DNA of 41,853 nucleotides, from NCBI RefSeq assembly GCF_900110265.1, contig NZ_FODB01000032.1:1-41853 (forward strand), written 5' to 3'. The DNA comes from Vreelandella aquamarina. GTDB lineage: Bacteria > Pseudomonadota > Gammaproteobacteria > Pseudomonadales > Halomonadaceae. The translations under genes were made by a program, and so were the position numbers. Under the pieces are notes generated by a model. It ran no database searches. It worked only from the letters and a program-made list of their open reading frames with translations, and had not been told where the DNA came from. Each line of letters starts with the position of its first letter. Within the stretch, counting starts at the first letter, position 1. Below are positions 1 to 41,853 of this stretch, piece by piece.

Positions 1-119
1 AGGTCGCAGCCACGCTGAAGCTGCACGCCCGGCGCATCACCGTTCACCTCGGCGATGCGGCTGACAAATGGTGGCCTGCCTTGCTGAAGGGGCTACCGAA
101 ACTGACCGCGCTAGGCTGA
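1..119 (+). pseudogene. C-terminal tail of a probable transposase (5' end outside the window)
   Basis: The frame starting at base 3 stays open from the window edge to a TGA at 117-119 and gives a 38-residue basic and hydrophobic tail (begins VAATLKLHARR, ends KLTALG). The HARR...HLG...WWPALLKGL character resembles the end of DDE transposases, and IS1380-type is my best guess from family memory. The N-terminal part and catalytic residues lie outside the window, so neither family nor integrity can be judged. It could also be the end of an unrelated chromosomal protein. The stretch to 367 is noncoding and would fit the right end of an insertion sequence. Confidence 0.4.
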
Positions 120-367
120 CTCGTCGGCGATACCACCACCGATCCCTGCGCCAAGCAGCCCCACTTCGGCTGACGGTGACGGCTGCACGGATGAGGGCAA
201 TTCATTCCTGTAGGCTATAAGAAGAACTAAAATTTGCGCTTTTTTGCATATAACAGCGGGGTCTCATGCTGCCAACGCGGTGCCGGTGGGCTGGTGTTGG
301 CAGCGAGGGCTGACAATCCACTCAGCCAGCGCCCTCATGAATAAGGCGGGCTAAGCGCATGAGCGGA
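120..367. other. Gene-free stretch, possible insertion-sequence end
   Basis: I see no convincing coding frame here. The stretch is AT-rich around 220-250 with a T-run at 240-245. A short inverted repeat (CTCATG at 334-339 against CATGAG at 358-363) brackets an AATAAGGCGGGCTAAGCG core. Such a pattern could be the outer end of the insertion sequence whose transposase tail lies at 1-119, but no matching opposite end is visible in the window. Confidence 0.3.
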
Positions 368-398
368 TTGACCCAACCGACTTAGACGCGCCTATAAT
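368..398 (+). promoter_or_regulatory. Predicted sigma70 promoter of zapG
   Basis: TTGACC at 368-373 and a perfect TATAAT at 393-398 are separated by 19 bp, slightly longer than ideal. The -10 box contains an ATG at 397 that is in frame with zapG. This is a reason not to use that ATG as the start codon: transcription would begin downstream of it, near 405. Confidence 0.6.
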
Positions 399-459
399 GG
401 GGCTGTTTTTAAAAGCCACGCCCTGTGTTCAGTGGCGCGCATTACTTAGGGAGAAGACT

Positions 460-903
460 GTGGAAGCAAGCTCGCCATTCACTTTTGCAATCATTGGATT
501 AATCGTCGGCTTTATCATCGGCTTAGTGTGCTATCGACTTTTCAGCAAAGGTGCGCGGGATGCCGCTTCACTCAAGCAGACACTGCTTGAACGTGAACAC
601 CAAATCGCTGAACTAAAGAAGGGCATGAGCAGCCACTTAACGAGCATTCAGCAGCGCTTAGAAAACATTCGCCACGAAGCTGATCAGCTTGAGCAACAGG
701 TAGAGAACGAAGCAACTCAGTGGAAACTATCCAGCGTTAAGCCGTCATCCAGCACCACCACAAGCGACACTGAAAACGACAGCAACGTGGCAATGCCTAG
801 AGACTACGCAGCGGGCAAAAACGGTACGCTGTCAGAAGATTTTGGCTTAAAAGAGAGCCACCAACCTACTGAAGGTACAGCAGCACAACCTCCCCGCTAC
901 TAA
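460..903 (+). CDS. zapG: ZapG / YhcB family inner-membrane protein (DUF1043)
   Basis: This is a 147-residue protein starting at GTG 460, preceded by AGGGAG at 448-453 with 6 nt spacing. An in-frame ATG at 397 lies inside the predicted -10 box and is rejected. Residues about 7-25 form one hydrophobic membrane segment rich in G and I (FAIIGLIVGFIIGLVCY). A predicted coiled coil of about 60 residues follows (SLKQTLLEREHQ... to ...QLEQQVENE), then a polar, Ser/Thr-rich disordered tail. This is the layout of YhcB/ZapG, a division- and envelope-linked protein that contacts MreB/rod complex and divisome components in E. coli. In related bacteria it lies next to degS/algW, as here. The family assignment is firm; the exact role is less so. 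Confidence 0.85.
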   Translation: MEASSPFTFAIIGLIVGFIIGLVCYRLFSKGARDAASLKQTLLEREHQIAELKKGMSSHLTSIQQRLENIRHEADQLEQQVENEATQWKLSSVKPSSSTTTSDTENDSNVAMPRDYAAGKNGTLSEDFGLKESHQPTEGTAAQPPRY

Positions 904-936
904 GGCAAACGCCGCCATTACTGCCGCGTATCGCCA

Positions 937-972
937 GCAGGGCACCCGATCAATGAGCGACAGGTGCCCTGC
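937..972. terminator. Terminator-like hairpin between convergent zapG and the Nif3-like gene
   Basis: A perfect 10-bp stem (GCAGGGCACC at 937-946 with GGTGCCCTGC at 963-972) encloses a 16-nt loop. It lies between the zapG stop at 903 and the end of the minus-strand gene at 982. There is no T-run on either strand, so it is not a canonical intrinsic terminator. It may act as a bidirectional stabilising or stopping hairpin. Confidence 0.4.
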
Positions 973-981
973 GCCCTTGAG

Positions 982-1746
982 TTAGGCAGGATTATCAATA
1001 TCCACAAAACGATGCTCCACACCGAACTCACTGCCTAGCCACTCACCAAGCGCTTGGACCCCATAACGCTCAGTGGCGTGGTGGCCCGCCGCAATATAGT
1101 GAATCCCCATTTCACGCGCCAAATGCGTGGTACGCTCAGATATTTCTCCAGACACAAACACCTGCGCCCCTGCTTCGTAGGCAGTGGTGATCATATCCTG
1201 CGCTCCGCCCGTACACCATGCGATTCGCTCTATAGACTGCTCAGCAAACGGCGCTTCCACAACAAGAGGAGACCGCTGAAGCGTGGTGCTTATTTGCCCA
1301 GCAAGCTCACCAATACTTTGGGGCGCAACCAAACGCCCCGACCAGAGCAACCCTTCCCCCAGCTCCCCATCCAAACAGCCTTCTACTTTCCAACCGAGCC
1401 GCTTAGCTAACTGAGCATTGTTGCCTATCTCCGCATGGGCATCTAATGGCAAATGATAGGCAAGAAGGCTTATATCATTGGCGAGCAACGTTTTAATGCG
1501 GCGCTGTTTCATTCCTGTAATAGGCACTGGCTCGTTTTTCCAAAAATAACCGTGATGCACCAACACCATGTCAGCCTGCCATGCTACCGCCTCATCTAAC
1601 AGCGCCTGGCACGCCGTCACTCCTGACATCACTCGCTTGACGGTATCACGCCCTTCAACTTGCAACCCATTAACCGTAAAGTCCTTAAATTGCTCGGCTC
1701 GCAGCTGATGGTCACAAGCGGCGACAAGTTGATCGCGATGATTCAC
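982..1746 (-). CDS. Nif3-like dinuclear metal centre protein (YbgI/NGG1-interacting factor 3 family)
   Basis: The start is probably the GTG at 1746: AAGGAG precedes it with 5 nt spacing, whereas the upstream GTG at 1752 overlaps that ribosome site. The product is 254 residues, normal for bacterial YbgI/DUF34 proteins. Family metal-binding residues are visible: the HHG pair at about 64-65, D102 in YHLPLDAH, and H222 and E226 in GHHATERYG. Members form a toroidal hexamer with a two-metal site; the biochemical function is not settled (GTP cyclohydrolase type 2-like activity has been proposed). It is transcribed divergently from degS and converges on zapG. A Nif3-like gene next to algW/degS is a common arrangement in gammaproteobacteria. 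Confidence 0.88.
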   Translation of the reverse strand: MNHRDQLVAACDHQLRAEQFKDFTVNGLQVEGRDTVKRVMSGVTACQALLDEAVAWQADMVLVHHGYFWKNEPVPITGMKQRRIKTLLANDISLLAYHLPLDAHAEIGNNAQLAKRLGWKVEGCLDGELGEGLLWSGRLVAPQSIGELAGQISTTLQRSPLVVEAPFAEQSIERIAWCTGGAQDMITTAYEAGAQVFVSGEISERTTHLAREMGIHYIAAGHHATERYGVQALGEWLGSEFGVEHRFVDIDNPA

Positions 1747-1884
1747 ACTCACTCCTTAACAGTTTAAACAGCCACCGTGAGGCACAGCGGCATTCAGTGT
1801 TACCATAACGCCATTGTAAAACTCGCTCCGCATTATCGCGAACCTCGCGACTATTTAGACTGCCACCCGCTGAGGAATCCTCGC

Positions 1885-3132
1885 ATGCACCGTTCTGTGC
1901 TGCCCTATTTATGGCCCATTACCACGGGGCTCTTGCTAGCTGCCGTGCTACTGCTCGCGTTCCCAGAGCAGTTGCCAAACCCGTTTCGACAGACTCCGCC
2001 CGCAGCGGTGGAAACACCCCCGGCACTGGTACCCACTACCAGCAACGAGCAGAGCACTAACCGACCTGCGCCCGACATTCGCCAAGCAGAACCTCTTGCC
2101 CGCAACCAGGGCCCGGCTAGCTACTCCGATGCAGTTAACCAAGCAGCGCCTGCGGTGGTGAACATCTATTCATCCCGGATTGTAGAGCGCGACCAGCACC
2201 CACTGATGTCAGACCCCTTCTTCCGGCAGTTCTTCAGCGGCGACGATGCCACAACCCATCAACGGATGCTCTCCAGCTTGGGATCTGGCGTCATTGTCAG
2301 CAAGGATGGCTATGTACTGACTAACCATCATGTGATTAATGGCGCGGATCAAATCCAGGTTGCCCTGCGCGATGGGCGTGAAACGCTGGCCGAAGTGATT
2401 GGTACAGACCCAGAAAGCGACTTAGCAGTGCTGCGCATTGATCTTGAAAATCTACCGGTGATTGAGCTTGCCGACTCAGAACAGGTCGCCGTCGGCGATG
2501 TGGCACTGGCAATTGGCAACCCCTTCGGCGTTGGCCAAACCGTCACTATGGGCATTATTAGCGCCACAGGGCGCAGCCATTTAGGGCTTAATGCATATGA
2601 GGATTTTATTCAGACCGATGCGGCCATTAACCCCGGCAACTCAGGCGGCGCACTCGTTAATCCTGATGGCGCTCTAGTGGGAATTAATACGGCAATTTTC
2701 TCACGTTCAGGCGGCTCTCAAGGTATCGGCTTCGCAATTCCCGCCAACCTTGCCCACAGCATACTCAATGAGCTGGTGACTCGCGGTCGCGTAATTCGCG
2801 GCTGGCTGGGCATTGAGGCTCAGGCGCTTTCGCGAGAGCTCGCAGCCTCGTTTGGGCTACGCACCCCACAAGGCGTGATCGTAGCAGGCGTGGTAAGCGG
2901 CGGACCTGCCGCACAGGCAGGCTTACAACCGGGGGATGTACTGCTCTCTATTGATGGCCAGGTCATTTTAGATGCACGCGCTACTATGAGTGACATTGCA
3001 TCTATTCCTCCCGGCACGTCACTGCCTCTGACGATTGTCCGCGGCGGCGAGCGCATGGAGATGACGCTGGAGGTAGGCGAGCGCCCGGTGCCGACCAACG
3101 CAACATCAGCCGACAGGCAGAGCGGCTCTTAA
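1885..3132 (+). CDS. degS: DegS/AlgW-type periplasmic serine protease, membrane-anchored, one PDZ
   Basis: The ATG at 1885 is preceded by TGAGGA with 8 nt spacing; an in-frame ATG at 1777 would add a 36-residue polar leader and is unlikely. The product is 415 residues. One hydrophobic anchor lies near residues 7-26, then a Pro/Thr-rich linker. The trypsin-like domain carries H149 (TNHHV), D179 (ESDLAVL) and S253 (NPGNSGG). A single PDZ domain covers about 295-395 (PQGVIVAGVVSGGPAAQAGLQPG region shortened). One PDZ plus a membrane anchor points to DegS/AlgW rather than two-PDZ DegP. In relatives this protease starts the regulated cleavage of the anti-sigma factor RseA/MucA and so activates sigmaE/AlgU in response to misfolded outer-membrane proteins and LPS. 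That fits its place beside LPS and phospholipid transport genes. Confidence 0.9.
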   Translation: MHRSVLPYLWPITTGLLLAAVLLLAFPEQLPNPFRQTPPAAVETPPALVPTTSNEQSTNRPAPDIRQAEPLARNQGPASYSDAVNQAAPAVVNIYSSRIVERDQHPLMSDPFFRQFFSGDDATTHQRMLSSLGSGVIVSKDGYVLTNHHVINGADQIQVALRDGRETLAEVIGTDPESDLAVLRIDLENLPVIELADSEQVAVGDVALAIGNPFGVGQTVTMGIISATGRSHLGLNAYEDFIQTDAAINPGNSGGALVNPDGALVGINTAIFSRSGGSQGIGFAIPANLAHSILNELVTRGRVIRGWLGIEAQALSRELAASFGLRTPQGVIVAGVVSGGPAAQAGLQPGDVLLSIDGQVILDARATMSDIASIPPGTSLPLTIVRGGERMEMTLEVGERPVPTNATSADRQSGS

Positions 3133-3163
3133 AGCCGCCCTGCTACACTAAACACACTGCCCG

Positions 3164-4480
3164 TTAATCGCGAACCCGGTACTCGGCAGAGCGAGCATGG
3201 GCAGTGAGGTACTCCCCACGGGCCAACACCGAAGCGACTTTACCCAGCTCAGACGCCCCTTCAGGGGAACAGTGGATAATGGAAGAGCGTTTCTGGAAGT
3301 CGTACACCCCGAGCGGTGATGAGAATCGCGCCGTGCCGGATGTCGGCAGCACATGGTTCGGCCCCGCGCAGTAATCCCCCAGCGCTTCCGACGTGTGGCG
3401 CCCCATAAAGATAGCGCCCGCATGGCGGATATCGTCTAGCCATGCCTCAGGCTCAGCAACCGACAATTCAAGATGCTCAGGAGCGATACGGTTAATCATC
3501 TCAACCGCTTCGGCCTGATCTGTACACAGAATCAGTGCGCCGCGACGGTTCAGGGATGCGCGGGCAATCTTTTCGCGCTCTAGCGTTGGCAGCAACCGCT
3601 CGATGGAAGCCGCCACGGCGTCCAAATGCGCGGCATCCCAGCTCACCAAAATCGCCTGGGCATCTTCGTCATGCTCCGCCTGAGAGAAGAGGTCCATGGC
3701 GATCCAATCCGGGTCGGTTTGCCCATCCGACACCACCATAATCTCGGAGGGCCCGGCAATCATATCGATGCCGACCTGGCCGAACACGGCCCGCTTGGCA
3801 GTGGCCACGTAGATGTTGCCGGGTCCCACAATTTTATCGACCCGAGAAACGCTTTGCGTACCGTAGGCAAGCGCGGCAACGGCCTGGGCGCCACCAATAG
3901 TGAAGACGTAGTCCACGCCCGCTAGGTGCGCCGCCGCCAATACCAGATCATTCAACACACCATCAGGGGTAGGTACCACCATGACGATTTCACGCACACC
4001 TGCCACGTGGGCAGGAATGGCATTCATCAGTACGGACGACGGATAAGCCGCCTTACCGCCTGGAACATAGATGCCTGCACGATCAAGCGGTGTCACTTTT
4101 TGGCCTAACACCGTGCCATCGGCTTCTTCATACTGCCAAGAGGTCGGTTTTTGCCGCTCGTGGTAGCGCTTAATACGCTCGGCAGCCATTGCCAGGGCAT
4201 CACGCTGCTCGGCAGGCAAACCATCATACGCCTTCTTTAATTGCTCTGGCATTAGGCGCAATTGCGCCATCGATTCGACCGATAGACGGTCAAAGCGGTT
4301 GGTTGCCTCAATGACCGCCTGATCACCGCGTTGCTTAACGTCTGCCAAGATTTCCTCAACACGAGCCTGGACCGCTTTATCAGACACGCCCTCCCAATCC
4401 AACAGCGCATCGAGGCGCTGATGGAAAGCCGTTTCACTGGTCGAGAGGCGGGCAATAGTGGCTGTGGTTGTATCGCTCAT
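3164..4480 (-). CDS. hisD: Histidinol dehydrogenase
   Basis: This 438-residue cytoplasmic enzyme carries out the last two oxidations of histidine synthesis (L-histidinol to L-histidine, NAD-dependent, zinc-containing). Zinc and catalytic residues are visible: Q267 and H270 in [10 protein letters not shown]335-H336 in APEHLEL, and D369 in GDYCAGPNH. The [14 protein letters not shown] segment (about 217-230) is family-typical. GAGG lies about 6 nt upstream of the ATG at 4480. The gene follows hisG by 13 nt in the ibaG-murA-hisG-hisD unit. In Pseudomonas-type gene order hisC follows hisD, but here hisD ends 31 bp from the convergent degS gene and no hisC is present. Confidence 0.97.
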
Positions 4481-4493
4481 GATGAACCTCGTG

Positions 4494-5147
4494 TCATTCG
4501 ATAGGCTGCGTCTGACGCTTTTTTACGGCACTTTCCAGGCGCGCTAGCAGCGGCTTAATACGGTCGTGCTTCATGGTCATGGCCGCTTTGTTGACCACCA
4601 AACGCGTGCTGATATGGGCAATGAGCTCACGGGGTTCCATACCGTTAGCGCGAAGCGTATTGCCAGTGTCGACGATATCGACGATCTCATCGGCCAAGTT
4701 CATGAGCGGAGCCAGCTCCATCGCCCCGTAGAGCTTGATGACCTCTGCCTGGATCCCCTGCTCGGCGTAGTAGCGACGCGCTACGTTGACGAACTTGGTC
4801 GCCACGCGGCGGCGTGCTTTGGCAGGGGGCTGCCCGGTAACACCCGCAGTCATCAGCTTGCAGCGAGCAATCTCTAGATCTAGCGGCTCATAAAGGCCTT
4901 CCGCGCCATGCTCAAGCAGCACGTCTTTACCTGCAATGCCCACATCGGCGGCACCTAATTGTACGTAGGTGGGCACATCGGTGGCGCGGATGATCACCAG
5001 CTTGACGTCCGGCAAGTTAGTATCAAAAAGCAGCTTGCGGCTTTTACTTAAGTCTTCAGCGGGCGTAATGCCCGCATCTGCCAGCAGAGGCAGCGTTTCA
5101 TCCAAAATACGCCCTTTTGAAAGGGCTAAAATCAGTTGCTTACTCAT
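4494..5147 (-). CDS. hisG: ATP phosphoribosyltransferase, short form (HisG catalytic subunit)
   Basis: The 217-residue protein catalyses the first and committed step of histidine synthesis, joining ATP and PRPP. Typical segments are [11 protein letters not shown] near the N terminus, a central [16 protein letters not shown] and [10 protein letters not shown]. The length is that of the short HisG type, which lacks the C-terminal ACT-like regulatory domain. Short HisG proteins work as a hetero-octamer with HisZ, so a hisZ gene is expected elsewhere in the genome (inference; none is in this window). The gene sits 28 nt downstream of murA and 13 nt upstream of hisD and is probably co-transcribed with both. 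Confidence 0.96.
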
Positions 5148-5175
5148 GGTCTAAGGCCAGTGTTGTCCGCGTGGC

Positions 5176-6700
<1,525 letters not shown>

Positions 6701-6802
6701 GAGACAGGAAACTCCTTTGGGGTCGTTGAAATAATAAGCAATAGGCGAACATGATAAAGAAAAGCGACACGCTTGGCGATGCCGTGCAAGCCACCAATAA
6801 AT

Positions 6803-6824
6803 AGAGCAGCCCGTGGGCTGCTCT
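6803..6824 (-). terminator. Probable terminator of the mlaFEDCB operon
   Basis: A 9-bp perfect stem (803-811 with 816-824 of the 6 kb numbering) has a four-base loop and sits 15 nt after the mlaB stop at 6839. Read on the minus strand it is followed by the A/T-rich ATTTATT. The T-run is weak, so termination may be partial and allow some read-through into ibaG-murA. Confidence 0.6.
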
Positions 6825-6838
6825 AAAGATCGCTCAGT

Positions 6839-7168
6839 TCAAGCTGAAACGGATGAGGAAGTAAGCGCATCCAACTCCGCCAAAGAGGCCAGCCGCTTGA
6901 GCGGGGCCGACAAGACAATCGAACGAACCGTGATCTGCAGCGCTTGGCAAGCACGCAGCCATTCAAATAAGACACTAATAGCAACGCTGCTGGCCTTACT
7001 GACTTGCTCAAAGTCAAAGCAGACCTCTAAACACTTGGCACTGCGTAACCATTTCACACCTGCAGCGGCCACCTCAGTCGCTACATTCATTGTCAGGTCG
7101 CCAGCAACCATGAGCGCATCACCCTGAATCGTTAGGGACACCTCTGAACGAGACAGCAGCGATGTCAC
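6839..7168 (-). CDS. mlaB: MlaB, STAS-domain subunit of the Mla phospholipid ABC transporter
   Basis: I place the start at GTG 7168, which overlaps the mlaC stop as GTGA, giving 109 residues. A further upstream ATG at 7216 would add 16 Arg-rich residues encoded inside mlaC. The fold matches a STAS domain: an N-terminal strand (SEVSLTIQGDAL), then LEVCFDFEQVSKASSVAISVLFEWLR with S60/S61 at the position equivalent to the functional Thr of E. coli MlaB. MlaB is a cytoplasmic protein that binds the ATPase MlaF and is needed for assembly and activity of the MlaFEDB complex. Sequence conservation in this family is low, so synteny carries part of the call. Confidence 0.88.
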   Translation of the reverse strand: MTSLLSRSEVSLTIQGDALMVAGDLTMNVATEVAAAGVKWLRSAKCLEVCFDFEQVSKASSVAISVLFEWLRACQALQITVRSIVLSAPLKRLASLAELDALTSSSVSA

Positions 7169-7821
7169 GCGTCGCCTCCCTGCTCTAGCTCGTCCACACC
7201 TATTTCTGGCGCCCAACCACGGATGACCGCATCATAATCGCGGTTATTGTCACGCATGGCTTGGTCGAACTGATTACGGAAGGTCAAGCCCAGGTTAATG
7301 CCGTTGACAATTACGTTCACGACACGCCATTGGCCGTCAGAAAGACGCAGGCTGTAGCTGACCGGGTAGACCTGACCATTGTTGGCCACCACTTCCATAT
7401 CGACGCTGGCCTGATCTTCGTGACGCTGGGCACGCTGTTGGCTCAACACACGCAGCTCGTCGTAGTCGAAGGTCACCAGACCACGCGTGTAGGTATCGAT
7501 CAGCGTCTGGCGGAAGACATCCGCAAAACGGCTGCGCTGCTCTGGCGTGGCATTACGGAAATAGCTGCCCATCACACTGGCACCGATATAGCGAAAATCT
7601 GCTACTTCGTTGAGGCTTTCATTCACCAGCGCCTTCAACTCATCTAGATTATTGGCGTAGTAGTCCTCTTTGCCATTAATTTGGCTCATAAAGGATTCGA
7701 TATTGTCTCGAATCATCTCTTCTGGAGACTGTGTTTGTGCTTGGGCCAGCAGCGGTGCCAGCAACAGCATGGCAGCCAACGCGAGCCGCTGAACGAAAAC
7801 AGGAAAAACCTTATGCATCAT
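7165..7821 (-). CDS. mlaC: MlaC, periplasmic phospholipid carrier
   Basis: The 218-residue product begins with a signal peptide (MMHKVFPVFVQRLALAAMLL... through AQA, cleavage near residue 28). The mature part has the MlaC/Ttg2D pattern: SPEEMIRDNIESF, RYIGASVMGSYF, FRQTLIDTYTRGLVTF and a late WRVVNVIVNGINLGLTFRNQF segment. MlaC shuttles phospholipids across the periplasm between the outer-membrane MlaA-porin complex and the inner-membrane MlaFEDB transporter. AGAGG lies 5 nt before the ATG at 7821. The gene ends with the GTGA overlap into mlaB and begins 33 nt after mlaD. No mlaA is visible in the window; in many gammaproteobacteria it is encoded elsewhere. Confidence 0.95.
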   Translation of the reverse strand: MMHKVFPVFVQRLALAAMLLLAPLLAQAQTQSPEEMIRDNIESFMSQINGKEDYYANNLDELKALVNESLNEVADFRYIGASVMGSYFRNATPEQRSRFADVFRQTLIDTYTRGLVTFDYDELRVLSQQRAQRHEDQASVDMEVVANNGQVYPVSYSLRLSDGQWRVVNVIVNGINLGLTFRNQFDQAMRDNNRDYDAVIRGWAPEIGVDELEQGGDA

Positions 7822-7854
7822 ATCAACCTCTCAAATGAAGATAGCTAAAGGCAG

Positions 7855-8319
7855 CTAGTTGCTGACCATATTGGATACAAATTGCTGAATAAGTTCTTCA
7901 AGCACCAGAGCGGACTGCGTATCACGAATCACGTCACCCTCCTCAAGCACATCTGGTGCCCCACCAACACTTAGCCCAATGTACTGCTCGCCCAATAGGC
8001 CAGCCGTTAATATGGCTGCGGTGGTATCCTGGGAAAGCTGGCCTTCAAGCTCACTATCCAAGCTTAAAGTGACACGAGCGTCGTACCACTCCGTATCCAG
8101 CTCGATTGACTCCACCCGGCCCACGGTAACCCCTGCCATAGTGACGCGGGCACGCGGCTTCAACCCACCGATATTGGCGAAGTTGGCCTCCAAGCGGAAC
8201 GTATCTGAAGGTGCTGAGAGCGTTAAACCGCTGACTCTCAGGCCGAGGAATACCAGCCCTATGATGCCAGCCAACATAAACAGGCCAACGCCAAACTCCA
8301 TGGTTTTGCTGCGCTTCAT
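7855..8319 (-). CDS. mlaD: MlaD, MCE-domain substrate-binding subunit
   Basis: The product is 154 residues. A single N-terminal membrane segment (about 10-28, GVGLFMLAGIIGLVFLGL) is followed by one MCE domain (about 38-120; FANIGGLKPRARVTMAGV is family-typical, as is LTAGLLGEQYIGLS). A short C-terminal helix (LEELIQQFVSNMV) matches the region that builds the central hydrophobic pore of the MlaD hexamer. The protein sits in the inner membrane facing the periplasm and exchanges phospholipid with MlaC. It lies between mlaE (15 nt gap) and mlaC (33 nt gap). Confidence 0.96.
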   Translation of the reverse strand: MKRSKTMEFGVGLFMLAGIIGLVFLGLRVSGLTLSAPSDTFRLEANFANIGGLKPRARVTMAGVTVGRVESIELDTEWYDARVTLSLDSELEGQLSQDTTAAILTAGLLGEQYIGLSVGGAPDVLEEGDVIRDTQSALVLEELIQQFVSNMVSN

Positions 8320-8334
8320 GACATTACTCCACCC

Positions 8335-9135
8335 TTAAAGGCCGCCGAACATAACGGCGGTTAAAACGAAATCCAGCCCTAGCACCGCTAACGAGGAGTA
8401 GACCACCGTACGGGTGGTAGCTCGCGAAATCCCCTCAGAGGTTGGCACTAGGTCATAACCCTGAAACACAGCAATCCAGGTCACCACCAGCGCGAACACC
8501 ACGCTTTTGATCATGCCATTGCCGATATCATCGATGAACGACACGCTGGCCTGCATATTGCTCCAATAAGAGCCCTCAAATACGCCCAGCCACTCGACGC
8601 CAACTAAGTAGCCGCCCCAGATACCCACCACGCTAAAGCCAACGGTAAGAATAGGCAGCGCTACGAAGCCCGCCCAAAGTCTAGGAGCCACCACGCGACG
8701 CAGCGGATCCACACCTATCATTTCCATGCTAGTGAGCTGTTCGGTGGCTTTCATCAGGCCAATTTCAGCAGTCAAAGCAGACCCCGCCCGCCCGGCAAAC
8801 AGCAGCGCGGCAACTACCGGTGCCAGCTCTCGCAACAGAGAAAGCGCGACCATTTGGCCTAATGCCTGCTCGGCACCAAAATCTACTAAAATGGTATATC
8901 CCTGTAGCGCCAGCACCATGCCGATAAAAAGCCCCGACACCAGCACGATGGCCAGAGACAGCACACCCACGAAGTGCATTTGGCGCAGCCAAAGCGACCA
9001 CCCCTCTCGTGACGGCACTCCCACGGCCGACTGAGCAAGAAACACCGTGGCGCGCCCTAAAGCCTCGACCACGTCGCACCCTTTACGCCCTAGGCGGGTA
9101 ACCCGCGCCGTGTAGTGAGAAAATTTAGACTGCAT
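8335..9135 (-). CDS. mlaE: MlaE, phospholipid ABC transporter permease
   Basis: This 266-residue polytopic inner-membrane protein has about five hydrophobic helices (for example [22 protein letters not shown] and [20 protein letters not shown]). The conserved central signature [26 protein letters not shown] spans about residues 99-123. It is an MlaE/YrbE permease (DUF140) that dimerises and, with MlaF, MlaB and MlaD, maintains outer-membrane lipid asymmetry. Its ATG at 9135 follows the mlaF stop directly with no gap, so the two are translationally coupled. Confidence 0.97.
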
Positions 9136-9975
9136 CTACCCTGCCTTTATTGCTAAGTCATGACCGAGAATATCCCTATAGAGCGTCTCTGCAGGATAGT
9201 GAAACGGCACCGGACCATCTGGCTCGCCGTGCATAAATTGGCTCACACGAGGGTCTTGATTCACCTCTAGCGAGCTCGGAGTGCCGTGCGCCACCACCTG
9301 CCCATCCGCAATCAGGTAGAGGTAGTCGGCAATACTCAGCGTTTCCTTGATATCATGGGAGACCACTACCGAGGTCAGCGACAGCGCCTGATTGAGCCGC
9401 TTGATCAATTGCACCAGCACGCCCATAGAGATAGGGTCCTGGCCGACAAACGGCTCATCATAAAGGATTAACTCAGGGTCAAGTGCAACTGCCCGCGCTA
9501 ATGCCACCCGCCGCGCCATACCCCCTGATAGCTCAGCGGGAGTTAAATGCCTTGCCCCCCGCAACCCTACTGCCTGTAACTTTAGCAACACCAAGTCGCG
9601 AATCATGGTATCGGGCAAGTCAGTATGCACCCGCAGCGGGAAGGCCACATTCTCGAAAACATCTAAATCCGAAAACAGCGCACCGCTCTGAAACAGCATT
9701 CCCATACGCTTACGTAGCGTAAACAACGCCTTGCGTGACAGGCGGTGAACATCCTGCCCATCAATTAAAATCCGCCCACGGTCTGGCGTTAATTGGCCAC
9801 CAATGAGCTTCAATAGCGTTGTTTTACCCGTGCCGCTTGGCCCCATAATGGCGGTGACTTTGCCACGCGGAATGGTCATATTAACGCCACGGAAGATATC
9901 GCTATCTCCACGGGAAAAGTAAACATCTTCAACCTGTATGAAGGGAACATCCGTCATAAGCTGATTGACCTTCAT
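9136..9975 (-). CDS. mlaF: MlaF, phospholipid ABC transporter ATPase
   Basis: From the ATG at 9975 the product is 279 residues; an ATG at 9957 (MTDVPFIQVE) gives 273 and is equally plausible. The frame is open further up to 10113, but that extension is Cys/Arg-rich and unlike MlaF. Walker A is GPSGTGKTT (about 45-53), the signature is LSGGMARRVALARA, and Walker B is ELILYDEPFVGQDP, followed by the H-loop SHD. MlaF energises phospholipid movement by the MlaFEDB complex. It is the first gene of the mlaFEDCB operon and is divergent from kdsD, so the promoter should lie in 9976-10227. Confidence 0.97.
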   Translation of the reverse strand: MKVNQLMTDVPFIQVEDVYFSRGDSDIFRGVNMTIPRGKVTAIMGPSGTGKTTLLKLIGGQLTPDRGRILIDGQDVHRLSRKALFTLRKRMGMLFQSGALFSDLDVFENVAFPLRVHTDLPDTMIRDLVLLKLQAVGLRGARHLTPAELSGGMARRVALARAVALDPELILYDEPFVGQDPISMGVLVQLIKRLNQALSLTSVVVSHDIKETLSIADYLYLIADGQVVAHGTPSSLEVNQDPRVSQFMHGEPDGPVPFHYPAETLYRDILGHDLAIKAG

Positions 9976-10227
9976 CGTGTTGCCAGAACGCGTCAGTATA
10001 AACCGACTGGGCGCGGGGCAGTTTAGAAAACAGTGTTTTCGAAATATTATCGAACATCGTAACCTAACGCTACTCTTAGCAACAGTCGCGCAAATCATTG
10101 CCGCACAAACCATTCGTCAATAGAACTCACTAATACCGCGGGTACTTGCTGCATGCTTTAGCTAAACACTGCTGCAAGATGTTATTCTTACTAGGCACCT
10201 ATTCACATCGATGAAACGAGACACGCC
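9976..10227. promoter_or_regulatory. Divergent intergenic region between mlaF and kdsD
   Basis: This 252-bp AT-richer region separates the leftward mla operon from the rightward kdsD-lpt operon, so promoters for both should lie here. I found no unambiguous -35/-10 pair. Candidates such as TTATTCTTAC near 10182 are too weak to call. No coding frame is convincing. Confidence 0.5.
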
Positions 10228-11214
10228 ATGCGTCAGCCACTCTCCACACCCAGCCAACTGCGTGAAAGTGCACTGCGCACCTTGCAAATCGAGCAAGCGG
10301 CTATTGGCGGCTTGCAAGCCAAGCTAGATGAAAGCTTTGACCACGCCTGTCAGCTTATGCTTGCCTGTCAGGGACGCGTGGTAGTCACCGGCATGGGAAA
10401 GTCAGGTCATATCGCCGGCAAAATCGCAGCTACCCTAGCCAGCACAGGCACTCCAGCCTTTTTTGTTCACCCAGGTGAAGCCAGCCATGGCGACTTGGGC
10501 ATGATTACCCGCGCCGATGTGGTTTTGGCACTCTCTAACTCCGGTGAAACCGCTGAAGTAACGGCCCTACTCCCGCTACTCAAGCGACTTGGCACACCGC
10601 TAGTCAGTATGACTGGCCGCCCAGGCTCCACTCTTGCACAGCACTCAGACGCCCACCTGGATAGCGGTGTAGAACGAGAAGCCTGCCCGCTTGACCTAGC
10701 ACCCACCAGCTCCACCACCGCCGCCCTTGCCCTAGGCGACGCCCTTGCTGTTGCCCTATTGGAAGCACGGGGCTTTACCGCTGAAGACTTTGCCCTCTCT
10801 CACCCTGGCGGCAGCCTCGGTAAGCGCTTACTACTGCGTGTTAGCGACTTAATGCACGATGGCTCACGGCTCCCTCAAGTAGCGCTGGGCAGCCCGCTGC
10901 GCGATGCACTACTTGAGATAACACGCCAAGGGCTGGGCTTTACCTGCGTGGTGGATAGCGAAGGCCGTCTTGCCGGGGTCTATACCGACGGCGACTTGCG
11001 TCGCACGCTAGACCAATACCACGACCTGCGCGATGTTCAGGTAGATCACGTAATGACGCGCCCCGGCAAGCGCATTGGTCCAGACGTACTAGCTGCCGAA
11101 GCGGTGCGCATTATGGAAGATAACCGTATCACTGCACTGGCTGTTGTTGATGAACAGCAGCGCCCCATCGGCGCGCTGCATATGCATGACCTGCTTGCCA
11201 GCGGCGTTATTTAA
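10228..11214 (+). CDS. kdsD: D-arabinose 5-phosphate isomerase
   Basis: The 328-residue enzyme converts D-ribulose 5-phosphate to D-arabinose 5-phosphate, the first step towards KDO for lipopolysaccharide. An N-terminal SIS sugar-isomerase domain (about 40-175) contains VVTGMGKSGHIAGKIAATL and FFVHPGEASHGDLGM. Two CBS domains follow (about 205-265 and 270-328). The C terminus ends in the family-typical HMHDLLASGVI. It is the first gene of the kdsD-kdsC-lptC-lptA-lptB series and lies 42 nt before the chosen kdsC start. The ribosome site before ATG 10228 is weak (ACGAGAC). Confidence 0.97.
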   Translation: MRQPLSTPSQLRESALRTLQIEQAAIGGLQAKLDESFDHACQLMLACQGRVVVTGMGKSGHIAGKIAATLASTGTPAFFVHPGEASHGDLGMITRADVVLALSNSGETAEVTALLPLLKRLGTPLVSMTGRPGSTLAQHSDAHLDSGVEREACPLDLAPTSSTTAALALGDALAVALLEARGFTAEDFALSHPGGSLGKRLLLRVSDLMHDGSRLPQVALGSPLRDALLEITRQGLGFTCVVDSEGRLAGVYTDGDLRRTLDQYHDLRDVQVDHVMTRPGKRIGPDVLAAEAVRIMEDNRITALAVVDEQQRPIGALHMHDLLASGVI

Positions 11215-11256
11215 CGACTTTATACTGCTTTTTTGGCAATGGATGATGGAGGCTTT

Positions 11257-11799
11257 ATGGCCCTACCTGATGCACTACTCGACCGGCTTCGCCGCGTAAA
11301 ACTGCTTGCGATTGATGTAGACGGTGTACTTACTGACGGCCGTCTCTATTTTCAGGCTGACGGTATCGAAATCAAAGCGTTTCACACCCAGGACGGTCAT
11401 GGCCTGAAGTTACTCAAGCGTGTCGGCATCCATGTGGCGCTGATTACCGGCCGTGATTCACCTATGGTGAGCCAGCGCGCTGCTGCCTTAGGAATCACTC
11501 ACGTGCACCAGGGCTGTGAAGACAAACTCACTACCCTGAGAGCGCTTTGTCAGCGGCTTGATATCACCTTAGAACAGGTCGCCTACTGTGGAGATGACCT
11601 ACCTGATCTTGCTCCGATCAAGCGCTCCGGTGTCGGTATTACGGTCCCCAATGCTCCGGACTACATGCACCCCCATGCCGACTGGATCACTGAACGCCTT
11701 GGCGGACACGGGGCTGTGCGTGAAATTTGCGATACGCTCCTAACGTCCCAAGGGCACTGGGATGCCGTACTCGATACGTATCTGCACGGACAGCCATAA
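11257..11799 (+). CDS. kdsC: 3-deoxy-D-manno-octulosonate 8-phosphate phosphatase
   Basis: KdsC removes phosphate from KDO 8-phosphate to give KDO. It belongs to the HAD superfamily: nucleophile D20 and acid/base D22 in AIDVDGVLTDG, Thr motif in ALITGRDS, and the third motif in YCGDDLPDL. I prefer the ATG at 11257 because GGAGG lies at 11248-11252, 4 nt upstream, giving 180 residues; in-frame starts at 11239 (ATG) or 11233 (TTG) are possible and would give 186 or 188. The protein is cytoplasmic and probably tetrameric like its relatives. The stop overlaps the lptC start as TAATG. Confidence 0.95.
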   Translation: MALPDALLDRLRRVKLLAIDVDGVLTDGRLYFQADGIEIKAFHTQDGHGLKLLKRVGIHVALITGRDSPMVSQRAAALGITHVHQGCEDKLTTLRALCQRLDITLEQVAYCGDDLPDLAPIKRSGVGITVPNAPDYMHPHADWITERLGGHGAVREICDTLLTSQGHWDAVLDTYLHGQP

Positions 11800-12371
11800 T
11801 GCGCTTTAGGGTAAGAAAACGGGTCTGGATCACGGCAATGGTCATCGCCCTAGGCGGCGTGCTGGTTTGGCTAGACCCTCGCGGCCCCCAGGAGACTGAG
11901 ATTGACTCTGAAGCTCGTGCCCAGGAACCTGGGCACGTATTAGAGAATGCCGAAATTACCCTATTTGGCGAAACAGGCACTATTCAGCAATCTCTGGTAA
12001 CCCCACGGCTGGTGCATACTCCGCAAACGGCAATGACTGACGTGTTGTCACCCCGTGCCACGCTGTTTGATAGCGAACAACGTGAGTGGCTCGCCACGGC
12101 GAACACTGGCACCCTCAATACTGAAACCCAAGCATTAACATTGGCAGGCTCCGCGCGGCTACTAGCGCCTGAAGAGGGGTGGCAGCTTGATAGCGAACTA
12201 TTAAACTACGACGGGACCACCCGGCATGCCTGGAGCGACACCCACGTAGTGTTGCAGCAGCCCCCTCAGCGTATGGAAGCCTCCCGAATGGATGTATGGC
12301 TGGATGACAGCCAAGTCCGTTTAACCAACAACGTGCGCGGCGTTCATCCGCCGGCCACCCGTTCCCCTTAG
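11799..12371 (+). CDS. lptC: LptC, inner-membrane LPS transport protein (C terminus abuts an inserted IscB element)
   Basis: Starting at ATG 11799 (TAATG overlap with kdsC), the product is 190 residues. One membrane anchor (about 7-23, VWITAMVIALGGVLVWL) precedes a periplasmic beta-jellyroll of LptC type (AEITLFGETGTIQQSLVTPRL region and LTLAGSARLLAPEEGWQL). LptC links LptB2FG to LptA in the trans-periplasmic LPS bridge. The frame ends at TAG 12369-12371, right where the IscB element begins, after the residues RGVHPPATRSP. Whether this is the native C terminus or one created or shortened by the insertion cannot be decided here. The C-terminal edge strand is what contacts LptA in E. coli. The core domain looks intact, so the gene is probably functional. 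Confidence 0.92.
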   Translation: MRFRVRKRVWITAMVIALGGVLVWLDPRGPQETEIDSEARAQEPGHVLENAEITLFGETGTIQQSLVTPRLVHTPQTAMTDVLSPRATLFDSEQREWLATANTGTLNTETQALTLAGSARLLAPEEGWQLDSELLNYDGTTRHAWSDTHVVLQQPPQRMEASRMDVWLDDSQVRLTNNVRGVHPPATRSP

Positions 12372-12375
12372 GAGT

Positions 12376-12660
12376 CGCGGTCAACTACCCCCGCCTGAAG
12401 GCGGGAGCTTGTGACAACAAGCCCGGTTGACCAGGGAGAGCGGTAGCCAACCCGCTACGTTGATAACAGGTCGCCAAGACTCACCCACGGATGCTTCCTC
12501 AGTCCGTGGCTCTGAAAGGTCAAGATCATGCTGGCGCAAGGTAAAACGCCGAAGATCTTGATCGCTGCCACAAGGCAGGAGCCGGTTATCGACATTCCCG
12601 AGGGGAGACGGGGCGCAAGCCCCGCGACACAAGGTCCGTAAGGGCATTGATTAGGAGGAA
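12376..12660 (+). ncRNA. Predicted omegaRNA of IscB, with guide at its 5' end
   Basis: This 285-nt gene-free stretch directly 5' of iscB is dense in hairpins on the plus strand: 12390-12395 with 12400-12405 (loop TGAA); 12407-12412 with 12417-12422 (GCTTGT/ACAAGC); 12439-12443 with 12452-12456; 12485-12491 with 12503-12509 (CCACGGA/TCCGTGG); 12520-12527 with 12554-12561 (TCAAGATC/GATCTTGA), containing 12533-12536 with 12547-12550; 12565-12569 with 12574-12578; and 12609-12613 with 12620-12624. In characterised IscB loci the omegaRNA lies exactly here and its first ~16 nt, copied from DNA outside the left end, is the guide. That places the guide approximately within 12355-12386, at or just past the lptC 3' end. 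The 5' boundary is inferred, not seen. Confidence 0.85.
12653..12658 (+). promoter_or_regulatory. Strong ribosome binding site of iscB at the omegaRNA 3' end
   Basis: AGGAGG is followed by 7 nt and the ATG at 12666, an optimal arrangement. It lies at the 3' edge of the predicted omegaRNA, so RNA folding or IscB binding could compete with ribosome access (inference). Confidence 0.8.
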
Positions 12661-12665
12661 ATCGC

Positions 12666-14036
12666 ATGGCGATTTTCGTACTGGACAAAAAGAAGCAGCC
12701 GCTGATGCCGTGCAGTGAAAAACGGGCTCGGTTGCTGCTACAGCGCGGGCGTGCCGTGGTGCATAAGCGCTATCCGTTCACGATCCGGCTGAAAGATCGA
12801 GTGGGCGGTAGCACGCAGCCACTAAGCCTGGGCATCGACCCTGGCAGCAAAACGACCGGGCTGGCGCTGATACGCGAACCGGACAGTCAGCAGCGGCATG
12901 TGCTGTGCCTGTTTGAACTAATCCATCGCGGTTATCAGATCAAAAAGGCATTACAACAACGCGCCGCCTTTCGGCGTCGCCGCCGCAGTGCCAACCTGCG
13001 TTACCGCGCCCCGCGCTTCAATAATCGCACCAAACCCAAGGGCTGGCTGGCACCGTCGCTGCAGCATCGCGTCGATACCGTCACGGCCTGGGTGAACCGG
13101 TTGAATCGTTTAGCGCCTGTAACCGCCATCAGCCAAGAGTTGGTGCGCTTTGATACGCAGAAGCTGGATAACCCCGAGATCAACGGCGTGGAGTACCAGC
13201 AAGGCACGCTGCTGGGCTACGAAGTACGCGAGTACCTGCTGGAAAAATGGGGCCGTGAATGTGCCTATTGCGGCACCGCCGATACGCCGCTGGAGATCGA
13301 GCATGTGATACCGCGCTCGCGGGGCGGCTCGAACCGCGTCAGTAATTTGACCCTAAGCTGCCACCCCTGCAACCAGAGCAAGGATGCGCTGTCACTGGTG
13401 GATTTTTTCGCCACTGACAAAGGCCTGAAAAAGCGCCTGAAAGCCAACGGCCACACCGCTAACGCTCGGCTTGAGCGTGTGCAGCGCCAGCTCAAGCAAC
13501 CGCTGCGCGATGCCAGCGCGATCAATGCCACGCGCTGGGCGCTGTTTAATGCGCTCAAAGCGACTAGCTTGCCGGTGGCTGTCGGCACCGGCGGTCGCAC
13601 CAAGTACAACCGCCAGCGACTGGGCATTCCTAAAACCCATGCTCTAGACGCGGCCTGTGTCGGTGCGTTCGACGCACTACATGCTTGGCAGGTGCCCACA
13701 TTAACCATCAAGGCGATGGGGCGTGGTAGCTATCAGCGCACCCGCTTAACGAAACACGGGTTTCCGCGTGGCTATCTGATGCGGCAGAAGCAGGTGCACG
13801 GCTTTCAAACCGGCGACATGGTGCGTGCGATGGTACCGACTGGCAAGAAAGCAGGTACCCATACGGGGCGTGTCGCGGTACGCAAAACCGGCAGTTTTAA
13901 CATCCAGACCGAACAGGGGGCCGTGCAAGGCATCTCGCACAAATACTGCACCCTCATCCAACGCGGTGATGGCTACGGCTATCACTTTACACCCTTCACC
14001 CACCTAACAGGAGGAGCGGGACAGGCGGTGGCGTAA
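12666..14036 (+). CDS. iscB: IscB, omegaRNA-guided HNH/RuvC DNA endonuclease
   Basis: The 456-residue product has the complete IscB architecture. The N-terminal PLMP domain contains QPLMPCS (11-17). RuvC-I has D58 in LGIDPGS. The arginine-rich bridge helix spans about 92-126 (AAFRRRRRSANLRYRAPRF). RuvC-II has E158 in ISQELVRFD. The HNH domain has zinc cysteines C199/C202 and C232/C235, E212-H213 in LEIEHVIPRSRGG, N227 and N236. RuvC-III has H325 and D328 in KTHALDAACVG. A C-terminal basic domain (about 345-445) is where IscBs read the target-adjacent motif. All catalytic residues are present and there is no frameshift, so activity is expected: guided cleavage of both DNA strands. It is the ancestor-type relative of Cas9 but lacks REC lobes. 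The HNH insertion separates it from TnpB/IsrB. It is co-directional with the lpt genes. Confidence 0.96.
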   Translation: MAIFVLDKKKQPLMPCSEKRARLLLQRGRAVVHKRYPFTIRLKDRVGGSTQPLSLGIDPGSKTTGLALIREPDSQQRHVLCLFELIHRGYQIKKALQQRAAFRRRRRSANLRYRAPRFNNRTKPKGWLAPSLQHRVDTVTAWVNRLNRLAPVTAISQELVRFDTQKLDNPEINGVEYQQGTLLGYEVREYLLEKWGRECAYCGTADTPLEIEHVIPRSRGGSNRVSNLTLSCHPCNQSKDALSLVDFFATDKGLKKRLKANGHTANARLERVQRQLKQPLRDASAINATRWALFNALKATSLPVAVGTGGRTKYNRQRLGIPKTHALDAACVGAFDALHAWQVPTLTIKAMGRGSYQRTRLTKHGFPRGYLMRQKQVHGFQTGDMVRAMVPTGKKAGTHTGRVAVRKTGSFNIQTEQGAVQGISHKYCTLIQRGDGYGYHFTPFTHLTGGAGQAVA

Positions 14037-14100
14037 CCCAGTCGCCCTGCGGGCGACGCGCTATCCCTCCCGGCGCTAAAGCACCGGGTTTCTCGCGCAA
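14037..14100 (+). mobile_element. Right end of the IscB element (two hairpins)
   Basis: After the iscB stop, a perfect 7-bp hairpin (GTCGCCC at 14041-14047 with GGGCGAC at 14051-14057, loop TGC) is followed by a second hairpin at 14069-14088 (CCCGG-C-GC, loop TAAA, GC-A-CCGGG, one C/A mismatch) and TTTCTCGC. Subterminal imperfect hairpins followed by a short linker are what TnpA recognises at IS200/IS605 right ends. The second hairpin with its trailing TTTCT could also act as a weak terminator upstream of lptA. The exact cleavage point, probably within about 14090-14100, is not determinable here. Confidence 0.75.
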
Positions 14101-14106
14101 AATCTG

Positions 14107-14610
14107 ATGAATGCTCTAATCCGCACTGCACTTCTTGCCCTAGCCGTGCCGCTTGTCACAATTGCACTGCCTGTAGCGGCACAAAACCAAGCGCCTATTC
14201 ATGTGGAGGCCGACCGGTTAGACCTTGACCAACGAGCAGGGACAGCCGTGTACACCGGTAACGTTGACATTCGCCAAGGCAATATGCAGCTACGCGGAGA
14301 GCGTGTCGAAATTCAGCGTAACAATGCTGGCGAGTTGTCTCGCGCCATCGCTACGGGCGAGCGTGCTTACTTGCGTAACCAAATTGAAGACCAAGAAACC
14401 CCTATAGAAGGCTGGGCGCGTCGGATTATTTATCACGTTTCCGAACGCCGGGTTGAGCTGATTGACCAAGCTGAGCTGACCCAGCAAGGAGATCACTTCC
14501 AAGGTGGACGTTTAGAGTACTTTATCGATCAAGAAGTAGTACAAGCACGCTCTGACGTTAGCGGCAGTGAAAATCAGCGTATTCGTATGACCCTTCAGCC
14601 CGAACAATAG
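14107..14610 (+). CDS. lptA: LptA (LptH), periplasmic LPS bridge protein
   Basis: The 167-residue product has a signal peptide (about 1-25, ending PVAAQ) and an OstA-like/LptA beta-jellyroll: [36 protein letters not shown] and [17 protein letters not shown] (segments of one fold). LptA polymerises or bridges between LptC and LptD to carry LPS across the periplasm and is essential in most relatives. The sequence TGATGA at 14105-14110 overlaps its start codon, consistent with a former TGATG or ATGA junction with lptC. No Shine-Dalgarno sequence is visible immediately upstream; the nearest purine-rich AGGAG is on the far side of the IscB element (12370-12374). Expression therefore has to cope with the insertion. 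Confidence 0.95.
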
Positions 14611-14621
14611 GAAGTGGCCAC

Positions 14622-15380
14622 GTGGCAGCATCAACATCCCCAGCCCCCACACCAGTAAAAACGCTCTACGCCCATCATTTAGCGAAGAGCTATAAGCGCC
14701 GCCGTGTGGTTAAAGATATTAATCTGGAAATCACTCAAGGTAGCGTGGTTGGGCTACTTGGCCCTAATGGCGCAGGTAAAACCACCTCGTTTTATATGAT
14801 TGTGGGGTTGGTCAAATTGGATGCGGGCAAAGTAGGCATTGACGACCTTGACCTCACTCATGCTCCTATGCATGAACGCGCCATGGCAGGGATTGGTTAT
14901 CTACCCCAGGAAGCTTCCATCTTCCGCAAGCTCTCCGTGGCTGACAACATTATGGCCATTTTAGAGACACGCAAAGAGCTTGATCGAAGCGCCCGGGAAG
15001 CACAACTTGAGTTACTACTTGAAGATTTTCACATCACTCATATACGCGACAACTTAGGCATGAGTCTTTCTGGGGGCGAACGCCGCCGTGTTGAAATCGC
15101 CCGCTCTTTGGCCACCGAACCGGCCTTTATCCTGCTGGATGAACCTTTTGCCGGGGTTGACCCGATTTCCGTTGGGGAAATTAAAGCTATCATTCGAGCG
15201 TTAAAGAAACGCCACATTGGTGTATTGATCACCGACCATAACGTTCGTGAAACGCTGGATATTTGTGATATTGCCTACATTGTTGGCGACGGTCACATCA
15301 TTGCCAGTGGAAACGCCCAGGAAATCCTCAACAACCAGAAGGTTCGAGATGTCTATTTAGGCGCCGATTTCCGCCTTTAA
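14622..15380 (+). CDS. lptB: LptB, LPS export ABC transporter ATPase
   Basis: The 252-residue product starts at GTG 14622, 11 nt after lptA; AGGAAG lies shortly upstream. Walker [10 protein letters not shown] is at 47-55, followed by a Q-loop (YLPQEASIF), the signature [15 protein letters not shown] and Walker [15 protein letters not shown]-loop ITDHN and the C-terminal [17 protein letters not shown] are typical of LptB. As a dimer it powers LptFG to extract LPS from the inner membrane. lptF and lptG are not in this window, as usual. The gene has about ten extra N-terminal residues (Ser/Pro/Thr-rich) compared with E. coli LptB. Confidence 0.97.
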
Positions 15381-15409
15381 ACAGTGACCTGCAGAAGCAT
15401 TTCTTTTAG

Positions 15410-15425
15410 TGGCATGCTTATTGCA
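15410..15425 (+). promoter_or_regulatory. Consensus-matching sigma54 (-24/-12) promoter upstream of rpoN
   Basis: TGGCATGCTTATTGCA matches the degenerate sigma54 consensus TGGCAYRNNNNTTGCW at every fixed position, with GG and GC in correct phase. It lies in the 105-bp lptB-rpoN gap, on the coding strand of rpoN, 60 nt before the start codon. Transcription would begin near 15436. I see no obvious enhancer-binding site close by. Confidence 0.7.
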
Positions 15426-15485
15426 CTTGCACCAAGCCATAACTCACTCTAGGGTGGAGCTTTCTGATTAACGAGTGGTTCTCAG

Positions 15486-16901
15486 ATGGTCATGAAAGCT
15501 TCTCTCCAATTGCGTATCGGCACACAGCTGACCATGACACCTCAGCTGCAGCAGGCTATCGCCCTGCTTCAGCTATCGACGCTGGACCTTCGTCAAGAAA
15601 TTCAGCAAGCGCTAGATGCCAATCCCATGCTTGAGCAAGAAGATGAGTTTGGCGAGCAGGCTGTCAGTGAGCCTCAAGAGGCTGAGTGGTCCGAGAGCAT
15701 CCCCAACGAACTCTCCGTCGACAGTGACTGGTCAGATACCTATCAAGACATAGGCAGCCTGGGTGGCAGCAGTGAAGGCCCCGACTTCGAGCGCCAAGCC
15801 GCTGGACAAAGCCTACATGGCCACCTGCTATGGCAACTGGCCATGACAGACTTTAGCCCGCGAGAATACGCCATCGCGGAAAGCCTGATTGATGCGCTGG
15901 ATGCCAACGGCTATCTCACCCAGCCGCTTAATGACATTCGGGAAGGATTAAAAGCCCAAGGCCATGACAGCTTAAGCCAGCGGGAAGTGGAAAATACCCT
16001 GCTGCGCTTGCAGCAATTTGAGCCCACCGGCGTCTTTGCCCGAGACCTGCGTGAATGCCTGATGCTGCAACTCGCCTCACTACCTGAGGACACCCCTCTG
16101 CTAATGCCCGCCAAACGGCTGGTTCGCCAGTTTTTGGAAGCATTAGGCAAAGACGATATGCGGCTTCTCAAGCGCCGTTTAAGCCTTGATGACGAGCAGC
16201 TTGACGATGTCATCCGTTTAATTCGCAGCCTTGACCCACGCCCTGGGAGCACCTATGGCGTTACCGACGACAGCTACATCACCCCCGACCTAGTCGTTCG
16301 GCACGACAATGAAGGTTGGCATTTAGAGCTCAATCCAGAAGCACTACCACGCTTGCGTATACAGCCCGACTACGCCAGCTTGATCAAACGCGCAGACAAA
16401 AGCCAAGACAACCAGTTCCTCAAAGAGCACCTCCAAGAAGCCCGCTGGCTGATCAAAAGCTTATCGAGTCGCAATGACACGCTGCTACGAGTTGGGCGTG
16501 AAATTATTGCACGCCAAATTGGCTTTCTGGAGCATGGCGAAGAAGCAATGAAACCGCTGATTTTAGCGGATATTGCTGAAGCGGTAGAGATGCACGAATC
16601 CACCATATCTCGTGTGACCACGCAGAAATTTATTCACACGCCGCGGGGCGTTTTCGAGCTTAAGTACTTCTTCTCAAGCCAGGTAAGCGGCCAAGACGGC
16701 GGCGACAGCCACTCCAGCACAGCCATTCGCGCCCGCATCAAAAAGCTGATTCAGGATGAGCCCTCAGGAAAACCGCTCTCCGATAGCCGCTTGGTGACTC
16801 TGCTTGAAGAGGGGGGCATTAGCGTTGCACGGCGTACTGTCGCAAAATACCGGGAGTCAATGGGCATTCCCTCGTCAAGTGAGCGCCGCCGTTTACGCTA
16901 G
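15486..16901 (+). CDS. rpoN: RNA polymerase sigma54 factor
   Basis: The product is 471 residues from ATG 15486; a second ATG at 15492 (MKASLQLRIG) matches the family N terminus equally well. Region I is the Gln/Leu-rich LTMTPQLQQAIALLQLSTLDL (about 15-35). An acidic region II follows (about 50-100). The core-binding and DNA-binding domains carry an HTH (ADIAEAVEMHESTISRVTTQK, about 360-380), and the RpoN box ARRTVAKYRE lies near the C terminus (about 449-458). RpoN directs transcription from -24/-12 promoters with enhancer-binding ATPases. It heads the conserved rpoN-hpf-ptsN-rapZ-npr cluster. A sigma54-type site directly upstream suggests autoregulation. Confidence 0.97.
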   Translation: MVMKASLQLRIGTQLTMTPQLQQAIALLQLSTLDLRQEIQQALDANPMLEQEDEFGEQAVSEPQEAEWSESIPNELSVDSDWSDTYQDIGSLGGSSEGPDFERQAAGQSLHGHLLWQLAMTDFSPREYAIAESLIDALDANGYLTQPLNDIREGLKAQGHDSLSQREVENTLLRLQQFEPTGVFARDLRECLMLQLASLPEDTPLLMPAKRLVRQFLEALGKDDMRLLKRRLSLDDEQLDDVIRLIRSLDPRPGSTYGVTDDSYITPDLVVRHDNEGWHLELNPEALPRLRIQPDYASLIKRADKSQDNQFLKEHLQEARWLIKSLSSRNDTLLRVGREIIARQIGFLEHGEEAMKPLILADIAEAVEMHESTISRVTTQKFIHTPRGVFELKYFFSSQVSGQDGGDSHSSTAIRARIKKLIQDEPSGKPLSDSRLVTLLEEGGISVARRTVAKYRESMGIPSSSERRRLR

Positions 16902-16938
16902 TTAAGCGGTACGTATGAACAAACTCAACGCAAGGGCT

Positions 16939-16965
16939 TTGCAATAGCGTAAAAAGGGTTACAAT
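16939..16965 (+). promoter_or_regulatory. Predicted promoter of hpf
   Basis: TTGCAA at 16939-16944 and TACAAT at 16960-16965 are 15 bp apart (16 bp if TTTGCA is taken as -35). They lie in the 97-bp rpoN-hpf gap, about 35 nt before the hpf start. The spacing is short, so it is a tentative sigma70 call. Confidence 0.45.
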
Positions 16966-16998
16966 CGAAGTACAGTCCGATGGATAAGGAGCACGTCA

Positions 16999-17307
16999 AT
17001 GCAAGTAAACATCACTGGTCATCACGTTGAACTGACTGACGCCTTGCGCGACTACGTTAACGAAAAGCTGCAGCGCGTTGAACGCCACTACGACAACATT
17101 ACCACGGTGCAAGTGACCTTATCTGTTGAGAAGGAGCGCCAGCAAGCAGCCTGCACACTGCACGCTGCCGGTGCAGACCTTCACGCCGAAGCGCTTGATA
17201 ACGACATGTATGCCGCTATTGATGCGCTAGCAGACAAAATCGATCGTCAACTCGTTAAACATAAGGAAAAAGCACAAGCTCGCGCCCAGGGCGCTGGTGT
17301 GCGTTAA
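16999..17307 (+). CDS. hpf: Ribosome hibernation-promoting factor (HPF/YfiA family)
   Basis: The 102-residue product begins MQVNITGHHVELTDALRDYV, the classic start of HPF proteins, and continues with KLQRVERHYDNITTVQVTLSV and YAAIDALADKIDRQL before a basic tail. It is the short type without the C-terminal dimerisation domain of long HPF. It binds the 30S subunit in the channel used by mRNA and tRNA and promotes inactive 100S ribosomes in stationary phase. AAGGAG at 16986-16991 with 7 nt spacing makes the start secure. Position between rpoN and ptsN is conserved across gammaproteobacteria. Confidence 0.96.
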   Translation: MQVNITGHHVELTDALRDYVNEKLQRVERHYDNITTVQVTLSVEKERQQAACTLHAAGADLHAEALDNDMYAAIDALADKIDRQLVKHKEKAQARAQGAGVR

Positions 17308-17311
17308 CTCA

Positions 17312-17779
17312 ATGACGTTGGAAACCATCCTCCCCCCGGAGCGCGTGCTTTATGACGTTCCCGGGGGCAGCAAAAAACGGGTGCTGGAGTTTTTCAGCAC
17401 CTTTATCGCCCAAAATACACCCAGCCTAGATAGCCAAGAGGTGTTTAGCCGACTCATTGGCCGCGAGCGACTAGGCAGTACGGGGATAGGCAACGGGGTT
17501 GCCATCCCCCACGCTCGCAGTCCTCACTGTAGCGCACCCATTGCTGGCTTTTTAAAGCTTGCTGAGCCAGTAGACTTCGACGCCATTGATGGCGACCCGG
17601 TGGATCTTGTGTTTGTGCTGCTGGTACCAGAAGAGGCAGATGACACCCACCTAGCACTGCTTGGCCAAGTGGCTACTATTATGAACGACGCCCATACGCG
17701 TCAGCAGTTACGTAAAGCCGATAGTCAGCGCGAACTCTTAGCACTTATTACCGCCAAGATTCGCGAACAAGCCGCCTAG
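17312..17779 (+). CDS. ptsN: Nitrogen-regulatory PTS EIIA component (EIIANtr)
   Basis: From the ATG at 17312 the product is 155 residues (MTLETILPPERVL); a GTG at 17297 is in frame but overlaps hpf. The PTS EIIA type-2 domain contains the phosphorylated H67 in GIGNGVAIPHAR. EIIANtr receives phosphate through PtsP and NPr and, instead of transporting sugar, controls potassium channels/kinases, the stringent response and sigma54-linked functions. The gene lies 4 nt after hpf and 65 nt before rapZ. NPr is encoded two genes on; the EI homologue ptsP is not in the window. Confidence 0.96.
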   Translation: MTLETILPPERVLYDVPGGSKKRVLEFFSTFIAQNTPSLDSQEVFSRLIGRERLGSTGIGNGVAIPHARSPHCSAPIAGFLKLAEPVDFDAIDGDPVDLVFVLLVPEEADDTHLALLGQVATIMNDAHTRQQLRKADSQRELLALITAKIREQAA

Positions 17780-17844
17780 GCTTTATGGGCGGTGGCCACT
17801 GCACGCAGCGATAATTTCCTCCCATGCAAGCCAAGAGAGACGCT

Positions 17845-18768
17845 ATGCAACTGGTGATCATTAGCGGCCGTTCAGGGTCCGGTAAATCTATCGCCTTACA
17901 AGCGCTAGAGGATCTTGGCTACTACGCTATCGACAATTTACCCGCCATGCTGCTGGGCTCATTAGTTGATGAACTACGTGAGCAAGGCGAGCGCACTCAC
18001 TTAGCAGTGAGCATTGACGCGCGCAACCTTCCTACGGCGCTTGAACGCCTCCCAGCTTTACTGGAAGAACTACGCCAGCGAGAAATTCGTTTTCAGGTCA
18101 TCTATCTGACCACGGATGCGCGCATTCTTTTGGAGCGTTACTCAGCCACCCGCCGTCGCCACCCGCTTACCCGGGATAGCGAAATGACGTTGGAAGAGGC
18201 CATCAATAAAGAAGAAGAGACGCTGCTTGAAATTCGCGATCTCGCTGACTTGTTGATCGATACGTCGCGCTTATCCGTGCATGACCTGAGACGCCGCATT
18301 ACTGATCAAGTCGCCCACCAGCGAAAAGATCAGCTAACACTGACGTTTGAGTCGTTTGGCTACAAACGCGGCGTACCCATGGATGCCGACTTAGTCTTCG
18401 ATGTTCGCTGCCTGCCCAACCCTTATTGGGACCCTACCCTGCGCCAATTTACAGGGCGTGATGCTAATATAGTGGCGTTTTTAAGTAGCTACCCAATGGT
18501 CGAGGCAATGACCAATGATATTCAGGCTTGGTTGGAAAAGTGGCTTCCGGCTTACCAAAATAGCCAGCGAAGTTATATAACCGTGGCTATTGGCTGCACC
18601 GGCGGGCAACACCGCTCTGTTTATATGGCCGAACAGCTTGCTAAAAAGCTGGTTAAACAGACCGGAGAAGTACAGTTGAGACACCGTGAGCTGGGGTTAC
18701 AATACACGCTGAGCGAAGAGCCAGCGGTACCATGCGTTACCACACCCACCGCTGCCAGCACGCCCTGA
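17845..18768 (+). CDS. rapZ: RNase adapter protein RapZ (YvcJ family)
   Basis: I choose ATG 17845 (MQLVIISGRSGSGKS), which gives 307 residues and fits the family; an ATG at 17824 would add seven residues. Walker A GRSGSGKS is at 8-15, DNLPAMLL follows, and the C-terminal domain has RCLPNPYWDPTLRQFTGRD and the CTGGQHRSVYMAE motif (about 251-263). In E. coli RapZ binds the sRNA GlmZ and hands it to RNase E, linking glucosamine-6-phosphate levels to GlmS synthesis. In bacteria without GlmZ/GlmY it may act differently; neither sRNA is visible here. Synteny with ptsN and npr is conserved. The gene is followed by an unusual tandem-repeat spacer. Confidence 0.95.
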   Translation: MQLVIISGRSGSGKSIALQALEDLGYYAIDNLPAMLLGSLVDELREQGERTHLAVSIDARNLPTALERLPALLEELRQREIRFQVIYLTTDARILLERYSATRRRHPLTRDSEMTLEEAINKEEETLLEIRDLADLLIDTSRLSVHDLRRRITDQVAHQRKDQLTLTFESFGYKRGVPMDADLVFDVRCLPNPYWDPTLRQFTGRDANIVAFLSSYPMVEAMTNDIQAWLEKWLPAYQNSQRSYITVAIGCTGGQHRSVYMAEQLAKKLVKQTGEVQLRHRELGLQYTLSEEPAVPCVTTPTAASTP

Positions 18769-18775
18769 GTTTCAG

Positions 18776-18851
18776 GACCTAACTTTTAAGGCCTAAGCTT
18801 CTCAAGACCTAAGTTTTTCAAGACCTTAGTTTTTCAAGACCTAAGTTTCAA
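18776..18851 (+). repeat. Five degenerate tandem repeats (about 14-16 bp) between rapZ and npr
   Basis: The rapZ-npr spacer is made of repeated units of the type GACCTAAGTTTTTCAA: two 16-bp copies at about 18805-18836 differing at one base (GACCTAAG versus GACCTTAG), a shortened copy after them, and two more diverged copies before them. The pair creates complementary CTAAG/CTTAG arms followed by TTTTT, a weak terminator-like fold. It is too short-period and has no spacers, so it is not a CRISPR. Confidence 0.8.
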
Positions 18852-18877
18852 GACCCACTCGGCAAAAAGGAACCAGA

Positions 18878-19147
18878 GTGCCCAAAAGAACCTTAACACT
18901 TACCAACCAGCGTGGTCTTCATGCCCGCGCGGCCACCAAACTGGTGAAATGTGGCCAGCAGTTTTCCGCGAATATCGTGGTTTATAAGCAGCAGCAGAAA
19001 GCCGATGCCGCCAATATTATGTCGCTGCTAATGCTGGCTGCCCCCTGCGGCACCGAGCTCACTGTCGCCGCTGAAGGAAGCGACGCCGAACAGGCGCTAG
19101 ATGCCATTGAAGCTCTGTTCGACGCACGGTTTGACGAAGACCAGTAG
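18878..19147 (+). CDS. npr: Phosphocarrier protein NPr (PtsO)
   Basis: The 89-residue product starts with GTG 18878 after an AAAAAGGA ribosome site. The HPr fold is clear: LTNQRGLHARAATKL with the phosphorylated H15, and the family Ser region ADAANIMSLLMLAA where HPr proteins carry a regulatory serine. NPr passes phosphate from PtsP to EIIANtr (ptsN, encoded three positions upstream). It is the last gene of the rpoN cluster and converges on pmbA with only 27 bp between the stops. It is separated from rapZ by the tandem-repeat spacer, which may set its expression relative to the upstream genes. Confidence 0.95.
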   Translation: MPKRTLTLTNQRGLHARAATKLVKCGQQFSANIVVYKQQQKADAANIMSLLMLAAPCGTELTVAAEGSDAEQALDAIEALFDARFDEDQ

Positions 19148-19174
19148 CTAGTTTACCAAGTCAGCACTTGTCGA

Positions 19175-20515
19175 CTAGCTTCCTGCCACTGTCATCGCAT
19201 CAATCAGCCAGCTACCCGTGTGAATACTGCCACGGGTATCCGTATCACTTCCCACACCGCTTAGCCCCGCGAACATCTTGTTGAGGTTACTAGCAATAGT
19301 GAACTCCTCAATGGGGTACTGTACTTCGCCATTCTCAATCCAGAAACCCGCTGCTCCCCGGGAATAGTCGCCAGTGACGCCGTTAACGCCCTGTCCCATG
19401 AGCTCGGTCACCCAAATACCACGCCCCATCTGTGTTAACAGCTCTTCCCGCGGCGTTAACGGCGCTAACAAGCGCATGTTGCGCGCGCCGCCCGCATTGC
19501 CCGTGGACTGCATTCCTAAACGACGCGCGCTGTAGGCAGAGAGCATGTAACTCGCCACCTCCCCCTGATCAATAAACCGGTTGCTACGGGTTTGTACACC
19601 CTCCGCATCAAACGGTGAACTAGCCGTTGCTCCCACTTCCAGCGGGCGCTCTTCTAACCCAAACCAATCGGGGAATAGCGGGCTACCCAAGCGATCACAT
19701 AAAAACGAGGCTTCTCGATAAAGCGCGCCGCCCGCCAGAGCACCCATAAGGTGGCCGATAAGGCCGCTAGCAAGGGAGGGATCAAACAGCACAGGAAACG
19801 TTCCCGTCGGGGGGCGTCGCGCTCCTAGACGCCGCAACGTTCGCGCTGCTGCCTCGCGCCCCACCTCCTCTGGGTGGCGAAGCTGCTGCGGGTTACGCGC
19901 AGACGTATAGTCATAATCCCGCTGCATACCTTGCTCATCTTGGGCAATCAGCATGCAGGAGAGTGAGTGACTGCTCCCCTTTTGAGTCCCCAAAAAGCCG
20001 TGGCTATTGGCGTATACTCGCACGCCCTCACCGCTTGAGAGCGAGGCACCTTCTGACTGGTGAATACCTGACACCTCACGGCCAGCCTGTTCGCAGCGCA
20101 GGGCAAGGTCAATCGCTTCATCGGTTGAGAGTGCCCACGGATAGTGCACCTTCAAGTCTGGCAAATGGGTCGCCATCAGCTCTGCTTCAGCGAGGCCTGC
20201 AGCGGGATCTTCCCCGGTATAACGTGCAATAGCCAGCGCCTTTTCAACCGTGGCACGAATGGAGGCACTACTGGCATCCGTTGAGGAAGCGCTACCTTTA
20301 CGTTTTCCCACATAGAGTGTGACCGCAATACCCTGATCACGAGATAGTTCAACGGTCTCCACTTCACCAAGTCGCACGCTAACGCCCAACCCTTGGTCAA
20401 CGCTCGCGCCGACTTCGGCGGCATCCGCCCCTAGCTGTTTTGCCAGGGCAAGCGCCTCTGTGGCGCGCTCCGTCAACTGCGCCTGCTGCGCCGTTGCATC
20501 AAATGCCTGTGCCAT
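19175..20515 (-). CDS. pmbA: PmbA/TldE, subunit of the TldD-TldE metalloprotease
   Basis: The ATG at 20515 is preceded by AAAGGAGG with 4 nt spacing; an ATG at 20542 lies upstream of that site and is rejected. The product is 446 residues of the U62/PmbA family, with VLFDPSLASGLIGHLMGAL and GAAGFWIENGEVQYPIEEFTIASNL. Unlike TldD it lacks an HExxxH metal site, as expected for the non-catalytic TldE subunit. Together TldD and TldE unfold and degrade peptides; in E. coli they mature microcin B17 and degrade the antitoxin CcdA. The partner tldD lies 0.6 kb away on the same strand, separated by the oppositely oriented darP. Confidence 0.94.
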   Translation of the reverse strand: MAQAFDATAQQAQLTERATEALALAKQLGADAAEVGASVDQGLGVSVRLGEVETVELSRDQGIAVTLYVGKRKGSASSTDASSASIRATVEKALAIARYTGEDPAAGLAEAELMATHLPDLKVHYPWALSTDEAIDLALRCEQAGREVSGIHQSEGASLSSGEGVRVYANSHGFLGTQKGSSHSLSCMLIAQDEQGMQRDYDYTSARNPQQLRHPEEVGREAAARTLRRLGARRPPTGTFPVLFDPSLASGLIGHLMGALAGGALYREASFLCDRLGSPLFPDWFGLEERPLEVGATASSPFDAEGVQTRSNRFIDQGEVASYMLSAYSARRLGMQSTGNAGGARNMRLLAPLTPREELLTQMGRGIWVTELMGQGVNGVTGDYSRGAAGFWIENGEVQYPIEEFTIASNLNKMFAGLSGVGSDTDTRGSIHTGSWLIDAMTVAGS

Positions 20516-20569
20516 ATGGCCTCCTTTTCGCCTGAATCGCATTGGCGAATCAATGTTGTGGTCGCAGCC

Positions 20570-20578
20570 TGATATAAT
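20570..20578 (+). promoter_or_regulatory. Extended -10 promoter of darP
   Basis: TGATATAAT is a perfect extended -10 element (TG-N-TATAAT) 32 nt before the darP start. No good -35 is found at 17 bp, which is acceptable for an extended -10 promoter. It lies in the pmbA-darP divergent gap. Confidence 0.6.
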
Positions 20579-20610
20579 GCTGCAAACGAATCTAATCTGT
20601 GAGTTCTTAT

Positions 20611-21132
20611 ATGCCGAAGCAACGCCCCGAGCCTATCGATATCGATGAACAAGAAGAGCGCCCGAGTAAATCTCAGCTAAAGCGTGAAATGCATGCTCTG
20701 CAAGCGCTTGGCGAAACATTAATTGCCATGAAGCCTGCCGAGCGGGCGCGCTTTCCTTTATCAGACGATATGCTGAGAGCGATTGAAGAGACTTCTCGCA
20801 TTCGCTCTCATGAAGGCCGCCGTCGCCATATGCAATACGTTGGCAAACTTATCCGCAAAGAGGACCTAACGGCCATTCAGGGCGTTTTCGATGCCATCGA
20901 ACAAGAGAAAGAGCAGCGCGATCATGCGTTTCATCGCCTGGAAAAATGGCGTGACCGCCTAGTGGATGAGGGCGACGACGCCGTTGACTTGTTTATGGCA
21001 GACTACCCTAACGCCGATCGTCAGGCGCTGCGCCAGCTAGTGCGCAACGCCCGCAAAGAGCGCGAACAGGGCAAGCCCCCCACCAGCTCACGCAAGCTTT
21101 TCAAACACCTGCGCGATACGCTAGCGCTGTAA
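20611..21132 (+). CDS. darP: DarP (YjgA, DUF615), 50S ribosome assembly factor
   Basis: From ATG 20611 (MPKQRPEPIDIDEQEERPSK) the product is 173 residues, a typical YjgA length; a GTG at 20599 is in frame but less likely. The protein is highly charged and helical, with KSQLKREMHALQALGETL near the N terminus and ADYPNADRQALRQLVRNARKE near the C terminus, both family signatures. DarP associates with late 50S assembly intermediates and supports peptidyl-transferase centre maturation in E. coli. Its location between pmbA and tldD, on the opposite strand, is the same in Pseudomonas-type genomes. Confidence 0.93.
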   Translation: MPKQRPEPIDIDEQEERPSKSQLKREMHALQALGETLIAMKPAERARFPLSDDMLRAIEETSRIRSHEGRRRHMQYVGKLIRKEDLTAIQGVFDAIEQEKEQRDHAFHRLEKWRDRLVDEGDDAVDLFMADYPNADRQALRQLVRNARKEREQGKPPTSSRKLFKHLRDTLAL

Positions 21133-21141
21133 ACCAGAGTC

Positions 21142-22596
21142 TCAAGAAGACTGCGTGCCGCCCACGGTCAGCTCATCCAGTTTCAGGGTGGGTTGGCCAA
21201 CCCCCACCGGCACACCCTGGCCCTCTTTACCGCAAACGCCAATCCCGGTATCCATCGCCATGTCGTGGCCAATCATCGATACCCGGCCCATGGCCTCAGG
21301 CCCGTTACCAATCAGCGTTGCACCTTTCACCGGCGCGGTAATTTTACCGTCTTCAATCATGTAGGCTTCGCTCGCCGAAAACACGAATTTTCCCGAGGTA
21401 ATATCCACCTGCCCTCCGCCAAAACTCACGGCGTAGATTCCCCGCTTAACGCTTTTAATGATATCGGCAGGGTCATCTTGACCAGCCAACATCACCGTAT
21501 TGGTCATACGCGGCATCGGCAGATGAGCGAACGACTCACGGCGGGCGTTGCCGGTAGGTGCCATCTTCATCAATCGCGCGTTTAACTTATCCTGCATATA
21601 GCCAGTTAAAATGCCATCTTCAATCAGCGGCGTATATTGGCCGGGCGTGCCTTCGTCATCCACGCTCAACGCGCCGCGACTATCAGCAACAGTGGCATCG
21701 TCAACCACTGTGACTCCCTTGGCGGCAACCTGCTGCCCCATTCGCCCTGCAAAGGCAGAACTGCCTTTACGGTTAAAGTCACCTTCCAAGCCATGGCCTA
21801 CCGCTTCGTGCAGCAGAATGCCCGGCCAACCGGCGCCTAACACCACTGGCATCTGCCCCGCTGGCGCATCAATGGCTTCAAGATTGACCAGCGCTTGGCG
21901 CACCGCCTCTTTGGCATAGCGTTCGGCAACGCCCTCATCCCGCAGACGCGACATGGAGTAACGACCACCGCCGCCAGCGCTGCCGCGCTCACGGCGGCCA
22001 TCTTTCGCCGCAATAACACTGACGTTAAAACGCACCAGTGGGCGAATATCCGCCGCTAGGGTGCCGTCACTGGCGCGTACTAAAACCACCTCATAGGTGC
22101 CCGACAGCGACGCACTGACCTGGCTAATGCTCGGGTCGGCCGCTCTGGCCACGCGGTCTGCCTCTTTCAGCATGGCCACTTTGTCTTCTGCCGAAAGGCC
22201 CGCCAGTGGGTCGATACCTGCATAGTACGACGCCACGCTGACTGGCATCACTTTCTGCCCTGGCAACTGTTTGCCGCTGCGGACAATGCCAGAGGCGGTA
22301 CGGCCTGTATCCATTAGTGCATCAGCGGTAATTTGGTTGGAGTACGCAAACCCGGTTTTCTCACCTGCCAACGAGCGCACGCCAACGCCGCCATCAATGT
22401 TATAGCTGGCCTCTTTAACTTCGCCATCTTCCAGCACCCAACCCTCTTGCCAGGTGCGCTGAAAGTAGAGGTCGGCATAATCAATCCCCGCTCCCATGGC
22501 GTAGCCAAGGCCAGCATCCAGAGCGTTCAAATCGAGGCCACCTGGCGTTAGCAAAATGGAAACAGCGGACTCTATATCGCTTTTATGTGCGGTCAT
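21142..22596 (-). CDS. tldD: TldD metalloprotease
   Basis: The ATG at 22596 overlaps the yhdP stop as ATGA, giving 484 residues, the usual TldD length; an in-frame ATG at 22632 would lie well inside yhdP. The zinc motif HEAVGH occurs at 263-268 (H263, E264, H268) within [14 protein letters not shown], and the late conserved cysteine is in [11 protein letters not shown]. TldD is the catalytic half of the TldD-TldE protease, cytoplasmic, active on small unfolded peptides. pmbA/tldE lies downstream of darP. Coupling to yhdP by a 4-bp overlap suggests co-transcription with the yhdP-rng-maf-mre genes. Confidence 0.95.
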
Positions 22597-25500
22597 TGGG
22601 GGCCTTCTAAAGTCACTTGCGGCGAGGTCCAAGGGCCTCGCACGCGATAATAAATAGTGGTTGCTTGATCCAGCGCATCGCCAAAAATTTGGTCGGCAAG
22701 AAACAGTGCACCGCCCACAATGGGCGCTCCGACAGCAATGGCGGCGATGGGTAAACTTTGGCTAACCGGCAGTGTGACGCCTAGGCGCTGGTCAAGTTCA
22801 CGCTGTAAGAGGTTAACACTTCCTGTTAGCGTCAGCGTGGTGGCGGGTGCATCAATTTGCAGGGGGCCACGAAGCAACAGCTGCCCTCCAGCTACATCGG
22901 CAGTGCCATGCACACGGTCAAAGGCCGTTCCCTGACCGGTTAGGTCAGAAAAATCGAACCGTAGACGGCGCAGAATGTTATCAAAGTTGAGCAAGCCCAC
23001 TAAGCGGGCAGGCGTCGATTCAAGCGTCACAAAACGGCCGTCGCGTATATCAGCACTCATTTCACCACCGGCCCGGCTTAAATCAAGCTGCCAGGGGGCT
23101 CCCGGCCAAGTAAGCTCAGCAGCAAGGTCGGTGGTGCGGCTACGCATGGCTACCGGTTGGTTAAGTCGCTCCAGCGCCGTCCCCACATCGCCACCCTGTA
23201 TGGAGATATCCGCTCGTGTACGGCTATTCACCGCATTGCCTTCCCAAACCAACTCGCCGCGTGCAGAAAGCTGTCCGAGGGTTAAACCAACTGGTGAGAG
23301 CGAAAAACGACGATCATCGGTTTGCCAGTAGGCGGTTAATGGGCCAAAGCGAGTGCCACCAACGCTAATATCCGCTAGCCGTAGCCTGCCGTTGGGCATT
23401 TCAGCTAGCCAGTCGGGAATAGCAACGGGGGCTACATACTGTGTTTCAATTGCATCAACCCAAGAGTCGGGGGCTGCGACAGTGGCATCATGCTCTTTGG
23501 CGGGCAGGTCCAGTAAACGATCTAGGACTAGCATGCTAATTGCAACATCAAGCGGCCGCTCACTGGTGGGTTGGTAATCTAGGCGCCCAGACAACATATC
23601 GCCGCTAAGTTGAAGTGCTGCGCGCTGGCCGGTGAGTGTCCCTGAGGCGTTAAAAGCGCCAAAGCACTCGTCACGAAAGCGTAAACAGCCAGCACGTAGC
23701 AGTACTTCAAGCGGCGTGCTCTCGCCACTAGAAGCAGATGCCAAGGCGCCTCCCGACAATATCGGCGACAGCACAGCGTGCCATGCCATGGGGTCTAACG
23801 TATCGAGCCCTGCTTCAAGGCGCCAGCCAGGCTGGCTGGGCCAATTCGGTCGCTGCACTGCATTGCCGAGCACCACTTCGGCCGCTAGTGCACCACTATT
23901 CAACGTTTGGAATCTCGCGGCTGCCTTATCGGCCAATTGCGTCGATACTCGCCCGCTTTCAAACTCCGCGCGTAGCTGCCATGGCCACGGTTGATCGCTA
24001 GTCTTGGCAAACGGCTCGGGTAGCGCGCTGGTGATGCCAAGCAGGCGGCTCTCTAAGGTTAACACTGGACGAGCCGCAAGAGAGACCTCACCCTGCCACT
24101 GGGTGCGGCCACTCATCATTTGGCGAGCCTGCTCTGCAGGCAGTCCTGCCAGCGACCACAGCGCAGACGACTCCACGCTGCCCTGCAAGGCAACACGCTG
24201 ATCAGCCATCAGCTCTGCGCGAATATCACCGCCCTGCCACTGGCTGCTTAGCTCTCCTAACAGCGCATGCGCCTCACCCACCTGCTGCCAGCTGAGCCCA
24301 CCCTCCAGATCACGCAGGGTTATTGGTAGTGACGCGAAGCGCACAGCCGATAGTGCTGGCCGCGCATTAATCTCTAGCTGGAGCGACTCCTCGTTATCCA
24401 GCGGCAATACAAGGGCGATATCCCCTTCGACGGTACCATCAACGGTAATATCGCTAAGTGGTAACGTGTCCATATCCGGCATGGCCTGAACAAAGTTCAG
24501 CAAGGATGCACCATCACCCTGAAGACTGCCTGATAGCTGAAGCGGCTGCTCTTTCTCCATACGTATCGTGCCTTGGGATACTTCAACGCCGTGGCTTTGG
24601 GCGTGCTCTACCTGGGCTTGAAGCACTCCTCCTTGCCATAGCAAGCGCCCCTCGACATCTTCCAAACGCGGCCACTCCGGGGCAATCGGCAAGTGGCCTT
24701 GAGTGACCTCCAGTGCGAGCGTTGCCGAGAGTTGATCTGATGAAGCCGCAGGTCCCAGGGGCTGACTAAGCTTCAGCGAACCTTGCGGCACTAAGCCACC
24801 AATATCGCTCTCCAACCACTCCCTCAGCTTCGGCTCAAATGCTTTCATGGGCAGCCACTGGGAGAGCGGGCGGGAGATCGCATCTACATCGGCAAACGCA
24901 ATATCCAACCCAAATTGACCGCTTTGCTGCCCCGCGATCAAGCCGAACCCACCGCTTACCTGGGCGCCATCCCAGTCCACATTAAGGTCACGGCCGCTAA
25001 TCATGGTGTTAGGACCATCATACACCCACTCCACCACCCCTTCGGCGTGACTTAGCTGCATAGGCACATCGAAGAGTTCTGGAAAATAGAGCGTACTATC
25101 GCCTGCGCTATTAAAGGTCACTCGGCCACGCAGGTCGCGAGCCTGCACCCAAGCGTCCAGCGGACCGCCTCCTGGCGCTTGCTGCCAGGGGAGTACAGCC
25201 ACATTAGTAAGTGCAGCATCCACGCCCCAACGCCCCTCACTCTGCCCCAGGCGCAGCCCCTGCACCTGCCCTCGGGGCGAGAGCGTTTGCAATACCCGGG
25301 TGAGTGACTCAGGCAACAGCGCATACTCCCGCCAAGCCGCTAGCGAGGCGAGCTCAAACGCACTGGTTCGCAACTCCCACTGCCCCGGCTGGTGTGACAG
25401 ATACCAGTGGTGTGGCAGCGCGGGGCCATCACCAACGCCTTCAGGCTGGGCCCACTCTACGGTTTCTGCATTGCCACTTAGCCACGCCTCACCGCCTTCG

Positions 25501-26447
25501 CTGTCGCGCAGCCACTGCCCACTGGCCTGAATGTTTCGCAGCACAGCGTACTCCACATCTTTACGTAGCGTCAGCTCGGGCACATCTAGTGCAAGCCGCG
25601 CATCAGCTAGCGCGCCTTCTTGCCAACGCCCCCATAGCTGCACATGACCGCCCACCTGTTCGAGAAAAGGCATGCGATCTGGCCGAAACAGTGCCGCCAG
25701 CACCACCAGATGATCCAACTGCATATCGAGCTGAAGCGCAGCAGAAAAGTCCCTAAAGCCTTGCTGACCGGGCTGCATTTCGGCACGCATGGTAATGGCG
25801 GGCAGCTCTGATGCCAGCACATCAGGCGCCTCGACAATATTCAGGGAGCCCTCTAATCGTGTGCGGCGATGATCGCCATTCAGAAGCAGCGAAGGTGCAT
25901 GAAGCATCACAGTCTGCTGCTGGCCATGCAGCATGATGCGGCTGTTATCCACCCAAAGGCGCTGGCGCAGCAGCAGTCCAGCCCAGGCATCCAAGGATTC
26001 AAGGTCCACCTCTGGTTGTGGTGCTACCCCCAGCGGCAGCTTGGCCGGTGAAGGCCAGCCCCAGGCGATGTCAGGCTGCTGGTAGAGATGGAATTCGAGC
26101 CCAGACATACGCGCATCGCTGAAGATAGGCGCTAAGTGGCGCAACGTGGCCCAGGCATCCAAACGCAGCGACAAGCGATCAAGCCCTATCAGGGCCTGAC
26201 CATCCGGCGTTTGCGCATGAAGGTCTTCAAGCTCCAGGTGCAGGACGTTGCGCTCCAGAGAGAGCGCTAGATGGTCGATGCTCACCGGCACGCCAATACG
26301 TGCCTCTAAAAGCGCCTCCAAGCGGGGGGACAATGCATCCACTTGGCTAGCAAAGAGACGCAGCGCTAACAGCAGTACCGCCAGCGTACCCAGCACAACG
26401 GCCACCCCTACTAGACAGCCACGAAAAAAAGAGCGTGGTGCCATCAT
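22593..26447 (-). CDS. yhdP: YhdP, AsmA-like inner-membrane protein in phospholipid transport to the outer membrane
   Basis: The 1284-residue product begins with one membrane anchor (about 10-32, [23 protein letters not shown]), followed by the AsmA-like opening [26 protein letters not shown] very long repeat-rich beta region follows, and the C-terminal end has [30 protein letters not shown] and [19 protein letters not shown], typical of YhdP/DUF3971. Such proteins form a hydrophobic groove spanning the periplasm and carry phospholipids to the outer membrane, together with TamB and YdbH in E. coli. The start overlaps the rng stop (TAATG). Gene order rng-yhdP-tldD is conserved. Confidence 0.94.
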
Positions 26448-27910
26448 TACATCAGTACGATGTCGTACTGCTCTTGGGAGTAGTGCTGCTCAACCTGAAA
26501 ACGGATCGTTTTATTAATAAACGTTTCCAGGTCAGCGACCGCGGCAGACTCCTCATCAAGCAGCCTGTCCACTACTGGCTGGGATGCCAGCACCATATAC
26601 GTTTCCGCACTATAAGCCCGCTCTTCACGCAGGATCTCACGGAAGATTTCGTAGCAGACCGTTTCAGGGGTTTTCAACGTGCCGCGACCACCACAGGTGG
26701 GACACGCTTCGCATAGTGTTTGTTCAAGGCTTTCCCGCGTGCGTTTACGGGTAAGCTGCACTAAACCAAGTTCGGTGACCCCGGTACATTTGGTTTTAGC
26801 ATGGTCCCGCTCAAGCGCTTTTTCCAGCACGCGCAGCACTTGCCGCTGGTGCTCTACATCCACCATATCGATAAAGTCGATAATGATGATGCCACCTAAA
26901 TTACGCAGCCTAAGCTGGCGGGCAATGGCAGTGGCGGCTTCCAGATTCGTCTTGAAAATAGTCTCTTCAAGGTTACGATGCCCCACATACCCACCGGTAT
27001 TCACATCGATGGTAGTCATGGCCTCGGTGGGGTCAATTACCAAGTATCCTCCGGACTTGAGCTGCACCTTGCGACCTAGCGCTTTTTGAATCTCGTCTTC
27101 GACACTATAAAGGTCGAAGATGGGGCGTTCGCCGGGGTAGTACTCGATGCGATCAACAGCATCGGGCATAAACTCTTCAGCAAACTCGACCAGCTTGACG
27201 AAGTTCTCCCGGGAATCAATGCGTACTTTCTCGATATCATCCCGCATCACATCCCGCAGGGTGCGCATAAACAACGGCAAGTCATCGTAGATGACGTTGG
27301 GAGGGGCGGCGGTGATTTTGCGCTCGCTGACCTTGCGCCAAATACGTAGCAAGAAGTACATGTCGCTGGCCAGCTCTTCATCGCCTACGCCTTCGGCCGC
27401 CGTACGCACGATAAAGCCACCCGTGACCTCAATGGTTTGCTCTTCGATACTTTTATCCAGCAGCGCTTTCAAGCGCTCCCGCTCGCGCTCATCTTCAATG
27501 CGCTGCGATACCCCGTGATGAGGCGAGTCAGGCATATAGACCAGATAGCGAGAGGGAATCGAAAGATGGGTAGTCAGCCGCGCCCCTTTGGTACCGATAG
27601 GATCTTTGGTGACTTGCACCACCAGCGCCTGACCTTCGTGTAGAAGCTGCCCGATGGTCTGCTGCTCGTCATTGGGCGTACCGGGTGGCATGACCTCATG
27701 GGCATGAATAAACGCTGCGCGCTCTAAGCCAATATCAACAAAGGCAGCCTGCATGCCAGGCAGTACGCGCACCACTTTGCCTTTGTAGATATTGCCTACG
27801 ATACCGCGCCTGCGAGAGCGCTCTATTAGCGCCTCTTGCAATACGCCGTTTTCCACCAGCGCAACGCGGGTCTCCATTGGCGTTAAATTTATGAGGACTT
27901 CACCGCTCAT
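26447..27910 (-). CDS. rng: Ribonuclease G
   Basis: The ATG at 27910 (MSGEVLINLTPMETRVALVENG) follows AAGGAA by about 8 nt and gives 487 residues; the frame runs 28 codons further into the maf 3' region but that is not coding for this protein. An S1 domain occupies about 35-120. Catalytic aspartates D302 (TTIDVNTGG) and D345 (IIIDFIDM) match the RNase E/G active site, and the zinc-link C403-x2-C406 is in ACPTCGGRG. The C-terminal scaffold of RNase E is missing, so this is RNase G (CafA). It matures the 5' end of 16S rRNA and turns over selected mRNAs. It lies 59 nt after maf. Confidence 0.96.
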   Translation of the reverse strand: MSGEVLINLTPMETRVALVENGVLQEALIERSRRRGIVGNIYKGKVVRVLPGMQAAFVDIGLERAAFIHAHEVMPPGTPNDEQQTIGQLLHEGQALVVQVTKDPIGTKGARLTTHLSIPSRYLVYMPDSPHHGVSQRIEDERERERLKALLDKSIEEQTIEVTGGFIVRTAAEGVGDEELASDMYFLLRIWRKVSERKITAAPPNVIYDDLPLFMRTLRDVMRDDIEKVRIDSRENFVKLVEFAEEFMPDAVDRIEYYPGERPIFDLYSVEDEIQKALGRKVQLKSGGYLVIDPTEAMTTIDVNTGGYVGHRNLEETIFKTNLEAATAIARQLRLRNLGGIIIIDFIDMVDVEHQRQVLRVLEKALERDHAKTKCTGVTELGLVQLTRKRTRESLEQTLCEACPTCGGRGTLKTPETVCYEIFREILREERAYSAETYMVLASQPVVDRLLDEESAAVADLETFINKTIRFQVEQHYSQEQYDIVLM

Positions 27911-27969
27911 GCAAAATTCCTTATTGGATGTCCTATTCCTTGCCAGCGCAGCGGGCGATGAGTCGGTGG

Positions 27970-28572
27970 TTACGAGGGATAACGGCCCGCCCAAACGGGA
28001 ACCCCTTGCTGGCGTAGCAAGCGCGTTGTTTCAAATAGTGGCAGCCCCACCACAGCAGAGTGACTGCCCTGAATTTGTTCAATAAAAATGGCGGCTAAGC
28101 CTTGAATAGCATACCCACCCGCTTTATCGGCGGGTTCGCCCGTCAGCCAGTAGCAGGCGATCTCTTTTGCTGTTAACTCGCGCATGGTGACGTCCGTGGC
28201 CACACAACAGGAGGGTATACCTAGCGGCCCGCTTACCGCTACTGCCGTGAGTACCTGATGCGTGCGCCCAGAGAGCATTCTCAACATCTCAGCCGCGTGC
28301 TGTTGATTATTAGGCTTACCTAAAATGGTGCTATCAATAACCACCGCGGTATCCGACCCCAGCACGGGCAGCGCGGTTTTGCCCACCGCCGCCTGCGCTT
28401 TTGCCACCGCCAGCCGTTCTACATAGGCCGTGGGAGACTCTGCCTCAAGCGGCGTTTCATCAATATCGCTTGGCAAGACACTGACCGGCACACCGATAGA
28501 GGCCAACAGTGCCTGGCGGCGTGGTGATGCCGAGGCCAAACAGAGCACGGGGGTGTGGTTATCGTCACGCAT
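27970..28572 (-). CDS. maf: Maf-family nucleotide pyrophosphatase (YhdE type)
   Basis: I choose the ATG at 28572 ([19 protein letters not shown]), which overlaps the mreD stop by 8 bp and gives 200 residues; the upstream ATG 28590 is deeper inside mreD. The nucleotide-binding motif [10 protein letters not shown] is near residue 15, and the acidic residues in SDIDE and VLGSDTAVV are in place. The mreD-maf-rng setting points to the YhdE subgroup, which hydrolyses dTTP, UTP and modified pyrimidine nucleotides, rather than to YceF. Confidence 0.94.
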
Positions 28573-29053
28573 TGGCCATTCGCCGCTCAATCGCTTTAAA
28601 CATTGTGGAGAGCCACGGCCAGAGGAATGCGCTGACCAGCGATGGGATCAAGAAAGAGAGATGTATGGAAAAAACACCCGTCAGCGTTCTTAGCCACTGC
28701 TCTATCAGCTGAGCCAACCCTAACAGCACCAGCACCAATACCGACTGTTGTACCAGCGAATAAGCACGAAAACGGGGATACACTAGCGCGGCTAAAAACG
28801 TAAGAATCGAAAAAATCAGTGCATGCTGTCCAAGCGCTGTCCCCTCAATAAGATCCATCAAGAGGCCAAATACAAAGCCGTGAAAAACCCCAACTCGATC
28901 CGGCGCTTGCATACACCAATAAATCAACATTAGCCCAATCCACTCCGGGCGAAAAACCTGCCAACCATCGGCCAGGGGCATTACCTGTAAGCAGAGCGCA
29001 AAAATAAGGCTCAGCCAGACCACCACCAGTGGCACTACCGGCGCACGCGCCAT
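28565..29053 (-). CDS. mreD: Rod-shape determining protein MreD
   Basis: The 162-residue product is almost entirely hydrophobic, with about five membrane segments (for example [22 protein letters not shown] and [16 protein letters not shown], then [20 protein letters not shown]). The [13 protein letters not shown] segment is a clear MreD signature. MreD is an inner-membrane partner of MreC in the elongasome that guides lateral cell-wall synthesis. The start overlaps the mreC stop (TAATG), and its end overlaps maf. Confidence 0.94.
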
Positions 29054-29994
29054 TAGCGTTCCTCCTGCATGGCCGGGGAAGCTGGCTGCCCAAGCCGCTG
29101 GGCGGCATGGAGCGCATCGGCTGAAATATCCATGGACTCATCCCAAATAGAAGCATCCAACTCTTCGCGGGGTGGTGGAAAGAGCAGCAGGAAGTGGCGT
29201 GAACGCTGAAGCTGAGCCGAAGGTTCAGCAACAACCCGGGCAAATGGCTGGCCAGGGTCGTGATACACCTCGGTCACTCGCGCAACGGGGTAGCCCGGCG
29301 GAAAACGCCCTGCCAAACCAGAGGTGGTCAGTAAGTCACCTTCGCGAATATCCGCCGTATCCGGCACATGGAGAACGTTCACACTGCCGTAACGGCCAGT
29401 ACCCTGAACAATAAAACGCAGCCCATTGCGGTTAACCTGCACTGGTAGAGCATGGCTTGCATCGGCTAACAGCAACACACGGCTAGAGTAGGCTGAAACA
29501 GCAGCCACCTGACCAACCAAACCCGATGCATCAATCACCGGCTGACCGACATAGGCACCGTTGCGGTGCCCACGATCCACCACCATTTGATGGCTAAACG
29601 GATCATTATCCAGCGAGAGTAGCTCCGCCGTGATATAGGGAATATCGCGCCGCTCGGCAGCGCCAAGCAAGTTGCGTAGCTCGGCGTTCTCAGCCGTCAG
29701 GTTAGCCAAGCGCTGCCCGCGGTGAGAGAGCGTCAAGATTTGCTCACGCAAGTGGCGGTTTTCATCCACCAGCGCCTGCTGGTCGGCGAGTGCTAGCGCG
29801 CCCCAATTCAGCAGATCACTAGGCACACTGACTACCCACTGGATGGGAGCGACAATCGTGGTCATTTGGGCGCGCACATCTTCCATGCGAGTAAAACGAT
29901 GGTCGACAAACATCAACGCGCTTGCCGCCAGCACACAGAAGAATAGCCGGTAACCGGGTAGCGGCCCGTGTGAGAACAGCGGTTTAATAGGCAA
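29053..29994 (-). CDS. mreC: Rod-shape determining protein MreC
   Basis: The 313-residue product has a single N-terminal membrane segment (about 13-31, GYRLFFCVLAASALMFVDH). A coiled coil (about 75-108, ALVDENRHLREQILTLSHRG onward) leads to two beta-barrel domains that form the periplasmic MreC core (YITAELLSLDNDPFSHQMVVDRG, GLVGQVAAVSAYSSRVLLL). MreC connects cytoplasmic MreB with PBP2/RodA. The tail (from about 285) is polar and species-specific. It lies 23 nt after mreB. Confidence 0.96.
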   Translation of the reverse strand: MPIKPLFSHGPLPGYRLFFCVLAASALMFVDHRFTRMEDVRAQMTTIVAPIQWVVSVPSDLLNWGALALADQQALVDENRHLREQILTLSHRGQRLANLTAENAELRNLLGAAERRDIPYITAELLSLDNDPFSHQMVVDRGHRNGAYVGQPVIDASGLVGQVAAVSAYSSRVLLLADASHALPVQVNRNGLRFIVQGTGRYGSVNVLHVPDTADIREGDLLTTSGLAGRFPPGYPVARVTEVYHDPGQPFARVVAEPSAQLQRSRHFLLLFPPPREELDASIWDESMDISADALHAAQRLGQPASPAMQEER

Positions 29995-30017
29995 TCCCCC
30001 GCGTTAAACCGCTGCGA

Positions 30018-31284
<1,267 letters not shown>

Positions 31285-31572
31285 ATGGCGCTTGAAGAAT
31301 CTCATGTGCGCCGGGCTGCACACTTGGCCCGACTCGCCGTTAGCGATGACCAAGCCAGTGGCTTTGTCGACGATCTCAGCCGCATTCTGGACATGGTCGA
31401 CCAGCTCCAGAGCCTGGATACCGAAGGCGTCGCGCCACTGGCCCACCCGCTGGATGCCACGCAGCGCCTGCGCGCCGATGAAGTCACGGAAACGAACCAG
31501 CGCGACACGTTCCAGCGCTGTGCCCCGGCAGTGGAAAACGGTCTTTATCTGGTGCCGCGTGTGGTCGAGTAA
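31285..31572 (+). CDS. gatC: Aspartyl/glutamyl-tRNA amidotransferase subunit C
   Basis: The ATG at 31285 ([22 protein letters not shown]) gives 95 residues, the usual GatC length; an in-frame ATG at 31252 is too far upstream. [10 protein letters not shown] at the start and the [19 protein letters not shown] segment are typical. GatC wraps around GatA and GatB and stabilises the GatCAB complex that converts misacylated Glu-tRNA(Gln) and/or Asp-tRNA(Asn) into the correct amide form. The gene heads gatCAB, 59 nt before gatA. Confidence 0.95.
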
Positions 31573-31631
31573 CCCACGCCCACCGCTCGTTTCCGCTTAT
31601 TCTATTCGCCCCTGAACGGAGCTTCCGGGTC

Positions 31632-33092
31632 ATGCATGATAAAACCGTAACGCAGCTCGCCGCCGCCCTAGCCAGCGGCGAACTCTCCAGCCGAGAGCTG
31701 ACTTCCCACTTTTTGCAGCGCATTGAGAAAGCCGACGGTCAGCTCAATAGCTTTATTACCGTGACCGCCGAACAGGCGCTAAGCCAGGCCGAAGCCGCCG
31801 ATAAAGCGCGTGCTGACGGCAAAGCAGGCAAACTCACTGGCATTCCGCTAGCGCTAAAAGATATTTTTTGTACGCAAGGCGTCAAAACCAGCTGCGGCTC
31901 CAAAATGCTCGATAACTTTCTCGCGCCTTACGACGCCACCGTGGTAGAGAAACTCAGCGCTGCGGGCACCATTAGCCTGGGTAAAACCAATATGGACGAG
32001 TTCGCCATGGGCTCCTCCAACGAAAACAGCCACTACGGCGCGGTCAAGAACCCCTGGGACCTCGCTGCCGTTCCCGGCGGTAGCTCCGGTGGCAGCGCGG
32101 CGGCAGTGGCAGCAGGGCTTGTGCCTGCAGCCATGGGTACCGATACCGGTGGTTCCATTCGCCAGCCAGCGGCGTTCTGCGGCATTACCGGCCTGAAGCC
32201 CACCTACGGGCGGGTTTCCCGTTACGGCATGATCGCCTACGCCTCCAGCCTCGACCAGGCAGGCCCCATGGCACGCACTGCCGAAGATTGTGCGCACCTG
32301 ATGAACGTGATTGCCGGTCACGATGTACGCGACTCCACCAGCGTCGCCCGTGGCGTGCCGGACTACACCGAGACGCTCAACGCCCCGCTCTCCGGGCTTA
32401 AGATCGGCCTGCCGAAAGAGTACTTTGGCGACGGTTTAGACCCAGAAGTAGAAAAGGCTGTGCGTGAAGCGGTGAAGGTGTATGAGTCGCTGGGTGCCAC
32501 AGTGCGCGAAGTCAGCCTCCCGCATACCCACTACGCAATTCCCGCTTACTACGTCATTGCTCCCGCCGAGGCGTCGTCTAACCTTTCGCGCTACGATGGT
32601 GTTCGCTTTGGCCACCGCTGCGATGCTCCTACGGACCTGATTGATCTCTATACCCGCTCGCGGGCGGAAGGCTTCGGTGAAGAGGTGAAGCGCCGCATTC
32701 TGATCGGCACCCACACGCTATCGGAAGGCTTCTTCGACGCCTACTACACCAAAGCGCAGAAGGTTCGCCGCCTGATTCGCCAGGACTTCCTCGACGCCTT
32801 TGAAGATGTCGATGTACTGATGGGCCCAGCCTCCCCCACGCCTGCCTTCGACCTGGGCGCGAAGAAAGACCCGGTCTCCATGTACCTGCAAGATATCTAC
32901 ACCATCGCCGTTAACCTGGCGGGTATTCCTGGCATCAGCGTTCCCGCAGGCTTTGCGGGCGGTCGCCCGGTAGGCTTACAGATATTGGGCACCCACTTTG
33001 CCGAAGCGCAGCTGCTCAACGTGGCCCACCAGTTCCAACAAGCGACCGACTGGCACCTTCAACTGCCCGCCTTTGCCGAGGAGAACGCCTAA
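31632..33092 (+). CDS. gatA: Aspartyl/glutamyl-tRNA amidotransferase subunit A
   Basis: The 486-residue product is an amidase-signature enzyme that releases ammonia from glutamine for transfer on GatB. The Ser-cisSer-Lys triad is visible: K76 (ALKDIFC), S151 ([11 protein letters not shown]) and nucleophile S175 ([11 protein letters not shown]). The C-terminal part has [19 protein letters not shown] and [11 protein letters not shown], which are GatA-specific. The stop overlaps gatB by one base (TAATG). Presence of gatCAB implies that at least one of Gln-tRNA or Asn-tRNA is made by transamidation in this organism. Confidence 0.98.
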
Positions 33093-34546
33093 TGCAATGG
33101 GAAACCGTGATTGGGCTGGAAGTTCACGTTCAGCTCGCAACGCGCTCTAAGATTTTTTCCGGTGCCTCCACCGCGTTTGGTGCCGAGCCGAACACCCAGG
33201 CCTGCGCCGTTGATTTGGGCCTGCCGGGCGTCCTGCCAGTACTGAATGAGCAGGCCGTCGCCATGGCCGTGCAGTTTGGCCTCGCCGTCCACGCTGAGAT
33301 TCCTGAAGTCTCGGTGTTTGACCGCAAAAACTACTTCTACCCGGATCTTCCCAAGGGTTACCAAACCAGCCAGATGTATCATCCCATTGTGGGTGCTGGC
33401 GACGTTGAGATTACCCTGGATGACAACACCACCAAACGGATTCGCATCCACCACGCCCACCTGGAAGAGGACGCCGGCAAGTCGCTGCACGAAGACTTCC
33501 ACGGTATGACCGGCATCGACTTGAACCGGGCAGGCACGCCGCTGTTAGAGATCGTTTCAGAGCCAGATATGCGCAGTGCGAAAGAAGCGGCCGCCTATCT
33601 CAAAGCGATTCACTCCATCGTCACCTATCTGGGCATTTCCGACGGCAACATGGCCGAAGGCTCGATGCGTTGCGACGTCAACGTGTCGGTACGCCCTAAA
33701 GGGCAAGAAGCGTTTGGGACTCGTGCAGAAATTAAAAACGTCAACTCGTTCCGCTTTGTGGAGCGCGCCATTGCGTTTGAAGTCGAACGTCAGATTGAAC
33801 TGATTGAAGACGGCGGCAAAGTAGTGCAAGAGACCCGCCTGTTTGATCCAGAGCGCGACGAAACCCGCAGCATGCGCACCAAGGAAGAGGCGAACGACTA
33901 CCGCTACTTCCCCTGCCCCGACCTGCTGCCGGTGGTGCTGGATCAAGCCTACCTGGATCACCTGCGCAACCAACTGCCGGAGCTGCCCGCCGATAAGCGT
34001 GCCCGCTTCCAGAATGAGCTAGGCCTGTCGGCTTACGACGCTAACGTGCTATCAGCCAGTCGTGAAATGGCGGAGTTTTTCGAGGAAGTACACCGGGTAT
34101 GTGGCGACGCCAAGCAGGCGGCCAACTGGGTACAGGGCGAACTTTCCGGCGCGCTGAACCGCGAGAATCTGAGCATCCAAAATAGCCCAGTGTCAGCCCA
34201 ACAGCTTGGCGAACTCATCAGACGTGTGCTGGATGACACCATTAACGGTAAAGCCGCTAAGCAAGTGTTCCAAGCGCTATGGAATGGCCAGGGCGAGAGC
34301 GCGGATGCCGTCATCGAGGCAAAAGGCTTAAAGCAGGTGACCGACACCGGCGCGATTGAAGCGATGATCGATCAAGTCATTGCCGAAAGTCCGGCCCAGG
34401 TGGCGCAGTACCGTGATTCCGAGCCCGAGAAGCGTGGCAAGATGATTGGCTACTTTGTGGGTCAGGTGATGAAGGCATCACGCGGCACGGCTAACCCGCA
34501 ACAGGTCAACGGCTTGCTGAAAGAGAAGCTGGATGCGCTGCTATAG
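33092..34546 (+). CDS. gatB: Aspartyl/glutamyl-tRNA amidotransferase subunit B
   Basis: The 484-residue product binds the misacylated tRNA, activates its side-chain carboxyl with ATP and accepts ammonia from GatA. It starts [20 protein letters not shown], with later GatB signatures [40 protein letters not shown] and [14 protein letters not shown]. The C-terminal YqeY-like helical domain (about 330-484) is complete, ending in [17 protein letters not shown]. It is the last gene of gatCAB and is followed 30 nt later by a strong intrinsic terminator. Confidence 0.98.
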
Positions 34547-34576
34547 AAAACGCGCATAGGTGCGGTGATAGACCAC

Positions 34577-34604
34577 AAGCGGCTGCTTCGGCAGCCGCTT
34601 TTTT
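34577..34604 (+). terminator. Intrinsic terminator of gatCAB
   Basis: A perfect 10-bp GC-rich stem (34577-34586 with 34591-34600), a stable TTCG tetraloop and a run of six T (34599-34604) form a textbook Rho-independent terminator 30 nt after gatB. It also separates gatB from convergent sixA. Confidence 0.92.
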
Positions 34605-34634
34605 ATGGCTGATTTTTATGACTCAGTTTTATGA

Positions 34635-35141
34635 TTAGGACAGCTGGCTAGGCTGGGTAAAGCGCTTAAGCTGCGCGCAGCCCGCCGCCCAGACGTCAGC
34701 CTCTAGCTCGGCAATGGCCGCCGTGGGGAAGCCAACGCCCTGGCTTGGCGTGCCTTCGACCAACAACCCAGCCAAGTCGCCCACCAAGGGCATGTGGCTG
34801 ACCAGCATAATCGGCGCGTCATCACGATGAGTGAGCAACCACTCGCTCACATCGCTCGGCGGGTCTTCCGGGGTAATAAACGACAGCGTGTTAAGCGGCG
34901 CGCCCAAGGCATCGCTAATCCGCTGGGCGGTTTGCTGAGCGCGCACATAGGGGCTTGCGTAGAGCATTGGCAGCGTCAGCTCGCCCTGCTCAACGCGCGA
35001 TGCCAGCCAGCGAGCCATGGTCTCGGCCTCGCGCTCGCCGCGGGGCGTGAGTGGTCGGGCGTGGTCAGGAAAACCTGGGGCGGCTTCGCCATGGCGCATA
35101 ATCAATACGCTGCAACTACCTTGCTGTCGGTGGCTATTCAT
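34635..35141 (-). CDS. sixA: Phosphohistidine phosphatase SixA
   Basis: The ATG at 35141 is preceded by GGAGG with 5 nt spacing and overlaps the gpsA stop by 8 bp, giving 168 residues. The RHG motif with catalytic H17 ([10 protein letters not shown]) and the following [14 protein letters not shown] are SixA/histidine-phosphatase signatures; the second His occurs in [16 protein letters not shown]. In E. coli SixA dephosphorylates the histidine phosphorylated in ArcB and NPr of the nitrogen PTS. npr and ptsN are encoded 16 kb to the left, so a functional link is plausible here. gpsA-sixA is a common pair in gammaproteobacteria. Confidence 0.93.
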
Positions 35142-36225
35142 GGGAACCTCCGCTGCCTTGCTGATCCTGATGAGCCTGCTCGCGATGCGCCTGCTGAACC
35201 GCTTCCCGGGGCAGGATAAATTCCACATCGCTGCTCTGCTCTCCCATCATGAGCGTACTCGCCATTTCTTGTGCGGGCACCCCATCGAAGAGCACACGAT
35301 TCAATCCTTCGGCCAACGGCATATAAACCCCCATCTCGCGCGCTTTTGCGCAGACCAGCTTGACGGTATTGACGCCTTCCGCCACTTGGCCAAGCGCAGC
35401 CACCGCTTCCTCTAACGACAGCCCCGTACCCAGTGCATGGCCCACGCGGTAATTGCGCGACAAGTTAGACGAGCAAGTGACGATCAGGTCGCCCACGCCT
35501 GCCAAACCAAGAAACGTCATGGGGTTGGCCCCCTGGGCAACGGCGAAACGGCTCATCTCGGCCAGCGCTCGGGTCATCAGCATGCTGCGGGTGTTCTCCC
35601 CCATCCCCAGCGCCGCGGCCATGCCCGCTGCAATGGCGTAAATATTCTTTAATGCGCCCCCCAGCTCCACGCCGTGACGATCATTACTGGCGTATACGCG
35701 GAAATAGCGACAGCCCAGCACTTGCTGTACTCGAGTGCGCGTTAGCGCATCCGCACTGGCGATCACCGTGGCGGTCAACTGCTTGTCAGCAATCTCGGAG
35801 GCCAAATTAGGCCCTGCAATGACGCCAATATGGGGGAAGCCGGTCTCCTGCTCCAGCACTTGGCTCATCAGTAAAAAGCCATCTTGCTCAATCCCTTTGG
35901 TGGTGCTGACCAGGATTTGTTCGGGCGAGAGCCAGGGCTTGGCCGCTTGCACCACGCTGCGAAACGCTTTCGACGGGATGGCAATCAGCACCAGTTCGGC
36001 ACCCGTCAGCACCGATTTCAAGTCGGTCGATGCGGTGACGGCAGGGTTGATCGCATAGTCGGGAAGATAGCGGCCGTTGCGGTGCTCTCGGTTGATCTGC
36101 GCGACCAGCGCCTCGTCGCGCAACCATTGACGCACGTTAGCGCCATTGTCGGCGGCGATACTGGCCAGCGCGGTACCAAAACTCCCGCCCCCCAGCACCG
36201 CGACGTTACTTTGCTGCTCTGCCAT
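35134..36225 (-). CDS. gpsA: Glycerol-3-phosphate dehydrogenase [NAD(P)+]
   Basis: GpsA reduces dihydroxyacetone phosphate to sn-glycerol 3-phosphate for phospholipid synthesis. I prefer ATG 36225 because AGGA lies about 7 nt upstream; ATG 36231 is so close to that site that it is unlikely. The product is 363 residues with the Rossmann motif [13 protein letters not shown] near the N terminus, [37 protein letters not shown] and [13 protein letters not shown]. The C-terminal 30 residues are a Gln/His/Glu-rich tail absent from most homologues. The gene overlaps sixA. Confidence 0.96.
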
Positions 36226-36287
36226 AGCCATGTCCTGAGTTCTTTTACGTAACGGTGGGCCTCAACCCCCATTTTGATAAGCACTAT

Positions 36288-36330
36288 CTTAACAAAACAA
36301 GCGGCCCGCTTGGTTGACCAAGCGGGCCGC
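36288..36330 (-). terminator. Intrinsic terminator of htpG
   Basis: A perfect 13-bp inverted repeat (36301-36313 with 36318-36330, loop TTGA) lies 20 nt after the htpG stop. Read on the minus strand it is followed by TTGTTTTGTT, giving a good intrinsic terminator. On the plus strand there is no T-run. Confidence 0.88.
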
Positions 36331-36349
36331 GACTAGCGAGCTTAGGGCA

Positions 36350-38254
36350 TTAAGCCGTCAACACACTATTGAGGCGCTTCACGTAGGCAGCCGGGTCGTC
36401 CAGATGGCCGCCCTCGGCAATGATCGCCTGATCCAGAAGGATGTGGGCTAACTGGCCAAATAGATCACCCTCTGCATTTTCCAAACGGGCCACTAGGGCA
36501 TGGTTGGGGTTGAGCTCCAGAATGGGCTTCACCTCCGGCAGCTTCTGGCCTGCGGCTTCCATAATGCGGCGCATTTGGTAGCCCATCTCGTGCTCGGGCA
36601 GTACCACACAGGCGGGTGAATCGGTCAGGCGGTGGGTGATTTTCACCTCTTGAACGCCATCGCTCAGCGCTTCTTTGACGCGCTTTACGAGATCTTCCTT
36701 CGCCTTGGCCGTCTCTTCCTGGGCTTTTTTCTCGGCTTCGTCTTCGACATCGCCCAGGTCCAGCTCGCCTTTGGCCACGTCGGCGAAAGGCTTGCCATCG
36801 AACTCGGTCAGGTGGCTCATCAGCCACTCATCGATACGATCGGAGAGGAGCAGCACCTCGATACCTTTCTTGCGGAAAATCTCCAGGTGCGGGCTGTTCT
36901 TCGCGGCATTGAAGCTATCCGCCACCACGTAGTAGATCTTCTTCTGACCTTCCTTCATGCGCTCGACGTATTCGGCCAGAGAATGCTCCTGGGCGGACGT
37001 GTCGGTATGCGTGGAAGCAAAGCGCAGCAGACCGGCGATTTTTTCGCGGTTAGCGAAGTCTTCACCTGGGCCCTCTTTCAGCACACTGCCAAAGGTGTTC
37101 CAGAACGTTTGATACTGCTCGCTATCTTTGGACAGTTTCTTGAGCATGTCCAGCGCACGCTTGGTCAAGGCACCCTTGATCTTGTCGACCTTGGGGTCCT
37201 GCTGCAGCAGCTCACGAGAGACGTTCAGCGACAAATCGCGCGTATCCAACACACCCTTGATGAAACGCAGGTAGAGGGGCAGGAACTGCTCGGCATCATC
37301 CATGATGAAGACACGTTGCACGTAAAGCTTCACACCGCGCGAGCCATCACGGTCGAACATGTCGAACGGTGCGCGGCCCGGCACGTAGAGCAGGCTGGTG
37401 TACTCGAGCTTACCCTCGACTTTGTTGTGACTCCAGGTAAGCGGATCACTGAAGTCGTGGGCAACGTGCTTGTAGAACGCCTTATACTCGTCGTCGCTGA
37501 TCTCGCTCTTCGGGCGCGCCCACAGCGCGGTAGCTTCGTTGACGGTTTCCCACGTCGTCACTTCGCTACCTTCGATCTCGTTACCGTCGTCATCCTTGGC
37601 GATTTCGACCTTGGGCATACGCACCGGCACTTCGATGTGGTCAGAGTACTTGCGCACCAAGCTTTGCAGGCGGTAGTCGTCGGCGAACTCTTTTGCATCG
37701 TCTTTTAAATGCAGGGTGATTTCCGTGCCGTGAGCGTCACGCTCGATGTCGGCAACAGTAAACTCGCCTTCGCCTTTGGAGCGCCACTCGACGCCTTCAG
37801 ATGCGGCGGTGCCCGCTTTACGAGTACGTACGACCACTTCGTCGGCCACGATGAAGGCCGAATAGAAACCAACCCCGAACTGACCGATCAGCTTGGCGTC
37901 TTTTTGCTGCTCGCCGGAGAGCTGCTTCAAAAACTCTGCCGTACCGGAACGCGCGATGGTGCCCAAGTTGGCAATCACATCTTCGCGGTTCATGCCGATA
38001 CCATTATCGCGCAGCGTGATGGTGTTGGCGTCGCGGTCGTGCTCAATCTCGATACGCAGCTCGCTATCGCCTTCGTATAGGGCGTCGTTATCGAGTGCGG
38101 CATAGCGTAACTTGTCACAGGCATCAGCGGCGTTGGAAATCAGCTCGCGTAGAAAAATCTCCCGATTCGAGTACAGGGAGTGGATCATTAGATTCAGGAG
38201 CTGTTTGACTTCCGTCTGAAAGCCAAGAGTTTCTTCATGGGTCGCAGTCGTCAT
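36350..38254 (-). CDS. htpG: Chaperone HtpG (Hsp90)
   Basis: From ATG 38254 ([20 protein letters not shown]) the product is 634 residues; GAGGG lies about 9 nt upstream, while the ATG at 38269 has no ribosome site. ATP-binding motifs of the GHKL fold are clear: [21 protein letters not shown] and [11 protein letters not shown]. The middle domain has [11 protein letters not shown] and the catalytic-loop R in [10 protein letters not shown]. The dimerisation domain ends the protein. HtpG is the cytoplasmic bacterial Hsp90, usually heat-inducible; I did not find a clear sigma32 promoter in the 98 bp upstream. Confidence 0.98.
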
Positions 38255-38287
38255 GCGCTTAGCCCTCATTGATCACGTGTTGCTTGA

Positions 38288-38311
38288 CGCCTCTGCCCAT
38301 AGGCAGAGGCG
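38288..38311. terminator. Hairpin between htpG and the DUF1232 gene
   Basis: A perfect 10-bp stem (38288-38297 with 38302-38311, loop CATA) lies downstream of the DUF1232 gene and upstream of htpG, both on the minus strand. No T-run follows on either strand, so it may be a weak terminator or an RNA structure in the htpG leader. Confidence 0.4.
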
Positions 38312-38352
38312 GAAAAGGTAGTGAACTCAATATGGGGATAAGCGAAGGGATT

Positions 38353-38700
38353 TCAAGAAGGTGTGCGTGAAGAAGCGGTGGCTGCCTCAGTAGCCGATTT
38401 CCAAGCGCGATAGTCGGCCAACTGCGTATCGACGCGGTTTAGTAACCAGCCTACGATCAATACGTCATCGACCACTCCTAGCAGCACCAAAAAGTCGGGG
38501 ATCAGGTCGAATGGCATGACCAGGTAGGCCAACGCCAGCGCCATGGTGCCAAACGCAGACCAGGGAATCGGCCTGAAATCTCCTTTCAGCACATCGCGGG
38601 TCATGGGTAAAAATAGCTTGAGCGCACGGGCGATACGTTTAACGGCCCATACGCGTGTTTTCAATCGACGAAACAATCCCCAAACGGATAATCGTGCCAT
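38353..38700 (-). CDS. YkvA-type DUF1232 membrane protein
   Basis: The 115-residue product has a basic N terminus and the DUF1232 core AYLVMPFDLIPDFLVLLGVVDDVLIVGWLL (shortened signature: PFDLIPDF...VVDD), which forms one or two hydrophobic segments at about 52-87. The family is widespread and small; no molecular function is established. The gene is upstream of htpG on the same strand and divergent from slt. I do not assign a symbol. Confidence 0.85.
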   Translation of the reverse strand: MARLSVWGLFRRLKTRVWAVKRIARALKLFLPMTRDVLKGDFRPIPWSAFGTMALALAYLVMPFDLIPDFLVLLGVVDDVLIVGWLLNRVDTQLADYRAWKSATEAATASSRTPS

Positions 38701-38747
38701 CGTTATCGAATCCTCTTAGTGTCACGATTGTCAGAACCTTATCTGTG

Positions 38748-38777
38748 CGTATAGTTCACTTGTCCGTATAGTTCACT
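38748..38777. repeat. 13-bp direct repeat in the DUF1232-slt divergent promoter region
   Basis: CGTATAGTTCACT occurs twice, at 38748-38760 and 38765-38777, with exact identity and a 17-bp period. It lies 41 bp before the slt start. Each copy contains TATAGT, a fair -10 on the plus strand. It may be a duplicated promoter core or a direct-repeat operator. Confidence 0.7.
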
Positions 38778-38817
38778 ATTGCGCCTTTGACCCTACCAGC
38801 GAGCAAGAGGGAGTGCC

Positions 38818-40767
38818 ATGCCGGCTACGCCATTACGTTCTACCCTTCGCACTCTATGCGCAGCAGCCATCATCGGCCTACCGACGGGGAGTTGGGCAGC
38901 CACTGATGACGCTATGCGTGATGCGCTCAACGCCGCACGCCAGCAGCAGTGGCAACACATCGATGAGCGCGCCATCGAAGGACACATACTCAGCGGTTAT
39001 GTCACCTATCACCGCTTACGCAACCAGTTGCCCAACGTGGCCGCCAGTCAAGTGCTGCAGTTCATCGAACAGCATGCCGACTCTCCGCTATCGGAATGGA
39101 TGCGCGGCCAAGCCATTGCCAAATATGGTCATGCAGGACGTTACGGCGATCTACTCACCGTCGCCGATGGCGAGCCTGCTGGAACGGCACGTCAGTGTTA
39201 CTACTACATGGCGCTCATCGACCGTGCCCCAGAAGAGTCGCGCCGCGCGGGCTTGGCGCTTTGGCGAGTAGGCAGCTCACAGCCCGATGCCTGTGACCCC
39301 CTTTTCAACCGCCTACGGGCCGATGGCACTATCGATGCGACCGCCATCTGGGAACGCAAGATGCTAGCTTGGCAAGCGGGCGAATCGCGCCTGAGTAACT
39401 ACCTAGGCGGACTACTGAGCAGCGAGTGGCAAACGGCCCTCGACACAGTGGACGCGGTCAGCAACAACACCAGGGCTATCACCAGCGCCCCCACCTGCCT
39501 AGGCCCGGAGTGCAGAGCCACGGCGGCTTTCTACCAAGCCGCCATGCAGCGCCTGACCCGAGACGACACGCCTACCGCTTTCGCCGCTTGGCAGCAGCTC
39601 TCGCCGCGCTTGAACTTAACGTCGCTAGAGCGCCAAGTGATCGATGAGGAACTGGCGTTCTATGCCCTTGTACGCAATGTACCTGGCACTCTGGGCTGGG
39701 TCGATAGTGTGCTGCCCTCTCTAGAGAGCGAACGCGTGCTGGAGCTGCGCGTACGTCGCGCCTTGGCAGACCGCCAGTGGACAGAGGTGATGCACTGGAT
39801 TGCTGAAATGCCTTCCAGCCAGCAAGAGAGCAGCCGCTGGCAGTACTGGCTGGGGCGTGCCAACGAACAGCTGGGTAATCAGGAAGCTGCTCAGGCGCGC
39901 TACCAGCAGGCTGCCCAGGACCGTAGTTTCTATGGCTTTGCCGCCGCTGAGAAAATCGGCCAGCCGTACCGACTCAACCACGAGCGCCACCACTTCGACG
40001 AAGCCACCCGCGAGGATATCGCGCGACTGCCCGCCGTACAGCGCACGCAAGCGCTGCTGCGTATTGGCGAAGAGGGCCTGGCCAACAGCGAGTGGCTGCA
40101 TGCCGTGCGCGAAGCGTCGCCTTACCAGGCTCGTGCCCTCGCCGACTACGCTGCCCATCAGCAGTGGCACGCCCGGCTAGTACAAACCACTATTGCTGGC
40201 GAGATGTGGGATGCGTTGGAGTGGCGCTTTCCACCCGCTTACCGCGATGACTTTTTGGCTTGGGGTCATCAAACCGGCGTTGACCCTTATCTGCTGATGG
40301 CAATCACTCGCCGAGAAAGCGCCTATAACCCGGTTGCCCTCTCTCCTGCAGGTGCACGTGGCTTAATGCAGTTAATGCCGGGCACTGCCGCGCAGGTGAG
40401 CCGCCAGTTGGGGCTTAACGACCCCGGGCCTTATGGCGTACTGGAGCCTGAGCTGAATATTCGCCTGGGTAGCACTTACCTTCGCGACAAGTTAGAACGC
40501 TATCAGGGCAACCGCTTAGCGGCGACTGCCGCTTATAACGCTGGCCCTGGCCGAGTTGATCAATGGTTAGGCACTAATAGCATGGAGTCGTTTGATCTGT
40601 TCGTGGAAAGCATTCCGTTTCGCGAAACCCGTGACTATGTTCAAGCAGTACTGAGCTATCGAGTCATTTTTGAAAGCTTGGCAAACGGCGGTAGTAGTGA
40701 AGGCGTATCGCTGCTCAACGAAACCGAGCAGGCGGTACGTTATGACCGCGCGTTAGTGCAACGCTGA
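38818..40767 (+). CDS. slt: Soluble lytic murein transglycosylase (Slt70 type)
   Basis: The 649-residue product starts at ATG 38818 after GAGGGAG. It has an export signal (about 1-27, ending SWA). A long alpha-helical superhelix of repeated units (about 30-460) wraps around the catalytic domain. The C-terminal lysozyme-like SLT domain (about 485-620) contains the catalytic E500 in ITRRESAYNP, then SPAGARGLMQLMPGTA and TAAYNAGPGRV. The enzyme cleaves the glycan backbone of peptidoglycan to 1,6-anhydromuropeptides in the periplasm. A 13-bp direct repeat lies just upstream. It converges with the LysE-type gene. Confidence 0.96.
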   Translation: MPATPLRSTLRTLCAAAIIGLPTGSWAATDDAMRDALNAARQQQWQHIDERAIEGHILSGYVTYHRLRNQLPNVAASQVLQFIEQHADSPLSEWMRGQAIAKYGHAGRYGDLLTVADGEPAGTARQCYYYMALIDRAPEESRRAGLALWRVGSSQPDACDPLFNRLRADGTIDATAIWERKMLAWQAGESRLSNYLGGLLSSEWQTALDTVDAVSNNTRAITSAPTCLGPECRATAAFYQAAMQRLTRDDTPTAFAAWQQLSPRLNLTSLERQVIDEELAFYALVRNVPGTLGWVDSVLPSLESERVLELRVRRALADRQWTEVMHWIAEMPSSQQESSRWQYWLGRANEQLGNQEAAQARYQQAAQDRSFYGFAAAEKIGQPYRLNHERHHFDEATREDIARLPAVQRTQALLRIGEEGLANSEWLHAVREASPYQARALADYAAHQQWHARLVQTTIAGEMWDALEWRFPPAYRDDFLAWGHQTGVDPYLLMAITRRESAYNPVALSPAGARGLMQLMPGTAAQVSRQLGLNDPGPYGVLEPELNIRLGSTYLRDKLERYQGNRLAATAAYNAGPGRVDQWLGTNSMESFDLFVESIPFRETRDYVQAVLSYRVIFESLANGGSSEGVSLLNETEQAVRYDRALVQR

Positions 40768-40788
40768 TACTCAACGCCAGTCAATCAC

Positions 40789-40805
40789 GCCCGGTTACAC
40801 CGGGC
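40789..40805. terminator. Hairpin between convergent slt and LysE-type genes
   Basis: GCCCGGT (40789-40795) pairs with ACCGGGC (40799-40805) around a three-base loop. It covers the 3' end of the LysE-type gene and lies 22 nt after the slt stop. No T-run follows, so termination function is tentative. Confidence 0.4.
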
Positions 40806-41451
40806 GCTGTTCTAACGCGAGACGCACGCCAAACACCACCAAAACCGCGCCAGTGGCGGCATTCAAGGTTTGTGCAAAGCGTGCGCTGGCAAGCCACTTA
40901 CTGGCGCCACCCACCATCAGCACCACGCTGATCTGCCAGATATTAGCAATGACAAAATGTACGCCTGCCAGCCAGAGTGATTTCAGCAGCGCAGGGTCGG
41001 TGGGTGCGATAAATTGCGGCAAAAACGCCATATAGAAAATCACGGTTTTAGGATTCAGCACATTCGAAAGAAGCCCCTCTTTGATCGGCTGCCAAAACGG
41101 CACTGGCGTGGACTCTTTCATAACACCTTTCACCGGCAGCGGTGTTCCCTGGCGAGCTGCCAGCAGACTAGTGATACCCAGCCAAATCAGATATGCCGCC
41201 CCTGCCAGCTTCAGCATATTAAACGCCCAAGTCGACTGCAGCAGAATGAACGAAATCCCTAACGCAGAAACGGTGGCATGCACAAACAAGCCGCAGCAAA
41301 TCGCTACGCTAGTGGCCACCCCATCCCGAATCCCGCCTCGCGCTGTATTACGGATCACCAAGAGCGTGTCTACCCCTGGGCTTATCGATAGCAGCGTAAT
41401 TGCCACAACGAAAGGGATAAACTGCGCATCAATAAGATTGAGTTCCATCAT
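40795..41451 (-). CDS. LysE/RhtB-family amino-acid exporter
   Basis: The 218-residue product has about six hydrophobic helices and the family opening FVVAITLLSISPGVDTLLVIRNTARGG (key motif SPGVDTL...RNTARGG at about 24-40), followed by LKLAGAAYLIWLGITSL. The LNPKTVIFYMAFLPQF segment in the middle is also typical. Such inner-membrane proteins export amino acids or related small metabolites (lysine, threonine, homoserine and others); the substrate here cannot be told. The MMEL start at 41451 or 41448 has only a weak ribosome site. Confidence 0.9.
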   Translation of the reverse strand: MMELNLIDAQFIPFVVAITLLSISPGVDTLLVIRNTARGGIRDGVATSVAICCGLFVHATVSALGISFILLQSTWAFNMLKLAGAAYLIWLGITSLLAARQGTPLPVKGVMKESTPVPFWQPIKEGLLSNVLNPKTVIFYMAFLPQFIAPTDPALLKSLWLAGVHFVIANIWQISVVLMVGGASKWLASARFAQTLNAATGAVLVVFGVRLALEQRPV

Positions 41452-41567
41452 GGGCCAGGCTCGCTGAGTGATAAAAAATCGGGTAAGCGGATTAAATGGT
41501 TGATCTTACCTTTGCATGAGAGTGAGACAGACCGGCATCTCATCGGATTATCTGGTTGATGCTTCAC
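41452..41567. other. Intergenic region between the LysE-type gene and the MerR-type gene
   Basis: Both neighbours are on the minus strand, so this 116-bp gap holds the 3' end of the regulator transcript and probably the promoter of the LysE-type gene. I see no strong terminator or promoter motif. Confidence 0.4.
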
Positions 41568-41853
41568 CTACTGCTGGTGCATGTTTCCTTCGCTAATTCC
41601 AGCAAGAACCCCACACGCCTCAACCTCCCGGTCATCGTTGCAACTCGCTCTCAGTGAAACGAGTTGTTTCTCAAGCGCTTGCAGAGCGGTTATCTGCGAC
41701 CGCACATGAGAGATGTGATCATCGAGCAAGGCGTTGACGGCGGTACAAGGCTGATGAGGGTCGTCCTGATAGCTCTGTAGTTCGTGAATCTCAGCCAGTG
41801 ACAGGCCCAGGATTCTGCAGCGACGGATGAAGGCCAGCCCCTCACCATGCTTC
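41568..41853 (-). CDS. MerR-family regulator, CadR/PbrR-like (partial; N terminus outside the window)
   Basis: The minus strand from 41853 stays open to a TAG at 41568-41570 and encodes the last 95 residues. The segment LAFIRRCRILGLSLAEIHEL matches the second half of the MerR DNA-binding domain. A long dimerisation helix follows (VNALLDDHISHVRSQITALQ and onward). Cysteines sit where CadR/PbrR proteins bind Cd(II)/Pb(II): one in DDPHQPCTAV at the start of the helix, and two in the metal-binding loop (SCND...EACGV). The usual partner, a divergently transcribed metal-exporting P-type ATPase or cation exporter, would be beyond the window edge. The C-terminal His-rich tail of some CadRs is reduced to MHQQ. 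Confidence 0.85.
   Translation of the reverse strand, partial: KHGEGLAFIRRCRILGLSLAEIHELQSYQDDPHQPCTAVNALLDDHISHVRSQITALQALEKQLVSLRASCNDDREVEACGVLAGISEGNMHQQ

What the first reader, a model, noticed from the sequence alone, without database searches (positions are those of the whole stretch)
12372..14100. Complete IscB-omegaRNA element wedged into the essential lptC-lptA junction
An intact RNA-guided nuclease (all RuvC and HNH catalytic residues present) with its omegaRNA occupies the point where lptC and lptA are normally adjacent. Both genes belong to the LPS transport bridge, which is essential in most Gram-negatives. No TnpA is present, so this is a stand-alone nuclease module in a core operon. 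Its position may be selected: a host locus that cannot be lost protects the element.
Basis: partly seen in the sequence, partly recalled or inferred. Interest (0 to 1): 0.9.

Follow-up and report, generated by a model that had tools for sequence, protein, structure and literature searches.

The report
RNA-guided element at lptA start codon
In a salt-loving bacterium, a mobile element carrying an RNA-guided DNA-cutting enzyme (IscB, a relative of Cas9) sits exactly between the ribosome-binding site and the start codon of the gene lptA, and most of its relatives examined sit at start-like codons of other genes; its guide RNA is predicted to recognise the very site it occupies, so that the enzyme would likely cut copies lacking the element and thereby keep it in place.

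Summary
Confirmed: 12380-14106 is an intact IscB-omegaRNA (HEARO) element between lptC and lptA (115 bits; 451 bits). The lptA loci of all 80 relatives with a match are empty. Junctions are exact: left flank CCCCTTAGGAGTCGCG (lptC stop, lptA Shine-Dalgarno), right flank ATGA, the lptA start codon. Predicted guide: the lptA leader; predicted TAM: its start codon.

This is not peculiar to lptC-lptA. Of 47 copies with both ends in Halomonadaceae, 46 abut ATGA. Of these 46, 32 sit at start-like codons, against 17% of background ATGA or 33% with gene interiors excluded. Genes hit include alaS, argS, purD, rep, trkA and rsmE. Target-motif geometry plus tolerance explains the site better than an essential refuge.

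'No TnpA' holds for the element; elsewhere the genome has a Y1 transposase whose right end resembles IscB right ends, so mobilisation in trans is plausible. Cleavage of empty sites and repair are inferred from IscB/TnpB biology. How lptA is translated without its Shine-Dalgarno is open. Outside the family the start-codon pattern is weak.

The parts
11799..12371 (+). lptC, intact; stop codon TAG at 12369-12371
   Evidence: Pfam LptC 93 bits and NCBIfam LptC_YrbK 105 bits; ATG at 11799
12364..12379 (+). predicted 16-nt guide CCCCTTAGGAGTCGCG: lptC stop plus native lptA leader with its Shine-Dalgarno AGGAG (12370-12374)
   Evidence: immediately 5' of HEARO model position 1; the like sequence abuts lptA's ATG in empty relatives, e.g. 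L004 with one mismatch
12380..12665 (+). left end of the element and omegaRNA scaffold (HEARO 12380-12609) up to the iscB start
   Evidence: RF02033 115 bits; fold z-score -4.9 over 12364-12665; left end GTCAACTACC shared by copies
12666..14036 (+). iscB, 456 aa, RuvC and HNH motifs present
   Evidence: NF040563 451 bits; PDB IscB relatives; motif positions
14037..14106 (+). right end: hairpins 14041-14057 and 14069-14088, tail CGCGCAAAATCTG
   Evidence: sequence and fold; like tail in the 47 copies with intact right ends
14107..14110 (+). ATGA: predicted TAM/target motif and lptA start codon
   Evidence: right flank of 46 of 47 copies; fits the NNRR TAM of OgeuIscB (PMC9640706 passages)
14107..14610 (+). 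lptA, intact, now without its native Shine-Dalgarno
   Evidence: NCBIfam LptA 134 bits; only lptA match in the genome
14622..15380 (+). lptB, directly downstream of lptA
   Evidence: NCBIfam LPS_export_lptB 394 bits

Best explanation
This is an intact IscB-omegaRNA insertion element (12380-14106) lying exactly between lptA's Shine-Dalgarno sequence and its ATG start codon; its predicted guide is the lptC-end/lptA-leader sequence it abuts, its predicted target motif (TAM) is the lptA start codon ATGA, and the nuclease would likely cut alleles that lack the element so that repair copies it back. Shown here: the anatomy, the exact junctions, the empty sites in relatives, the ATGA rule across copies and the excess at start-like codons. 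Inferred: that the omegaRNA is made, probably by read-through from the upstream operon because no sigma-70-like promoter was found in 12200-14300; that IscB cuts the empty site; that repair restores the element; and that a Y1 transposase encoded elsewhere moves it. The site is explained by target geometry: an ATGA motif with the element's strand fixed relative to it puts many insertions, in the same direction as the gene, directly before start codons, where the coding sequence is left intact. After insertion lptA would be read from the element's tail (CGCGCAAAATCTG), which lacks a Shine-Dalgarno; translation from that tail is inferred from the gene being single-copy, intact and presumably needed.
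For: HEARO and IscB; empty lptC-lptA junctions in 80 of 80 relatives. Of 59 left ends, 47 have the right-end tail, found without any demand on the flank: 46 are followed by ATGA and one by ATCA, while left flanks are unrelated apart from the shared site L049/L050. Start-like: 32 of 46 against 456 of 2627 background ATGA (p 8e-15) and against 159 of 482 non-interior ATGA (p 4e-7). Shine-Dalgarno-like motif in the left flank: 22 of 46 against 193 of 2627. Empty sites of alaS and argS show clean insertion directly before the ATG. Guide: within 2 mismatches of 14-nt guide+ATGA the own genome has only its own interrupted site, while G022, G032 and G048 have as best hit the empty lptA start, one mismatch. 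17 of 80 relatives have a one-mismatch 14-nt match next to ATGA and 24 of 80 at most two; 20 shuffled guides gave 0, and all 24 lie at the lptA start. Guide-directed retention is reported for the related TnpB (PMC11870625, passages).
Against: No cleavage, transcription or transposition was observed. None of the 80 relatives' empty sites matches the 14-nt guide perfectly, and in OgeuIscB mismatches at positions 1-14 abolish cutting (PMC9640706), so cutting is predicted only for near-identical strains, none of which was available. Hits at 3 mismatches are no commoner than for the reversed control pattern. The own genome's second copy is not a clean insertion: 20 bp between two ATGA motifs are missing relative to G020. 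G081 has 4 copies and no Y1 match, and G033 has 8 nearly identical copies with one weak match; right-end likeness was seen at 1 of 5 own Y1 loci tested, so the mover is uncertain. For alaS and argS the leader's anti-Shine-Dalgarno pairing barely changes (-3.3 to -2.9) and for rsmE it rises, so loss of a strong Shine-Dalgarno is not general. Outside the family a Shine-Dalgarno in the left flank was seen in 2 of 10 plausible HEARO starts.
Confidence: 0.74

Rival explanations
1. Refuge by essentiality: the element is at lptA because loss of an essential locus is lethal, so the position itself was selected.
For: Genes hit include several that I recall as essential in E. coli: lptA, alaS, argS and the octaprenyl diphosphate synthase gene ispB.
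Against: Many hits are in genes that I recall as dispensable (rsmE, glcD, cysQ, mobB, nth, msrB, yicC), and 14 of 46 sites are not start-like. Precise excision would restore lptA, so essentiality alone does not protect the element. No essentiality statistic was computed.
Confidence: 0.12
2. Pure survivorship: the transposase inserts at any ATGA, and insertions at start codons simply do least harm, so there is no start preference and no special end function.
For: ATGA is the shared motif, and insertion before a start codon leaves the coding sequence whole. It needs no further mechanism and is compatible with the main explanation. At alaS and argS the leader pairing hardly changes.
Against: After removing gene interiors, start-like sites are still in excess (32 of 46 against 33%), although for sites such as lptA losing the Shine-Dalgarno should be costly (-6.8 to -2.7 kcal/mol). 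The gene caller used for the background was simple.
Confidence: 0.45
3. Domesticated regulator or defence nuclease: IscB has been recruited by the host at this operon.
For: Nuclease-derived regulators are known for TnpB (recalled). The gene is intact and lies between lptC and lptA.
Against: It is present at this site in 1 of the 81 genus genomes whose lptA was seen. The own genome has a second copy at another gene, and G033, G025 and G038 each gave more than ten IscB matches, fragments included. The nuclease motifs are present.
Confidence: 0.05
4. Inert relic: an old insertion that no longer makes RNA or cuts.
For: No near-identical copy in the genome (the two copies are 89% identical). No promoter-like site was found.
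Against: Uninterrupted 456-aa frame, full-length HEARO (model positions 1-211), both ends intact, guide still close to relatives' sites.
Confidence: 0.2

Closest known systems
IscB-omegaRNA (OMEGA) elements of the IS200/IS605-like ISC group; OgeuIscB
   Same: HEARO RNA directly 5' of iscB, guide at the RNA's 5' end equal to the left flank, RuvC and HNH domains, a 3' TAM compatible with NNRR, no TnpA inside (Rfam and NCBIfam; PMC9640706 passages; PMC9755519 passages: few HEARO nucleases found with TnpA).
   Different: Here the TAM is ATGA and doubles as the start codon of the downstream gene in most copies counted; none of the listings of my searches showed a paper that describes this placement.
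HEARO RNA (Rfam RF02033; Weinberg et al. 2009)
   Same: Same RNA family, matched over its whole length.
   Different: The original paper is not held. I recall that it reports integration next to ATGA or GTGA; if so, the motif is already known and only the link to start codons and displaced ribosome-binding sites is added here.
TnpB of IS200/IS605 elements (transposon retention, plasmid gene drive)
   Same: Guide copied from the flank of the insertion; cuts copies lacking the element (PMC11870625, passages).
   Different: TnpB is a Cas12 relative with its guide at the 3' end of the RNA; IscB is a Cas9 relative with a 5' guide (partly recalled). No cutting was tested here.
IStrons (group I intron plus insertion sequence)
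   Same: A mobile element that makes insertion into genes tolerable (start of the abstract of PMC4227781 in a search listing).
   Different: IStrons restore the gene by RNA splicing; here no Rfam ribozyme was matched and tolerance would come from sparing the coding sequence at the start codon.

Membership tests
IscB RNA-guided nuclease | curated family model | tested here: met
   NF040563 451 bits, cut-off 175
IscB RNA-guided nuclease | split RuvC with inserted HNH and catalytic motifs | tested here: met
   motifs from 56, 156, 211 and 321 within alignments to PDB IscB chains
IscB RNA-guided nuclease | omegaRNA (HEARO) directly upstream, guide at its 5' end | tested here: met
   RF02033 full length at 12380-12609, 115 bits; left flank close to empty sites. 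Transcription itself not tested
IscB RNA-guided nuclease | RNA-guided cleavage of dsDNA next to a TAM | not testable with these tools
   needs expression and cutting assay; ATGA is compatible with NNRR (PMC9640706)
IS200/IS605-like mobile element | insertion with empty sites in relatives, target motif, no target duplication | tested here: met
   80 of 80 relatives empty; ATGA in 46 of 47; flanks contiguous in the empty site
IS200/IS605-like mobile element | Y1 transposase TnpA in the element | tested here: not met
   only iscB inside; 7 Y1_Tnp matches elsewhere in the genome, one with a related right end
IS200/IS605-like mobile element | transposition by TnpA in trans | not testable with these tools
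   needs a transposition assay; G081 with 4 copies has no Y1 match

The most novel reading that the evidence does not exclude
A start-codon-seeking RNA-guided element: the start codon ATGA is its TAM and the host gene's leader, often with its ribosome-binding site, becomes its guide, while its right end serves as a replacement 5' leader, so that even essential genes (lptA, alaS, argS) keep being translated and come to depend on the element's own tail. The same geometry fixes the element in the direction of the gene, so the host operon transcribes both guide and nuclease.
Probability: 0.35. Interest if true: 0.78.

Novelty: new member of a known kind. Interest (0 to 1): 0.52.

Why it matters
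IscB is a likely ancestor of Cas9 and its natural role is little tested. A family that sits directly before start codons, with many copies in some genomes and empty sites in relatives, makes two questions directly testable: whether IscB retains its element by cutting empty alleles, and how a gene such as lptA is translated after its Shine-Dalgarno has been moved 1.7 kb away. It would also explain why an ATGA TAM is useful to such an element: it yields insertions that spare coding sequence and are transcribed by the host operon.

Tried and rejected
Essential-gene refuge: set aside because the same family sits at start-like codons of many other genes. Domesticated regulator: set aside because the site is occupied in one genome only and other copies exist. 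Upstream alternative start for lptA: the frame upstream of the ATG has a stop at 14077-14079 and no ATG, GTG or TTG in between (sequence). Terminator or promoter in the element: no promoter-like site (0.6 expected), and terminator-like sites only on the minus strand at chance level (2 against 2.4). A general start-codon rule outside the family: left flanks of 19 HEARO loci (of 33 matches listed, two of them the own genome's) were read; 10 begin with GTCA, and 2 of these 10 have a Shine-Dalgarno-like motif; their right flanks were not reached, so the rule is not established there. Of four distant loci whose right side I read, two fit: L198 (Sulfobacillus) has GGAGG before the left end and ATGA with an open frame after the right end, L196 (cyanobacterium) has ATGAAAACC after it but no clear Shine-Dalgarno before; L195 and L197 showed no such ATGA. 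Right-end likeness of TnpA elements: the first attempt looked only behind the ORF stop; it found likeness in five G038 loci but missed the own genome's case. The repeat over seven whole loci found the own C60 locus (score 50 against a maximum of 27 in 20 shuffles) and G038's L258, and none in L102-L105 or L249.

Rows dropped before counts: of 59 left ends, 12 had no intact right-end tail in the held DNA and were left out, one of them from a Chromatiaceae contig. The filter demanded ATGA or ATCA behind the tail; one search repeated the count without that demand and gave the same 46 of 47. L043 was missed by the left-end pattern; its flanks also show GGAG and ATGA. L049 and L050 are one shared site in two species and were both counted. 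The start-like test keeps sites with at least 60 open codons downstream and an in-frame stop within 60 codons upstream; L063, L151, L177 and L194 fail it only on the upstream limit. NCBIfam was run on 30 of 35 downstream frames other than lptA; L162, L177, L218, L232 and L233 were not run.

Full report
What is there. The window (contig C43 of a 3.5 Mb, 125-contig genome; its close IscB relatives in a named collection are Vreelandella and Halomonas contigs) holds lptC 11799-12371, an element 12380-14106, lptA 14107-14610 and lptB 14622-15380, all on the plus strand. The element consists of a full-length HEARO RNA (RF02033, 115 bits, the only Rfam match at the gathering threshold), an uninterrupted iscB (NF040563, 451 bits) with RuvC and HNH motifs that aligns with solved IscB chains, and a right end with two hairpins and the tail CGCGCAAAATCTG. 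The predicted RNA fold is more stable than all 100 shuffles (z -4.9).

Exact junctions. lptA was found in 81 of 82 genus genomes (the miss, G020, is 80% complete). I fetched the loci of the 80 relatives and found no element between lptC and lptA in any of them. In L004 the empty site runs ...CCCCCTAGGAGTCGCG-ATGAATGCC; in the window it runs ...CCCCTTAGGAGTCGCG-[element]-ATGAATGCT. The insertion therefore falls between lptA's Shine-Dalgarno (AGGAG) and its start codon, with no bases lost or duplicated and lptC left whole.

The family rule. The IscB protein finds a match in 16 of 82 genus genomes, some only fragments or weak HNH matches, HEARO in 11 of 82, and IscB at E below 1e-60 in 18 of 275 family genomes. 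G038 gave 20 scored IscB matches, fragments and contig-end pieces included. Among 59 left ends found in held DNA, 47 have an intact right-end tail; without any demand on what follows, 46 of these are followed by ATGA and one (L067) by ATCA, while left flanks are unrelated except for the shared site L049/L050. This is what a transposase target motif that doubles as TAM would give; OgeuIscB's NNRR TAM allows ATGA (PMC9640706, passages).

Start codons. With a start-like test (at least 60 open codons from the ATG, an in-frame stop within 60 codons upstream of it in the empty site), 32 of 46 sites qualify. The background is 456 of 2627 ATGA in 20 stretches of 20 kb from three genus genomes plus the window (p 8e-15). 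With simple gene calls and gene interiors excluded it is 159 of 482 in the 20 stretches (p 4e-7). A Shine-Dalgarno-like motif lies in the left flank of 22 of 46, against 193 of 2627; both features hold for 18 of 46, against 84 of 2627. NCBIfam was run on 30 of the 35 long downstream frames other than lptA: 24 matched a family, several below its curated cut-off or as pieces cut by the locus end, and 6 had no match at the chosen E-value. Families include argS, alaS, purD, rep, trkA, octaprenyl diphosphate synthase, rsmE, nth, glcD, cysQ, msrB, yicC, greB, mobB, pgl and modA; trmB (L063) and the ABC protein of L194 have frames that run on upstream and are not counted as start-like. For alaS and argS, relatives' empty sites (30 loci held for each, the closest nine printed) show clean insertion directly before the ATG.

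A warning case. The own genome's second copy (C44, 89% identical) is now at the ATG of rsmE, but in the close relative G020 the site reads TTTCCT-ATGACCAATAGACGACAACT-ATGAATTTG. The left end thus sits at one ATGA and the right end at the next, with 20 bp missing. Some start-codon junctions may therefore be secondary.

Guide. The 16 nt left of HEARO position 1 (12364-12379) are CCCCTTAGGAGTCGCG. Within two mismatches of the 14-nt guide plus ATGA the own genome has only its own interrupted site. In G022, G032 and G048 the best hit is the empty lptA start with one mismatch; of the other two genomes searched, G033 has hits at three mismatches only and G025 none; hits at three mismatches are no commoner than for the reversed control. 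Across the 80 loci, 17 have one mismatch, 24 have at most two and none has zero; 20 shuffled guides gave no locus with two or fewer, and all 24 sites are at the lptA start. OrufIscB works best with 14-15-nt guides (PMC13180657, passages), and OgeuIscB does not tolerate mismatches in positions 1-14. Cutting is therefore predicted for the empty allele of the same species, not shown, and is doubtful for these relatives.

Mobility. Nothing but iscB lies inside the element as a gene. The genome has seven Y1_Tnp matches; five of their loci were compared with IscB right ends, and one, on C60, has a right end 34 of 40 bases identical to that of IscB copy L065 (score 50 against a maximum of 27 in 20 shuffles; against the window's own right end the score is 33). 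Mobilisation in trans is plausible. Against a simple story: G081 has four copies and no Y1 match, and G033, a one-contig genome with eight copies 97.9-99.7% identical, has one weak match.

Consequence for lptA. lptA occurs once and is intact, yet its leader's pairing with the anti-Shine-Dalgarno falls from -6.8 to -2.7 kcal/mol. Over the 32 start-like sites the median falls from -5.6 to -2.9 and the start region is slightly more open (0.54 to 0.59), although the whole 80-nt stretch folds more stably (-15.7 to -18.4); for alaS and argS the pairing barely changes and for rsmE it rises. Translation from the element's tail is an inference. No sigma-70-like promoter was found in 12200-14300, so the omegaRNA, iscB and lptA may all rely on read-through; that too is untested.

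Literature. Few HEARO nucleases are found with TnpA (PMC9755519, passages). TnpB is reported to retain its element and drive it through plasmids (PMC11870625, passages). The listings of searches showed no paper on IscB at start codons; the library lacks Altae-Tran 2021, Weinberg 2009 and a further paper on transposon-encoded nucleases that I asked for. I recall that Weinberg et al. report ATGA or GTGA next to HEARO, so the motif may not be new.

Verdict. The element is a new member of the IscB/OMEGA kind. Its place at lptA follows from a family-wide rule (directly before ATGA, mostly start-like codons) rather than from a choice of essential loci.

Noticed in passing
L332/L057 (G000:C44) against L333 (G020): The own genome's second IscB copy has its left end at one ATGA and its right end at the next ATGA (rsmE start); the 20 bp between them in G020 are missing.
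   Followed up: partly
L048, L061, L067, L149, L150, L152, L153, L159 (G033): Eight IscB copies 97.9-99.7% identical in a one-contig genome with only one weak Y1 transposase match (29.5 bits): recent spread without an evident resident TnpA.
   Followed up: partly
G081: Four IscB copies and no Y1_Tnp match in a 99% complete genome.
   Followed up: no
L226 (G038:C67), 2724 onward: A HEARO RNA followed by a transposase (TnpA) fragment in place of IscB, about 2.3 kb behind lptA and upstream of frames that resemble the window's own at 17297 and 17824 (hpf, ptsN, rapZ by recall).
   Followed up: partly
L225 and L227 (G038:C104, C134): Two HEARO RNAs (131 and 128 bits) followed by a divergent IscB-like frame, one of 266 and one of 478 codons.
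   Followed up: no
L207, L232, L233: Internally deleted IscB elements (583-716 bp) that keep both ends and the ATGA right flank.
   Followed up: no
L049 (G055) and L050 (G058): The same insertion site in two species; in L050 the downstream frame stops after 15 codons, in L049 it is open for 151.
   Followed up: no
G390 (class search): 274 first-look HEARO candidates in one 3.7 Mb genome, only six scored: possibly a very high copy number.
   Followed up: no
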